Shown: piece by piece, positions 1 through 51,040 of the stretch
How the letters are laid out: every line of letters begins with the position of its first letter
How positions within the stretch are numbered: position 1 is the stretch's first letter
NCBI GenBank assembly: GCA_020723085.1
Contig: DYJN01000022.1
Location: 1-51,040 of the forward strand
Source: Arcobacter sp.
GTDB taxonomy: Bacteria; Acidobacteriota; Terriglobia; Bryobacterales; Bryobacteraceae
Length of the DNA: 51,040 nucleotides
Direction of reading: 5' to 3'
Program-made: the position numbers and the translations under genes
The notes under the pieces: generated by a model
Seen by the model: only the letters and a program-made list of their open reading frames with translations
What the model was told of the DNA's origin: nothing
The model's database searches: none

Positions 1-65
1 CGGCACACCAACGGCACACCAACGGCACCCTTACGGCACCCCCTACGGCGCCCATGCGGCGCCCA
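1..65. repeat. Degenerate 11-bp tandem repeat at window edge
   Basis: About six imperfect copies of an 11-12 bp unit of the form acggcaccnnn run from base 1 to about 65. They drift from acggcacacca through acggcaccctt to gcggcgcccaa. The unit length is not a multiple of three, so the array cannot encode a protein repeat in one frame. It adjoins the first recognisable codons of the isomerase-like gene. It could be a genuine minisatellite interrupting that gene or an assembly artefact at a contig end. Confidence 0.6.
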
Positions 66-437
66 AACGGGCGCGAGAACCATGGCGGAGCCTCGTCGGA
101 CCCGGACGTGCTCGCGCGGCTGATGAAGGAGGTGAACGATCCGCAGTTCGGGCTGCTGGTGGATCTGGGCAACTGGAACAAGGGCGACGATCACTACCAG
201 GCGATCCAGATGACACTCGCCTGGGCGCGCGGCATCAGCGTGAAGGACATTCCGGGCTGGGATCTCGAGAAAAAACTGAAGATGTGCATGGCCGGCGGCT
301 TCCACGGCTTCTGGGGCATCGAGAGCGGCGCGCGGCCCCCTGAGGGCGCCACGCCGCAGCAGATCTTCGATGCCGAGCTGGCGGCGGTGCTGAAGATGAA
401 GGCGGTGATAGAGCGCGCGGTGCTCGGAAAGAGCTGA
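54..437 (+). CDS. Sugar phosphate isomerase/epimerase-like protein, C-terminal part only
   Basis: The segment ENHGG followed by a helix and then LLVDLGNW is typical of the xylose-isomerase-like TIM barrel family (AP endonuclease family 2 fold). In that family the Glu-Asn-His stretch and the later Asp lie in the metal-binding barrel mouth. Only the last ~120 residues are present, whereas family members are usually 270-300 residues. The frame stays open to the window edge, but upstream of about base 66 it reads through the tandem repeat and does not look like barrel sequence. The ATG at 54 is only the first ATG in the open frame and not a credible native start. The gene is either cut by the window or truncated by the repeat. 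Substrate is unknown. Confidence 0.6.
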   Translation: MRRPNGRENHGGASSDPDVLARLMKEVNDPQFGLLVDLGNWNKGDDHYQAIQMTLAWARGISVKDIPGWDLEKKLKMCMAGGFHGFWGIESGARPPEGATPQQIFDAELAAVLKMKAVIERAVLGKS

Positions 438-443
438 GCGGGG

Positions 444-2060
444 TCAGGCTTTCGGGCGCAATAGCAGGAACAGGTGCGGCGGGCGCTTGGCCTCCGCCCC
501 AAGGTGCCGCCGCCAGGATTCGGCCGCCTGATCGAGCAGCGACTTTGCCGATCCGGGCTGCCAGCCGATCATCGTCTCGATGAGGCGGACTTCGCTCCAA
601 GCCTCGCCGGCGGTGTTCTGGGCGGCTGGCACGGCAGAGGAGACCGCCAGCAGGAGATCCCCAGGCGCGAGCTCGATTTCCGCCTCCTCGCAGCGCAAGC
701 CGCTGCGTGCCTCGAACGGCGGTCCAGTGTGCCGCAGCCGCAGCACCTCCGCGCCCAGAGCCGTGCGCCGGAACAGGAAGGGTGCAAGGAAGCCCGCGTT
801 GATGTACTGCAGGCGCCGCGTGCCGGAGCGGTAGCGGGCGAGAAAGATGCGCGCCGCGGGCCAGTCCACTCCGGGAGCGTGCATGGCGCGGCGGGTGGAC
901 TCGGCCAGCTCCGCCAGATCCTCGTGATAGGCGCGTGCGCGGGTGCGCAGCAGAGCATGCAGCTGCACCATGCGGATGGCGGCATCCTCGTAGCCGGAAT
1001 CGAATTCCACGGCCGCGAAGGCGGCAGCGCGGCCCGGCAACGGGATCACGTCCAGAAACACGCGGCACTCGTCTTCATTGGACGCGAAGCCAGCGCAATC
1101 GAGGTCCGGCAGTGCGATCTCCTCAGGCGGCTCGATAGCGTCCAGCGCCAGCCGGACGACGGCGCGGCGCGCCTCCTGGCGCGCTTCGGCGGCGGCCTCC
1201 TGCGCCGCGCGGCTGGTGTGCGGGAGCGACTCGCGTAAGACAGCCACGGCGCCGGCATACTCTTCCAGAAAGGCGAAGTGATGCGGGGCGAACGCCCCTG
1301 CGTCCGCGAGAGGCCCAACGAGGAAGAATCCTTCGAGCCGTAGGCCGCGGAACACCGGCAGGGCCGCCGCCGCGCCGGAGGATTCGATGCGACCCTGTTC
1401 CAGCGCGGCTGCCGGGCTGCGCGTCCAAGGCAAAGCCCCGCCAGCGCGTGGATCGGCCAGGACGAGAGGCGCGCCCTCGGGCAGGCGGGACAGTTCCCGC
1501 ACGAGGATGCTGGTGGCGGGCCAGGCCTCGCCGGCGCTCAAGTCCGGGGGGAAAACGCCGCAGGCTTTGAACTCTTCGTCCACGGCCAGGAACAAAGCCG
1601 CGCGCGTGCAGCCCAGAGTTTCACAAAGGACACGGCAAGCGGTTCCGGCCAACAGGGCCTCATCGGCGGCCGCGGCCAGTCTCGAGCGGGCCTCGGACGC
1701 GCGTGCGGCCCACTCGCGCGCCAGCCCGGCGCGGCGCTGCGCGCCGTCCCTCACGGAGCGCCAGGCGAAGTCCGCCAACAGCCAGGCGGTGACGCCTCCA
1801 GCGGCCACCGAGGCCAGTTGCACTGCCCGCGTCTCGCCGGCGCTCAGGACAAGCAGAAGGGACGCCGCCAGGACCGTGAGCCCCGCGCAGAACAGGCGCC
1901 GGAGTCTCGGCCGCACAGGCGGCGTCCGCCGGCGCCAAGCGGCCTGCACACGAAGGCGAACCAGCCGCGGGGCGAGCCATGCGGCTGCCACCAGCAGCAG
2001 GAACAGGAGCGCAGCGGGGAGCCAGAGCCAGAAGAGGAACCACTCGAACGAGTCCGGCAT
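444..2060 (-). CDS. Membrane-anchored GAF plus SpoIIE/PP2C-like domain protein, probably inactive phosphatase
   Basis: The protein has 538 residues. Two or three hydrophobic helices occupy roughly residues 7-100. A coiled stretch and a GAF-like sensor region follow (about 125-290), then a C-terminal domain with the outline of SpoIIE/RsbU-type PP2C phosphatases (about 315-535). The signature positions are degenerate. The usual D-x-x-G-H-G segment reads FDSGYED (D354). The NAGH motif reads NAGF (421-424). The GD-x-L-x-x-x-TDG motif reads GDLLLAVSSA (467-476). The metal-binding acids are therefore mostly missing, which suggests a regulatory pseudo-phosphatase. It starts 6 bp after the methyltransferase stop and is last in a three-gene minus-strand run. 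Confidence 0.7.
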   Translation of the reverse strand: MPDSFEWFLFWLWLPAALLFLLLVAAAWLAPRLVRLRVQAAWRRRTPPVRPRLRRLFCAGLTVLAASLLLVLSAGETRAVQLASVAAGGVTAWLLADFAWRSVRDGAQRRAGLAREWAARASEARSRLAAAADEALLAGTACRVLCETLGCTRAALFLAVDEEFKACGVFPPDLSAGEAWPATSILVRELSRLPEGAPLVLADPRAGGALPWTRSPAAALEQGRIESSGAAAALPVFRGLRLEGFFLVGPLADAGAFAPHHFAFLEEYAGAVAVLRESLPHTSRAAQEAAAEARQEARRAVVRLALDAIEPPEEIALPDLDCAGFASNEDECRVFLDVIPLPGRAAAFAAVEFDSGYEDAAIRMVQLHALLRTRARAYHEDLAELAESTRRAMHAPGVDWPAARIFLARYRSGTRRLQYINAGFLAPFLFRRTALGAEVLRLRHTGPPFEARSGLRCEEAEIELAPGDLLLAVSSAVPAAQNTAGEAWSEVRLIETMIGWQPGSAKSLLDQAAESWRRHLGAEAKRPPHLFLLLRPKA

Positions 2061-2066
2061 TACAGC

Positions 2067-2699
2067 TCAACGAGGTCGAAACTCGAGGAAATACTGGTAT
2101 TCGAGAAAGCCGTGCCTGCGGGCGAGGCGGAAACCCGCCTGTTCGAACTCCCGTTCCACCTCTTCCTCGGAGAGCTTCATCGAAGGCGGCGGCCCGACCG
2201 GCAAGACGCGCTTGTGAAAGTCAATGACGACGATGCGGCCGCCCGGGCGGAGGGCGGCCAGGAGCTTTCCGTAGTAAGCGGGGCGGCCGTCGATATGGTG
2301 GAGCACGTTGCAGAAGAAGATTGTGTCCGTGCTTTTCGCAGGAAGCTTCGGGTCGTCCGCAGCGGCCGGAACCGTGCGGACATTTGGCAGTTGCAGAGCG
2401 GCGATCCGTTCGAGCAGGCGGGGGGCGGCGTCGACAGCGTAGACGGTGGCGGCTCGGGCAGCGAAGCGGCGGGTGAAGTAGCCCGTGCCGGCGCCGATGT
2501 CGGCGACGGTTTCGCGGCCGTGGATTGCCAGAGCGGCCATGACCTCGTCGGGCTTCTGCCAGGCGGCGCGGCCCGGCTCTTCGCGCATGCGCGCCATGCC
2601 GTGACCCTGCCCGTGGCCATGCCTCTGGGCGCCGCCCTGCTGCTGCGCCTGGGCGAGCGGCAGGATCGCGAGCAGAAACAGGCTAGCCTGCCAGCGCAC
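2067..2699 (-). CDS. Exported class I SAM-dependent methyltransferase
   Basis: The 210-residue protein has a clear N-terminal signal sequence (MRW followed by a Leu/Ala-rich core ending near AQA) and a short His/Gly-rich linker. A Rossmann-type methyltransferase domain follows, with motif I DIGAGTGYF at about 67-75 and the later FCNVLHHI and LRPGGRIVVIDF segments of the class I fold. GTG at 2699 is preferred over the upstream in-frame TTG at 2714 because GGGAGG lies 6-7 bases upstream of it and it begins directly at the signal peptide. It overlaps the permease 3' end by 17 bp, implying translational coupling. The substrate is unknown. An extracytoplasmic methyltransferase is unusual because SAM is cytosolic, so the leader may instead be an uncleaved anchor. 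Confidence 0.75.
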   Translation of the reverse strand: MRWQASLFLLAILPLAQAQQQGGAQRHGHGQGHGMARMREEPGRAAWQKPDEVMAALAIHGRETVADIGAGTGYFTRRFAARAATVYAVDAAPRLLERIAALQLPNVRTVPAAADDPKLPAKSTDTIFFCNVLHHIDGRPAYYGKLLAALRPGGRIVVIDFHKRVLPVGPPPSMKLSEEEVEREFEQAGFRLARRHGFLEYQYFLEFRPR

Positions 2700-4176
2700 T
2701 GTGCTTCCTCCCAAAGGCGAAGTAAATCACCAGGCCCACAATGGACCAGCCGACGAAGCGCACCCACGTCTCCAGAGGCAGGGCCATCATCAGTACGAGG
2801 CAGGCGAGCATTGACAGTATCGGGAACACCGGGCCGAAGGGCACCCGGAACGCGCCCTGGCGCGCCGGGCGGATGCGCCGCAGAATCAATACGCCCGCCG
2901 AGACCACGAAGAAGGCGAACAGCGTCCCGATGGAGGACAGGTCCGCGAAGGTCCCCACGTCCCAGACTCCCGAGGGAATGGCGACTGCGAAGCCTGCGAT
3001 CCAAGTGGAGACATGCGGCGTGCGGTGCACCGGGTGGATGCGCGAGAAGAGCTTCGGCAGCAGCCCGTCGCGCGACATGGCGAACCAGACGCGCGCCTGC
3101 CCGTACTGAAACACGAGCAGCGACGACACCATGCCGCCGAGAGCGCCGATGTCGATCCACTTCCACAGCGTGTTCATCCCGAGTTTCTTCAGCGCGCCGA
3201 CGATGGGTGCGGCGTTGTTCAGCGTGCTCCAATGGGCGATGCCCGTGAGAACCACGGCTACGCCGATGTAGAGCACGCCGCAGGCGATCAGCGTGCCGAT
3301 GATGCCGATGGGCAGGTCGCGCTGCGGGTTCTTGCACTCCTCGGCGGCGGTGGAGACGGAATCGAATCCGATGTAAGTGAAGAAGACGATCGCCGCGCCC
3401 GTGAGCACGCCGGTGAAGCCGTTGGGCATGAACGGGCGGTAGTTGCCCGGATCAATGGCCCGCGCGGCGCCGAGAATGAAGACAAGAATCGCGGCGATCT
3501 TGACGAGCACCATGATGTCGTTGGCGCGTGCGCTCTCCTTGATCCCGTACACCAGCAGCCAGGTGAGTCCCATCACCACGAGAAAGCCTGGCAGATTGAA
3601 CCATGCGCCTGTGAACTGCCCCCCCTGAATAGCAGGCGTGGTCAGCTCGCGGGGCAAGGGGATGCCAAGGACCCCCTCGATCATGTGCGTGACGTGGGCG
3701 GAGAAGCCGACGGCGACCGCCATATTCGAGACAGCGTATTCGAGCACCAGATTCCAGCCGATCATCCAGGCGGTGAACTCGCCCATGGTGGCGTAAGCGT
3801 AAGTGTAAGCTGAGCCTGCCACGGGAATGGCGCACGCCATCTCGGCGTAACAGAGAGCGGCAAAGCCGCAGACGATGGCCGTCAGCAGGAAAGAGAGCGC
3901 CACGCCCGGACCTGCGCCCGGCCGGCCGAACGTAAAGCTCGAATTGCCGCCCTGCATCAGCAGGTCGAGAAGCGGCACGTGGAGCAGAGACTCATACGTG
4001 CGCACTTCGCCCGCCGCGGCGGTGCCGGTGAGGATGAAGATGCCGGAGCCGATGACGGCGCCGATGCCAAGCGCCATCAGAGACCAGGGCCCGAGCGTGC
4101 GTGCAAGCCTCTTGTCGGGCGCCTCGGCGGCGGCGATGAGTTCCGGGATGCTCTTCGTGCGGAAAAGAGATTTCAC
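2683..4176 (-). CDS. APC-superfamily amino acid permease (CAT/YfnA-like)
   Basis: The ~497-residue inner-membrane transporter has about 12-13 predicted helices. TM1 carries GIGAVIGSGIFILTG, the hallmark of the amino acid-polyamine-organocation superfamily. LCYAEMACAIPVAGSAYTY and VFFTYIGFDSVSTAAEE follow, as in the cationic amino acid transporter (YfnA/CAT) branch. The N-terminal LFRTKSIPEL is also typical of that group. GTG at 4176 is chosen because GGAAAGG sits about 9 bases upstream; an in-frame GTG at 4194 is the alternative. It is the first gene of a minus-strand set with the exported methyltransferase and the degenerate SpoIIE-like protein. Exact substrate cannot be read from sequence. 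Confidence 0.88.
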   Translation of the reverse strand: MKSLFRTKSIPELIAAAEAPDKRLARTLGPWSLMALGIGAVIGSGIFILTGTAAAGEVRTYESLLHVPLLDLLMQGGNSSFTFGRPGAGPGVALSFLLTAIVCGFAALCYAEMACAIPVAGSAYTYAYATMGEFTAWMIGWNLVLEYAVSNMAVAVGFSAHVTHMIEGVLGIPLPRELTTPAIQGGQFTGAWFNLPGFLVVMGLTWLLVYGIKESARANDIMVLVKIAAILVFILGAARAIDPGNYRPFMPNGFTGVLTGAAIVFFTYIGFDSVSTAAEECKNPQRDLPIGIIGTLIACGVLYIGVAVVLTGIAHWSTLNNAAPIVGALKKLGMNTLWKWIDIGALGGMVSSLLVFQYGQARVWFAMSRDGLLPKLFSRIHPVHRTPHVSTWIAGFAVAIPSGVWDVGTFADLSSIGTLFAFFVVSAGVLILRRIRPARQGAFRVPFGPVFPILSMLACLVLMMALPLETWVRFVGWSIVGLVIYFAFGRKHSALAG

Positions 4177-4226
4177 CCGAGCGGCCCTTTCCACGGCGGG
4201 CTTGCGCGGCGGCGCGGCGTGATGGC

Positions 4227-4250
4227 GCGCGCCGCCCCCTTGCGGCGCGC
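4227..4250 (-). terminator. Strong GC hairpin after the small basic ORF
   Basis: A perfect 9-bp inverted repeat (gcgcgccgc / gcggcgcgc, 4227-4235 and 4242-4250) with a 6-nt loop abuts the stop codon of the small ORF on the minus strand. There is no T-tract after it, so it is not a textbook intrinsic terminator. It may protect the 3' end of the helicase transcript or terminate with Rho. Confidence 0.4.
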
Positions 4251-4411
4251 TAGCGCTTGCGCTGGCCCTTGGCCATCCGCTTCACCTTCTTCTTCTTCGA
4301 TCCGCGTTCGTAGTCGCGCGGCTGCAGCGGGCTTTTCGCCTCGGCTTCCTTGCGCGCCTTGCGCTTGAGGGCCTTGCGCTCGGCCCGGTCGGTGACGTTC
4401 TTCGTGTTCAT
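4250..4411 (-). CDS. Small highly basic protein (53 aa)
   Basis: The ORF begins ATG at 4411, preceded by AGAGGA about 10 bases upstream, and ends TAG at 4250-4252. It encodes 53 residues, of which 22 are Lys or Arg, including a KKKK run near residue 39-42 and a GQRKR terminus. There is no hydrophobic segment or cysteine. It starts 30 bp downstream of the helicase stop on the same strand, so it is probably cotranscribed. The composition suggests nucleic-acid or ribosome association. I do not recognise a family, and the coding assignment rests on the RBS, the tight spacing and the flanking hairpin. Confidence 0.5.
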   Translation of the reverse strand: MNTKNVTDRAERKALKRKARKEAEAKSPLQPRDYERGSKKKKVKRMAKGQRKR

Positions 4412-4441
4412 GCTCAGGGGTCCTCTGTAGTGTACAAAAAG

Positions 4442-6799
4442 TCAGTCGTCCTGCTGGAGCTTGGCAAAGCGGGCCATCAGAACCTTCAGGCCGTGGCCTG
4501 GGAAACTCACGGTCAGTTTCGTGTCGTCGCCATCGCCTTCTTTGCGGACCACGGTGCCACGACCGTACTTCGGATGGCGGACTCTGGCGCCGGGGCGGAA
4601 GCCGCTGCGGGGTGGAGCAGCCTTGCGGGCGGGCGCGGGCGCGGCAGCCGGCGGCGCGGGGGCTTTGGCAGCGGAGCGCGGCGGCGCAGGCGGCGCCGGC
4701 GTTGCTCCTGCTGCTGGCCCGCGCATGCCGCGATCAGCGAAGAACTGCTGGATGTGATCGATCGAATTTACCGTCTTGCCGGTGAAGGTGTGGCGGCGGA
4801 CCGCTTCGCGCACCATGGCGCGCTCGCCGAACAGGTCCAGCGCGCCCGGCACATTGCGCGGCTCGTGGAGAGTTTCGATCAGGTGCTCCGGGATCTCTTC
4901 CAGGAAGCGCGAGGGCTGGCAGGACTCCAGCGGCGCGCCGCCGTACTTGCGGCGCCACCGCGCGCCGGTCAGATACAGACGGCGCATGGCGCGCGTCATG
5001 GCCACGTAAAAGAGCCGGCGCTCCTCTTCGAGCATGGACTCGCTGTCGATGGAACGCGAGTGCGGAAACAGCCCTTCCTCCATGCCGGCGATGAAGACCA
5101 CCGGGAACTCCAGCCCCTTGGCGTTGTGCATCGTCAGCAGGGAGATCTGCGCCTCAGTATCGACGTCGTCGGCGTCGGAGCGCAGAGCCGCGGTGTCGAG
5201 GAAGTCCTGGAGCGAATCGCCGCGCTCGGCGGCGTCAGCGGCAGCCGAGACCAGTTCCTCGAGGTTGCCGAGCCGGGACTCGGATTCAGGCGTGCCTTCG
5301 GCTTCCAGCATCCGCGTATATCCGGTGCGGTCGAGCACAAGCAGGATCAGTTCCTGTGCCGGCAGCCGCGCGGCCGCTTCACGCAACTCCTGGATCAGGC
5401 GCTGAAAGGAGGACAGGGCGGCTTCGGCGCGGGCGCCGAGTTCGTGCCGCTCCAAAACGTGCCCGATGGCCTCCCACAGGGTGCAGGATTCCCGCGCGGC
5501 GATGGCGTCGAGCTGTTCGGCTGTGGTCTTGCCGATGCCCCGGGCAGGGACGTTCAGCACGCGGAGCAGAGAGACATTGTCGCGCGGGTTCAGCAGCAGG
5601 TGGAGATAGGCCAGGACGTCCTTGATTTCGGCGCGCTGGTAGAAAGAAAGCCCGCCCACCACCTTGTAGGGAAGAGAGTACCGGCGCAGCGCCTCCTCGA
5701 TCTGGCGCGACTGGAAATTGGTTCGGTAGAGCACGGCGGCGTGCGTCCGCGGATCGGAGGCGAGCATCTTGCGGATGGTTTCGGCGATGAACAGGGCCTC
5801 CTGCTCGCCGTCTTCGGCTTCGAAGTAACAGATGGGGTCGCCCGCGGGGCCGTCGGTCCAGAGGGTTTTGCCCTTGCGCGCAGTGTTCTTTTCCACCACT
5901 CGGGAGGCGGCCTCAAGGATCGTTTTCGTGGAGCGGTAGTTCTGTTCGAGCCGGATGACAGCGGCGTTGGGGAAGTCGCGCTCAAAATCGAGGATGTTGC
6001 GGATGTCGGCGCCCCGCCAGCCGTAGATCGACTGGTCCTCGTCGCCGACGACGGCCACGTTGGAGTGGCGCTGGGCGAGCAGCCGCATGAGTTCGTACTG
6101 CGGGCGGTTGGTGTCCTGGTACTCGTCGATCATCAGGAACTCGATGCGGCGGTTCCAGAGTTCGCGCACCTGTTCGTCGTGGCGGAGCAGGCGCACGGCC
6201 TCGAGAAGCAGGTCGTCGAAGTCGAGCGCGTTGGCGGCCTGCAAAGCGAGCTGGTAGTGCTCATACAACACCGCGAGCCGGGCTGCGTCGGGCGCCGCAG
6301 AGACACGGTAGATGTCTTCGGGCGCCAGCTTCTGATTTTTGGCGTGACTGATGCGGGACAGAATGCCGCGCGGCGGCGTCGCTTTTTCGTCGATGCCGAG
6401 CTTCTTGTAAACCTGCTTGAGGACGGCGAGCTGATCGGAGTCGTCGTAGATGTGGAACGACGTGGTGAAGCCGGGACGGAGCTCGGCGAGCGAGGCGCCG
6501 TCGCGCCGCAGCAGGCGGACGCAGAAGGAATGGAACGTGGAGACCACCGGTCCCGACTGCGAGGGCAGGCCGCCGAGCAGCCGCAGAACCCGCTCGCGCA
6601 TCTCGCCCGCCGCCTTGTTGGTGAACGTGACGGCGAGAATCGCGGGACCGTAGACGCGATGGTGCGCGATCAGGTGCGCGATGCGGTGCGTGATGACCCG
6701 CGTCTTGCCGCTGCCGGCGCCGGCAAGGATCAAGAGCGGACCTTCGACGTGTTCGACGGCACGGCGCTGCTCGGGATTCAGACCGGAGAGGAAATCCAT
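4442..6799 (-). CDS. pcrA: UvrD/PcrA-type ATP-dependent DNA helicase
   Basis: This 785-residue superfamily 1A 3'-5' helicase acts in nucleotide excision and mismatch repair and in clearing replication obstacles. The Q motif LNPEQRRAV is followed by Walker A AGAGSGKTR (26-34), motif II DEYQDTN (from about 225), motif III GDEDQSIYGWRGA, and motif IV QNYRSTKTIL. Near the C-terminus come TMHNAKGLEFPVVF and VAMTRAM. Residues ~680-735 form an Ala/Pro-rich linker. A terminal PcrA-type module, GARVRHPKYGRGTVV, follows and binds RNA polymerase in characterised PcrA. That module favours the name pcrA over rep, but uvrD is equally defensible. It is divergent from the ECF sigma gene across 142 bp. Confidence 0.93.
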   Translation of the reverse strand: MDFLSGLNPEQRRAVEHVEGPLLILAGAGSGKTRVITHRIAHLIAHHRVYGPAILAVTFTNKAAGEMRERVLRLLGGLPSQSGPVVSTFHSFCVRLLRRDGASLAELRPGFTTSFHIYDDSDQLAVLKQVYKKLGIDEKATPPRGILSRISHAKNQKLAPEDIYRVSAAPDAARLAVLYEHYQLALQAANALDFDDLLLEAVRLLRHDEQVRELWNRRIEFLMIDEYQDTNRPQYELMRLLAQRHSNVAVVGDEDQSIYGWRGADIRNILDFERDFPNAAVIRLEQNYRSTKTILEAASRVVEKNTARKGKTLWTDGPAGDPICYFEAEDGEQEALFIAETIRKMLASDPRTHAAVLYRTNFQSRQIEEALRRYSLPYKVVGGLSFYQRAEIKDVLAYLHLLLNPRDNVSLLRVLNVPARGIGKTTAEQLDAIAARESCTLWEAIGHVLERHELGARAEAALSSFQRLIQELREAAARLPAQELILLVLDRTGYTRMLEAEGTPESESRLGNLEELVSAAADAAERGDSLQDFLDTAALRSDADDVDTEAQISLLTMHNAKGLEFPVVFIAGMEEGLFPHSRSIDSESMLEEERRLFYVAMTRAMRRLYLTGARWRRKYGGAPLESCQPSRFLEEIPEHLIETLHEPRNVPGALDLFGERAMVREAVRRHTFTGKTVNSIDHIQQFFADRGMRGPAAGATPAPPAPPRSAAKAPAPPAAAPAPARKAAPPRSGFRPGARVRHPKYGRGTVVRKEGDGDDTKLTVSFPGHGLKVLMARFAKLQQDD

Positions 6800-6941
6800 T
6801 CCGAGGGGCTAAGTGGCAATTTTACCATGCGGGTACGGTTGAAGATAGGATGGTGAGCGATTGTTGTAACCTGTGAGCGAGCCGGGTGCGCCTATAAACG
6901 CAGGTAAAGAAATGTAAACCGCGCCCGCGCCGCAGTATTTC

Positions 6942-7541
6942 ATGCTGGTGGAATTCGACATCGTCGAGCGGGCGCAGGCCGGGGACGCGCAGGCGTTCAA
7001 CCAGATCGTCCACGCGTACCGGCGCCGGATCTTTGGCACGGTGTCGCGGCTGATCGGGCGCCCGGAGGATGTTGAGGATGTCGCCCAGGAGGTGTTCATC
7101 CGGTTGTATTATTCTCTGGATCAGCTCCGGAGCCCGGAGGTGTTCGAGCCGTGGCTGTACCGGCTGACGGTGAACGCTGCGCTCGACTACCTGCGGAAGC
7201 GCCGGAAGCGGAAGTTGGAGTCCCGGGTGGCTGATCTGAGCGAGCAGCAGGTGATGATGGCCGATGCGGCGGCTGGATCGAAGGCCGAGGTCGATGAGAA
7301 GGAAAAGGCCAGGATCCGCGAGCTGGTCGACTCCCTTCTGTCGGGCGTCTCGGAGGACGACCGGCTGCTGCTGACGCTGAAGGAAGTGGAAGGCCTGTCG
7401 TTGAAGGAGTTGGAAAAGATCTACCGCGTGAACGAAAATGCCCTGAAGGTGAGGCTGTTCCGCGCCCGCCAGAGGGTGTTGCGAGCCTACGCGGCGCGGC
7501 GGGGCGAGGAACCCCGGAAAGGATCGGACGATGAACGGTGA
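6942..7541 (+). CDS. ECF-family RNA polymerase sigma factor
   Basis: The 199-residue protein has the two-domain ECF layout. Region 2 (about 8-75) contains DVEDVAQEVFIRLYYSL and a WLYRLTVNAALDYLRKRRKRK tail. Region 4 (about 130-185) has LLTLKEVEGLSLKELEKIY and the ENALKVRLFRARQRV recognition helix. Between them is a charged linker. No good Shine-Dalgarno precedes the ATG at 6942. It overlaps the next gene by 11 bp, and that gene looks like its anti-sigma partner. A tgtaacc box and a later ctataaa in the upstream gap could be an autoregulated ECF promoter, but the match is weak. Confidence 0.9.
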   Translation: MLVEFDIVERAQAGDAQAFNQIVHAYRRRIFGTVSRLIGRPEDVEDVAQEVFIRLYYSLDQLRSPEVFEPWLYRLTVNAALDYLRKRRKRKLESRVADLSEQQVMMADAAAGSKAEVDEKEKARIRELVDSLLSGVSEDDRLLLTLKEVEGLSLKELEKIYRVNENALKVRLFRARQRVLRAYAARRGEEPRKGSDDER

Positions 7542-7884
7542 GGACCGGCATCTGGAGCAGGAACTGGACCGGCTGTTTGCCGCCTACCGGGACGCCTGCG
7601 ATGCGCCTGAGCCCGGCGCTGACTTCCTCCCGCGGCTGTGGGCGCAGATCGATTCCGCACAAAGTTGGCCGGAGCGGCTGTGGAAGTGGGCCAACGGGCT
7701 GGCAGTGGCCGCCGCTGCGGCCAGCGTGCTGCTGGTCGTCTACCAGGTGTCGACGCAGCCCGCGGAAGACTTCTATTCAGCCACCTATGTGGAGACGTTG
7801 ATGGCTCAGACGGAGACGGAGCTGGCGCCCGTGGAGCTGGCAGGCGTGGCCGTAGAGGAGCCCCCGGAGCAGCCGCAGCGATGA
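7531..7884 (+). CDS. Probable single-pass anti-sigma-like protein
   Basis: The 117-residue protein has an acidic N-terminal cytoplasmic helix region (ELDRLFAAYRDACDAPEP and onward), one hydrophobic segment at about 56-74, and a short acidic extracytoplasmic tail ending PEEPPEQPQR-like. It lacks the HxxxCxxC zinc motif of ZAS anti-sigma factors, so the call rests on position and topology. It overlaps the sigma gene upstream by 11 bp, and its TGA overlaps the downstream ATG (ATGA). This tight packing indicates a translationally coupled three-gene unit. Confidence 0.65.
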   Translation: MNGEDRHLEQELDRLFAAYRDACDAPEPGADFLPRLWAQIDSAQSWPERLWKWANGLAVAAAAASVLLVVYQVSTQPAEDFYSATYVETLMAQTETELAPVELAGVAVEEPPEQPQR

Positions 7885-8285
7885 AGCGGTCCAGTCTCAG
7901 TCTGGTCTTGAGCCTGCTGATCGTGTTCGCCAGCGGCGTGGTGGTAGGAGTCGTCGGCGACCGCTGGCTCGGCCGCGCACAGCGGGCGGAACGGAAAGCG
8001 CCCCGCACCCCGGAAGAGTACCGGCGCGCCTACGTCGAGGAGATGAACAAGCGGCTGAAGCTCTCCGCGGAGCAGCTCCGGCAGCTGAACCAGATCCTGG
8101 ACGAAACGCGCGAGCAGTTCCGGTTGCTTCGCGAGAAGCAACGGCCCGAAGTGCGCGCCCTGCAGGAGGCGCAGACGGAGAAGATCAACGCTATTCTGGA
8201 TCCGGTTCAGAGGGAGGAATACGCCCGCATGCGGAAGGAGCGGGAGGAGAAACGAAAGCGGGAAGAGAAAGAGCGCGGCCATTAA
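7881..8285 (+). CDS. CpxP/ZraP-like periplasmic heavy-metal/envelope stress protein
   Basis: The start is the ATG of the ATGA overlap at 7881; the frame is open further upstream but only as a shadow of the anti-sigma gene. The 134-residue product has an N-terminal signal anchor (about 5-27). A helical region follows with LSAEQLRQLNQILDETREQF, resembling the LTxxQ-type helices of CpxP/Spy/ZraP proteins, and then a second helix, ILDPVQREEYARM. It ends in a long K/R/E-rich tail. It would sit in the periplasm and probably senses or buffers envelope damage, feeding the sigma/anti-sigma pair. Confidence 0.75.
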   Translation: MKRSSLSLVLSLLIVFASGVVVGVVGDRWLGRAQRAERKAPRTPEEYRRAYVEEMNKRLKLSAEQLRQLNQILDETREQFRLLREKQRPEVRALQEAQTEKINAILDPVQREEYARMRKEREEKRKREEKERGH

Positions 8286-8306
8286 GCCGCGCCTGCGGAC
8301 GGGGAC

Positions 8307-8558
8307 CTAGTTCTGTGTGTTCTTGATGCGGTCCGCCTTTTCTTTCTTGATGGCGGCGCTGCGCTGCAGTTTGCGCTGGAAGCGGTCGATCCGGCCTTCG
8401 CTATCCACAAGCTTCTGCCTTCCGGTGAAGAACGGGTGGCAGTGGGAGCAGATTTCCACGCGGATGTCGCCCTTGTGCGTGGAGCGGGTCTTGAAGGTGT
8501 GTCCGCACGCACAGATGACGTTGACTTCGTTATAAGCAGGGTGGATGCCGGCTTTCAT
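8307..8558 (-). CDS. rpmE: Ribosomal protein L31 (zinc-binding form)
   Basis: The 83-residue protein starts [10 protein letters not shown]. It carries the four zinc-ligand cysteines of C+ L31 proteins at C16, C18, C37 and C40 (CACGHTF and [10 protein letters not shown]). It binds the 50S subunit near the central protuberance and bridges to 30S. The C-terminus is a basic tail somewhat longer than in E. coli. AAGAGG lies about 12 bases upstream of the ATG. It appears monocistronic, with its own extended -10 promoter and a terminator-like hairpin separating it from the small unit upstream. Confidence 0.97.
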
Positions 8559-8586
8559 GGTGTGAGGGAACCTCTTAACTTACCCC

Positions 8587-8595
8587 AGTATAGCA
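8587..8595 (-). promoter_or_regulatory. Extended -10 promoter of rpmE
   Basis: On the minus strand TGC-TATACT (TATACT at 8592-8587, with TG one base upstream) forms an extended -10 element about 29 bases before the rpmE ATG. No convincing -35 is seen, which fits an extended -10 promoter. Confidence 0.6.
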
Positions 8596-8622
8596 GACCG
8601 CCGGGGCCGCGGCTGGAAAGCA

Positions 8623-8657
8623 AAAGCCCCGCGGCCGGACTCCGGCGGCGGGGCTTT
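8623..8657 (-). terminator. Intrinsic terminator of the short unit upstream of rpmE
   Basis: The 10-bp arms aaagccccgc (8623-8632) and gcggggcttt (8648-8657) enclose a second inner stem (gccg/cggc). Read on the minus strand the hairpin is followed by TTTTGCTTT. It is symmetric enough to act in both directions, so it could also stop plus-strand readthrough. Confidence 0.8.
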
Positions 8658-8782
8658 CGGTAGCCTTCACATACAGGCCTGCGGCCTGTCTTGGGTGCGC
8701 TCGAGTGGTTGGGTCCGGCTCGCTCCTCTTCGCCAGCCACGGTGGGCCTTGATGGCGAGCGGCACGGAAACCAGAAGCGAGC

Positions 8783-8827
8783 CTATCCGCTGACCACCTC
8801 GCGCGTAGGCTTACTACCAGAACTCAT
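8783..8827 (-). CDS. 14-residue microORF with near-perfect Shine-Dalgarno
   Basis: The ATG at 8827 is followed by 13 sense codons and TAG (8783-8785), encoding MSSGSKPTREVVSG. The preceding AAAGGAGGTGG (8838-8848) is almost a full complement of the 16S 3' end, with about 12 nt between GGAGGT and the ATG. It could be a leader peptide, a secreted signal peptide or a translated regulatory element. No neighbouring biosynthetic gene explains it. Confidence 0.45.
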   Translation of the reverse strand: MSSGSKPTREVVSG

Positions 8828-8864
8828 ATCGACTGGACCACCTCCTTTCTTCCGTGATGCCCCG

Positions 8865-8893
8865 ATGGTACGGGAATCGGGAGGAAAAGTCAA
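8865..8893 (-). promoter_or_regulatory. Consensus housekeeping promoter of the short unit
   Basis: On the minus strand TTGACT (8893-8888), a 17-bp spacer and TACCAT (8870-8865) form a near-consensus sigma-70 promoter. The expected start is near 8858, 10 bases before the strong Shine-Dalgarno. Confidence 0.8.
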
Positions 8894-9007
8894 CAGAATT
8901 TTGAGACCACACACCAAGATATCGGACTAAGCGGCGAAAAGGGCCTATAACTAGCGCTAGGGTTCCCCCGCGCCGCACCCTGCTTCCCGCGGTGCAGCCG
9001 CCCCTCT

Positions 9008-10435
9008 TCAAAGCCAACCCTTGGGCAGAGGGACAATCGTCCGGCGCATCGTCTCCCCTGCCCGTAGTGGACGGATTTCGAGCGCGAAGGTTTCCGCCCG
9101 GCGGACGAGTACTCCATACAGCGGCAGATCGCGCGGCTGGACTACATAGCGCCCCTCGTAGAGGTCGAAGATATCCCTGGGCGAACTCATGACGACCGGG
9201 GAATCCGGCAATGAGCGAAGGCGGAACGCCGCCGTGGAGGGCTCATAATTGGCGTAGCTGTAGCAGCGCCCGATGCAGGCGCGGTCGATCATGTGGAGCA
9301 TGGGGTTCATGCTGGAGGGAATCGCCGTCACATCCGTCACGGCGCGGCTCCCGGGCGGCAGTTGCCGGACCGCCTGATGGAAGACTCTCTCGGCTTGTCC
9401 CAAAGCGCGCCAGTCTGAGTCGAGGAGGACGAAGTAGACGGCAGCCGCGGCGAGACAGGCGCCCAGAGTGAAGCGGGACGGCAGGCGGGCGCACAGCCAG
9501 GCATGCAGAAACAGGGTGAACCACAACGCCATCCGCCAGTCGATGAAGTAGAGGGAGTGCCGGGTGCCGGGCCAATCCAGGCTCGTGGGCAGAAAAGCCA
9601 CGCCTGCCAGCGTCAGCAACGCCAGAGAAGCAGCGGGCGGGTCGAAGGAGCGCAGCCTGAACCTCGTGGCTGCCCAGAGCGCGGCGGAGATCCAGGACAG
9701 CGCCAGCAGCAACGCCGGAGCGAAATATCCGGGGCCATAGATCAGAAATGGGGTGACGCCGGAAACGTGCAGCCACCGCGCCGTCATCCTCACGGCAGGA
9801 AACGCTGCTGACAGAACCGCCGCAACGGCAGCCACGCCCAGGATGCCCCCAAACAGCAGCCATTTGCCATATTCCGGATCCAGCCTTCTTCGCACCAGTA
9901 AAAAGCCCGCATATGCCGCTGCCAGAGCCGCCCCCAACAGATGGCCGGAGGCTGCCGCCACAACCAACGCAGCGGCTGCCGCCAGCGTAGCCGCCCCTCC
10001 TGAGAGGGCGAGGCCAATGGCCCAGAAACCCAAAGCGCACGAAAGATAGTAATTGAAGAAGCCCTGATGGTACACCCAGCCGTAGGCGAGCATCGCCAGA
10101 AGGGGCGCTGAGGGCCATGCGGAGCGCTCCGTCAAGCGTTCCAGGAGAAAGAATGCGCCCCAGAAGAACAGCAGAACAGAGACCGACACCGCCGCCTTCT
10201 CCGCGAACACCGGTCCGCCGATCCGCCACAACCCCTCCAGCCACCAATCGAACAGCACGTTGGAATACTGCGGCACGATCTCCAGCCCCAGCGGCTTGCC
10301 CGCCTTGACCAGAAGCGCCAACCACGTGTTGTAGAGATGGCTCGCCAGATCTCCAGCCTGCACGTGTTGCTGCACGACCACTGGAGCGATCAGCAGGAGT
10401 GACACTGCGGCTCCGGCGGCAAGCCGGCGTCTCAT
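9008..10435 (-). CDS. Polytopic membrane protein, possible GT-C-like glycosyltransferase
   Basis: The protein is about 475 residues, with about ten hydrophobic helices through residue ~360 and a soluble C-terminal part of ~110 residues. After the first helix comes GDLASHLYNTW. An Asp in the first extracytoplasmic loop is typical of GT-C lipid-linked-sugar transferases, which gives the tentative call. ATG at 10435 is chosen because the paralogue at 11248-12681 aligns from the same point; GTG at 10459 is an alternative. The conserved C-terminal pattern (MLHMIDRACIGRCYSYANYEPS) is shared with the paralogue and may form the acceptor-binding domain. No known family is recognised with certainty. 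Confidence 0.55.
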   Translation of the reverse strand: MRRRLAAGAAVSLLLIAPVVVQQHVQAGDLASHLYNTWLALLVKAGKPLGLEIVPQYSNVLFDWWLEGLWRIGGPVFAEKAAVSVSVLLFFWGAFFLLERLTERSAWPSAPLLAMLAYGWVYHQGFFNYYLSCALGFWAIGLALSGGAATLAAAAALVVAAASGHLLGAALAAAYAGFLLVRRRLDPEYGKWLLFGGILGVAAVAAVLSAAFPAVRMTARWLHVSGVTPFLIYGPGYFAPALLLALSWISAALWAATRFRLRSFDPPAASLALLTLAGVAFLPTSLDWPGTRHSLYFIDWRMALWFTLFLHAWLCARLPSRFTLGACLAAAAVYFVLLDSDWRALGQAERVFHQAVRQLPPGSRAVTDVTAIPSSMNPMLHMIDRACIGRCYSYANYEPSTAAFRLRSLPDSPVVMSSPRDIFDLYEGRYVVQPRDLPLYGVLVRRAETFALEIRPLRAGETMRRTIVPLPKGWL

Positions 10436-11247
10436 CGCGGGTGAACCGGAGTGTGCCACACCCCGTCAAACGGCGGAGCCGCGGGCAGGCTTTAGACCAA
10501 AGGGCAAAATGCCGGCCTTGCAACGTGATCCGGTCGCTGCTGCGCGTGTCGAGACAGGAAATCCCCTCTATGGCTGTTGCTTGGGGATTCCTCTCAGAGA
10601 CTGCGGCGCTTGAGCCGAACGGGGAGGAGGCAACCGCCCGACCTCAGTGACTTAACCTAGACCCGCCTCAACCAAGAGCACGCGAAATGCCAGCCGTAAG
10701 TTGTTGCAAAAGAAAGCGGGCCTATCCCATCGGAGGACAGGAGGTACGCATTTTGGGATCTCAACTATGAGAGTTAGAATCGTTGTCTGATCTCGAACCT
10801 CCGATGCTTTCCGCCGGCACTTGGCGGGAGGAAGGATCTGCGCCTTTCGCAGTCTCCGGCGATTCCGTCATGTCTCCTCCCCCCCATGCGTTTCGCTCCC
10901 CCTTTCAGGATCCTGACCGCACGGTTTCGGCGTGGCACCGCTTCACGTCCTCTCTTCTTCGCCGACACGGGACGCCTGATGGACAGCAAGCAGCAGGGGC
11001 GCGCAAGTCTGCCCTCGCGATTTTCATCCTTGTCCATTCAGACTCCCAGCGGAGCGCGGCGCCATCGCGTTCCGCTGTCTCCCGCAACCGGCGCCCGGCG
11101 GATTGGGCGGAAGGGAACGGCTGCTCGCACGGCGCCCCCCAAGTACCGGCTGAGGGCATTCTGGCGAGGCGCCCCGCGTCCGGCGACCCCCGAATCGGAA
11201 ATTCGAAGTCGCCTTGCTCCCGTGATGCGCCTCAAGGGGGGCGAACT
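10436..11247. other. Gap between the two membrane-protein paralogues, no gene seen
   Basis: About 800 bp separate the paralogue pseudogene from the intact copy. Open frames exist on both strands (for example around 10783-11475 plus), but their composition is Arg/Pro/Ser-rich without family features. I see no RNA gene or convincing promoter. It may be decayed coding sequence. Confidence 0.4.
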
Positions 11248-12681
11248 TCAGAACCAATCAGGAGGAATTTCCACACTCGGGCGTGGGACAGTCTCGCCTA
11301 CCTTCAACGGACGGACTTCGAGCCGAAAAGGGGAACGAGAGGCGAGGAAGATGCCGTAGAGCGGGACATCCCTCCGCCGCACGAGGAACCGCCCTTCCTG
11401 CAAGGCGTCGACATCCGTGCTGGAGTCCATCACGACCGGCGAACCTGGCAGCGCCCGGATCCGGAAACCGGCTGAAGACGGCACGTAGCTGGCATAACTG
11501 AAACAGTGGCCGATGCAGGCTTTGCTGACCATGTGGTTGAGCGGGCTCATCCACTTAGGTAGCCCCGTGACGGCGGCAACAACGCGCCCTCCCTCGGGAA
11601 CCTGGTAAACCGCCTTGTTGAACTGCTCCTGGGCGGCTGCCAAATGCCTGTAGTCTACGGCAAGGAACCCGAAGTACGCGACGGCGAGCAGAGTCTGCGA
11701 CCCAACCATGAGGATCGTTTGCCGGCTATGGGCCGCCAGGGCCTGGACGGCGACGGCGAGAATGAACGCCAAACGGAAGTCGATCGCTGTCAGCGGCCGG
11801 TTGAGGCCAGGGGGAACGACGGCTGCGGGCAGGAGCACGATTCCGCAGGCCACGATGACCGCAACGCCGGCGGCCGGTTCCCGCATAAGCTCCTCCCATC
11901 TGCCTTCCCAATGGTCTGCGATGAGGACCGCCCACAAGAACGTGATGCAGACGACAAGGAAACTGTACTTGGCGCCGAAAGGCCTGAATGGAGTAGCCAG
12001 GATCGCGTGCAGAGTCTGCTGCAATTCCCAATGGGATGGAAGTCCCGCTCCCAACCCGAATGCCAGGGCGGCTACCAGCGCGCAGGCGCCTGCCGTGAGT
12101 CCGATCCGCGCCGCCGGCGCAGCTTTCCGCGCCAGAATCACAAAGACAGCAATCCCGGCTGTGACTGCGGCTCCCAGAGCATGGGCGAGCACCGACAGAA
12201 CCCATGCCGCGGCGGCCGGGGTAGCTCTGCCCGGGCGGTTCCACACCCAGGACAGGGCCCAGAACCCCAATCCGCACGACAGGTAGTAGTTGAAAAAGCC
12301 CATGTGGTAAATCCAGCCGTACGACAGCATCGCCAGCAGAGGCGCAGAGGGCCATGCCGGCCGCCCGCTGATGGCGCCAACCAAAGAAAACGCTCCCCAG
12401 AAGAAGATGAGCACGCACGCGGCCACTGCGATCTTCTCAGCCATGATCGGCCCCGCTAGGCGCCACAGCCCTTCCAGCCACCAGTCGAAAAGGATGTTGG
12501 ACCATTGATGCGAGACCACGAGCCCCAGCGGCTGCCCCTGCTTGACCATCAGCACAAGTCATGTGTTGTAAAGATGAGACGGAAGATCCACGGCAGGCAC
12601 ATGCCTTGGCAGGAGAACTGGCAGCAACAGCAGGACCGAAGCCCCCGCGCACTGCAGCGTCGCTTTCAGGCGTCCTGACAT
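11248..12681 (-). pseudogene. Paralogue of the 9008-10435 membrane protein, interrupted by in-frame TGA
   Basis: Two abutting open frames (12681-12559 and 12555-11248) are one gene. The first encodes 40 residues starting MSGRLKATLQ and ending DLPSHLYNT, then TGA at 12561-12559, and the same frame continues LVLMVKQGQPLG. The intact paralogue has HLYNTWLALLVKAGKPLG at this place, so the TGA replaces a conserved Trp (TGG to TGA). The rest of the frame is uninterrupted and ends with the same C-terminal domain (NHMVSKACIGHCFSYASYVPS). With 477 codons it matches the paralogue's length. This is a recent nonsense mutation or a sequencing error. Restart at the ATG near 12555 would lack the first helix and the loop Asp. 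Confidence 0.8.
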
Positions 12682-13114
12682 GGCCTCAGTGAATAGAGCT
12701 ATCTTGACATACTGCCGGAACCAGTTTGTGCAGGCGTCCGGAATCGGCAAATCCGGCGTATCCTCCACTGTCGAAGCCATCGGCTCGGTTGCCTGCAGTC
12801 TCGGCGGCAGCTCTTCGAACCGCGCGGATGCGACGGCGCGCCGTCCTGCGCCAGGCAGGACGCACGATGCCGCAGGCTGAGCCGCATAGCCCTCCGGCGG
12901 CGGGCTTGCCTGTTGGCTGGGAAGAATGCGAGACAGAAATGCGCGGCCGGGACCGCCGAGGGAAGGCCAACAGAGCATGGATTGAATGCCCGGGAGGAGT
13001 CCGCCTGACGCGCGGAGCCATGCACATCCCGTGAGACGCGCCTGGCAGCCGCTTTCCGGCTGCGGCAGTACAATACTGGGGGATGACGTCACCCGGAGAG
13101 GGAGCGAAGAAAAG
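12682..13114. other. Intergenic region, no gene recognised
   Basis: About 430 bp lie between the divergent pseudogene and the MFS gene. TACAAT at 13069-13074 could be the -10 of the MFS gene (41 bases before its ATG), without a clear -35. Nothing else is recognised; open frames here are low-complexity shadows. Confidence 0.4.
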
Positions 13115-14293
13115 ATGAACACCGACGGCAGCGTGGCCATGATGGTGGCGCGCCGCGGTGTTGCGGCGATGTTTTTCTCCGGCATGCTGATGGCGCTGTT
13201 AGGGGCCGTGCTGCCCGTGTGGCGGTATCACCTGGCGCCGGACTTCGCCCTGATCGGACATTACTTCCTGATCCAGAACCTTGGCGTTTTGGCCGGAGCA
13301 GGCGCAGGGGCTTGGGTGCTGGCGAGGAAGGGAATCGGGTTCGCGCTGGCTCTGGGATGCGGGCTGGCGTGCCTCTCGCTGCTTCTGCTGGCCGCGTTTT
13401 GTCCGCCGGCGAGCGTTTGGGGGCGTCTGGCTGGGCTGCTGCTGATGGGAGGCGCGGCTGGGGTGATCAACCACGCGGGCATGTATGCTGTAACGCCGAT
13501 GTACGAACTCCACCGCACGGCTACGCTGAATTTGGCGGGAATTTTGTTTGGGGGAGGATGCCTCGTCTGCGCGCTGTTTTTTTCCGGCGCGTTCTTCTTC
13601 TACACGGCGCCGAGTCTGCTCATCCTTCTGGCGGCGCTGCCTGGGCTGGCGGCGGGCGTCTTCGCGCGAACGCCAAGCGGGCCGGAGATCGTGCTGCCGG
13701 AGCGCCCTTGGCGGGATGCGCTCGAGGACTTCCGCAAGCCGGCGGCGTTGCTGTTCGCGGCGCTGCTGTTTTTTCAGTCCGGCAACGAGGGGGCGCTGGC
13801 CGGGTGGCTGGCGCTGTTCCTGACGCAGCGGCTCGGGGCGAGCCCGGCGACGTCGCTGTTCCTGCTGGCGCTGTACTGGGCGGCGCTGCTGGTGGGGCGC
13901 ACGGTGGCGCAATGGGCGCTGAGCCGGGTGAAGCACGGGCGGATGCTGGCAGGAGCGGTGCTGGCGCAGATCTTCGGCTGCGCTGCGTTGTACTTCACCG
14001 ACAACCTTTTCGGCGCTACGGTCGGCGTATTGCTGGCGGGCGGGGGCTTCTCGGTGATCCTGCCTCTTGTGCTGGAAAAGATCGGCGACCGGTTCCCGCA
14101 GTTTCATCCAGCCGTGTTCAACGGGATCTTCTCGATTGCCTGGACGGGAGCGCTGTTGGCGCCGGCGACGCTGGGCTACTTCGCTCATTTCGCCGGCATC
14201 GGTGTGGTGATGGGGCTGCCCGTGCTGGGGGCGATGATGGTGATGGTGCTGCTGCTGGCGATCTGGCTCGAGGCCCGGCTCACCGCAGCCTGA
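13115..14293 (+). CDS. MFS transporter
   Basis: The 392-residue inner-membrane protein has 12 predicted helices in two six-helix halves separated by a hydrophilic loop around residues 185-215 (ERPWRDALEDFRKP). The first helix follows MVARRGVAAMFFSGMLMALLGAVLP, and GGAAGVINHAGMY lies in the N-terminal half. The layout fits the sugar-transporter-like or FucP-like MFS branches, but substrate is not evident. ATG at 13115 is chosen over an upstream frame extension because a purine-rich GGAGAGGGAG lies 9-20 bases upstream and the hydrophobic pattern begins soon after. The 3' end overlaps the convergent gene by 14 bp. Confidence 0.82.
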   Translation: MNTDGSVAMMVARRGVAAMFFSGMLMALLGAVLPVWRYHLAPDFALIGHYFLIQNLGVLAGAGAGAWVLARKGIGFALALGCGLACLSLLLLAAFCPPASVWGRLAGLLLMGGAAGVINHAGMYAVTPMYELHRTATLNLAGILFGGGCLVCALFFSGAFFFYTAPSLLILLAALPGLAAGVFARTPSGPEIVLPERPWRDALEDFRKPAALLFAALLFFQSGNEGALAGWLALFLTQRLGASPATSLFLLALYWAALLVGRTVAQWALSRVKHGRMLAGAVLAQIFGCAALYFTDNLFGATVGVLLAGGGFSVILPLVLEKIGDRFPQFHPAVFNGIFSIAWTGALLAPATLGYFAHFAGIGVVMGLPVLGAMMVMVLLLAIWLEARLTAA

Positions 14294-14933
14294 ACGTGGC
14301 CTGCCCGGCGGGGCCGTCGTAGATCAGTTCGATCCGTTTCAGCCTCGCGTGCTTTCCCCGCCAGTAGAAATAGACCAGCCCTGCAGCGCCGGCCTTCGGA
14401 GCCTCGATCCTCGAAAGGCCGAACGTTTCCGCAGCCTCGGCGGCGCCCAGAAGCACGCGCGGGGTCCGGGGTTGCTCCGAACCCGGCCCTCCCGTCGGAA
14501 TCCGCGCCTCCGGGTCGCCGGGAAACCGCTCCGCGCGGCGGGGCCGGCCGAAGATCACCTGCCCGCCGCCCACGCCTCCGCCGGCGACCAGGCCGGGCCG
14601 CTGCTCGTAATGGTCCGGATTCCGGATCGCCAATGCCACCGTCCCTGGAGTGACAGGGAGGAGCTCGGGTTTCTTCCCGTTGAGCCTCAGACGGAAATGC
14701 GAGGGCGAGAATTCCATCGGCGCCTGACTGGGAAACAGCGCGACTTCGACCACAAGGAAGTCCTGAGTGACAAAGCTGCCGGTCTTTGAATCGAAAGCGC
14801 GCCCGTGGTACTCGGCGCCGATGGAGGCCTGAGGCAACGCGGAATGCAAAGGATACTCGCTGGCTGACGGCCGGGGATCCAGCCCGCCGGCCATGAGCGT
14901 CAGAGGCAGCAGGGCGCACCAAAGGCGGGGCAC
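14280..14933 (-). CDS. Exported hypothetical protein
   Basis: The 217-residue product begins at GTG 14933 with GAGG a few bases upstream. The start gives a good signal peptide (PRLWCALLPLTLMAGG). The mature part alternates short beta-like segments (FLVVEVALFP, FRLRLNGKKPELLPV) with a Gly-rich middle and ends LIYDGPAGQATFRLR. An upstream in-frame extension to 15080 overlaps dacB and is Arg-rich, so it is rejected. Only 17 bp separate it from the divergent dacB start. Function is unknown; a secreted beta-sandwich is a guess. Confidence 0.65.
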   Translation of the reverse strand: MPRLWCALLPLTLMAGGLDPRPSASEYPLHSALPQASIGAEYHGRAFDSKTGSFVTQDFLVVEVALFPSQAPMEFSPSHFRLRLNGKKPELLPVTPGTVALAIRNPDHYEQRPGLVAGGGVGGGQVIFGRPRRAERFPGDPEARIPTGGPGSEQPRTPRVLLGAAEAAETFGLSRIEAPKAGAAGLVYFYWRGKHARLKRIELIYDGPAGQATFRLR

Positions 14934-14950
14934 GGCCTCAGGATACACTG

Positions 14951-16438
14951 ATGCGCATGAGACGGAAAGCCTGGCTGCCTCTGGCTGCCGCCCTCGCCCT
15001 CGCCGCTTCCACGCCGGCGCAAAGCCTGGAGCAGAGAATCGGCGCTCTGCTGGAGCCGCCGGCGGCGAAGCGGGGATCATGGGGAATCCTGGCTGTCCGC
15101 GCCGCTGATGGCGCGGTGCTGTATGAGCGCAATGCCCGCATGCCGATGACGCCGGCCTCGAACACGAAGCTGGTCGGCACGGCGCTGGCCCTGCTGCGGC
15201 TGGGCCCGGATTACCGGTTCGTCACTCGCGTGCTGGCTGCGGAGGCGCCCGGCGCGCAAGGCCGGCTCCGCGGCGATCTTCGCCTGGTGGGCGGGGGCGA
15301 TCCGACGTTGTCAGGGCGCGCCGTGCCGTACTCGAGAGATGCGAAGGAGAGCGATCCCCTGGGGCCGCTTGGCGAACTGGCCGATCAGGTGGCCGCGCGC
15401 GGCGTGAAAGTGATCGAGGGCGACGTGGTGGGCGACGCCACGCGGTGGCCATGGTCGCCGTATCCGGCGGGATGGGCCATCGGGGACATGACGTGGGAAT
15501 ACGGAGCGCCGGTCAGCGCGCTGACCGTCAACGACAACGCGGTGCGGATGACGATCCGGCCAGGCAGGAACGAAGGCGAGCCCGCCGCTGTGGAGTTCTC
15601 CCCGCCCGTCGAGCCTTTCACGGTTCATAACACGCTCAGGACGAGGCTTGGCGCCGAGCGCAGGATCGAGGTGGCGCGCGAGCCCGGCTCGCGCGTGCTC
15701 GAAATCCGAGGCATGACGCCGCCGGGCGGCCCGGCGGCCGTGCAGTGGGTGGCCGTGCCGGAACCGGCCGAGTTCGTGGCCGAGGTCTTCGCCCGGCTGT
15801 TGCGGCAGAGAGGAATTACGATCCTGGGGCGTGCGCGAGGCTTGACGCGCCCACCCGGCGTGCAGTGGAGCGAACCGGAGGGGGTGGAGCTGGCGCGGCG
15901 CGAGTCGCCGCCGCTCGTGGAGCTGGCGCGGATCGTGAACAAGGTGAGCCAGAACCTGCACGCCGAAATGCTCCTGCGCGAGACGGCGCACGTGCTGCGC
16001 GGCGAAGGCACGGCGCGCGCGGGCGTGGAAGAGATGCGGGCCGTGCTGACGGAAGCGGGCGCGGACGACGCCGAGTTCGATCTGGAAGACGGCTCCGGGC
16101 TGTCGCGCCGCGGGTTGCTCTCGCCCGCCACGCTGGTCGCGCTGCTCCGGCACATCGAGTCGAAGGGGCTGGGCGACCTGTTCCGTTCGCTGCTCCCGGT
16201 TGCCGGGAGCGACGGTACGCTGAGCAGCCGATTCCGCGGCATGCAGGAGGCCGCGTCCATCCGCGCCAAGACCGGGAGCCTGGCCCACGTGGCGGCGCTC
16301 TCAGGCTACGCGGGGGAGGATCCCGCGCGGCGGGTGGTGTTTTCGATCCTTGTCAACGGATACACGGCGCCGTCAGCCGAAGTGCGATCGCTGATGGATA
16401 TAATAGTGGTAGAGATTCTTAAAGAGAGCGGAGGGTAA
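14951..16438 (+). CDS. dacB: D-alanyl-D-alanine carboxypeptidase/endopeptidase (PBP4, peptidase S13)
   Basis: The 495-residue protein has a signal peptide (about 1-24) and is predicted to trim peptidoglycan cross-links in the periplasm. All three penicillin-binding motifs are visible: S-x-x-K as SNTK (S70, K73), S-x-N as SQN (S333), and K-T-G (K440). The large insertion between motifs 1 and 2 and the GGGDPTLSG stretch are typical of class C PBP4. AGGA lies 8-11 bases before the ATG. It is followed 4 bp later by the zinc-ribbon gene, so the two are likely cotranscribed. Confidence 0.95.
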   Translation: MRMRRKAWLPLAAALALAASTPAQSLEQRIGALLEPPAAKRGSWGILAVRAADGAVLYERNARMPMTPASNTKLVGTALALLRLGPDYRFVTRVLAAEAPGAQGRLRGDLRLVGGGDPTLSGRAVPYSRDAKESDPLGPLGELADQVAARGVKVIEGDVVGDATRWPWSPYPAGWAIGDMTWEYGAPVSALTVNDNAVRMTIRPGRNEGEPAAVEFSPPVEPFTVHNTLRTRLGAERRIEVAREPGSRVLEIRGMTPPGGPAAVQWVAVPEPAEFVAEVFARLLRQRGITILGRARGLTRPPGVQWSEPEGVELARRESPPLVELARIVNKVSQNLHAEMLLRETAHVLRGEGTARAGVEEMRAVLTEAGADDAEFDLEDGSGLSRRGLLSPATLVALLRHIESKGLGDLFRSLLPVAGSDGTLSSRFRGMQEAASIRAKTGSLAHVAALSGYAGEDPARRVVFSILVNGYTAPSAEVRSLMDIIVVEILKESGG

Positions 16439-16442
16439 GCGT

Positions 16443-16670
16443 ATGCCGATTTTTGAGTACAGGTGCACCGAATGCGGACTCCATTTCGAGAAGCTGGTGC
16501 GGACGGCGGAAGACGGAGACAGCCTCAGTTGCCCCTCTTGCGGAAGCCAGCAATTGCGGAAAGAATTTTCGACGTTTTCCGCCCGCTCGGCTTCGGGCAA
16601 GGGCGAAACCCCTGCCCCGATGTGCCCGTCCGGAGGGATGTGCCCCACGGGCACCTGCGGGCTGAACTGA
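16443..16670 (+). CDS. FmdB-family zinc-ribbon protein
   Basis: The 75-residue protein begins MPIFEYRCTECG, the standard start of the FmdB/regulatory zinc-ribbon family. CxxC pairs at C8/C11 and C30/C33 form one zinc site. Two further cysteine-containing motifs near the C-terminus (CPSGGMCPTGTC) are typical of family tails. GGAGGG sits 7-8 bases upstream of the ATG, overlapping the dacB stop region. The family is widespread but poorly characterised; a transcriptional or RNA-binding role is presumed. Confidence 0.9.
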   Translation: MPIFEYRCTECGLHFEKLVRTAEDGDSLSCPSCGSQQLRKEFSTFSARSASGKGETPAPMCPSGGMCPTGTCGLN

Positions 16671-16699
16671 GGGGCTCTTCGCGAAGTCTGGATTTCCAC

Positions 16700-16728
16700 T
16701 TGACTTTCGCTGCTTATTCGCCAACAAT
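16700..16728 (+). promoter_or_regulatory. lexA promoter
   Basis: TTGACT (16700-16705), a 17-bp spacer and AACAAT (16723-16728) form a good sigma-70 promoter. The predicted start is around 16735, the first base of the lexA ATG, and there is no Shine-Dalgarno. A CTTCGCGAAG palindrome at 16677-16686 is a possible but unproven LexA operator. Confidence 0.7.
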
Positions 16729-16734
16729 GGGTGC

Positions 16735-17397
16735 ATGGCACTTACGCCGCGGCAGAAAGAAGTGTTGGACTTCCTCGCAGCCTATATCGAGCGGCACGGC
16801 TTCAGTCCCAGTTTTGAGGAGATTGCTGCGGGACTGAACCTGTCTTCACTGGCGACGGTTCACAAGCATATCACCGCGCTGGAGCAGAAAGGCTACGTGC
16901 GGCGCCGCTTCAACGAAAGCCGGTCCATCGAAGTGTCTCGCAGCTATCTGGAAGCGGAGCGCGAACGGCTGGAGGCCCGGCATGGAGGGCAGAGGGAGGT
17001 GCCCTTGCTGGGCCGGATCGCGGCCGGCCGTCCCGTGGAGAGCGTGGCGTCCCCGGAGACGCTCGATCTGGGCGATTTCACGGAATCGGAAAACATCTAC
17101 GCGCTGCAGGTGAAAGGCGATTCCATGATCGAGGATCACATCTGCAGCGGCGACTTCGTGCTGGTGGAGCGGGTGGCGGAGGTGCGCGACGGCGAGATCG
17201 TGGTGGCGCTGGTGGACGGCATGGAGACGACCCTGAAACGGCTCTACCGCGAGCCGGACGGCCGCATCCGTCTTCAGCCTGCCAACGCCGAAATGGCGCC
17301 AATCTACGTCGAGCCGGAGCGGCTGGAAATTCAGGGGCGCGTCCTCGCCGTGCTGCGGAAATTCCGCTCGCAGGCGGCGGCGCAGCGGGTTGGATAA
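16735..17397 (+). CDS. lexA: LexA repressor
   Basis: The 220-residue SOS repressor and self-cleaving protease starts MALTPRQKEVLDFL. A winged HTH at about 27-60 (FEEIAAGLNLSSLATVHKHI) is followed by the S24 peptidase domain. The cleavage site A97-G98 lies within GRIAAGRP. The catalytic serine is S130 (GDSM) and the lysine K168 (TTLKRLY). All functional residues are present. RecA-stimulated autocleavage would derepress DNA-damage genes. The promoter places transcription initiation at or within a base of the ATG, suggesting leaderless translation. Confidence 0.96.
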   Translation: MALTPRQKEVLDFLAAYIERHGFSPSFEEIAAGLNLSSLATVHKHITALEQKGYVRRRFNESRSIEVSRSYLEAERERLEARHGGQREVPLLGRIAAGRPVESVASPETLDLGDFTESENIYALQVKGDSMIEDHICSGDFVLVERVAEVRDGEIVVALVDGMETTLKRLYREPDGRIRLQPANAEMAPIYVEPERLEIQGRVLAVLRKFRSQAAAQRVG

Positions 17398-17425
17398 GCG
17401 GCTCTGCCGTCCTGAATGCGCCGCT

Positions 17426-17737
17426 TCAGCGGGTGGCCGTATGCCGCGCCTGGACGATGTCGACTGCCTTGTGCCAGTCTTCCTCATCGCGGCCGTGCGC
17501 GCCGCCGCGGCTCAACCATAGCAGGTACGCTTCGCGGGCGATTTCCTCATGATGGAGCGCCGGATCAAAGGGCCTGGCGGTCCTGCGGCGCGGCGCTGTC
17601 TTGCGGACCATGGCGGCGCCAGCCTGCGCCTCCTGGCCGGCACGTACGGCGGCGGGCGCCTTGGCGCGAGCGCTGCGCTTGGGAGCGGCGGCCCCGGCGG
17701 CTTTCGACAAAGTCCTGGTTTTTCTCTCTTCAGCCAT
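17426..17737 (-). CDS. DUF2934 protein with basic Ala-rich N-terminus
   Basis: The 103-residue protein has a Lys/Arg/Ala-rich N-terminal half (about 1-55). The C-terminal DUF2934 module reads EEIAREAYLLWLSRGGAHGRDEEDWHKA, with the conserved A-Y-x-L-W, G and D-x-x-H/W pattern. GGAG is 9-12 bases upstream of the ATG. DUF2934 has no established function. The histone-like basic N-terminus suggests nucleic-acid binding, but that is inference. About 200 bp upstream (17738-17947) hold no gene I can support. Confidence 0.85.
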   Translation of the reverse strand: MAEERKTRTLSKAAGAAAPKRSARAKAPAAVRAGQEAQAGAAMVRKTAPRRRTARPFDPALHHEEIAREAYLLWLSRGGAHGRDEEDWHKAVDIVQARHTATR

Positions 17738-17947
17738 TAGGGTTTCTCCGGTTCAGAAGGATGACCTGTTGATGGTTTTCACGAAAATGCAACAATGGAA
17801 GTCGTCAAAACGGCCCGGTGTGAGTGGCTTACAGGGCTGGTTTCGCACGGGCAATTCGTGGCCCGGATGCGAGATTTTTTATCAGGATACCACAAAATTC
17901 CGGGCCGGAGATTCAGGCCGGCCTGCCGGTCCGGCAGGACTTCGGAA

Positions 17948-18907
17948 TCAGTCCGGGCCGCCGCCGCCGGACCGCAGGATCTCCGCCAGGCGGATCAGGA
18001 GATCTGACTGGCCGAATCCGCCCGCCTTGGTCACCAGCAACCGCTTCGCTCCGCCTGACTCGAACGTGCTTGCCACCACGCCGGGCAGGACCTCCGCCGC
18101 CGGAAAGAGGAGAGGATCTTCAAACAGCCGCAGCACTTCGCGGGCCGTGTCGCCGCCGAACACAATCAGCGCAGGCGCCCGCTTGAGGTCGTCCCGCAGC
18201 GTGGCCATGCGCCAGCCGCCCGAAAACACGCCGCCGGCCCGCGCCGCCTCGATCTGCGCGCGGGAAGCCGGGTGGGCGCTGCCGTTGATGACAAGGCAAT
18301 CGCGCGCCGGCGGCGCCAGCTGCGGGCGGCGCATCATGCCCATGCGCCGCGCCAGCGCGGCGAGCAGACCGGCGGGGCCTGCGGCCAGCCGGGGCGGGCG
18401 TTCGGCCAAAACCGCGTCCGCCGCCCGGTCGAGATCCGCGTCGCAGGAGCCTTCATGGATCACGGTGCGTTCGAGCGGCGCGCCCTGCCGCGCGAGCACG
18501 CTCCGGATGTCGCCATCCCGCACCGGCTCGAGCGGATCGCCGGCGAAAGCCGTCTCTTCCACGGGCGTCCCGTCCACGTAGAGCCTGCCCTTGCTCACCG
18601 TCCTGCCAAGGCGGGGATAGGCGGGCGCGTAATGGATCTGTCCCGGAGGCAGTGCGGACAGCTCGGCCCCGATGTTGCCGCGCAGGGTCGAGTCCGTTTT
18701 CTTGTAAATCAATTCCGCCGGAATTTGTTCGATCCATCCGGCCACGCGCCGCCGCGCCTCTCCCGGACCGGCGTGGCGGGATTCCGTATCGATCACGGCC
18801 GCCGGAGCGGCAGGCGCGGTTTGCACCGCCACTGCCGCGTCCTCGAGCAGCACGCCCGCCTCGAGGGCGCCGGTGAGATCGTCGGCCAGAACCAGTGCTT
18901 TCCTCAT
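17948..18907 (-). CDS. Four-carbon acid sugar kinase family protein (DUF1537/OtnK-like), short form
   Basis: The 319-residue protein begins with LVLADDLTGALEAG (from about residue 6), the N-terminal signature of the family. It also has YKKTDSTLRGNIG and AYPRLGRTV in the first domain, LVINGSAHPAS in the linker, and FGGDTAREVL with TKAGGFG in the C-terminal nucleotide-binding domain. Characterised members phosphorylate threonate, erythronate or related acids. At 319 residues it is shorter than the usual ~400-430, mainly in the second domain, yet the end motifs are intact. The usual dehydrogenase and aldolase partners are absent, so the substrate is open. Confidence 0.82.
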   Translation of the reverse strand: MRKALVLADDLTGALEAGVLLEDAAVAVQTAPAAPAAVIDTESRHAGPGEARRRVAGWIEQIPAELIYKKTDSTLRGNIGAELSALPPGQIHYAPAYPRLGRTVSKGRLYVDGTPVEETAFAGDPLEPVRDGDIRSVLARQGAPLERTVIHEGSCDADLDRAADAVLAERPPRLAAGPAGLLAALARRMGMMRRPQLAPPARDCLVINGSAHPASRAQIEAARAGGVFSGGWRMATLRDDLKRAPALIVFGGDTAREVLRLFEDPLLFPAAEVLPGVVASTFESGGAKRLLVTKAGGFGQSDLLIRLAEILRSGGGGPD

Positions 18908-18956
18908 AGGCGTCGGAGGCGCCTTCCCGCTCCACGATACGGCTTCCGAAGCCGGA

Positions 18957-21353
18957 TCAGAAGAACCAGCGGAGCCGCACCCCCGCGGTGAAAGGTTGCA
19001 CTACGCGCGTGCCGACGAAAATCGACTGGAAGTTGTACAGGGCTGTGCGGTCCGTCAGGTTGGTGAACTGCAGGCCGATGTCGTAGCGCTTTTTCTGGTC
19101 GTGCGTCTTTTCGAATCCGACAACGAGATCGACGATGTTGCGGGGGCGGACGCGGGCCGGATTCCGGTCGAGCTTGACGTAGGGCAGCAGGTCGCGGAAA
19201 TCGGGATCGGCGGCGACTTCGGCGGGATCGGAGGAATTGGCGACCAGCCCGTAGTCGTAGCGGCTGCTGACCGTCGCGTACCAGCCTTTCGGGTGGTTCC
19301 AGTTGACGACGGCGTGAACCGACAGCGGCTGATCGTGGTCGATGATGAAGGCGCCTTGGGTGAGGGCGTCGATGGCGGCGTTGCCGAGGAACAGGCCGCC
19401 GGTGAACGGCGGCGTCGCCACCGCGCGCGAGTGCGTCACGCTGAGCGTATAGGAAAAGCCGCGGGCCGCGGGTCCCACCAGCCGGCCTTCAACGCCGTTG
19501 ACGCGGATGCGCGCCAAGGCGACCGGGAAGATGATTCCCGTGTCCAGAAAATTGTTGTTGTCCTGCACGTTTTGCGAGTTCTTGTGGTAGAAGGACACGT
19601 TCAGGCTGGCCTTCTTTCCGATGGCCTGCTGCAGGCCGGCCTCGAGAAAATTCTGCTCCTCGGGCCGGATCGCCGCCCAGCCGCCGAGAGCCTGCTGAAC
19701 GGCCGGCGGCGTCACCGATGCCGCCTGCGGCGAAGACGACAGCAAGAGGTTCTCGTTCGGCGGCGTCTGATACAGGCGCGAGTAGGATGCGCGCAGCACG
19801 GTGCCGGCTTCGCGGAAGTGGTACGCCGCTCCCACCCGCGGCTGGAACTGATTGCCGTCGGCCAGGAACCGGTAGGCGTCGAAGCGCAGGCCAAGCGAGA
19901 GGTTCAGCCGTCCCAGCGAGACGGCGTCCTGCAGGAAGCCCGAGTACATCCCGCCGGTGCGGCTGCCGCGGAAATCGAAGAGCGCCCCGCCGCGCGTCAG
20001 GTCATGCGGCAGCAGGTTGGGATTGTAGTTGTCCGCGTCCGCCGGGTCGTTGAAAGACGCTGACGTGATGCCCATGGCGAAGTGCTCGCTCAGCGGATAG
20101 CGCTGGATGTCGAAGCCCGCCCGCAAGGTGTGCCTGCCGCGGACCGCGTTCAGCCGCGCGCCCGCCGTGATCGTGGACATCTGGCGGTCCTGGGAGGCTG
20201 TCACCGGAATGTCGCCCAGGCTGGGCTTCAGCCACGCCTGCGCCTTTCGGGCGGAAAAGTTGGCGTCGAAGGTCGTCTGCGCGTTCAACGTCCGCACCCA
20301 GCCGAGCGAAATGGCGCCATCGCGGAGAAGCTGGCGCTGGTCCATCCCGTTGGCGTGCTGCGAGCGCAGATTGGCGAGCTGGAACGACGCGCGCCCGGCC
20401 ATCAGATTCAGCCGGAACACATCGAGCGCGCCCGGATGCCAGTCGAGGCGCGCAAAGGCGCGCTGGTTGTTGCCGCCGTTGTGGAGATTGTCGAGCGAGA
20501 CGGAATCCAGATACCGGTTCGTCTTCGACGTGTTGACCACCGCCGAGTAGCCGAAATGGCCCGCCTCGCCTGATACGTGAGTCACCTGGCTCAGAAGATC
20601 AAACTGGGCGGCGTTCAGCAGGGTGCTTCCGCCGAAGCGCCGCGCCGTGCCCATGCCGGAGCGGGTGGCGATGTTGGCTATGGCGCTCACCTTGTTGCCG
20701 TACTCGGCGGGCACGTTGCCGGTGAACAGTTCGACCGTCTGCACGATGTTGGGGTCCACGGCATTGGCAAAGGCGCCGGTGAGCTGGTCGGAGATGGGCA
20801 TGCCGTCGATGACGAAGGTCATCTGGTTGTGCGCCCCGCGCGGGTGGATGGCGCCGTTGGCGTTCTGCGCGAAGCCGGGCATGGAGACGAGGATGCTCTC
20901 CAGCCCCTTGTTGCCCGCCTGCAACGCCAGCTTTTCGATGTCGGACTGGTTCATCTGCACGTGCGTGCCGGTTTCCTCCGGATCTACCAACAACCCGACG
21001 GACGCCTCCACGGTGATGCTTTCGCGAACGCCCGCCGGCGCCAGGCGGACGATCAACTCCACCGGTACATTGGTGCGCAGCGAGACGGTCTCCTCGTGCG
21101 GCTCGAATCCCTCGCGTTCAACCGTCACGCTGTAACTGTGGAATGGAATGTTGCGGATCTCGAAAGCTCCGTTCTTGTCCGTTCTCATCTCGGTGCGGAA
21201 CCGCGTCACAGGGTTCTCCACGCGGATGGTCGCGCCGGGAATCACCGCGCCGGTCGCATCCTGCACCACGCCCTGCAGCACCGCCGTCGATTGCGCAACG
21301 GCAGCCGGAGCGAGAGACACCATCAGAACAGCTGCCAGCGAAGGGATACGCAT
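18957..21353 (-). CDS. TonB-dependent receptor with N-terminal carboxypeptidase-regulatory-like domain
   Basis: The 798-residue outer-membrane transporter has a signal peptide at 1-20. A CarboxypepD_reg-like beta-sandwich follows (about 23-105, VVQDATGAVIPGATIRVENPVT), then a plug domain (about 115-225, with GNKGLESILVSMPGF and FVIDGMPISD). A 22-strand barrel runs to the C-terminus, which ends in aromatic RLRWFF as expected for BamA recognition. This domain order is characteristic of the large receptor families of Acidobacteriota and Bacteroidota. No SusD-like partner is adjacent. The divergent DASS transporter 107 bp away suggests a matched outer/inner membrane route for an organic acid, which is inference. 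Confidence 0.92.
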   Translation of the reverse strand: MRIPSLAAVLMVSLAPAAVAQSTAVLQGVVQDATGAVIPGATIRVENPVTRFRTEMRTDKNGAFEIRNIPFHSYSVTVEREGFEPHEETVSLRTNVPVELIVRLAPAGVRESITVEASVGLLVDPEETGTHVQMNQSDIEKLALQAGNKGLESILVSMPGFAQNANGAIHPRGAHNQMTFVIDGMPISDQLTGAFANAVDPNIVQTVELFTGNVPAEYGNKVSAIANIATRSGMGTARRFGGSTLLNAAQFDLLSQVTHVSGEAGHFGYSAVVNTSKTNRYLDSVSLDNLHNGGNNQRAFARLDWHPGALDVFRLNLMAGRASFQLANLRSQHANGMDQRQLLRDGAISLGWVRTLNAQTTFDANFSARKAQAWLKPSLGDIPVTASQDRQMSTITAGARLNAVRGRHTLRAGFDIQRYPLSEHFAMGITSASFNDPADADNYNPNLLPHDLTRGGALFDFRGSRTGGMYSGFLQDAVSLGRLNLSLGLRFDAYRFLADGNQFQPRVGAAYHFREAGTVLRASYSRLYQTPPNENLLLSSSPQAASVTPPAVQQALGGWAAIRPEEQNFLEAGLQQAIGKKASLNVSFYHKNSQNVQDNNNFLDTGIIFPVALARIRVNGVEGRLVGPAARGFSYTLSVTHSRAVATPPFTGGLFLGNAAIDALTQGAFIIDHDQPLSVHAVVNWNHPKGWYATVSSRYDYGLVANSSDPAEVAADPDFRDLLPYVKLDRNPARVRPRNIVDLVVGFEKTHDQKKRYDIGLQFTNLTDRTALYNFQSIFVGTRVVQPFTAGVRLRWFF

Positions 21354-21460
21354 GAAGAAGGCCCGTCAGATTGAACTGATATCTTCTCACTCTAGCGCAG
21401 CCGGGCATGTGCCAATGTTCAGATGCAGCGGGGCAAGCGGATCATATAAACTCCCTCCGA

Positions 21461-22885
21461 ATGGCTGAAGTCAGCGCGAAGCGCCAGGGGATGTGGCCGA
21501 AGCTGGCCGTGCTGGCTGCAGTCTTCGCGGGCTTTGTGTTCCTGGTTCCCCGCCCGGAGGCTTTGACGCCCGGAGCATGGCGCCTCGGCGGGCTGTTTCT
21601 GGCCACGGTGGCAGGGCTGATCCTGCAGCCGGCGCCCGGCGGGGCGGTCGTGCTGCTGGCGGTGACGGCGGCGCCGCTGCTCACTCCGCTGAAGCTTTCG
21701 GACGCGCTGGGCGGCTACGCCGATCCGACCGTCTGGCTGGTGATGGCGGCGTTCTTCATCGCCCGCGCGCTGATCAATACCGGGCTGGCGCGCCGGATCG
21801 CGCTGATGTTCGTCCGTGCTTTCGGACGCAGCACCCTGGGAGTGTGCTATGCGCTGGGGCTGTCCGACATGGTGCTGGCGAGCATCATTCCGTCCAATGC
21901 GGCGCGCTCGGGCGGCGTGATCCTGCCCATCGCGCGTTCGATCGCGGAGCTGTACGGATCGCAGCCGGGGGCCACGGCGCGGCGCATGGGCGCATTCCTG
22001 ATGGCGGGCGTGTATCAGTCGATCTGCGTCACAGCGGCGATGTTTTTCACCGGGCAGGCGAGCAATCCTCTGGCGGCGCAGATGGCGGGCGCATTCGGCT
22101 ATACGGTGACGTGGGCGGGCTGGATCGCCGCCGCGTGCGTGCCGGGCGCGTGCTCGCTGGCGCTCGTGCCGTGGGTGGTGTCGAGGATCTATCCGCCGGA
22201 GATCCGGCGCACGCCGGAGGCGGCCGAGTTCGCCCGCGCCGAACTGGAAAAGATGGGGGCGATGTCGGCGCAGGAGAAGGTCCTGCTGGCCGTGTTCCTC
22301 AGCGTATGCGGCGCTTGGGCGACGTCGTCGTGGACCGGCCTCGACATCGCCGTGGCGGCGCTGTGCGGCAGCGCGGCGCTGCTGCTGGCGCGCGTGCTGT
22401 CGTGGCAGGACGTGACGGGCGAGCGGGCGGCGTGGGACATCTTCCTCTGGTACGGTGGGCTGCTGCGTCTCGGCAAGGCGCTGCACGAGCAGCACGTGAC
22501 GGAGGCTTTCTCGCAGCGTTTCGGCGCGGTGCTGTCCGGGCTGGAGTGGTTCGCCTTGCTCGTGGCGGCGCTGCTCGTGTTCTACTATGCCCACTACCTG
22601 TTTGCGAGCATCACCGCGCACCTGCTGGCGCTGTATGCGCCGTTTCTGGCATTGCTGTCGGCGAAAGAAGCGCCGCTGGGCCTGGTGGTGTTCAGTTTCG
22701 CCTGCTTCGCCAATCTGAGCGCGGGGCTGACAAACTACGGCACGACGCCATCGCCCATGTATTTCGCGCACGGATACGTGCCGTTCCGGGACTGGTGGCG
22801 CGTGGGCTTTCTGGTCTCGTTATGCCACTTGGCCGTCTGGGGCAGCGTAGGATTCGCCTGGTGGAAGCTGATCGGGCTGTGGTGA
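21461..22885 (+). CDS. DASS-family (SLC13-type) dicarboxylate/anion:sodium symporter
   Basis: The ~474-residue inner-membrane protein has about 12 helices. The two substrate/Na-binding signatures of the divalent anion:Na symporter family are present: SNAARSGGVILPIA in the first half and TNYGTTPSPMYF in the second. The latter is typical of the 2-oxoglutarate/malate-translocator-like (YbhI/SodiT) branch. ATG at 21461 is used; the frame is open further upstream but without a start context. TATAAA about 10-15 bases upstream may be the -10. Likely substrates are C4-C6 carboxylates. Confidence 0.88.
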   Translation: MAEVSAKRQGMWPKLAVLAAVFAGFVFLVPRPEALTPGAWRLGGLFLATVAGLILQPAPGGAVVLLAVTAAPLLTPLKLSDALGGYADPTVWLVMAAFFIARALINTGLARRIALMFVRAFGRSTLGVCYALGLSDMVLASIIPSNAARSGGVILPIARSIAELYGSQPGATARRMGAFLMAGVYQSICVTAAMFFTGQASNPLAAQMAGAFGYTVTWAGWIAAACVPGACSLALVPWVVSRIYPPEIRRTPEAAEFARAELEKMGAMSAQEKVLLAVFLSVCGAWATSSWTGLDIAVAALCGSAALLLARVLSWQDVTGERAAWDIFLWYGGLLRLGKALHEQHVTEAFSQRFGAVLSGLEWFALLVAALLVFYYAHYLFASITAHLLALYAPFLALLSAKEAPLGLVVFSFACFANLSAGLTNYGTTPSPMYFAHGYVPFRDWWRVGFLVSLCHLAVWGSVGFAWWKLIGLW

Positions 22886-22901
22886 GCCTCGCCGTCCCGG
22901 C

Positions 22902-24500
22902 TTAGCTGACCGCCTCCACTTCCACCTTGCGCCCCGCGCGCTCGAAGCGCAGCCGCGCCTGATGCTCCTGCCATAACGTGGAAAAGCCTGCCCAGAAATA
23001 CCCCGACACGAAGATCATCAGGAACGGCAGGGCGAAGAAGTTCATCACGTCGATGCAGTAAGCCACCATGGCAAGGAAGAACAGCCCCATGCCGATTTCG
23101 GCGAAAGGCAGCCAGCCCGACTTGCGCTTGTAGACCACCGCCACCTGCGCGCCCGGAGCTTTCGGGGCGTATTTCGGCGTGCGGACGAAACTCGATTGCT
23201 TGCCCAGCAGCGCTTCGATCACGGCTTTTGTGTTTGAGATCGTCAGGGCGACGCCCATCGCCAGCAGGAACGGCAGAATGAGAATCGACCGCTTCCAGCG
23301 GTCCGGATACAGCTCTTTCTCCGCCAGCAGGTAAAACGACACGACGCTCCAGAACGAGCAGACGATCAGCGGCGCGTCCACCAGCAGCAGCTCCTGCCAG
23401 CCGATGTAGAAGCGCACCATCATCACCGGCAGCATCAGCGCCGAGACGGCGACCATCATCGGATAGCTGATGTTCGGCGTCAGATGGAACCAGGCTTCCA
23501 GCTTCTCGCGCCAGCTCACGTCCGCGCGCAGGATGCGCGGCAGCAGCTTCAGCGCCACCTGCGTCAACCCCTTCGCCCACCGCTGCTGCTGCACCTGGAA
23601 ACCGTAAGTGTCGACGGGCAGCTCCGAGGGGCACTCCAGCCACGGCAGATAGACGAATTTCCAGCCGCGCAGCTGCGCCCGGTAGCTGAGATCGCTGTCC
23701 TCGGTGAGAGTGTCGTGCTCCCAGCCGCCCGCGTCCTCGATCATCTGCCGGCGCAGGATGCCGGCGGTGCCGTTGAAGTTGAAGAACAGCCCCGTGCCCC
23801 ACCGCGCCACGTGCTCCAGCGCGAAATGGCCGTCCAGCATGAGCGCCTGCACTTCCGTCAGCAGGTTGTGATGGCGGTTGATGTAAGTCCAGCGGGTCTG
23901 CACGAGCCCCACCTGCGGATCGGCGAAGAAGTGGACTGTGCGCTCGAGAAAGTCCTCCGGCGGCATGAAGTCGGCGTCGAAGATGGCGAGCAGGTCGCCC
24001 TTGGCGCGTTTCATGCCCTCCTGCAAGGCGCCCGCCTTGAAGCCCGTCCGGTTGGTGCGGTGGATGTATTCGATGGGATGCCCCTGGGCGCGCAGCCGTT
24101 CCACCAGTGCTTCCGTATAGGGGTGCGTGTCGTCGGTGGAGTCGTCGAGCACCTGAATTTCCAGCAGTTCGCGCGGGTAGCGGATCTTCAGCACGCTGTC
24201 GAGAAGCTGATCCACCACGTTGCGCTCGTTGAACAGCGGAAGCTGGATGGTGACGCGGGGCAATGCTTCAAAGCGCTGTTGCGGCTCGCGCGGGATCTTG
24301 CGCCGCGACTTGAGGTACCGGCAGATCACAACGAAGCGGTGGGCGCCGTAAATGGCCAGCGCGCCCAGCATCAGGAAATAGGGGATCAGCAGCAGCCAGT
24401 CGAACCAGTCGAGTTGATGGATGCCGGCGAAGGTGTCATCTGTCAGGACTCTCGACCAGCGGTCCGCCGCTGACGGCGCCAACAGGAATGCCAAAATCAT
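22902..24500 (-). CDS. Cellulose-synthase-like family 2 glycosyltransferase
   Basis: The 532-residue protein has one N-terminal transmembrane helix pair, a cytosolic GT2 domain, then four or so C-terminal helices. The processive-GT signature D, D, D, QxxRW is intact in order: DDSTDD, FDADF, TEDSDL and QQQRWAKG. The architecture matches membrane GT2 enzymes related to CESA/CslA-type glucomannan or beta-glucan synthases. No PilZ domain or bcs partner gene is adjacent. It would polymerise or transfer an NDP-sugar across the inner membrane. It converges with the DASS gene (16-bp gap). Confidence 0.9.
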   Translation of the reverse strand: MILAFLLAPSAADRWSRVLTDDTFAGIHQLDWFDWLLLIPYFLMLGALAIYGAHRFVVICRYLKSRRKIPREPQQRFEALPRVTIQLPLFNERNVVDQLLDSVLKIRYPRELLEIQVLDDSTDDTHPYTEALVERLRAQGHPIEYIHRTNRTGFKAGALQEGMKRAKGDLLAIFDADFMPPEDFLERTVHFFADPQVGLVQTRWTYINRHHNLLTEVQALMLDGHFALEHVARWGTGLFFNFNGTAGILRRQMIEDAGGWEHDTLTEDSDLSYRAQLRGWKFVYLPWLECPSELPVDTYGFQVQQQRWAKGLTQVALKLLPRILRADVSWREKLEAWFHLTPNISYPMMVAVSALMLPVMMVRFYIGWQELLLVDAPLIVCSFWSVVSFYLLAEKELYPDRWKRSILILPFLLAMGVALTISNTKAVIEALLGKQSSFVRTPKYAPKAPGAQVAVVYKRKSGWLPFAEIGMGLFFLAMVAYCIDVMNFFALPFLMIFVSGYFWAGFSTLWQEHQARLRFERAGRKVEVEAVS

Positions 24501-24661
24501 GTCCGGGTACCTCTCCCGATACCTTCGCGCACACCGAACCCGCGGCTATTGGCGCCGCAGCGCAGACAGAGCTGTCTCCTCCATGCCTGCCATTCCCTAT
24601 CATAAACCGGCGCAAGGAGCAGCGGCCGCGTCCGCCCGGGCGTACAATGGCGGGTGCCGCT

Positions 24662-25045
24662 ATGGAAACCCACGTCAAGGTACTAGCCTGGTTCAACCTG
24701 GTCCTCGGAGGGCTTGGCGTCCTGCTCGCCGCCATCACCTTCGCCGGAGGTTCTGCCGTGCCAGCCATCATTGCGGCTGCGGCGGGCGAGGCCGGATTCC
24801 TGCCCGCTTCGATTCTTCAAGCGATCGTCGCCGTGGTTGTGGTGCTGATCCTCGTGCTTTCGCTTCCATCGCTGATTCTGGGCTTCGGCCTGTATAACCT
24901 CCGCCCTTGGGCAAGGATCCTGGGCATCGTGCTGGCGGCGATCCACCTGCTCAACGTGCCTCTCGGCACGCTGATCTCCGTGTACGCATTCTGGGTGCTC
25001 CTGAACCCGCAGACGGAGGCGTTGTTCCGGCGTCCTCAGGCCTGA
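24662..25045 (+). CDS. Small four-helix membrane protein
   Basis: The 127-residue protein has three or four hydrophobic segments (about 6-28, 50-78, 85-105, 108-122). Its ending, LRPWARILGIVLAAIHLLN then GTLISVYAFWVLLN, is a pattern I associate with small acidobacterial membrane proteins of unknown role. ATG at 24662 is preferred over ATG 24647 because the latter lies inside a TACAAT -10-like box (24643-24648); a frame extension to 24488 lacks hydrophobic character. The 3' end overlaps the convergent sulfatase by 10 bp. Function is unknown. Confidence 0.7.
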   Translation: METHVKVLAWFNLVLGGLGVLLAAITFAGGSAVPAIIAAAAGEAGFLPASILQAIVAVVVVLILVLSLPSLILGFGLYNLRPWARILGIVLAAIHLLNVPLGTLISVYAFWVLLNPQTEALFRRPQA

Positions 25046-26544
25046 GCGCGCGCATCGCGCGGGCGCAGGTAGAAGTCGAGCAGATCCTCCAGGGAACCCG
25101 ACGACGGCTCCGAACCCGCCTCCGGGTGAGTCTTCTGGAAGCGCGCCAGGGCGATGCCTTCCAGCTCCCGCACCACTTCAGCGTTCGCTCCGGCCACGTT
25201 CCGGAACTCGCCCGGATCCTTTTCCAGGTCAAACAGGCGGACGTAGCGCCCGGGGGCCGGATATTCCGTCACGTACCCGTCCCGCCGCCTCCGCCTGCCG
25301 GAGCAATAGGTCAGTTTCCATTTCTGAGTGCGGACAAAGACCTCCTCGTTTTCCAGGTACTCGCTCACGATGTGGCGGCGCGGGTTTTCGGGCCTGCCGC
25401 CGCGGAGGTAGCCCGCCAGGCTCTGGCCGTGCTGGATCTCGAAGGGCGGCGCGCCGAGCATTTCGAGCAGCGACGGGCCGAGGTCCACGTGCTCGGTGAA
25501 GTCCGTCACCACGCCCGGCTCGATCCGCCCCGGCCAGCGCACGATCAGCGGCACGCGGAGAGCCGGATCGTAGCCGCAGTGCTTTTCGAACCGGCCATGA
25601 TGGCCGAGGCAGTAGCCGTGGTCGGCCGTGTAGACGACCAGCGTGTTCTCCTCCAGCCGCAGCTCGCGCAACTTCGCGAGCACGCGTCCCCAGTTGCGGT
25701 CCAGGAACCGGACGCTCGTGTAGTAGGCCGCCAGGATGCCCTGCTTCTCGCGCACCGTCAGCCCGCGGAAGATCAGCGGGATCTGCCAGTCATCGCCGGC
25801 GGCGGCCGGCGGCGGCTCGAAGCTGCGCGGATCGAACACGCCGCGGTCCTCGATGGGGAAATCGAAAGGCGAATGAGGTTCGAACAGGCTCACCCACAGC
25901 GCGAAGGGGCGGTCCCGGTTCTCCTCCAGAAACCGCATGGCCTGCCGCGCCAAAAAAGTGCCGCGCATATCGGCATCCAGGCGCGGGTAAGGCGCAGCGG
26001 CGGCGTTCAGCCACTCGCGCGCCGGAGTCTTGAACGGCCGCCAGGGAAGGGCCTGCACGGGGATGGAAGGATCGACGGGCTGCGGCCGCACCTGTTCTTG
26101 CCAGGCGCGGGTTGCTGCACCATCCGTCAGCGGGTGGTCCAAGCCATGCAGCCCCGGCTCGGGCTGGCGGTTGAAGTGCATTTTGCCGAAGGCAGCCGTA
26201 ATGTAGCCGGCCTTCTGGAGTTGTTTGGCGAGCGTTGGCTTGCCGGGATCGAGCGGCGTCTCGAGCACGGTGACGCCGGCCGAGTGCGGCATCTGTCCGG
26301 TCAGCAGGCTCTGGCGCGACGGCGTGCACACCGGCGAATTGCAGTAGTGCGAGGCGAAGCGGACCCCTTCCCGCGCCAGGCGGTCGAGATTCGGCGTCCG
26401 CGCCTGCCGGTTGCCATCGCAGCCCAGCACATAGGCGGCGTGGTCGTCGGCCATCAGAAACAGCAGGTTCGGACGCCGCCGGGCGCACTGCCCGCGCAGG
26501 ACGAACGGCGCCATGCCGGAGGCGAGCTGTCTTCGGGTGAGCAC
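25036..26544 (-). CDS. Type I sulfatase (arylsulfatase/choline-sulfatase-like), exported
   Basis: The 502-residue alkaline-phosphatase-superfamily hydrolase cleaves sulfate esters. The formylglycine signature C-x-P-S-R is present as CTPSRQ (C73). The metal ligands D33-D34 are in LMADDHAAY, and further conserved motifs are TADHGYCLGHHG and YDPALRVPLIVRWPG. The N-terminus MLTRRQLASG is a Tat-like twin-arginine leader, though with a short hydrophobic core. It needs an FGE/anSME maturase, not encoded here. Possible substrates include sulfated polysaccharides, which fits the GH95 enzyme in the same window. Confidence 0.92.
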   Translation of the reverse strand: MLTRRQLASGMAPFVLRGQCARRRPNLLFLMADDHAAYVLGCDGNRQARTPNLDRLAREGVRFASHYCNSPVCTPSRQSLLTGQMPHSAGVTVLETPLDPGKPTLAKQLQKAGYITAAFGKMHFNRQPEPGLHGLDHPLTDGAATRAWQEQVRPQPVDPSIPVQALPWRPFKTPAREWLNAAAAPYPRLDADMRGTFLARQAMRFLEENRDRPFALWVSLFEPHSPFDFPIEDRGVFDPRSFEPPPAAAGDDWQIPLIFRGLTVREKQGILAAYYTSVRFLDRNWGRVLAKLRELRLEENTLVVYTADHGYCLGHHGRFEKHCGYDPALRVPLIVRWPGRIEPGVVTDFTEHVDLGPSLLEMLGAPPFEIQHGQSLAGYLRGGRPENPRRHIVSEYLENEEVFVRTQKWKLTYCSGRRRRRDGYVTEYPAPGRYVRLFDLEKDPGEFRNVAGANAEVVRELEGIALARFQKTHPEAGSEPSSGSLEDLLDFYLRPRDARAQA

Positions 26545-26570
26545 GGCATCATTCTATTCCCGCCGGGCTG

Positions 26571-26600
26571 TTGAATCGAGCGGCGGAGCTTCCCTATCAT
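26571..26600 (+). promoter_or_regulatory. hrcA operon promoter
   Basis: TTGAAT (26571-26576), an 18-bp spacer and TATCAT (26595-26600) give a sigma-70 promoter with start near 26607, about 20 bases before the hrcA ATG. No CIRCE inverted repeat (TTAGCACTC/GAGTGCTAA) is present here. Confidence 0.6.
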
Positions 26601-26627
26601 CAGAATCAGAGGGTTCGTCCCAGGGTC

Positions 26628-27659
26628 ATGGAGCAGGCATTGAACCAGCGTTCGATCGAGGTTCTCCACGCCATCGTCCAGACCTATGTCGAGACGGGGG
26701 AGCCGGTGGCGTCCCGCACGATCGCCCGCCGCCGCAAGGATCCCTTGAGTCCGGCCACGATCCGCAACATCATGTCGGATCTCGCCGACATGGGCTACCT
26801 CGAGCAGCCGCACACCTCCGCCGGGCGGGTGCCGACAGTCAAAGCCTTCCAGCATTACGCCGCCAGCGTTGCCGCGGGACTGCGGTCCCTGCCGGCGGAT
26901 GAGCGCCTGCGGAGCGGGCTCGGGTCTTTCGGCACGCCGGACGAGTGCGTGCAGCAGGCTTCGCACCTTTTGACTTCGCTCACGAGAAACGTCGGTATCG
27001 CCGCGGCGATTCCGGCTTCGGCGCAGACGCTGGATCAGATCGATCTGATCCGGCTGCCGGACAGCCGGATCCTCATGATTGTCGTCACGCGCGACGGGCT
27101 GGTACACAACCGGGTGGCGCACCTGCCCGAGCCGGTCATGCAGGACGAACTGCAGTCGATCCGGAATTACGTCAACCAGCACTTCTCCGGATGGCGGTTG
27201 CGCGAGATCCGCGCCGAGCTGGACCTGATGGTCAGCGAGGAGCGCGCGGTGTACGGCCTGTTGATGCGGCGTCTCCAGCTTCTGCACGCTCAGGGACTGC
27301 TGTCGTTCGAGCTGCCGCCGTGCGTGTACCTGGAGGGGGCGTCCAATCTTCTGGGGCTCGATCTGCACATCACCCGGGAGCGGCTGCGGGAGCTGTTCCG
27401 AGCGCTGGAAGAGAAACAGCGGCTGATCGAGCTGCTCGATCAGTTCCTGGACGCCGGGCAGGAAGGGCTGCAAGTCCGGATCGGATTAGCGCAGGCGCAT
27501 CCGGCGCTGCGGGACTTTGCACTCATCGGCATGGCCGTGGAAGGCCCCGGCGGGCTTCAGACGCGGCTCGCTGTTCTGGGGCCCCTGCGGATGAACTACC
27601 CGCGGGTGATGGCGGCGGTGGCGCAGTTGCGCTCGCTGTTGCAAAGCATGCCGCAGTAG
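26628..27659 (+). CDS. hrcA: Heat-inducible transcription repressor HrcA
   Basis: The 343-residue protein has an N-terminal winged HTH (about 5-75): SIEVLHAIVQTYVETGEPVASRTI, then LSPATIRNIMSDL and GYLEQPHTSAGRVPT. These are all diagnostic of HrcA. The C-terminal GAF-like dimerisation domain includes PPCVYLEGASNLL and the terminal GPLRMNYPRVMAAV. It represses groE/dnaK operons at CIRCE elements and depends on GroEL for activity in studied bacteria. ATG at 26628 is used; an in-frame TTG at 26571 is part of the -35 box. grpE follows after 46 bp. Confidence 0.95.
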   Translation: MEQALNQRSIEVLHAIVQTYVETGEPVASRTIARRRKDPLSPATIRNIMSDLADMGYLEQPHTSAGRVPTVKAFQHYAASVAAGLRSLPADERLRSGLGSFGTPDECVQQASHLLTSLTRNVGIAAAIPASAQTLDQIDLIRLPDSRILMIVVTRDGLVHNRVAHLPEPVMQDELQSIRNYVNQHFSGWRLREIRAELDLMVSEERAVYGLLMRRLQLLHAQGLLSFELPPCVYLEGASNLLGLDLHITRERLRELFRALEEKQRLIELLDQFLDAGQEGLQVRIGLAQAHPALRDFALIGMAVEGPGGLQTRLAVLGPLRMNYPRVMAAVAQLRSLLQSMPQ

Positions 27660-27705
27660 CTGGACGGCCTGCTACTCTGAAAGTTGAACCGTTAGCTGTC
27701 GATTT

Positions 27706-28281
27706 ATGCCGGAACAGGAAGTGCCAAACGCAACCACGGAAGACGCCGCCACGCTGTCGGCAGAGGCTCAGGCAGCCCTCGATCAAGCCGCCGGGGCGCC
27801 CCCGGCTCCCTCAGAGGAGGAGGCTGTGGCCGCCGAACGCGACAGGCTCGCGCAGGAGAAGGCCGAGCTGCAGGACCGCCTCCTGCGTCTGGCCGCCGAG
27901 TTCGACAACTTCCGCAAACGCAGCGAACGCGAGCGGCTGGAAGCGATCGAATACGCCGCCGCCGGCGCGCTGGCCGCCCTGCTGCCCGTGCTCGACGACC
28001 TGGAGCGCGCACGCAAAACGCCCACCACGGACAGCGAATACGCCCGCGGCGTGGAACTCATCTACCAGCGTTTCTCCGACGCCCTGCGCAAGCTGGGAGT
28101 CGAGCCGCTCGACGCCGAAGGCAAGCCTTTCGATCCCAACCTGCACCATGCCATCGAGCGGGTGGAAGATCCCGCTGTCGAACAGGAGACCGTCGCTGCC
28201 GAACTCCAGCGCGGCTACACATACAAAGGGCGGCTGCTCCGCGAAGCTCTCGTGCGCGTCGCCGTCAAGAGCGGATCGTGA
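27706..28281 (+). CDS. grpE: Nucleotide exchange factor GrpE
   Basis: The 191-residue co-chaperone releases ADP from DnaK. An acidic disordered N-terminus and a long coiled coil (about 40-90) with [14 protein letters not shown] are followed by the head domain, with [11 protein letters not shown] and [15 protein letters not shown]. The C-terminal beta domain ends [20 protein letters not shown]. These are standard family positions. It overlaps dnaJ by 4 bp (GTGA), indicating translational coupling. Confidence 0.96.
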
Positions 28282-29393
28282 CGAAGCGCGATTACTACGA
28301 GATCCTCGGCGTGTCCCGCTCCGCCTCGGAGCAGGAGTTGAAGAGCGCCTACCGCAAGCTCGCGCTCAAATACCACCCGGACCGCAATCCGGGCGACAAG
28401 CAGGCCGAGGAGAAGTTCAAAGAGGCTGCGGAAGCCTACGGCGTGCTCTCCGATCCCGAGAAACGCCGCCTGTATGACGCCTATGGCCATCAGGGGCTCT
28501 CCGGGGCGGCCGCGCAGGGCTTCAATCCGGAAGCGTTCGCCGACTTCGCCGACATCTTCGGCGACTTCTTCGGCTTCGGCGACCTGTTCGGCTCGTCCGC
28601 GCGCCGGCGCAACCGCCCGCAGCGGGGCGAGGACACGCGTTTCGATCTCGAGATCGAATTGCAGGACGCCATTTTCGGCAAGGAAGTGGAGATCCAGGTC
28701 CCGCGGCTGGAGACCTGCCCCGCCTGCCAGGGCTCGCGCGCCGAAGCTCACGATGGGTGGACCACCTGCTCCGCCTGCCACGGGCGCGGCGAGACCTTTT
28801 ACCGGCAAGGCTTCCTGACGATCCGCCGCACATGCCCGCAGTGCGGCGGCGCGGGCCGGATTCTGCGGCGCCCATGCCGCCAATGCCAGGGCGAGGGGGT
28901 CGTCCGCACCACGCACAAGCGCAAGATCCAGATCCCTGCCGGCATCAGCAGTGGCGACAAGCTGCGCGTCTCCGGCGAAGGGCAGCCGGGGCTGAACGGC
29001 GGCCCGCCCGGCGACCTGTACGTCTTCATCATTGTCAAACCCCATCCGGTGTTCGACCGCCGCGAATACGACCTGCATTGCACCGTTCCATTGAATGTCG
29101 CGCAGGCCGCTCTGGGGACCGAAATCAACATCCTGACCTTCGAGGGCGTTCAGAGCGTCAAGGCGCCGGAAGGCGTGCAGAGCGGCGAGACCCTGCGGCT
29201 GAAAGGCCGCGGCGTGCCGCACCTGCATGGCAAGGGCCGCGGCGACATCGTCGTTCATCTGGATGTCCGCATCCCGCGCAAGCTGACGCGCGAGCAGCGC
29301 CGGCTGTTCGAACAGCTCCTCGAAACGTTGCCCGACGAGAGCGACCCGCAGGAGAAGTCGCTGCTCGAAAAGCTGAAGGACTATCTTGTCTGA
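28278..29393 (+). CDS. dnaJ: Chaperone protein DnaJ (class A)
   Basis: The 371-residue Hsp40 starts at GTG 28278, overlapping the grpE stop. The J domain (about 4-68) has HPD at 33-35. A compact Gly/Phe-rich region follows (about 70-115, [14 protein letters not shown]). The zinc-binding region holds four CxxCxGxG-type repeats ([32 protein letters not shown]); the first ends in SR rather than G. The substrate-binding barrel domains and the C-terminal dimer segment complete the protein. It stimulates DnaK ATPase. dnaK itself is not in the window. Confidence 0.96.
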
Positions 29394-30820
29394 GCGCCGC
29401 CGGCGGCGCCCTCGGGCTTGCGCCCGACGGCGATGAGGGAGACGCCTGGCCACGGCAGCCGCCTGTCGAGGCGCTTCCACAACCACACCAGCCGGTCGAA
29501 GATCCATAGCTGAAGCCGGCTGAATGTGCGCCGCTTCAGCACCCGTCCGTTCCACCACCAACCCGGGCGCGTCACCCGGTTGAATCCGAAGACGCGCTCC
29601 ACTTCGAAGCCGGCCTCCTCCATCTTTGCGCGCAGCTCCGGCTCGGCATAACGGCGCCAGTGCCCCAGTACGACGTCGAGTTCGCCGTAGATGCCCTGTC
29701 CTTCCGGCACGAGAACAATCGCCCTGCCGCCGGGCGCCAGGACGCGGTTCAGATGGCGCAGAGCGAGAAGATCGTCCTCCACGTGTTCCACAACATTCAG
29801 ACAGATCGCCGTATCCACCGTGCCCTGCAACGGTTCGAAGTCCTCCCAGCGGGTGAGGTCCACGCGCGCCACCCGCACGTTCGGACGGTGCGCCAGGCGC
29901 GCGGCGAGCCGCGCCAGGTGTTCGTTCTCAATGTCGGAAGCAACGTACAACGCGCGTCCGGGCGCCAGCCGCCGCGTGAGGTTGCCGATGCCTGCACCGA
30001 TCTCCAGCACTCTCCTGCCGATGAACGGCGCGATGGTCTCCGCCATCCAGCCGTTGAACCGGCGCGTGCCGGCCAGGCGGTCGAGGATTTCGGGGCCTCT
30101 TTCGAGATAGGTGTCACGCTGCACGCAGAACCTGAAGAGAGTAAGAACGCCCCACAGCGCATCCCGGGGCCGGATCTTCTTCCCTTCTTCCTTCGTGCGT
30201 CCGTGATAGCGGATGGGGGTTTCGTAGATCACCGCTTCGCGTTGCGCGAGCTTCAGGGTAAGTTCGACCTCGAAGCTGAAACCGTTCGAGCGAAGCGGAA
30301 TGCTGCGCACCAGTCCGGTGCGGAAGGCCTTGTACCCGGTCCAGACATCGGTCAGGTTCAGGCCGGCGCCGGCATCGACCAGCGCCGTCAGCCATTGGTT
30401 GGCGACGGAATGCCAGTAGTACAGCACGCGTCTCTCGAGACCCACGGCGAAACGGGTTCCGAAAACGGCATCGGCGCGCCCCTCCAGCAGTGGTCCGAGC
30501 AGCCGCGGATAATCGCGGGGATCGTATTCGAGATCGGCGTCCTGAATCAGCGAGAACTCGCCGCGCGCTTCCGCCAGTGCCGTGCGGATAGCGGCGCCCT
30601 TTCCCCGGTTCTTCTCGTGGCGGAGTACGCGGACACGGCCGGGCGCGCGGCCCGCCGCCGCCAGCGCCGCCTCTGAAGTGCCGTCCGTGGAGCCGTCGTC
30701 CACCACCAGAATCTCTGACTCCACGCCCGGGAGAAGGGGGGCGGCGAGCGCCCGCTCCAGCAAGGTAGGCAGGAACTCCTCTTCGTTGTAGGCGGGCACG
30801 AGAATGCTGACAAGCGGCAT
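29381..30820 (-). CDS. Fused GT2 glycosyltransferase and SAM methyltransferase
   Basis: About 479 residues. The N-terminal half (about 1-235) is a DPM-like family 2 glycosyltransferase: [25 protein letters not shown], the DxD in [10 protein letters not shown], then a [11 protein letters not shown] acceptor segment. The C-terminal half (about 260-450) is a class I methyltransferase with motif [15 protein letters not shown] and later [11 protein letters not shown] and [12 protein letters not shown]. The tail is basic with [22 protein letters not shown] at 30820 begins directly at the GT domain; ATG at 30844 is an alternative. Such a protein could transfer a sugar to a lipid carrier or glycan and methylate the product. 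The 3' end overlaps dnaJ by 13 bp, convergently. Confidence 0.82.
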
Positions 30821-30921
30821 AAGAGGGGATCGACTTCCTATCATGACACCGGGCCGCGCTGCGGAGGAGCAATGGAGTTTCAGATGCGCTGCTGCGGTAT
30901 ATTGGGCTCGGAGCGCAAGCC

Positions 30922-31779
30922 ATGAACGTCATCTGCCGCCGCAGCCTGTTTGCCACCCTCGCCGCGGCGCTTCCGCTGCCGGTGCGGGCGGCCGATCCGT
31001 GGACCAAGCCTCCCAAGGAATGGAACGAGAAGGACGTGCAGAAGGTCCTCTCCAACTCTCCATGGTCAAGAACCGTGACCATCACCATCAGCAGCGGCAT
31101 GCCGGTGGGCGGCAGAGGGCGCGGCGGGCGCGGGGGCCGGGGCGGCGGCATGAGCGGCGGGATGGGCGGCGGAATGCCGGATGCCAGCGTCGGCGCAGGC
31201 AGCGAAGGAGGCATGGGCGGCGGAGGCCGCGCCGGCATGGGCGAGGGCATGGGCGGAACCATGGCCCCCTCGGTTCAGTTCCAGATCCGCTGGCTGTCAG
31301 CCAAGCCCGTGAAAATAGCCACCATGCGCGCCCGGATGGGCGCCGAAGCCGAGACTTCGCCTCAGGCGCGCGAGTTCATCGGCCGGGAAGAGCCCGACTA
31401 TGTCATCGCCGTGATCGGACCGCCGATGGGACCGCCGTCTGAGCGAGGCGCCATGCCCGGCCCCGGCCAGCGCGCGGGCGCGCCTCCAGCGCAGGAAAGC
31501 GCCGCCGGACAGGAGCGGCGCGGCGATCCCGAAAAGTGGCTGGCGGGGTTGAAGGAAACTACGTGGCTCGCCTGGAAGGGCCACGAGAAGCTTCATCCGT
31601 CATCCGTGGTTCTGCCGCCGGGAGGCCAGCGCAACGTGCTCATCTTCCACTTCCCGAAGAGCCACCCGATCGAGCTCGAGGACAAAGAGGTCGAGTTCTG
31701 CATGCGCCGGGGGGCGTTCGACGTCAAGAAGAAATTCAAGCTGAAGGACATGGTCTACGAGGGCAGGCTGGCCCTGTAG
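30922..31779 (+). CDS. Exported Gly/Met-rich hypothetical protein
   Basis: The 285-residue product has a signal peptide (CRRSLFATLAAALPLPVRA, about 5-23) and an N-terminal motif WTKPPKEWNEKDVQKVL. A low-complexity block rich in Gly, Met and Arg follows (about 60-112, GGRGRGGRGG then repeated GMGGG). The C-terminal half includes PDYVIAVIGPPMGPP, a WLAWKG segment and a basic end (KKKFKLKDMVYEG). No known domain is recognised. The Met/Gly-rich block could bind metal or be a flexible spacer; the exported location is the only firm inference. Confidence 0.72.
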   Translation: MNVICRRSLFATLAAALPLPVRAADPWTKPPKEWNEKDVQKVLSNSPWSRTVTITISSGMPVGGRGRGGRGGRGGGMSGGMGGGMPDASVGAGSEGGMGGGGRAGMGEGMGGTMAPSVQFQIRWLSAKPVKIATMRARMGAEAETSPQAREFIGREEPDYVIAVIGPPMGPPSERGAMPGPGQRAGAPPAQESAAGQERRGDPEKWLAGLKETTWLAWKGHEKLHPSSVVLPPGGQRNVLIFHFPKSHPIELEDKEVEFCMRRGAFDVKKKFKLKDMVYEGRLAL

Positions 31780-31795
31780 GGGCGCCGCCGGCGCC

Positions 31796-32372
31796 TTACG
31801 GCTTTCGTGGGCGGCTCGTCGCCTCGGCGATCGCGAACTCGTAGAGGGCGAGCGCGCGGAAGTAATCCGTCAGCGCCGGTATCTCGCAGTATCATGCCGA
31901 TCAGCGTCTGCACCGCTACCGTCAGCCCGTCCAGCAGCAGCGCCGCTCCCGCCGTCTGCACCGTCACCACTTCCAGAAAGCGGTTCACCAGTTCGGGTCC
32001 GTGATGCCGGTCGAACGCCTCCGGCTCCAGGCAGACCAGCTTGTCTGCCACATCACCCGCCAGGCGGACGAAGATCCGCCGCTGGATCATTTCAACGACG
32101 TACTGGCGGTATCCGTTCAGCCACGCCACCGCCAGCAGGGCGATGAGAACCATCAACGTCAGCACTGCCAGCGGTTGCAGCAGCGTGCCGAACGAGATCA
32201 TGTTCACCACCGCCTGCACCGCGATGGGAACGATCAGGGAAATCAGCTCAGTGGCAGCAGTGTAGATCACCACTACCCGGGCGTCTTCAGACTCCAGACG
32301 TAGCCACTGCCGCAAGCGGAGTATCGGGTGGACGGAGTGATAAACGAACGCTCTTGTGCCGTCTGCGGACAT
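31796..32372 (-). pseudogene. Internally deleted ABC-transporter-type membrane protein gene
   Basis: The ATG at 32372 opens a frame like the N-terminal half of an ABC exporter membrane domain: YHSVHPILRLRQWLRLESEDA, helices from about residue 30, then LAGDVADKLVCLEPEAFDRHHGPELVNRF. After LTVAVQTLIGMI the frame becomes Arg-rich nonsense. In another frame, starting near 31901, a sensible ending appears: EIPALTDYFRALALYEFAI and a TAA at 31796-31798. This looks like one gene that lost its middle part with a frameshift, leaving about 157 N-terminal and 30 C-terminal codons. The annotated long frame to 31755 is an artefact of the shift. Confidence 0.65.
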
Positions 32373-32641
32373 GCGCAAGTCTTTCTTGCTGCGTTGATTC
32401 CGGTCGGAGGGGCGCAACGCGAACTTCGTCTGCCGCCGCCTGCCGCCACAACGGAGGATGCTTCCACGCGCCGCCCCGCCCGCAGCCAGGCGAACCGCAA
32501 TTGCTTAAGCGGCCCGGCAGCGGAGCCTGGCCCCAGATCTCAATGGATTAACATTTTCAGATATTTGACCATAAATCCCAATTTCGGGACAATGATCGGA
32601 GAAGAACGCACAGGGGAGGGACGCCGATTCCCGCTCGATCC

Positions 32642-33055
32642 TTGGCCGCCAGGGGGCTGTCCGAACTGCTTGCCGCCATGGCTCATCCGCACCGGCTGCG
32701 CATTCTCGTCGAACTGCACACGGGCGAGAAGGACGTCAACGGCATGCAGGCGCTGCTGGGCATCAGTCACTCATCCGTGTCGCAAAGCCTCTCCATCCTG
32801 CGGGCGCATCGCCTGGTGCGCGAACGGCGTCAAGGGCGGCATGTGTATTACTCGCTGAGCAATCCCGAACTGGCAGAGTGGCTGCTGGACGGGTTGAGGT
32901 TCCTCGAGGGCGGCCTCGCCCATGATGAGGACATGAAATCCGCGGCGGACAACGCCAGGCGGATGTGGACAAGGAAGGCGGCGGCTAGTCCTTCAGCCCT
33001 GCCAAGCGATAAACCTCGCGCTTGGGGAGGCGGAGCCGGCGGGCGATTTCCTTGA
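32642..33055 (+). CDS. ArsR-family transcriptional regulator
   Basis: The 137-residue winged-HTH protein has MAHPHRLRILVELHTGEKDVNG, then ALLGISHSSVSQSLSILRAHRLV as the recognition region, and GRHVYYSLSNPEL as the wing. No cysteine pair for arsenic or metal sensing is seen, so the inducer is unknown. The TTG at 32642 is the farthest plausible start; ATG at 32678 would remove the first helix. It is divergent from the decayed ABC gene, which may have been its target. Its last ~24 codons run convergently into rsmI by 71 bp, an unusual overlap. Confidence 0.8.
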   Translation: MAARGLSELLAAMAHPHRLRILVELHTGEKDVNGMQALLGISHSSVSQSLSILRAHRLVRERRQGRHVYYSLSNPELAEWLLDGLRFLEGGLAHDEDMKSAADNARRMWTRKAAASPSALPSDKPRAWGGGAGGRFP

Positions 33056-33818
33056 CCGCCTGCATCCGGGAAAGTCCCCCCTGTTCCAGCCGCTGCAACT
33101 CTTCGGCGAGATCCACCCGCGAAGCACTGCCGGCAGGGCGCGCGCCGCCCTTGCCGATGAGGAGCGTGATTTCTCCGCGCACGGCGCCGCGCTGGCGGAG
33201 TTGTTCGAGAACTTCGGCAGGCGTTCCCCGCAGGAACTCTTCGTGGATCTTCGTCAATTCCCGGGCGACCACCACCGGTCTCTCACCCATGGCTGGCGCC
33301 AGGTCCTCGAGCGTCTCGAGGATGCGGTGCGGCGCTTCGTAAAAGACGAGGGTCGTCTCCAGGCGCGAGAGCTGCTCCAGAAGCCTGCGCCGCTCTCCTG
33401 GCTTGCGGGGCAGGAAACCGCCGAAGTAGAAGCTGTCGGTCTCCAGTCCGGCGGCGGACAAAGCCGCCATCAGCGCCGATGGGCCTGGAATCGGAGAGAT
33501 CCGGATGCCTGCCTCGGCGGCTTTCCGGACAAGCCGGAAGCCGGGGTCCGACACCAGCGGAGTGCCGGCATCGGAAACCAGTGCGACTGACTCGCCCTGT
33601 TCCAGACGGGACAGCAGTTCCTGGCTGCGCTCCGCCTCGTTGTGTTCGTGGTAGCTGACCGTGCGGGCTTCGATCCCATAGTGGGCGAGCAGCCTGCGCG
33701 TCTGACGCGTATCCTCGCAGGCGATCCACTGGACGGAGCGGAGGATCTCTACAGCCCGGAAGCTGAGATCGGCCAGATTGCCGATCGGTGTCGCCACCAC
33801 ATAGAGCGTTCCTGCCAC
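32985..33818 (-). CDS. rsmI: 16S rRNA C1402 2'-O-ribose methyltransferase RsmI
   Basis: The 277-residue tetrapyrrole-methylase-fold enzyme has GTLYVVATPIGNLADLSFRA at the N-terminus. ACEDTRQTRRLL, VALVSDAGTPLVSDPG, and PGPSALMAALSAAGL with FYFGGFLPRK follow, then FYEAPHRILETL and VARELTKIHEEF; all are family hallmarks. The C-terminal helical tail (about 230-277) ends LPKREVYRLAGLKD. GTG at 33818 is chosen because AGTLYVVATP is the family start. A long upstream extension of the frame to 34397 is a shadow of the divergent gene. The -10-like TACAAT six bases upstream suggests a leaderless message. Confidence 0.95.
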   Translation of the reverse strand: MAGTLYVVATPIGNLADLSFRAVEILRSVQWIACEDTRQTRRLLAHYGIEARTVSYHEHNEAERSQELLSRLEQGESVALVSDAGTPLVSDPGFRLVRKAAEAGIRISPIPGPSALMAALSAAGLETDSFYFGGFLPRKPGERRRLLEQLSRLETTLVFYEAPHRILETLEDLAPAMGERPVVVARELTKIHEEFLRGTPAEVLEQLRQRGAVRGEITLLIGKGGARPAGSASRVDLAEELQRLEQGGLSRMQAVKEIARRLRLPKREVYRLAGLKD

Positions 33819-33824
33819 GCGACC

Positions 33825-33830
33825 ATTGTA
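33825..33830 (-). promoter_or_regulatory. -10 element of rsmI
   Basis: TACAAT on the minus strand is followed by six bases and then the GTG start codon, so a normal start would coincide with the GTG. No good -35 is seen in the expected place. Confidence 0.45.
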
Positions 33831-33931
33831 TGGCGGTGCCCGCAGCCGCCGCCCCATGGGCCGGGAGATAATAGGAGAACACGCCCGCTGGCGCTGCCGG
33901 CGGCTTTGCCGGGGACGGCACGGGATCCTGC

Positions 33932-35068
33932 ATGTCACTTGACGACCAACGCGTGCCGGAGCAGCAGAGCTTCCTCTACGAGAGCCTGCAGCCCAGGGCG
34001 CGGATCTGGCTGGACTTTGGAGTCGTGGACCGCATCGCGGCGGAGGCGCTGCGGGGCCTGAGCGCGCTTCCGCGCCGGGGCATCGAAGTCGGCGGCATTC
34101 TTCTTGGCCGCGTGGCGGCATCGGCTTCGGCCACCGCCATTCACATTGAGGACTCCGTTCCATTCGAATGCGAGCACCTCTACGGGCCGAATTTTCATCT
34201 TTCGCCCAAGGATCGCGACGCGCTGTCAGAGCTTCTCGCGGGCGCGAGCTCCCGGCGGCCGCGCCTTCAGGCGGTTGGCCTGTACCGGACGCATACGCGG
34301 GGGGATCTCGAACTGACGGCGGAAGACGTCGAGTTGCTGGACGCATTCTTTCCGGGCGCCTATGCCCTGTGCCTGATGGTGAAGCCCTACGCCACAAGGC
34401 CCGCCGAGGCGGGTTTCTTCATACGAACATCGGGCCGGTTCCGTCCCGGCCCTCCTGGCTCCAGCTTCGTTTTCCGGCGCAAAGAGATGGGGGGAGGCGC
34501 GACGCCGCGGGGCGCCGCCGCGCCGGCGGCCAGCCCCGCGGAAGAGACCGGCGAAGAGCCTGCCGGCAGCGCAGCACCCGCCGCGATCGAGACGGAACTG
34601 CCCGACGAGGAAGCGCCCGCGCCTCCGCAAAGCTCCTACACGTGGCTCTGGGTGATTGCCCTGATCACGTTTCTTCTCGCGGGGGTGGCCATCGGCGTGC
34701 AGATCGCGGGCGGCGTCTCCCGGGCTGCCCCGCCGCCGCCTTCGGCTGATCCGTTCACTCTCGGGCTGTCCGCCATGCAGTTTGGCGACGCCATCCATTT
34801 CCGCTGGAATCCGAAAGCCCCGGCGCTGGAAGCGTGCCAGAGCGCCTCTCTCGTGATCCGGGATGGCGACAACACCAAGATCCTGGATCTGCGCAAGGAA
34901 GACCTCGCCCGCGGCGCCCTGATTTACCGCTATGTCAGCGCCGACGTGCAATTCCGCATGGAGGCCATTCTCTCTCCGGGCAATCTCGTTTCTGAGTCGC
35001 TCCAGCTCCGCCTGCTGCCGCCGCAGGAGGCGCCGGCCGAGCCCGCAGCGGGCGATTCGCTAAAATGA
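33932..35068 (+). CDS. Membrane-anchored MPN/JAB-like domain protein
   Basis: The 378-residue protein has an N-terminal domain (about 20-180) resembling MPN/JAB folds: GIEVGGILLGRV has the catalytic-glutamate context, and VGLYRTHTRGDLELTAEDVELL is in the H-x-H...S-x-x-D position. The first zinc His is Arg here (R-T-H) and Ser is Thr, so the JAMM site is incomplete. A Pro/Ala/Glu linker leads to one transmembrane helix (about 235-257) and a ~110-residue extracytoplasmic C-terminal domain. Its stop overlaps the ATG of the first signal peptidase (ATGA), so the three genes are coupled. Proteolytic or ubiquitin-like function is unproven. Confidence 0.7.
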   Translation: MSLDDQRVPEQQSFLYESLQPRARIWLDFGVVDRIAAEALRGLSALPRRGIEVGGILLGRVAASASATAIHIEDSVPFECEHLYGPNFHLSPKDRDALSELLAGASSRRPRLQAVGLYRTHTRGDLELTAEDVELLDAFFPGAYALCLMVKPYATRPAEAGFFIRTSGRFRPGPPGSSFVFRRKEMGGGATPRGAAAPAASPAEETGEEPAGSAAPAAIETELPDEEAPAPPQSSYTWLWVIALITFLLAGVAIGVQIAGGVSRAAPPPPSADPFTLGLSAMQFGDAIHFRWNPKAPALEACQSASLVIRDGDNTKILDLRKEDLARGALIYRYVSADVQFRMEAILSPGNLVSESLQLRLLPPQEAPAEPAAGDSLK

Positions 35069-35889
35069 CAAGGGTGACGCCGGAGATCCCGCCAGTCCAG
35101 CCCGAGCCTGCACAACAGCCCGAGCCGGCGCCGCAGGGCGAAGCCCCGGCGGTTGCCGCCGCGCCGGCGCGCCACGCGCTCTCGGAGTGGGTGATTACGA
35201 TCATCCTGCTGCTGTTCGGCACCACCACGCTTCTGCAGGCATTCGTGATCCCCACCGGTTCGATGGAGGACAGCCTGCTGATCGGGGACCATCTGCTGGT
35301 GGACAAGCTGGCTTACGCTCCTGCCGGCGCCCTGAGCCGCCGCCTGCTGCCCTACACGCCGGTCCGCCGCGGCGACATCGTCGTCTTCCGCTATCCGGCA
35401 GACGTACGGCAGACCTTCGTCAAGCGCGTCATCGGCGTGCCAGGCGACCGCATCCGGATCGTCAACAAGGACGTGTTCCTCAACGGGCGGCGGCTGGAGG
35501 AGCCATACAAGGTCCACAAGACCAGCTACATTGATTCTTACCGCGACAACTTCCCCTCCGAGCCCAATACGCGCATCGACGCGCGCGCCCGGGAGATGCT
35601 GGAGCGGCAGGTGGAGAACGGAGAGATCGTCGTGCCGCCAGAGCGCTATTTTGTGCTCGGCGACAACCGCGACTCCAGCCTCGACTCCCGTTACTGGGGC
35701 TTCGTGCCCCGCGGCAACATCATCGGCAAGCCGCTTCTGATTTACTGGTCCTACGACGCGCCCACGCACCGTCTGGCCGGGCCGGGCTTTCAGTTCGAGC
35801 ACTGGAAGGATCTCGCCGCGAACTTTGTGACCAAAACGCGCTGGCGCCGCACATTCTTGCTGATCCGCGGCCACGCCATGCAGCCATAA
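35065..35889 (+). CDS. lepB: Type I signal peptidase, first of a tandem pair
   Basis: The 274-residue membrane serine protease removes signal peptides. A Pro/Gln/Glu-rich cytosolic N-terminus of ~35 residues precedes one TM helix (about 42-60). The catalytic Ser is in PTGSME (S66) and the general-base Lys in TFVKRVIG (K120). Box E is present as GDNRDSSLDSRYWGFV. All essential residues are intact. It overlaps the upstream MPN-like gene by 4 bp and is followed 12 bp later by a second copy. Confidence 0.95.
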   Translation: MTRVTPEIPPVQPEPAQQPEPAPQGEAPAVAAAPARHALSEWVITIILLLFGTTTLLQAFVIPTGSMEDSLLIGDHLLVDKLAYAPAGALSRRLLPYTPVRRGDIVVFRYPADVRQTFVKRVIGVPGDRIRIVNKDVFLNGRRLEEPYKVHKTSYIDSYRDNFPSEPNTRIDARAREMLERQVENGEIVVPPERYFVLGDNRDSSLDSRYWGFVPRGNIIGKPLLIYWSYDAPTHRLAGPGFQFEHWKDLAANFVTKTRWRRTFLLIRGHAMQP

Positions 35890-35901
35890 CGCAGTTCCGC
35901 C

Positions 35902-36699
35902 ATGAAGAATTCCTCGAAAAAGACCGCCACGCCGCCGGAAAAGAAAGAAGAGTTCAAGCCGGATTTCGCTGAAAAGGTCCGCGCTTTCGTCTCCGAGTGG
36001 GCCGTCACCATCGTCCTGTTGCTGTTCGGCACCACCACGCTGCTGCAGGCGTTCGTCGTCCCCACGGGCTCGATGGAGGACACCGTGCTCATCGGCGATC
36101 ACATGTTCGTCGACAAGCTCGCCTACTCTCCCGCCGGTCCCATCAGCAGGTTCCTGCTGCCCTATGTGGACGTGAAGCGCGGCGACATCGTGGTTTTCAG
36201 GTTTCCCGTCAATCCCCGCGAGAATTACATCAAGCGGATCGTCGGCGTGCCCGGCGACCGCATCCGCGTGGTCAACAAGCAGCTTTACCTGAACGGCAAG
36301 GCTGTGGAAGAGCCCTATGTCGTCCACAAGACGCCATACGTGGATTCCTACCGCGACAATTTCCCATCCGAGCCGAACACGCGGCTGGCCGAAGCCGCCT
36401 ATGACATGCTGGCCCATCACGTCGTCAACGGGGAGGTGGTGGTGCCGCCGGGCGCCTACTTCGCCATGGGCGACAACCGGGACAACTCGCTCGACTCGCG
36501 CTACTGGGGCTTTGTCCCGCGCGAGAACATCATCGGCAAGCCTTCCATCATCTTCTGGTCTTACGACACCAGCACGGAGCGGCTCGCCGATCCGAATTTC
36601 ATCTCCATTGACCACCTCATCGATCTCGGGCTGAATTTCTTCACCAAGACGCGCTGGAAGCGCACATTGATGGTTCCGAAGAGCTATCCGCTGGGCTGA
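35902..36699 (+). CDS. lepB: Type I signal peptidase, second copy
   Basis: The 265-residue paralogue of the preceding gene is strongly similar along the whole length from the TM segment (LLFGTTTLLQAFV in both). It carries S57 in PTGSME, K111 in YIKRIVG and box E GDNRDNSLDSRYWGFV. The N-terminus differs: Lys/Glu-rich (MKNSSKKTATPPEKKEE) instead of Pro/Gln-rich. The tandem arrangement suggests local duplication with possible specialisation for different exported substrates. Confidence 0.95.
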   Translation: MKNSSKKTATPPEKKEEFKPDFAEKVRAFVSEWAVTIVLLLFGTTTLLQAFVVPTGSMEDTVLIGDHMFVDKLAYSPAGPISRFLLPYVDVKRGDIVVFRFPVNPRENYIKRIVGVPGDRIRVVNKQLYLNGKAVEEPYVVHKTPYVDSYRDNFPSEPNTRLAEAAYDMLAHHVVNGEVVVPPGAYFAMGDNRDNSLDSRYWGFVPRENIIGKPSIIFWSYDTSTERLADPNFISIDHLIDLGLNFFTKTRWKRTLMVPKSYPLG

Positions 36700-36709
36700 G
36701 GCGGCGCCG

Positions 36710-37948
36710 TCAGTCGTCCGGCAGCGTGTCCCGGTCCCGGAGCCCGAGCAGGTAGAGAATCCCGTCCAGCCCCATGGCGGAGATCGACTGCCCTGCGCCG
36801 GCGCGCACCGCGGGCTTGGCGCGGAAGGCGATACCCAGCCCTGCCAGCCTCAGCATGGGCAGGTCATTCGCGCCATCGCCGACGGCGATGCACTGCTCCA
36901 GATCCAGGCCCTGTTCAGCCGCCAGCGCCCGCAGCCGCCGCGCCTTCTCCGCGCCGTCCACAACCGGCGGCGCCACTTCTCCCGTTACCACGCCGTCCCG
37001 CACGGCCAGAGTATTGGCATGGAGATGATCAATGCCCAGCCTCGCCTGAAGCACGCGTCCGAAGAAGGTGAAGCCGCCTGACAGGATCGCCATGCGGTAG
37101 CCCAGCCGCTTCAGCGTCCGGGTAAGCCGCTCCGCACCCTCCGTCAGGGGGATCCTCTCAACCACCCTCCCGAGCGCCTCTTCCCGCAGTCCGCGCAGCA
37201 GGGCCACGCGCTGCCGGAAGGCCTGCTCGAAATCCAGCTCGCCGCGCATGGCCGCTTCCGTCACGCGCCGGACCTGTTCGCCCACGCCGGCTTCGGCGGC
37301 CAGCTCGTCGATCACTTCGCCTTGAATGAGCGTCGAATCCATGTCGAACGCCACCAGGCGCCGGTGCCGCCGCCACACCGAGTCGTGCTGAAACGCAATG
37401 TCGATGCCGCTCAAGCCCGCCAGAGCCGCCAGCGCCGTGCGCAGCGCGCCCTCGTCGGGTTCGCGGGCCGGCTCGGCGGCGCTCGCCGTGATCTCCACGC
37501 AGGAGCGCGGCCCGGCCTGCTCCGCCTCCAGCGGTACGCGCGCCGACAGCCGGTCGATGCGGTCGATGTTCAAACCGGCGCGGGCGATCTCTCCCGCCAG
37601 GGCCGCCAGGTGATGAGCCTCCAGCCTTCTTCCCAGCGCCGTAATGATGTAGCGCCGCTTGCGCTGCTGCCTCACCCACTCCGCGTAGCGTTCGGCGCTG
37701 ACCTCCGTGAACCGCGCCTGCACGCCCAGACGATGCGCCTCCAGCAGCAGATCCGTCATCAGGGTGGAAGCGCGCAGGGTGACGCCGAGCTCGATGAGTA
37801 TGCCGAGCGCGAGCGCGTCGTGGATCACAGCCTGGCCGATGTCCAGCACGCGCGCGCCGTGATGCGCCAGCACGGAAGTCAGCGCATGGGTCACGCCCGG
37901 CCGGTCCTGGCCCGTGATGTGGACCAGCAGTGCTCCGGTGCTCTCCAT
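36710..37948 (-). CDS. serB: Phosphoserine phosphatase with N-terminal ACT domains
   Basis: The 412-residue HAD hydrolase performs the last step of serine synthesis. The N-terminal ACT-like regulatory part has ITGQDRPGVTHALTSVLA near residue 10 and a second copy near residue 100 (RRYIITALGRRLEAHHLAALA). The catalytic domain has DMDST (nucleophile and acid Asp), LSGGF (motif II Ser), DGAEKARRL (motif III Lys) and GDGANDLPML (motif IV). The C-terminus is GLDGILYLLGLRDRD. ATG 37948 is chosen; ATG 37960 has the GAGGAG directly abutting it. Last gene of the lysS / LolC-like / serB minus-strand run. Confidence 0.94.
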   Translation of the reverse strand: MESTGALLVHITGQDRPGVTHALTSVLAHHGARVLDIGQAVIHDALALGILIELGVTLRASTLMTDLLLEAHRLGVQARFTEVSAERYAEWVRQQRKRRYIITALGRRLEAHHLAALAGEIARAGLNIDRIDRLSARVPLEAEQAGPRSCVEITASAAEPAREPDEGALRTALAALAGLSGIDIAFQHDSVWRRHRRLVAFDMDSTLIQGEVIDELAAEAGVGEQVRRVTEAAMRGELDFEQAFRQRVALLRGLREEALGRVVERIPLTEGAERLTRTLKRLGYRMAILSGGFTFFGRVLQARLGIDHLHANTLAVRDGVVTGEVAPPVVDGAEKARRLRALAAEQGLDLEQCIAVGDGANDLPMLRLAGLGIAFRAKPAVRAGAGQSISAMGLDGILYLLGLRDRDTLPDD

Positions 37949-37994
37949 GGATCGCCCCATCTCCTCGCCCGGCCGGCGCCGCGCCTGCATCCCC

Positions 37995-39214
37995 TTATTC
38001 GTAGCGCAATGTCTCCGCGGGCGCCACCGATGCCGCCGCGCGCGCCGGATACCAGGCGGCCAGCAGAGCCACCGCCAGCGCCAGCGCCGCAATCCAAAGC
38101 GAATCGGCCCAGCGCGGATCGAACGGCACATACGACAGCGAATAGATCTCTTCGTCAATCCGGATCCAGCGGTAGCGCCCCGCCAGCAGGCTCAGCGTGT
38201 AGCCCAGCGCCAGCCCGATCAGCGCGCCGCCGGCGGCCACCATCAGGCCCTGCCAGACGAAGACGCGCGCGATCTGCGCCCGCCGCGCGCCCATCGACAG
38301 CAGCACGGCGATGTCGCGCTTTTTCTCCATTACGCGCAGGAACAGCGCCGTCAGGATGTTCAGCGCCGCCACGAGCTGGATCAGCGAAATGGTGATCACG
38401 GACACGATCTTTTCCATCCGCAGCGCGTTCAGCAGTTGCCGGTTCTGCTCCATCCAGTGCGTCGCGCCAAGTTCGGGACCCGCCGCAGCCTCGGCCAGGC
38501 GCGCCGCCTCCGGCGCCTTCGCGGGATCGTCGAGCTTCAGCTCGATCGCATTGACGACGTCCGGCAGCGCCAGCGCGCGCTGCGCCTGCTCGACGGTGGT
38601 CAGCGCCAGCTGGTTGTCGAGGTCGTAAAAGCCCGACTCGAACACCGCCGCCACGCGGAAGCGGAATTCCACCGGACGCATGCCGAACGGCGTCATCTCG
38701 CCCTGCGGGCTCAGGATGCGCACGACGTCGCCCGGACGCATGCCAATGCGCTCCGCCAGGCGGGCGCCGAGCACGACGCCCGGCAGCCCCCGCACGTCAT
38801 CCATCCGCTCCACGCCGCCTCCGCGGATGTGCGCCCGCAGCTCCTGCGAATCCAGCCGCGTGCCCTTGAGCGTCGCTTCCGCCGATTGCAGCGGACCCGA
38901 CGCCAGCACCTTGCCATACAGGGCAGGCGAGGCTTCTCTTACTCCGCGGATCCGCGCCAGCCTGGACGTGATCTCCCGCCACTGCCCGATGCCCGTCGAA
39001 GGCGTCTTCTCGAGCAGCGCGACGTGGGGCGTCGCGCCGAGCAGGCTCTCTTCCAGCGCCCGGCGGAAGCCGCTGTTGATCGCCAGCGCGATCACCAGCG
39101 CCATCACCCCCGCCGCCACGCCCGCCACCGACACCGCCGTCACCAGCGGGATCACCGCCTGCCGGCGCTTCGCCAGCAGATAGCGGGCGGCGACGAACCA
39201 CTCAAAAGTCCGGG

Positions 39215-39218
<4 letters not shown>
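37995..39218 (-). CDS. LolC/LolE-type lipoprotein-releasing ABC permease (FtsX family)
   Basis: The 407-residue protein has the LolC/E topology: TM1 near 22-45 after [29 protein letters not shown], a large periplasmic domain (about 50-260), and three C-terminal helices with [23 protein letters not shown]. The cytosolic coupling segment is the conserved E-K-x-x-x-I-A-x-L-x-x-x-G-A. It would extract lipoproteins from the inner membrane with a LolD ATPase. No LolD gene is adjacent in this window. It overlaps lysS by 4 bp (ATGA), so the two are coupled. Confidence 0.88.
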
Positions 39219-40723
<1,505 letters not shown>

Positions 40724-40750
40724 TGCGGGACTCCTTTGGGGGAAACCTTC

Positions 40751-40758
40751 ATTATAAT
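40751..40758. promoter_or_regulatory. Palindromic -10 box shared by lysS and the divergent GT2 gene
   Basis: ATTATAAT is its own reverse complement, so TATAAT is read on both strands. On the plus strand a start about 7 bases downstream falls on a TTG (40766) in the GT2 frame. On the minus strand a start near 40744 lies upstream of the lysS AAAGGAG. No good -35 is seen on either side. Only 33 bp separate the two annotated start codons. Confidence 0.6.
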
Positions 40759-41491
40759 GGGACACTTGCGGTCGCTCAGCATCGTGATCCCCGCCTACAA
40801 CGAGGAGCAGCGCCTCCCGGCCACCCTGCGCGCGATCGCCGCCTATCTCGAAACAAAGAAGCTCGATTTTGTCGAGATCCTCGTCGTGGACGACGGTTCC
40901 CGCGACCGCACCGCCGGCGTGGTGCGCCAGGCTGCCGCGCGCGACGCCCGCGTGCGCCTGCTCCAGAACCCCGGCAACCGCGGCAAAGGCTATGCCGTCC
41001 GCCACGGCATGCGGGAGGCGCGCGGCGAGTGGGTCCTGTTCACCGACGCCGACCTGTCGGCGCCCGTTGAGGATCTCGACCGCCTGGAGCAGTCCGTCGA
41101 GCGGGAGAATGCGGACGGCGCCATCGGCTCGCGCGCCGTGGACCGCAGCCTCGTGCTGAAGCGCCAGCCGCCGTTCCGCGAATTCACCGGCCGCGTGTTC
41201 AACCTCGCCATGCGGCTTGTCACCGGCTTGCCGTACCGCGACACGCAATGCGGTTTCAAGCTCTTCCGGCGCGAGGTGGCGCAATGCGTCGCCGTGCGCC
41301 AGCAGAGCGACGGATTCGGTTTCGACGTCGAGATCCTGTATATCGCCAGGAAGCACGGCTACCGGATCATCGAAGTGCCCGTGCGCTGGGCGAACGTCGA
41401 AGGCACCAAGGTCAGCCTGCTGAAAGGGCTGGAAGCGTTCCTGGATCCGCTGCGCGTCCGGTGGAACGACGCGCGCGGGCTGTACCGTTAA
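40757..41491 (+). CDS. Dolichyl-phosphate-glucose-synthase-like GT2
   Basis: The ~244-residue family 2 glycosyltransferase has [15 protein letters not shown] at the N-terminus, [27 protein letters not shown], the DxD in FTDADLSAP, and a [12 protein letters not shown] acceptor loop. The [17 protein letters not shown] region is typical of the DPG/Alg5-like branch. It lacks C-terminal transmembrane helices, so it is a soluble or peripheral enzyme making polyprenyl-phosphate glucose or similar. ATG 40757 lies inside the TATAAT box, so TTG 40766 may be the true start if that box is used. GH95 follows 4 bp after its stop. Confidence 0.88.
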
Positions 41492-41494
41492 AGC

Positions 41495-43897
41495 ATGGCT
41501 CTCGACCGCCGCGCCTTTCTCGCCTCGCTGCCTGCATCCGCCGCCGCTCCTTCCGCCGGCAGCGCAGCGCCGCTGCGCCTGTGGTTCCGCACGCCGGCGC
41601 GCCACTTCACGGAATCGCTTCCTCTCGGCAACGGGCGGCTTGGCGCGATGGTCTTTGGGGGCGTGCCCGTGGAGCGCATCGTTCTCAACGAAAGCTCCAT
41701 GTGGTCCGGCTTCGTCGAGGACGCTGACCTGGAAGGCGCGGCTCAGGCGCTTCCTGAAATCCGCCGCCTGCTGATGGAAGGGCGCAACGCCGAAGCCGAG
41801 CAACTGGTCAACCGCCACTTTGTCTGCAAGGGCAGGGGCTCCGGGCATGCCCGCGGCAAGGATCTGCCGTTCGGCTGCTATCAGGCGCTGGGCGAGCTCC
41901 GGATCGAATTCGACCATCCCGGAGAAATCACCGGCTACGTGCGCGAGCTGGACCTGGAGGGCGCAGTGGCGCGCGTTTCCTATGAGTGCGGCGGCGCGCA
42001 CTACGGGCGCGAAGCCATTGCCAGCGCGCCGGCGCAGGCGGTTCTGATCCGGCTCTCCTGCTCACGCCCAGGCGGGCTGCGCTTCCGGGCTGCGCTCAGC
42101 CGCCTGGAGCGTGCGCGGGTCCGTGCGGACGGCGCGCATGCGCTGGTGATGACGGGCGCGCTGGCCGACGGGCGCGGCGGAGACGGCGTTCGGTTCGCCG
42201 CCAGGCTGGAAATTCAGGCGAAAAATGCCCGGATTTTCGCCGAAAATGGCGGAATTCATGTGGAAAATGCCACGGAAGCCGTGCTCACCGTTACAGCTGC
42301 CACCAATTATTTACGCTTCGCGAAACTTTCCCCTCGAGACCCGCTGCGGATCTGCGTCCAACACCAGGACCGCGCGCGCCGGCCCTGGCCGCGGCTGCTG
42401 GAGGAACACGGGGCCGACTACCGCCGCTGGTTCTCGCGATTCGCCATCGATCTGGGGCCCGGCCGCGGCCATCTGCCGCTGCCCGAGCGCCTGCGCCAGG
42501 CCTACGAGACCGGCGGGGATCCGCAACTGGCCGCGCTCTACTGCCAGTATGGCCGCTATCTGCTGATCTCGAGTTCGCGCCCCGGCGGGCTGCCCGCCAA
42601 CCTGCAAGGCGTCTGGGCTGAGGAGCTGCAGACGCCCTGGAACGGCGACTGGCACCTCAACATCAACGTGCAGATGAACTACTGGCCCGCCGAAGTCACC
42701 GGCCTCGGCGAGCTGCACGAGCCGCTGTTCGCGCTCGCGGAAAGCCTGGTCCAGCCGGGATCGAAGACCGCGCGCGCGTATTACGGCGCCCGCGGCTGGG
42801 TGGCGCACACGATCACGAATGCATGGGGCTTCACCGCGCCGGGCGAGCAGGCAAGCTGGGGCGCCACTTCCGGCGGCTCCGGCTGGCTGTGCCAGCACCT
42901 GTGGGAGCACTTTCTGTTCACGCGTGACCGGGAGTTCCTGCGGCGCGTGTGGCCGGTGCTCGAAGGCGCCGCCCGGTTCTATGCTGACATGCTGATTGAG
43001 GAGCCGCGGCACGGCTGGCTGGTCACTGCTCCCGCCAATTCGCCGGAAAACTCGTTCATTCTGTCCGATGGCCGGCGCGCCGCCATCTGCATGGGGCCTG
43101 CGTTCGACATGCAGCTGCTGCGGTATCTGTTCACTGCCGTGATCGAGGCTTCGCGCATCCTGGAAACGGGCGGCGAACTGCGCCGCGAGCTGGAACAGAA
43201 GCGCGCGCGGCTGGCTCCCAGCCGCGTAGCCAGCGATGGCCGCCTGATGGAGTGGCTGGAAGAATACAAAGAAGCGGAGCCGCAGCACCGCCATGTCTCG
43301 CATCTTTGGGGGCTGCATCCGGGTTCGGAGATCACGCCCGAGGAGGCGCCGGAGTTGGCCGCCGCGGCAAGGAAATCGCTGGAGGGGCGGGGCGATGGGG
43401 GCACCGGATGGTCGCTCGCCTGGAAGGTGAATTTTTGGGCGCGGCTGGGTGAAGGCAACCGCGCGGCGCGGCTGCTGAGGAATTTGTGGAAGCCCGTGCC
43501 GGTGAGCGAGGGCGGCGTACGCATGGCTGGGGGCGGCACGTATCCCAACCTGTTCTGCGCCCATCCGCCCTTCCAGATCGACGGCAACTTCGGCGCAGCG
43601 GCGGGTATCGTCGAAATGCTCGTCCAGAGCCACAACGGCGTGGTGCGGCTGCTGCCCGCGCTGCCGGAAGAGTGGCACGAGGGGCGCGTGAGGGGCGTCC
43701 GTGCGCGGGGCGGGTTCGTGGTGGATCTGGAGTGGCGCGGCGGGCGGCTGGAGGGGGCGCGCATCCGCAGTCTGGCCGGCGGCCGGCTGCGGTTGCGGCA
43801 CGGGGGCCGAACCATCGGGCGGAACACGCGCCCGGGCGGCGTGGTGACAGTCCGGGCGGAGGACTTTCCGCCGCCTCGGAGCCGGCCTCCCCGGTAG
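41495..43897 (+). CDS. Glycoside hydrolase family 95 alpha-L-fucosidase-like enzyme
   Basis: The 800-residue protein starts with a twin-arginine leader ([15 protein letters not shown]). The N-terminal beta-sandwich begins [29 protein letters not shown], a hallmark of GH95. The (alpha/alpha)6 barrel contains [15 protein letters not shown] (Asn pair that positions water), SPENS with the likely acid Glu (E518) and [10 protein letters not shown] (D696), matching the Glu/Asn/Asp layout of characterised 1,2-alpha-L-fucosidases. It would act extracytoplasmically on fucosylated or galactosylated glycans. It lies 4 bp after the GT2 gene, though no functional link is obvious. Confidence 0.93.
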
Positions 43898-43913
43898 CTG
43901 CTCGTCCTGCCGT

Positions 43914-43943
43914 TTGACACCCCTCCTGCCCGCTTCCTATACT
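43914..43943 (+). promoter_or_regulatory. Promoter of the rpmH-rnpA-yidD-yidC-jag-mnmE operon
   Basis: TTGACA (43914-43919), an 18-bp spacer and TATACT (43938-43943) form a near-consensus promoter. The expected start is near 43950, giving an 80-base leader before rpmH. Confidence 0.85.
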
Positions 43944-43950
43944 GAAATTT

Positions 43951-44010
43951 GCCCCGATGGCGGGGCGGCGACTCTTTTTGCGCCCGCGGGCCGCGCCTGA
44001 GGCGGCGGGC
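43951..44010 (+). promoter_or_regulatory. Structured leader of the rpmH operon
   Basis: Hairpin 1 is gccccg/cggggc (43951-43956, 43961-43966) with an ATGG loop; it sits at the 5' end of the transcript, and a TTTTT run lies 8 bases further on. Hairpin 2 pairs gcccgc (43982-43987) with gcgggc (44005-44010), with an inner cgcc/ggcg stem, and ends 22 bases before the rpmH ATG. The first could be an attenuator; the second could modulate access to the RBS. Confidence 0.5.
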
Positions 44011-44031
44011 CTCTGACCTCCAGGATTACCG

Positions 44032-44205
44032 ATGCCGAAGAGAACATTTCAGCCGAACAATCGCCGGCGCGCCAAGACGCACGGATTCCGCGCCCGGATG
44101 AAGAACAAGACGGGGCGTGCCGTGCTGGCGCGGCGGCGGGTGCGCGGCCGCTGGAAGCTCACCGTCAGTGACGAACGGGCTGTCCGCTACGCGAAGACCA
44201 AGTAA
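44032..44205 (+). CDS. rpmH: Ribosomal protein L34 with C-terminal extension
   Basis: The 57-residue basic protein reads [20 protein letters not shown] and then [20 protein letters not shown], matching the conserved L34 core. It continues with about 15 residues ([17 protein letters not shown]) beyond the usual end at about residue 44. AGGA is 8-11 bases upstream of the ATG. The last 38 bp overlap the GTG-initiated rnpA frame. First gene of the operon. Confidence 0.96.
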
Positions 44206-44560
44206 ACCCGGCGGCGCCGGACTCGAGCGGTTTCCCCGGTCGAAGCGGCTGATCCGCTCCTCCGAGTTCCGGCTCGTTTATGATCGAGGCATCCGCGTCG
44301 TGAGCCCTTACTTCGTCGCCTTCTGCTGGCAGAGCGGCAGCGGGGAGCCGCGCGTGGGTTTCACCGCTCCCCGCTCCTTGGGCAAGGCCGTGGTGCGCAA
44401 CCGCATGCGCCGGCGCCTGAGAGAAACCATCCGCCGCCGCCTCTGCCGCGTGGCGCCCGGATGGTGGATCGTGTTCAACCTTCGCAAGTCCTGCCTCGAC
44501 GCCCCCCAACGGGACCTCGATGCCGCGGTGGACAGGGTGGTTCTTCAATGCGCCTCGTGA
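44168..44560 (+). CDS. rnpA: Ribonuclease P protein component
   Basis: About 130 residues. The core has [46 protein letters not shown] (the RNR signature for RNA binding), and VFNLRKSC near the end. There is no ATG; GTG at 44168, inside rpmH, is the best start, and overlapping rpmH/rnpA arrangements are known in other bacteria. A further in-frame extension to 44117 is possible but is not family-like. It assists the RNase P RNA in tRNA 5' maturation. Its 3' end overlaps yidD by 13 bp. Confidence 0.93.
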
Positions 44561-44757
44561 TCGTTGCAGTGATCCGCGGCTATCAGAAGTGGCTCTCCCC
44601 CTTCCTGCCTTCCTCATGCCGTTTTCATCCCACGTGCAGCGAGTACATGCGCCAGGCTGTAGAGCGCTATGGCGCCTGGCGCGGCGTCTGGATGGGGCTC
44701 AGGCGTCTTGCCCGCTGCCAGCCCCTGTGCGCCGGCGGCTTCGATCCTGTGAAGTGA
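44548..44757 (+). CDS. yidD: Membrane protein insertion efficiency factor YidD
   Basis: The 69-residue protein has the family sequence IRGYQKWLSPFLPSSCRFHPTCSEYM, a conserved Cys pattern (C24, C30 and later CQPLCAGG), and the ending GGFDPVK. An N-terminal amphipathic helix associates with the inner membrane. It lies between rnpA and yidC as usual. Confidence 0.95.
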   Translation: MRLVIVAVIRGYQKWLSPFLPSSCRFHPTCSEYMRQAVERYGAWRGVWMGLRRLARCQPLCAGGFDPVK

Positions 44758-44774
44758 AGTTTTAAGGAGAACGG

Positions 44775-46508
44775 ATGGCCGATTCGACTCAAGGCAGCAG
44801 GAAGCCCGCAGGCAGCGAAATGAGCATGGAGACGCGTCTCCTGATCGCATTCGGCCTGATGGGCTTGGTGCTGTTCGCTTCGCAGTATTTCCTGCCCAAG
44901 CCCGCCCCTCAGCCGCAGAAGAAGGCGGCCGCCGCGCAGGTCGAGGTCAAGCAGGCTGCCAGGGAAGCGCAGCCTGCGCCGCCGCCCCAGCCTGCTCCCG
45001 CAGGCAAACAGCCCTCGAAAGCCGCTGCGAAGGTGGAGACCTGGCCCGAGCGGATCGTCGGGGAAAAGGAAGAGACCTACATCCTGGAAACCTCCGTCTA
45101 CCGGATCGTCTTTTCCAACCGTGGCGCCGTCATCCGCAGCTGGGTGCTGAAGCGTTACCGCGACAGCGCCGGCAACCCCGTAGAACTTGTCAATGCCGCT
45201 GCCGCGCCCAAAGCCGGATGGGCCTACTCTTATGTGTTTCCGCGCGAAAAGCCCGCCGTCGACCTCAACCGCGCCCTGTACGTGGCCAGCCAGCCGGATC
45301 CGCTCACGGTGGAATTCCGTTATGACGACGGCTCGACGCGCGCGGTCAAGCGCTTCCGCTTCGAGCAGGGCCGTTATCGGGGCCAGTTCCACAGCGAGGT
45401 GACCAGCCAGAGCCGGCCCGTCGAGCATCATCTCGCCTGGCGCGGCGGGTTTGGCGACAGGACGGTGCATAATCCCACCGGCGTGCAGAAGACCGTGTAC
45501 TATGACGCGGCCAGGCAGAAGCTGGTAGAGGAAGGCGTGCACGCCGCCGACAAGGGGCCCCTCACCACATCGGGCTCTTTCCACTTCGCGGGGATCGAAG
45601 ACACTTACTTTGCCGCGGTCGCCCTGCCGCGCGGGGAGTCCGGCATCGAATTCACCGCCTGGAGCGACCTCGTGGCCGAGACGCAGGGCGGCGAGGAGAA
45701 GCCGCATGCGGGCGTCTCTCTCGGAGGCCGCGCCGTCAATGAGTGGGCGTTCTTCGTCGGGCCCAAAGACACCCACATTCTCCGTTCCACCGACCGGAAG
45801 CTGGAAACCATGATCGACTGGGGCTGGTTCTGGTTCATCGCCAAGCCCCTTTTCCTGGCGCTCCACTGGATCAACGACCACTGGACCGGCAACTGGGGCT
45901 GGGCGATTGTCATCGCCACCGTCATCATCAACTTGCTGATGCTGCCTCTGCGCCTCTCGCAGCTGAAAAGTTCGCAGAAGATGGCGCTGATCCAGCCGGA
46001 ATTGCAGGCGATCCAGGCCAAATACAAGGGCCTGTCGATGAAGGATCCCAAGCGGCAGAAGATGAACGAGGAGATGATTGCGCTGTACCAGAAGCACGGC
46101 ATCAACCCGATGGGCGGCTGCCTGCCGCTGCTGCTCCAGATGCCGTTCTTCATCGCCTTCTTCAAGGTGCTCTCGGTGGCCATTGAACTCCGCGGCGCTC
46201 CGTGGCTGTGGGTGACGGACCTCTCGCAGCCGGAAGCATCGTTCATCCGTCTGCTCCCCGTCGGCATGCTGATCACGCAGGTGATCTTGCAGAAGATGAC
46301 GCCCGTGGCCAGCCCCGACCCGAGCCAGCAGCGGCTGATGATGGTGATGATGCCAGTGATGCTGACCGTGCTGTTCTACAGCGCCTCCAGTGGCCTGGTG
46401 TTATACTGGCTCACTGGCAACGTCGTCGGCATCATACAGCAATACTTCTTCAATAAGGCAGCCGCAAAGCCCTCCCCGGCGCCCGCCCCGGCGCCGAGAA
46501 AGAAATAA
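44775..46508 (+). CDS. yidC: Membrane protein insertase YidC
   Basis: The 577-residue Oxa1-family insertase has TM1 at about 22-38 (LLIAFGLMGLVLFASQYFLP), a Pro/Ala/Gln-rich spacer, and a large periplasmic beta domain (about 85-335). The conserved core of five helices follows from about 350 (NWGWAIVIATVIINLLMLPLRL, then MQIPFF-like MPFFIAFFKVLS, and VLYWLTGNVVGI). The cytosolic C1 helical hairpin contains MALIQPELQAIQAKYKG. AAGGAG sits 5 bases before the ATG. It inserts small membrane proteins, alone or with SecYEG. Confidence 0.97.
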   Translation: MADSTQGSRKPAGSEMSMETRLLIAFGLMGLVLFASQYFLPKPAPQPQKKAAAAQVEVKQAAREAQPAPPPQPAPAGKQPSKAAAKVETWPERIVGEKEETYILETSVYRIVFSNRGAVIRSWVLKRYRDSAGNPVELVNAAAAPKAGWAYSYVFPREKPAVDLNRALYVASQPDPLTVEFRYDDGSTRAVKRFRFEQGRYRGQFHSEVTSQSRPVEHHLAWRGGFGDRTVHNPTGVQKTVYYDAARQKLVEEGVHAADKGPLTTSGSFHFAGIEDTYFAAVALPRGESGIEFTAWSDLVAETQGGEEKPHAGVSLGGRAVNEWAFFVGPKDTHILRSTDRKLETMIDWGWFWFIAKPLFLALHWINDHWTGNWGWAIVIATVIINLLMLPLRLSQLKSSQKMALIQPELQAIQAKYKGLSMKDPKRQKMNEEMIALYQKHGINPMGGCLPLLLQMPFFIAFFKVLSVAIELRGAPWLWVTDLSQPEASFIRLLPVGMLITQVILQKMTPVASPDPSQQRLMMVMMPVMLTVLFYSASSGLVLYWLTGNVVGIIQQYFFNKAAAKPSPAPAPAPRKK

Positions 46509-46520
46509 GGAAGCATTCTG

Positions 46521-47207
46521 ATGAGCGAGCGCCTCTACACGGTTGATACGGTAGGCGATCAGATCGCCGACTTCCTCGACGCGGTCCTCGATGCGATGGA
46601 TCTCGACGTCGAATACGAAATCCTGGATGGGCCTGACGCCGGCGATTACTTCGAAAAGCCCTCGCTGGTGGTGAAATTCAGCGGCAACGACCTTCACTAT
46701 CTGACCAACAACAAGGCGGAAGTCCTGCTGGCTCTGGAACAGCTGACGCAGGAAGTGCTGCGCATGGCGCCGGATGAGCACGCCCTGATCTGTTTCGACG
46801 CCAACGACACGCGGCTGCTGCGGCAGGAGGAGTTGCGCCTGAGCGCGCTGACCGTCGCCGATCAGGTGCGCGAAACCAGGACCCCCTACCGCTTCAGCCC
46901 GATGAACAGCCGCGAACGGCGCCTGATCCATCTGGCGCTGCGTGACATGACCGACCTGCGCAGTGAAAGTTCGGGCGCAGGTCCCTACCGGCATGTGGTC
47001 GTGTATCCGGCAGGCATGCCATCGCTGCCTGAGCCGCCCATGCCCCCGGCGCCGCCGCGGAGGCCCCCCTCTTCTTCCAGCCCGTCCGACCGCCACGGAC
47101 GCAGGGACGGCGGACACCGGGACCGGGCGAGAGACGACGGAGGCCGGGGAAGAGGCAGGGGCGGGCCCCGCGGGCGCGGACGTGGCGACCGCCGCGACCG
47201 GCACTGA
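46521..47207 (+). CDS. jag: Jag/KhpB-type R3H protein with RG-rich tail
   Basis: The 228-residue protein has the R3H domain at about 118-163 (FSPMNSRERRLIHLALRD, R133-x3-H137, then SESSGAGPYRHVVVYP), diagnostic of Jag. The KH-like region at 30-85 lacks the GxxG loop: NNKA occupies the place of GKRG (about 63-66). Residues after 170 form a Pro stretch and then a long Arg/Gly/Asp-rich tail (RGRGRGGPRGRGRGDRR). It is a probable RNA-binding partner of YidC and translation; its place between yidC and mnmE is the standard one. Confidence 0.9.
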   Translation: MSERLYTVDTVGDQIADFLDAVLDAMDLDVEYEILDGPDAGDYFEKPSLVVKFSGNDLHYLTNNKAEVLLALEQLTQEVLRMAPDEHALICFDANDTRLLRQEELRLSALTVADQVRETRTPYRFSPMNSRERRLIHLALRDMTDLRSESSGAGPYRHVVVYPAGMPSLPEPPMPPAPPRRPPSSSSPSDRHGRRDGGHRDRARDDGGRGRGRGGPRGRGRGDRRDRH

Positions 47208-47219
47208 CACTGCACTGCG

Positions 47220-48572
47220 TTGAATCAGCACGACACGATCGCCGCCATCGCCACGCCGCCCGGCGCGGGAGGTCTGGGCATCGTCCGCCTCTCAGGTGCG
47301 CGGGCCCGTTCGATTTCCGAGGCCATATTGCGTCTCCCCGAAGGGCATGAGTGGGAGCCGTGGCGCGCTTCGCACGGGTTCCTGCTGGATGACGACGGCC
47401 TCCCGGTGGACGAGGTGATCGTCACCTTCTTCGCCGCGCCCCGCAGCTACACGGCTGAGGACGTCGTGGAGATCTCCTGCCACGGCTCGCCCGTCGTGCT
47501 GCGCCATTGCGTCAGCCGCGCCCTGCGCGCGGGCGCGCGAGCCGCCGAGCCGGGCGAGTTCACTCTGCGCGCGTATTTGAACGGACGGATCGATCTGCCC
47601 CGCGCCGAAGCCGTGCGCGACCTGATCCAGGCCACGACGCTGTACCAGGCGCGCGTCGCCGCCCAGCAACTGGAAGGGTCCGTTTCGCGCGCCGTGCAGC
47701 CGGTGAAGGACCGGCTGGCGGAGCTGATTGCGCTGCTCGAAGCGGGCATCGATTTCGCCGAGGACGATGTCTCCGTGGCGCCGGCTGAAGAGATCGACGC
47801 GCGGCTTGGCGCCGTGCTGGAAGGGCTTGACAAGCTGCTCGCCAGCTATGCCTGGGGCAAGTACGTCCACGAAGGCGTGACGCTGGCCATCGCCGGGCGC
47901 CCCAATGTCGGGAAAAGCAGCCTGTTCAATGCGCTGCTCGGCCAGGACCGCGCCATCGTCGCCGACATCCCCGGCACCACCCGCGATACGGTAAGCGAGT
48001 CTTTCTCGCTCGAAGGCGTGCCGGTGCGCCTCGTCGATACGGCGGGCATCCGCGGGAGCGAGGACATCGTGGAAAGGCTCGGCATCGAGCGCACGCGGCG
48101 CGCCATGGCCGATGCGGATCTGACCATCGTCGTGCTGGACCTCAGCGAGCCGCTGACGCAGGCTGACCGGGAGATCCTGGGGTATGCGGAACAGCAGGGC
48201 TGGCGCGTGATCGTGGGAAACAAGAGCGATCTGCCGCGGCGGATGGAAACCGGAGTCGAGGAAATCGCCGTTTCCGCGCTGTCCGGCGACGGAATCGCCG
48301 AACTCCAGCGGACGCTCGTCGAACGCATTGCTCCCGATGGCATCGCGGCCCCGCAATCGGGGCTGATCACCAGCGCACGGCACGAAGCGCTGCTGCGCGA
48401 AGCCCGCGAAGCCGCCCAGAAGGCCGGCGACGCGAATTCCATCGGTCTGCCGCACGAACTGCTGCTCCTCGATTGCTACGCCGCCCTCCGCCCGCTCGAT
48501 GCCCTCACCGGCGCCACCACGGCGGACGACATCCTGAACCGCATCTTCTCCACGTTCTGCATCGGAAAGTAG
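47220..48572 (+). CDS. mnmE: tRNA modification GTPase MnmE
   Basis: The 450-residue protein forms the cmnm5U modification at tRNA wobble U34 with MnmG. The N-terminal folate-binding domain has [21 protein letters not shown]. The G domain (about 215-370) has [28 protein letters not shown] and NKSD. The C-terminus is FCIGK, with the catalytic Cys. TTG at 47220 gives the family start; there is no good RBS. The gene is intact despite the mobile DNA 12 bp downstream. Confidence 0.95.
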
Positions 48573-49097
48573 AATCGGTACGCGGTGCGTCCTGAAAGAC
48601 GCGTTGTTCTTGCAGGTGCAAGTCCTGTCCGGGTAAGCGCCGGAGCGCCCGGTAGCAGACTCCAGCCGGGAGGAGAGATCCGACCGCGCCGAGCGGAGTA
48701 TCGAAAGCCCTTGAAACAGAGGGGAGCAAACCGGCGGGCCGCAACAATCAGTGAACGCAATAGCCTCGACAAATTCTCAGCCGAAAGGTGTTTGGGAGGG
48801 CCGAGCCGCTCATGTCACGGCGAAGGCCATGGACAGCACGCAGGACCGGAACGGGTGCTGGACCTCCCCGGGGTCGCAGGCGGCGGCACGTGGGTACAGA
48901 GCAACGCGGAACAGGAGAGACCCTGCCTGGCAGCCTCGTCGGGCAAAGACCGGGCGTATAAGGCCGGACGGCTGAAGTCGCGCGGAGCCGGGAGGGAGTC
49001 CGAGAGGTCCGTAGTAGCCGAGAAGGCGCGCAAGATAACGCGCTGGAGGGAAGGGGCCTTGCTTTGATCACGCTTGAGGGGAGGCAAGTGCGAGGGC

Positions 49098-50486
49098 ATG
49101 CCGGAGACGGCCAACATCCCCGTGGATAAAGTACGACAACTCCAACGCAAGCTATATGTGTGTGCCAAGCAGAGTAGGGCGCGACGCTTCCACGCGTGGT
49201 ACGACCGGATCTACAGGAGTGACGTTCTGTGGGAGGCATGGAGGCGGGTGCGCAGCAACGGCGGCGCGGCAGGGGTAGATGCGGAGACGATCCGGGCGAT
49301 CGAACAACGAGGACCGGGAGAGTTTCTGGCTGAAATCCAGGCGGCGCTGCGGGCAGGCCGATATCGTCCTTCCCCGGTGAAGCGGCGATACATACCGAAA
49401 GCAGATGGGAAGCAGCGGCCATTGGGGATCCCGGCGGTGCGGGATCGGGTGGTGCAGATGGCGGCGAAATTGGTGATCGAACCGATCTTTGAGGCGGACT
49501 TCCAGCCATGCAGCTATGGATTCCGGCCGAAGAGGAGTGCGACGCAGGCGCTGGAAGCAATCCGCGAAGCGGGCAACCGGTGTCACAATTTTGTCGTTGA
49601 TGCAGACATTCAAGGCTACTTCGACAACATCCAAAGGGACACCCTCATGGAGTTGGTGAAGGAGCGGATCTCGGATCGAAGGGTGCTGAAGTTGATTCGC
49701 CAGTGGCTGGAAGCGGGAGTGATGGAGGATGGAACGGTGAGAGAGACGCTGGCGGGGACCCCGCAGGGCGGAGTGATCTCGCCGCTGCTGGCCAACATCT
49801 ACCTGAACAAGTTGGATCGGATCTGGGCGGCGCGATGCAGCCAGCTCGGAACTCTGGTCCGATATGCCGATGATCTGGTGGCGCTGTGCCGCACGGAATC
49901 GGCGGCGAAGGAAGCGCTTCGGCGGATCGGGCTGGTGATGAACCGGCTGGGTCTGACGCTGCATCCGGTGAAGACGCGGTTGGTGGACTTGAGGCGCGGC
50001 AAAGAGAGCTTCGTATTCCTGGGATGCACGATTCGCAAGAAGCGGAGCATTCAAGGAGCCCCGAGCAGGTATTACATGCAGCGGTGGCCAAGTCCAAAGG
50101 CGACGAAGAAACTCCGCGACCGTGTGCGAGAGTTGACCAGCAAGCGGCAAAGCGGGAAAGAAGTGACGCAGATCATCGCGGAACTGACGCCCGTGCTTCG
50201 CGGCTGGGGGAACTACTTCCGGACGGGGAACGCCGATCGGGAGTTCAACAAGATGGACGGTTTTGTGGTGAAGCGACTGCGGCGCTGGCAGTACCGGCGC
50301 GGCGGGCAGCGGCCCACGAAGCGGGCTCCGTTTACCGGCGATCAGCTTTACGGAATGGGTCTGCACAAGTTGATGGGTACCGTGAAATACCCGGCGCAAG
50401 CCACACCCAGAAGATCATCGTTAAGCCGTGTGCCGGAAAACGGCACGCACGGTTTGAAAGGGGAAATTAGAAACGGGCTGGCATAA
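49098..50486 (+). CDS. ltrA: Group II intron reverse transcriptase/maturase
   Basis: The 462-residue RT has blocks RYIPKADGKQRPLGIPAVRDRV, DADIQGYFDNI, TPQGGVISPLLANIYL and the catalytic YADD at 256-259. The maturase (X) domain contains RGWGNYFRTGNADREFNKMD. No HNH endonuclease domain follows, so it belongs to the En-minus types. ATG at 49098 is used. The last ~20 codons run through the ribozyme's domain V, so protein and RNA catalytic core share sequence. It would mediate splicing and retrohoming. Confidence 0.95.
   Translation: MPETANIPVDKVRQLQRKLYVCAKQSRARRFHAWYDRIYRSDVLWEAWRRVRSNGGAAGVDAETIRAIEQRGPGEFLAEIQAALRAGRYRPSPVKRRYIPKADGKQRPLGIPAVRDRVVQMAAKLVIEPIFEADFQPCSYGFRPKRSATQALEAIREAGNRCHNFVVDADIQGYFDNIQRDTLMELVKERISDRRVLKLIRQWLEAGVMEDGTVRETLAGTPQGGVISPLLANIYLNKLDRIWAARCSQLGTLVRYADDLVALCRTESAAKEALRRIGLVMNRLGLTLHPVKTRLVDLRRGKESFVFLGCTIRKKRSIQGAPSRYYMQRWPSPKATKKLRDRVRELTSKRQSGKEVTQIIAELTPVLRGWGNYFRTGNADREFNKMDGFVVKRLRRWQYRRGGQRPTKRAPFTGDQLYGMGLHKLMGTVKYPAQATPRRSSLSRVPENGTHGLKGEIRNGLA
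50422..50456 (+). ncRNA. Domain V of the group II intron
   Basis: A stem-loop with the catalytic AGC triad (AGCCGT), a second helix GTGCCG/CGGCAC, a GAAA-type loop and a 2-nt bulge (GC) before ACGGTTT. This is the standard domain V layout. Confidence 0.9.
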
Positions 50487-50498
50487 GCCAGCACCGCG

Positions 50499-51020
50499 CT
50501 ACACTTCTACCAATGCAGCAGCCTCGAGGGCAAGCAGGGCTTGGTGAGCCTGCCGCGGGGATTGGAAGTGGAGCCGTTCGACCAGCCATTGCTCGTTGTA
50601 GCGCTGCCGGAATTGTTCGAGCGCTTCGGCCAACTCCTCCACGGTCTGGAAATGGCGCACCCAGAGAAGCTGCTCCTTGAGGGTGCGGAAGAAGCGTTCG
50701 ATGCAGCCGTTGCCTTCGGGCTCGCGGACGAAGGCCGGAGAGGACTCCATGCCGAGAAAGCGGATCTCGCGCTGAAAGTCGTCGCTCATGAATTGCGAGC
50801 CGTGGTCATGACGGAGCTTCACGCCCAGGGCGATGCCCTCGCTGAAGCCGCCGAACTGTTCACGCACGGCCTGGCGCAGCGGCTCCAGCGCCTCGAACCG
50901 CGTGCCGCGTCTGGCGACGTGGATGCCCAGGCAGCAGGCCGAGCAGTGGTCGATCATGGCGAAGATAGGCACCTGCCCGTCCCTCAGAGTGAAGCCGGCC
51001 GTGGCGTCGATGCCCCACAT
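50499..51020 (-). CDS. DDE transposase (integrase core), N-terminus beyond window
   Basis: The frame stays open upstream of 51020 to the window end (it reads ERPNQMWGIDAT), so the gene is 5'-truncated by the window. The visible part holds the DDE catalytic core: D in WGIDAT, D in LRHDHGSQF, and E in GNGCIERFFRTLKEQ. The pattern fits IS3/IS481-type integrases. The stop codon TAG (50501-50499) lies inside the inferred 3' end of the group II intron, so the last few residues may be encoded by intron sequence. No terminal inverted repeat is identified. Confidence 0.85.
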   Translation of the reverse strand: MWGIDATAGFTLRDGQVPIFAMIDHCSACCLGIHVARRGTRFEALEPLRQAVREQFGGFSEGIALGVKLRHDHGSQFMSDDFQREIRFLGMESSPAFVREPEGNGCIERFFRTLKEQLLWVRHFQTVEELAEALEQFRQRYNEQWLVERLHFQSPRQAHQALLALEAAALVEV

Positions 51021-51040
51021 CTGGTTGGGCCGCTCGGCAA

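Follow-up and report, generated by a model that had tools for sequence, protein, structure and literature searches.

Positions 8620-8893 of the 51,040-nucleotide stretch analysed here (the window) hold, on the minus strand, a short unit with its own promoter and terminator in which an extreme Shine-Dalgarno (SD) sequence precedes an open reading frame of 14 codons. Such a combination raises the question of whether the peptide, the RNA or the passage of a ribosome is what the unit is for. A sequence-only reading of the locus had offered a regulatory RNA controlled by translation, an anti-SD decoy or a new small peptide gene, and each element that it claimed (promoter, SD, ORF, inverted repeat and terminator) was found at its claimed place on the minus strand. 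What it had overlooked was a second SD, the block that could pair with it and a relative in Rfam.

Elements of the unit

The -35 hexamer TTGACT (8893-8888) and the -10 hexamer TACCAT (8870-8865), separated by a 17-nt spacer, were identified in the sequence and by a promoter scan, for which they are the sole promoter-like site in 8200-9200 (0.2 expected from shuffles). TTGAC is kept in the members of the family read whole. With a start deduced from the -10 hexamer, the transcript would cover 8620-8858 of the minus strand, about 238 nt, as judged from sequence and fold. It would end at an intrinsic terminator, a hairpin with a T run at 8622-8656, which is plain in the sequence and in the fold although it is absent from the list of a terminator scan of 8200-9200. 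That scan returned two sites (0.9 expected), one at 8293-8272 and a weak one at 8791-8776 in the end of the ORF. None of 200 shuffles reached the stability of the fold predicted for 8620-8865 (z -3.24).

The first SD (SD1), AGAAAGGAGGTGGTCCAG at 8850-8833, forms 18 contiguous pairs, one of them G.U, with the 16S 3' tail CTGGATCACCTCCTTTCT. The tail used for this comparison, CCTGCGGCTGGATCACCTCCTTTCTAAG, is that of a genome of the same genus (G004). The window's own 16S tail was not seen, since a search of its 4.19-Mb assembly found no GGATCACCTCCTTT. The same assembly holds six copies of CACCTCCTTT; one copy is SD1 itself, and no 16S tail is among the remaining five. In S. aureus, pairing extended along the 16S tail accompanies weak start codons (available parts of PMC13009471). 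This extended SD serves ordinary mRNAs, whereas the unit is an RNA of its own, built on a micro-ORF with a second SD ahead of the stop, an architecture of which those parts of the paper give no description. Four Terriglobales-type members (L185, L186, L187 and L189) carry an extra A in SD1 (GGAGGATGGTCC) that breaks the 16S complement, and SD2 and the stop are kept in them.

Downstream of SD1, the micro-ORF MSSGSKPTREVVSG runs over 14 codons from the ATG at 8827 to the TAG at 8785-8783, in a frame kept in relatives. Its late codons contain the second SD (SD2), GAGGTGGTC at 8792-8800, whose GAG lies 15 nt before the stop. An inverted repeat (8717-8783) begins in the stop codon, with 10 of 10 pairs in the window and 8-9 of 10 in four relatives of the same genus. 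Two further pairings are possible on the minus strand, between a 5' arm CACGGAA (8850-8856) and TTCCGTG (8763-8769), and between the GGTGGTC of SD2 (8798-8792) and a 3' block GGCTACC (8659-8665) placed just before the terminator. Read from the sequence, this architecture appears well supported.

Distribution and known relatives

A blastn search with 8600-8900 gave matches in 22 of 61 genomes, the window's own included: all five of the genus (own included), 16 others of the family and one of another family in the order. One match (L020, in G005) was chance on reading. Over the aligned portion, the four relatives from the genus share 85-94% identity with the query. Members read near the window carry SD1, a start codon and a 13-19-codon ORF whose usual ending is R-E-V-[A/V]-x-x, with TTGAC and the terminator hairpin wherever the sequence reaches far enough; L007 has a peptide unlike those of the other members.

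Scanning species genomes with the pattern GAAAGGAGGTGGTCC-N18..48-GAGGTGGC returned at least 120 loci. Among the 80 titles listed, most were Actinomycetota, accompanied by Acidobacteriota, Sumerlaeota, Zixibacteria, Planctomycetaceae, Nitrospirae and one deltaproteobacterium; these phylum names are record titles, many of them of metagenome bins, and mislabelling is possible in some cases. One locus titled Acidobacteriota (L066) carries an Acidimicrobiia-like unit. We then used R1, a sequence-only model built from 52 cores of Acidobacteriota and Actinomycetota, which finds both. Among 247 Acidobacteriota genomes, R1 matched 79 at E<=0.01 and 58 of these at E<=0.002, one of the 58 (G097) over model positions 2-38 only. 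All 30 Acidobacteriota loci that were read, the window's own included, are the unit. The other 21 matches, with best E values of 0.0027-0.0099, were dropped as weak. Sixteen of them cover only about model positions 3-35, i.e. the SD, and we infer that 16S antisense would produce such SD-only matches.

Outside Acidobacteriota, where the threshold was E<=0.001 and a minority of the matches was read individually, R1 matched 83 of 198 Actinomycetota genomes, 34 of 98 in the phylum of L059 (the Zixibacteria locus), 17 of 40 in that of L049 and 20 of 149 in that of L060, with nine loci of the last located and read. The phylum of L073 gave 3 of 148, including its own genome and all three read, and that of L067 gave 2 of 118, namely its own genome and an SD1-only match (L210). 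Absence of a match is weak evidence, because R1 is a sequence model that was mostly run with strict filters. Matches come one per genome (12 of 12 in one set, 83 of 83 in Actinomycetota, and likewise in the phyla of L060, L059 and L049), and in six of the 79 Acidobacteriota genomes there are two, at least one of the two being weak. By record titles, the unit is an RNA class of Acidobacteriota, Actinomycetota, Zixibacteria, Sumerlaeota and a planctomycete phylum, and is rare elsewhere. Conservation beyond close relatives, which the sequence-only reading had named as the check on the unit, was thus found in several phyla. No match was found in phages, and the plasmid search used the consensus of the Caulobacter sRNA CC2171 only.

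At gathering thresholds, Rfam gave no match at the unit, including to Ms_IGR-5 (RF02471). The window's only RNA match at this level is a group-II-D1D4-4 intron at 48610-48749 of the plus strand (80.2 bits). A weak Rfam search points to Ms_IGR-5 and CC2171. Within the window's class, 41 genomes were searched with the Ms_IGR-5 model: 11 matched at E<=1 and none passed the cut-off, the best score being 39.2 bits; of ten such loci read, eight are the unit and two (L033 and L034) are chance. Of 18 actinomycetotal loci, 10 reached the RF02471 gathering score in a region that overlaps the scan match, with up to 153 bits; the Zixibacteria locus L059 reached it too, with 55.9 bits. Of the 11 loci tested beside L059, seven (L164, L067, L168, L206, L214, L049 and L177) gave sub-threshold full-length matches and four gave none. 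Since the window does not reach the gathering score of 45 bits, it is a relative in a wider class and not an RF02471 member by Rfam's rule. Ms_IGR-5, listed in Rfam as an actinobacterial sRNA, shares with the window SD1, the ORF, SD2, the 3' block and the terminator, as read in Acidobacteriota and Actinomycetota among the matches listed. Its consensus can be read as an ORF ending CEVAAR-stop followed by a CAGUCACC block and the terminator.

The available parts of the respective reports record Ms_IGR-5 transcripts in M. smegmatis (PMC10454040), S. lividans (PMC8079986) and S. avermitilis (PMC8780764), and ribosome reads on Ms_IGR-5 in M. abscessus and M. smegmatis (PMC4974804). Our literature search returned no described function for it, and the portions available of PMC8079986, PMC4974804, PMC8780764, PMC10454040, PMC9094748 and PMC6429828 describe neither the ORF, nor the SD2 helix, nor the wider range. 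An sRNA filed as actinobacterial appears to be part of a wider, multi-phylum class with two SDs and a probably translated micro-ORF. The class and its architecture go beyond the descriptions found, and Rfam already lists one part of the class as an sRNA.

CC2171 (RF01867) resembles the window in that it begins with the same 16S complement, followed by a GTG-started short ORF and a terminator. Its full-length match is weak, 19.1 bits for the window and 32.7 bits for L217, both below the gathering score of 75. In contrast to the unit, the CC2171 ORF has 24-26 codons (VS[HN]C...) and, in five alphaproteobacterial copies, no GAGGTGG before its stop. Because SD2 is missing, we keep CC2171 only as an analogue or a very distant relative. 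Alphaproteobacterial CC2171-type units (L221-L225, near 1500) lie on large plasmids and consist of a 16S-complement SD, a GTG, a VS[HN]C... ORF and a hairpin terminator; on two Skermanella plasmids such a unit stands just downstream of hflX and ribonuclease J.

The micro-ORF, its stop and the SD2 helix

Comparison across members revealed a second SD-like sequence at the end of the ORF, typically GAGGUGG. In all 195 distinct located members the stop lies 13-17 nt past the GAG of SD2. The distance is exactly 15 nt in 184 (182 as printed, plus L050 and L061, where GAGGAGG first gave 18) and 13, 14, 16 or 17 nt in the other 11. Among the scan loci the stop stands exactly five codons past the GAG in 116 of 120, a spacing that the search pattern did not demand. 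Starts within 14 nt after SD1 fall in the frame of the GAG of SD2 147 times, versus 22 and 6 times in the other two frames, in a set of 160 members from which L031, L032, L060, L180 and L182 were omitted for not fitting the SD2-stop pattern and L007, L106, L152 and L155 had been set aside beforehand. Twelve of the 160 (L063, L066, L070, L082, L089, L093, L105, L123, L124, L138, L144 and L160) have no in-frame ATG, GTG or TTG; ten of these appear to start at an in-frame CTG and two at an ATC, and the extreme SD is intact.

The 205 located loci reduce to 195 distinct units. To these an ORF scan was applied, which required a start 12-35 nt after the first G of SD1, a length of 8-26 codons and a GAGG close to the end of the ORF. 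Second copies stand outside this count, as do L005, which a contig end truncates, L187, L191-L193, L196, L210-L212 and L229. The scan succeeded in 176 of the 195 with ATG, GTG or TTG starts and in all 195, each with an ORF and SD2 near the stop, once CTG, ATC and ATT were also allowed. Control windows 300-900 nt downstream passed in 11 of 718 cases (16 with the wider starts), and in 1 of 718 (2 with the wider starts) when the distance of 13-17 nt was demanded. The conservation of SD2 is partly ascertainment, as the scan, the model and the extraction of members all used SD2. The ORF counts are inflated by selection for GAGGTGG and by kinship, neither of which explains the start frame or the stop position. 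Since the open frame, its in-frame start and its near-fixed stop distance are conserved, translation rather than mere binding seems to be selected, and the micro-ORF is likely translated.

SD2 could also take part in a long-range helix, as blocks just before the terminator are able to pair with it, CAGUCACC in Actinomycetota and CUCGGACCACC in Acidimicrobiia. To quantify this pairing, the 3' block was anchored by the motif AAYNC..ACC, with pairing unused, in 116 of 160 members, which gave 83 different combinations; the 44 members left unanchored include the window's own (L001), and some of the anchors used are clearly in the wrong place. The helix then averaged 7.02 pairs. Permuting SD2 2000 times, without regard to kinship, gave 6.19 +/- 0.10 and never more than 6.57. 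At positions 6-12 the paired fraction was 0.661 in register versus 0.32-0.54 when slid by 1-3, and permutations gave a mean of 0.601 and a maximum of 0.633. A compensatory pair is seen between L207 (GGUGGUGUC/GACACCACC) and L208 (GGUGGUGAC/GUCACCACC), and the Terriglobales-type helix reads GGUGA-CUG/CAG-U-UCACC with one bulge. Across the class, the comparison of sequences makes the existence of the SD2/3'-block helix appear well supported.

An unanchored search for SD2 partners was noisy, with at most 10% of foreign SD2 segments pairing as well in only 40 of 158 members; for the window's member, 94% of them paired equally well. By sequence alone, the window permits GGUGGUC/GGCUACC, 7 bp with two G.U. 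In an alignment of 19 Bryobacterales that ends before the terminal block, RNAalifold paired SD2 with GGCCNCCTC instead, with double changes at five of the 12 pairs, so that the partner of SD2 is uncertain in Bryobacterales and there may be two partners there. Over 23 loci, the 5' arm (CACGGAA or TCACTGA) and the middle segment (TTCCGTG or TCAGTGA) could form 7.35 pairs on average, versus a mean of 5.74 and a maximum of 6.22 in 100 letter shuffles, and the arm and its partner change together in a few Bryobacterales (L001/L004/L007 and L021). Many of the loci L041-L160 and L164-L193 also share a conserved GAAUNCCA-like stretch 5' of the 3' block.

Proposed operation and alternatives

The SD-like sequence at the ORF end stands in frame 0, where it encodes E-V, in 184 of the 195 members; the two remaining frames account for 6 and 5. 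The 11 frame-switched members represent few lineages (L217-L219 are near-identical and L152 and L155 alike), and their peptides end, for example, in ...RRWVR, ...RRWLSA, ...QRGGTV, ...CGGGSS or ...GGGARL. In these members the peptide is wholly changed and SD1, the SD-like sequence and a nearby stop stay, so selection seems to act on the position of the ORF end and not on the encoded peptide. A functional micropeptide gene would account for endings of the form E-V-[A/V/P/S/T]-x-x within most clades and for L026, where valine is encoded by a synonymous GTA. However, the E-V codons are SD2 itself, which 11 of 195 members read otherwise (RRW, RGG or GGG, for instance), the remaining residues vary freely, and amino-acid conservation across the class, by which such a gene would be recognized, was not found among the 195 members. 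The small peptide gene suggested at the outset was therefore dropped on account of the frame switching and of the free variation outside E-V, and we regard it as very unlikely.

With modest confidence, we favour a reading in which the unit is a small-RNA gene in its own right and works via the ribosome as a stand-alone RNA switch, within a broad bacterial class to which Ms_IGR-5 also belongs. SD1 would capture a 30S subunit, which would translate the micro-ORF. On reaching the stop, the ribosome would cover SD2 and open the SD2/3'-block helix. The P-site codon would then stand 12 nt downstream of the GAG of SD2, which resembles the spacing at initiation; because of this likeness, the 16S tail could pair with SD2 and hold the ribosome at the stop. 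Departure of the ribosome would let the SD2 helix close again. The RNA could thus switch between two forms, one closed and one kept open by a held ribosome, and would report or absorb initiating ribosomes. Candidate outputs are titration of ribosomes, exposure of the 3' block for pairing in trans and the setting of the RNA's own stability. Ribosome holding at SD2 and any output are what we infer, here as in a bolder and only tentative version, which we doubt more than we credit: a pan-bacterial two-SD device in which SD2 grips the 16S tail at the stop and the held ribosome keeps the terminal helix open, such that one RNA per genome would measure or buffer free initiation capacity.

The ribosome may also play a humbler part. 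In an ordinary trans-acting sRNA, the micro-ORF would only load a ribosome that protects or processes the RNA, and the ribosome would not be a signal. The unit is indeed stand-alone and terminated, it occurs as one match per genome in the two sets counted (12/12 and 83/83), it has no class-wide neighbour, and footprints are common on ncRNAs: in the available parts of PMC4974804 they are general on those of E. coli, with protected ncRNAs that show no clear evidence of translation. The near-fixed 15-nt spacing between SD2 and the stop and the in-frame start nevertheless point to a terminating ribosome, which makes this explanation unlikely in our view. We find it still harder to accept a passive anti-SD decoy, whose 16S complement would soak up 30S subunits with translation as an incidental event. 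The 18 contiguous pairs with the 16S tail fit it, but a decoy needs neither start, nor open frame, nor stop, all of which are conserved in frame, and the Terriglobales-type members with the extra A break the complement yet keep SD2 and the stop. Of the decoy as originally proposed, the 18-nt complement stands and mere binding does not, given the conserved open frame with its in-frame start and stop. Among the three original options, a regulatory RNA controlled by translation comes out best and has support.

Leader-peptide attenuators and regulatory uORFs are short ORFs whose translation competes with RNA helices, and in the window's lineage the unit might be a translation-coupled leader of rpmE (PF01197; 8558-8307, minus strand). 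The gene lies near the unit in 20 of 182 loci (17 distinct units and three second copies). These loci are exclusively from Acidobacteriota and carry units similar to that of the window, and in 19 of the 20 rpmE follows on the same strand 211-325 nt past SD1. Against such a leader, the terminator and a separate TATACT -10-like box, seen by eye, intervene before rpmE, and other families stand nearby elsewhere, those picked being an aconitase-family protein, PF02578, GDPD, a PLP enzyme and a thioesterase. No conserved downstream gene was found for the class: the largest cluster of flanking ORFs covers 25 of 148 loci, and the clusters mix spurious frames. The neighbourhood, with rpmE in 20 of 182 loci, rules out an rpmE leader for the class as a whole, and for the window's lineage we consider it highly improbable. 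The separateness from rpmE asserted in the sequence-only reading thus extends to the class. Attenuators differ from the unit, whose class is without a common downstream gene and whose peptide is unconserved; because that common neighbour is lacking, a trans-acting or ribosome-general RNA fits better than a leader.

The function of the ribosome-operated RNA that we favour is testable by point mutations of the start, the stop, SD2 and the 3' block in M. smegmatis or Streptomyces. For annotation, the class provides a pattern that tends to escape gene finders for proteins and RNAs alike. Elsewhere on the minus strand of the window, two neighbouring membrane-protein ORFs (9008-10459 and 11248-12555) have similar C-terminal halves by eye and probably arose by tandem duplication.
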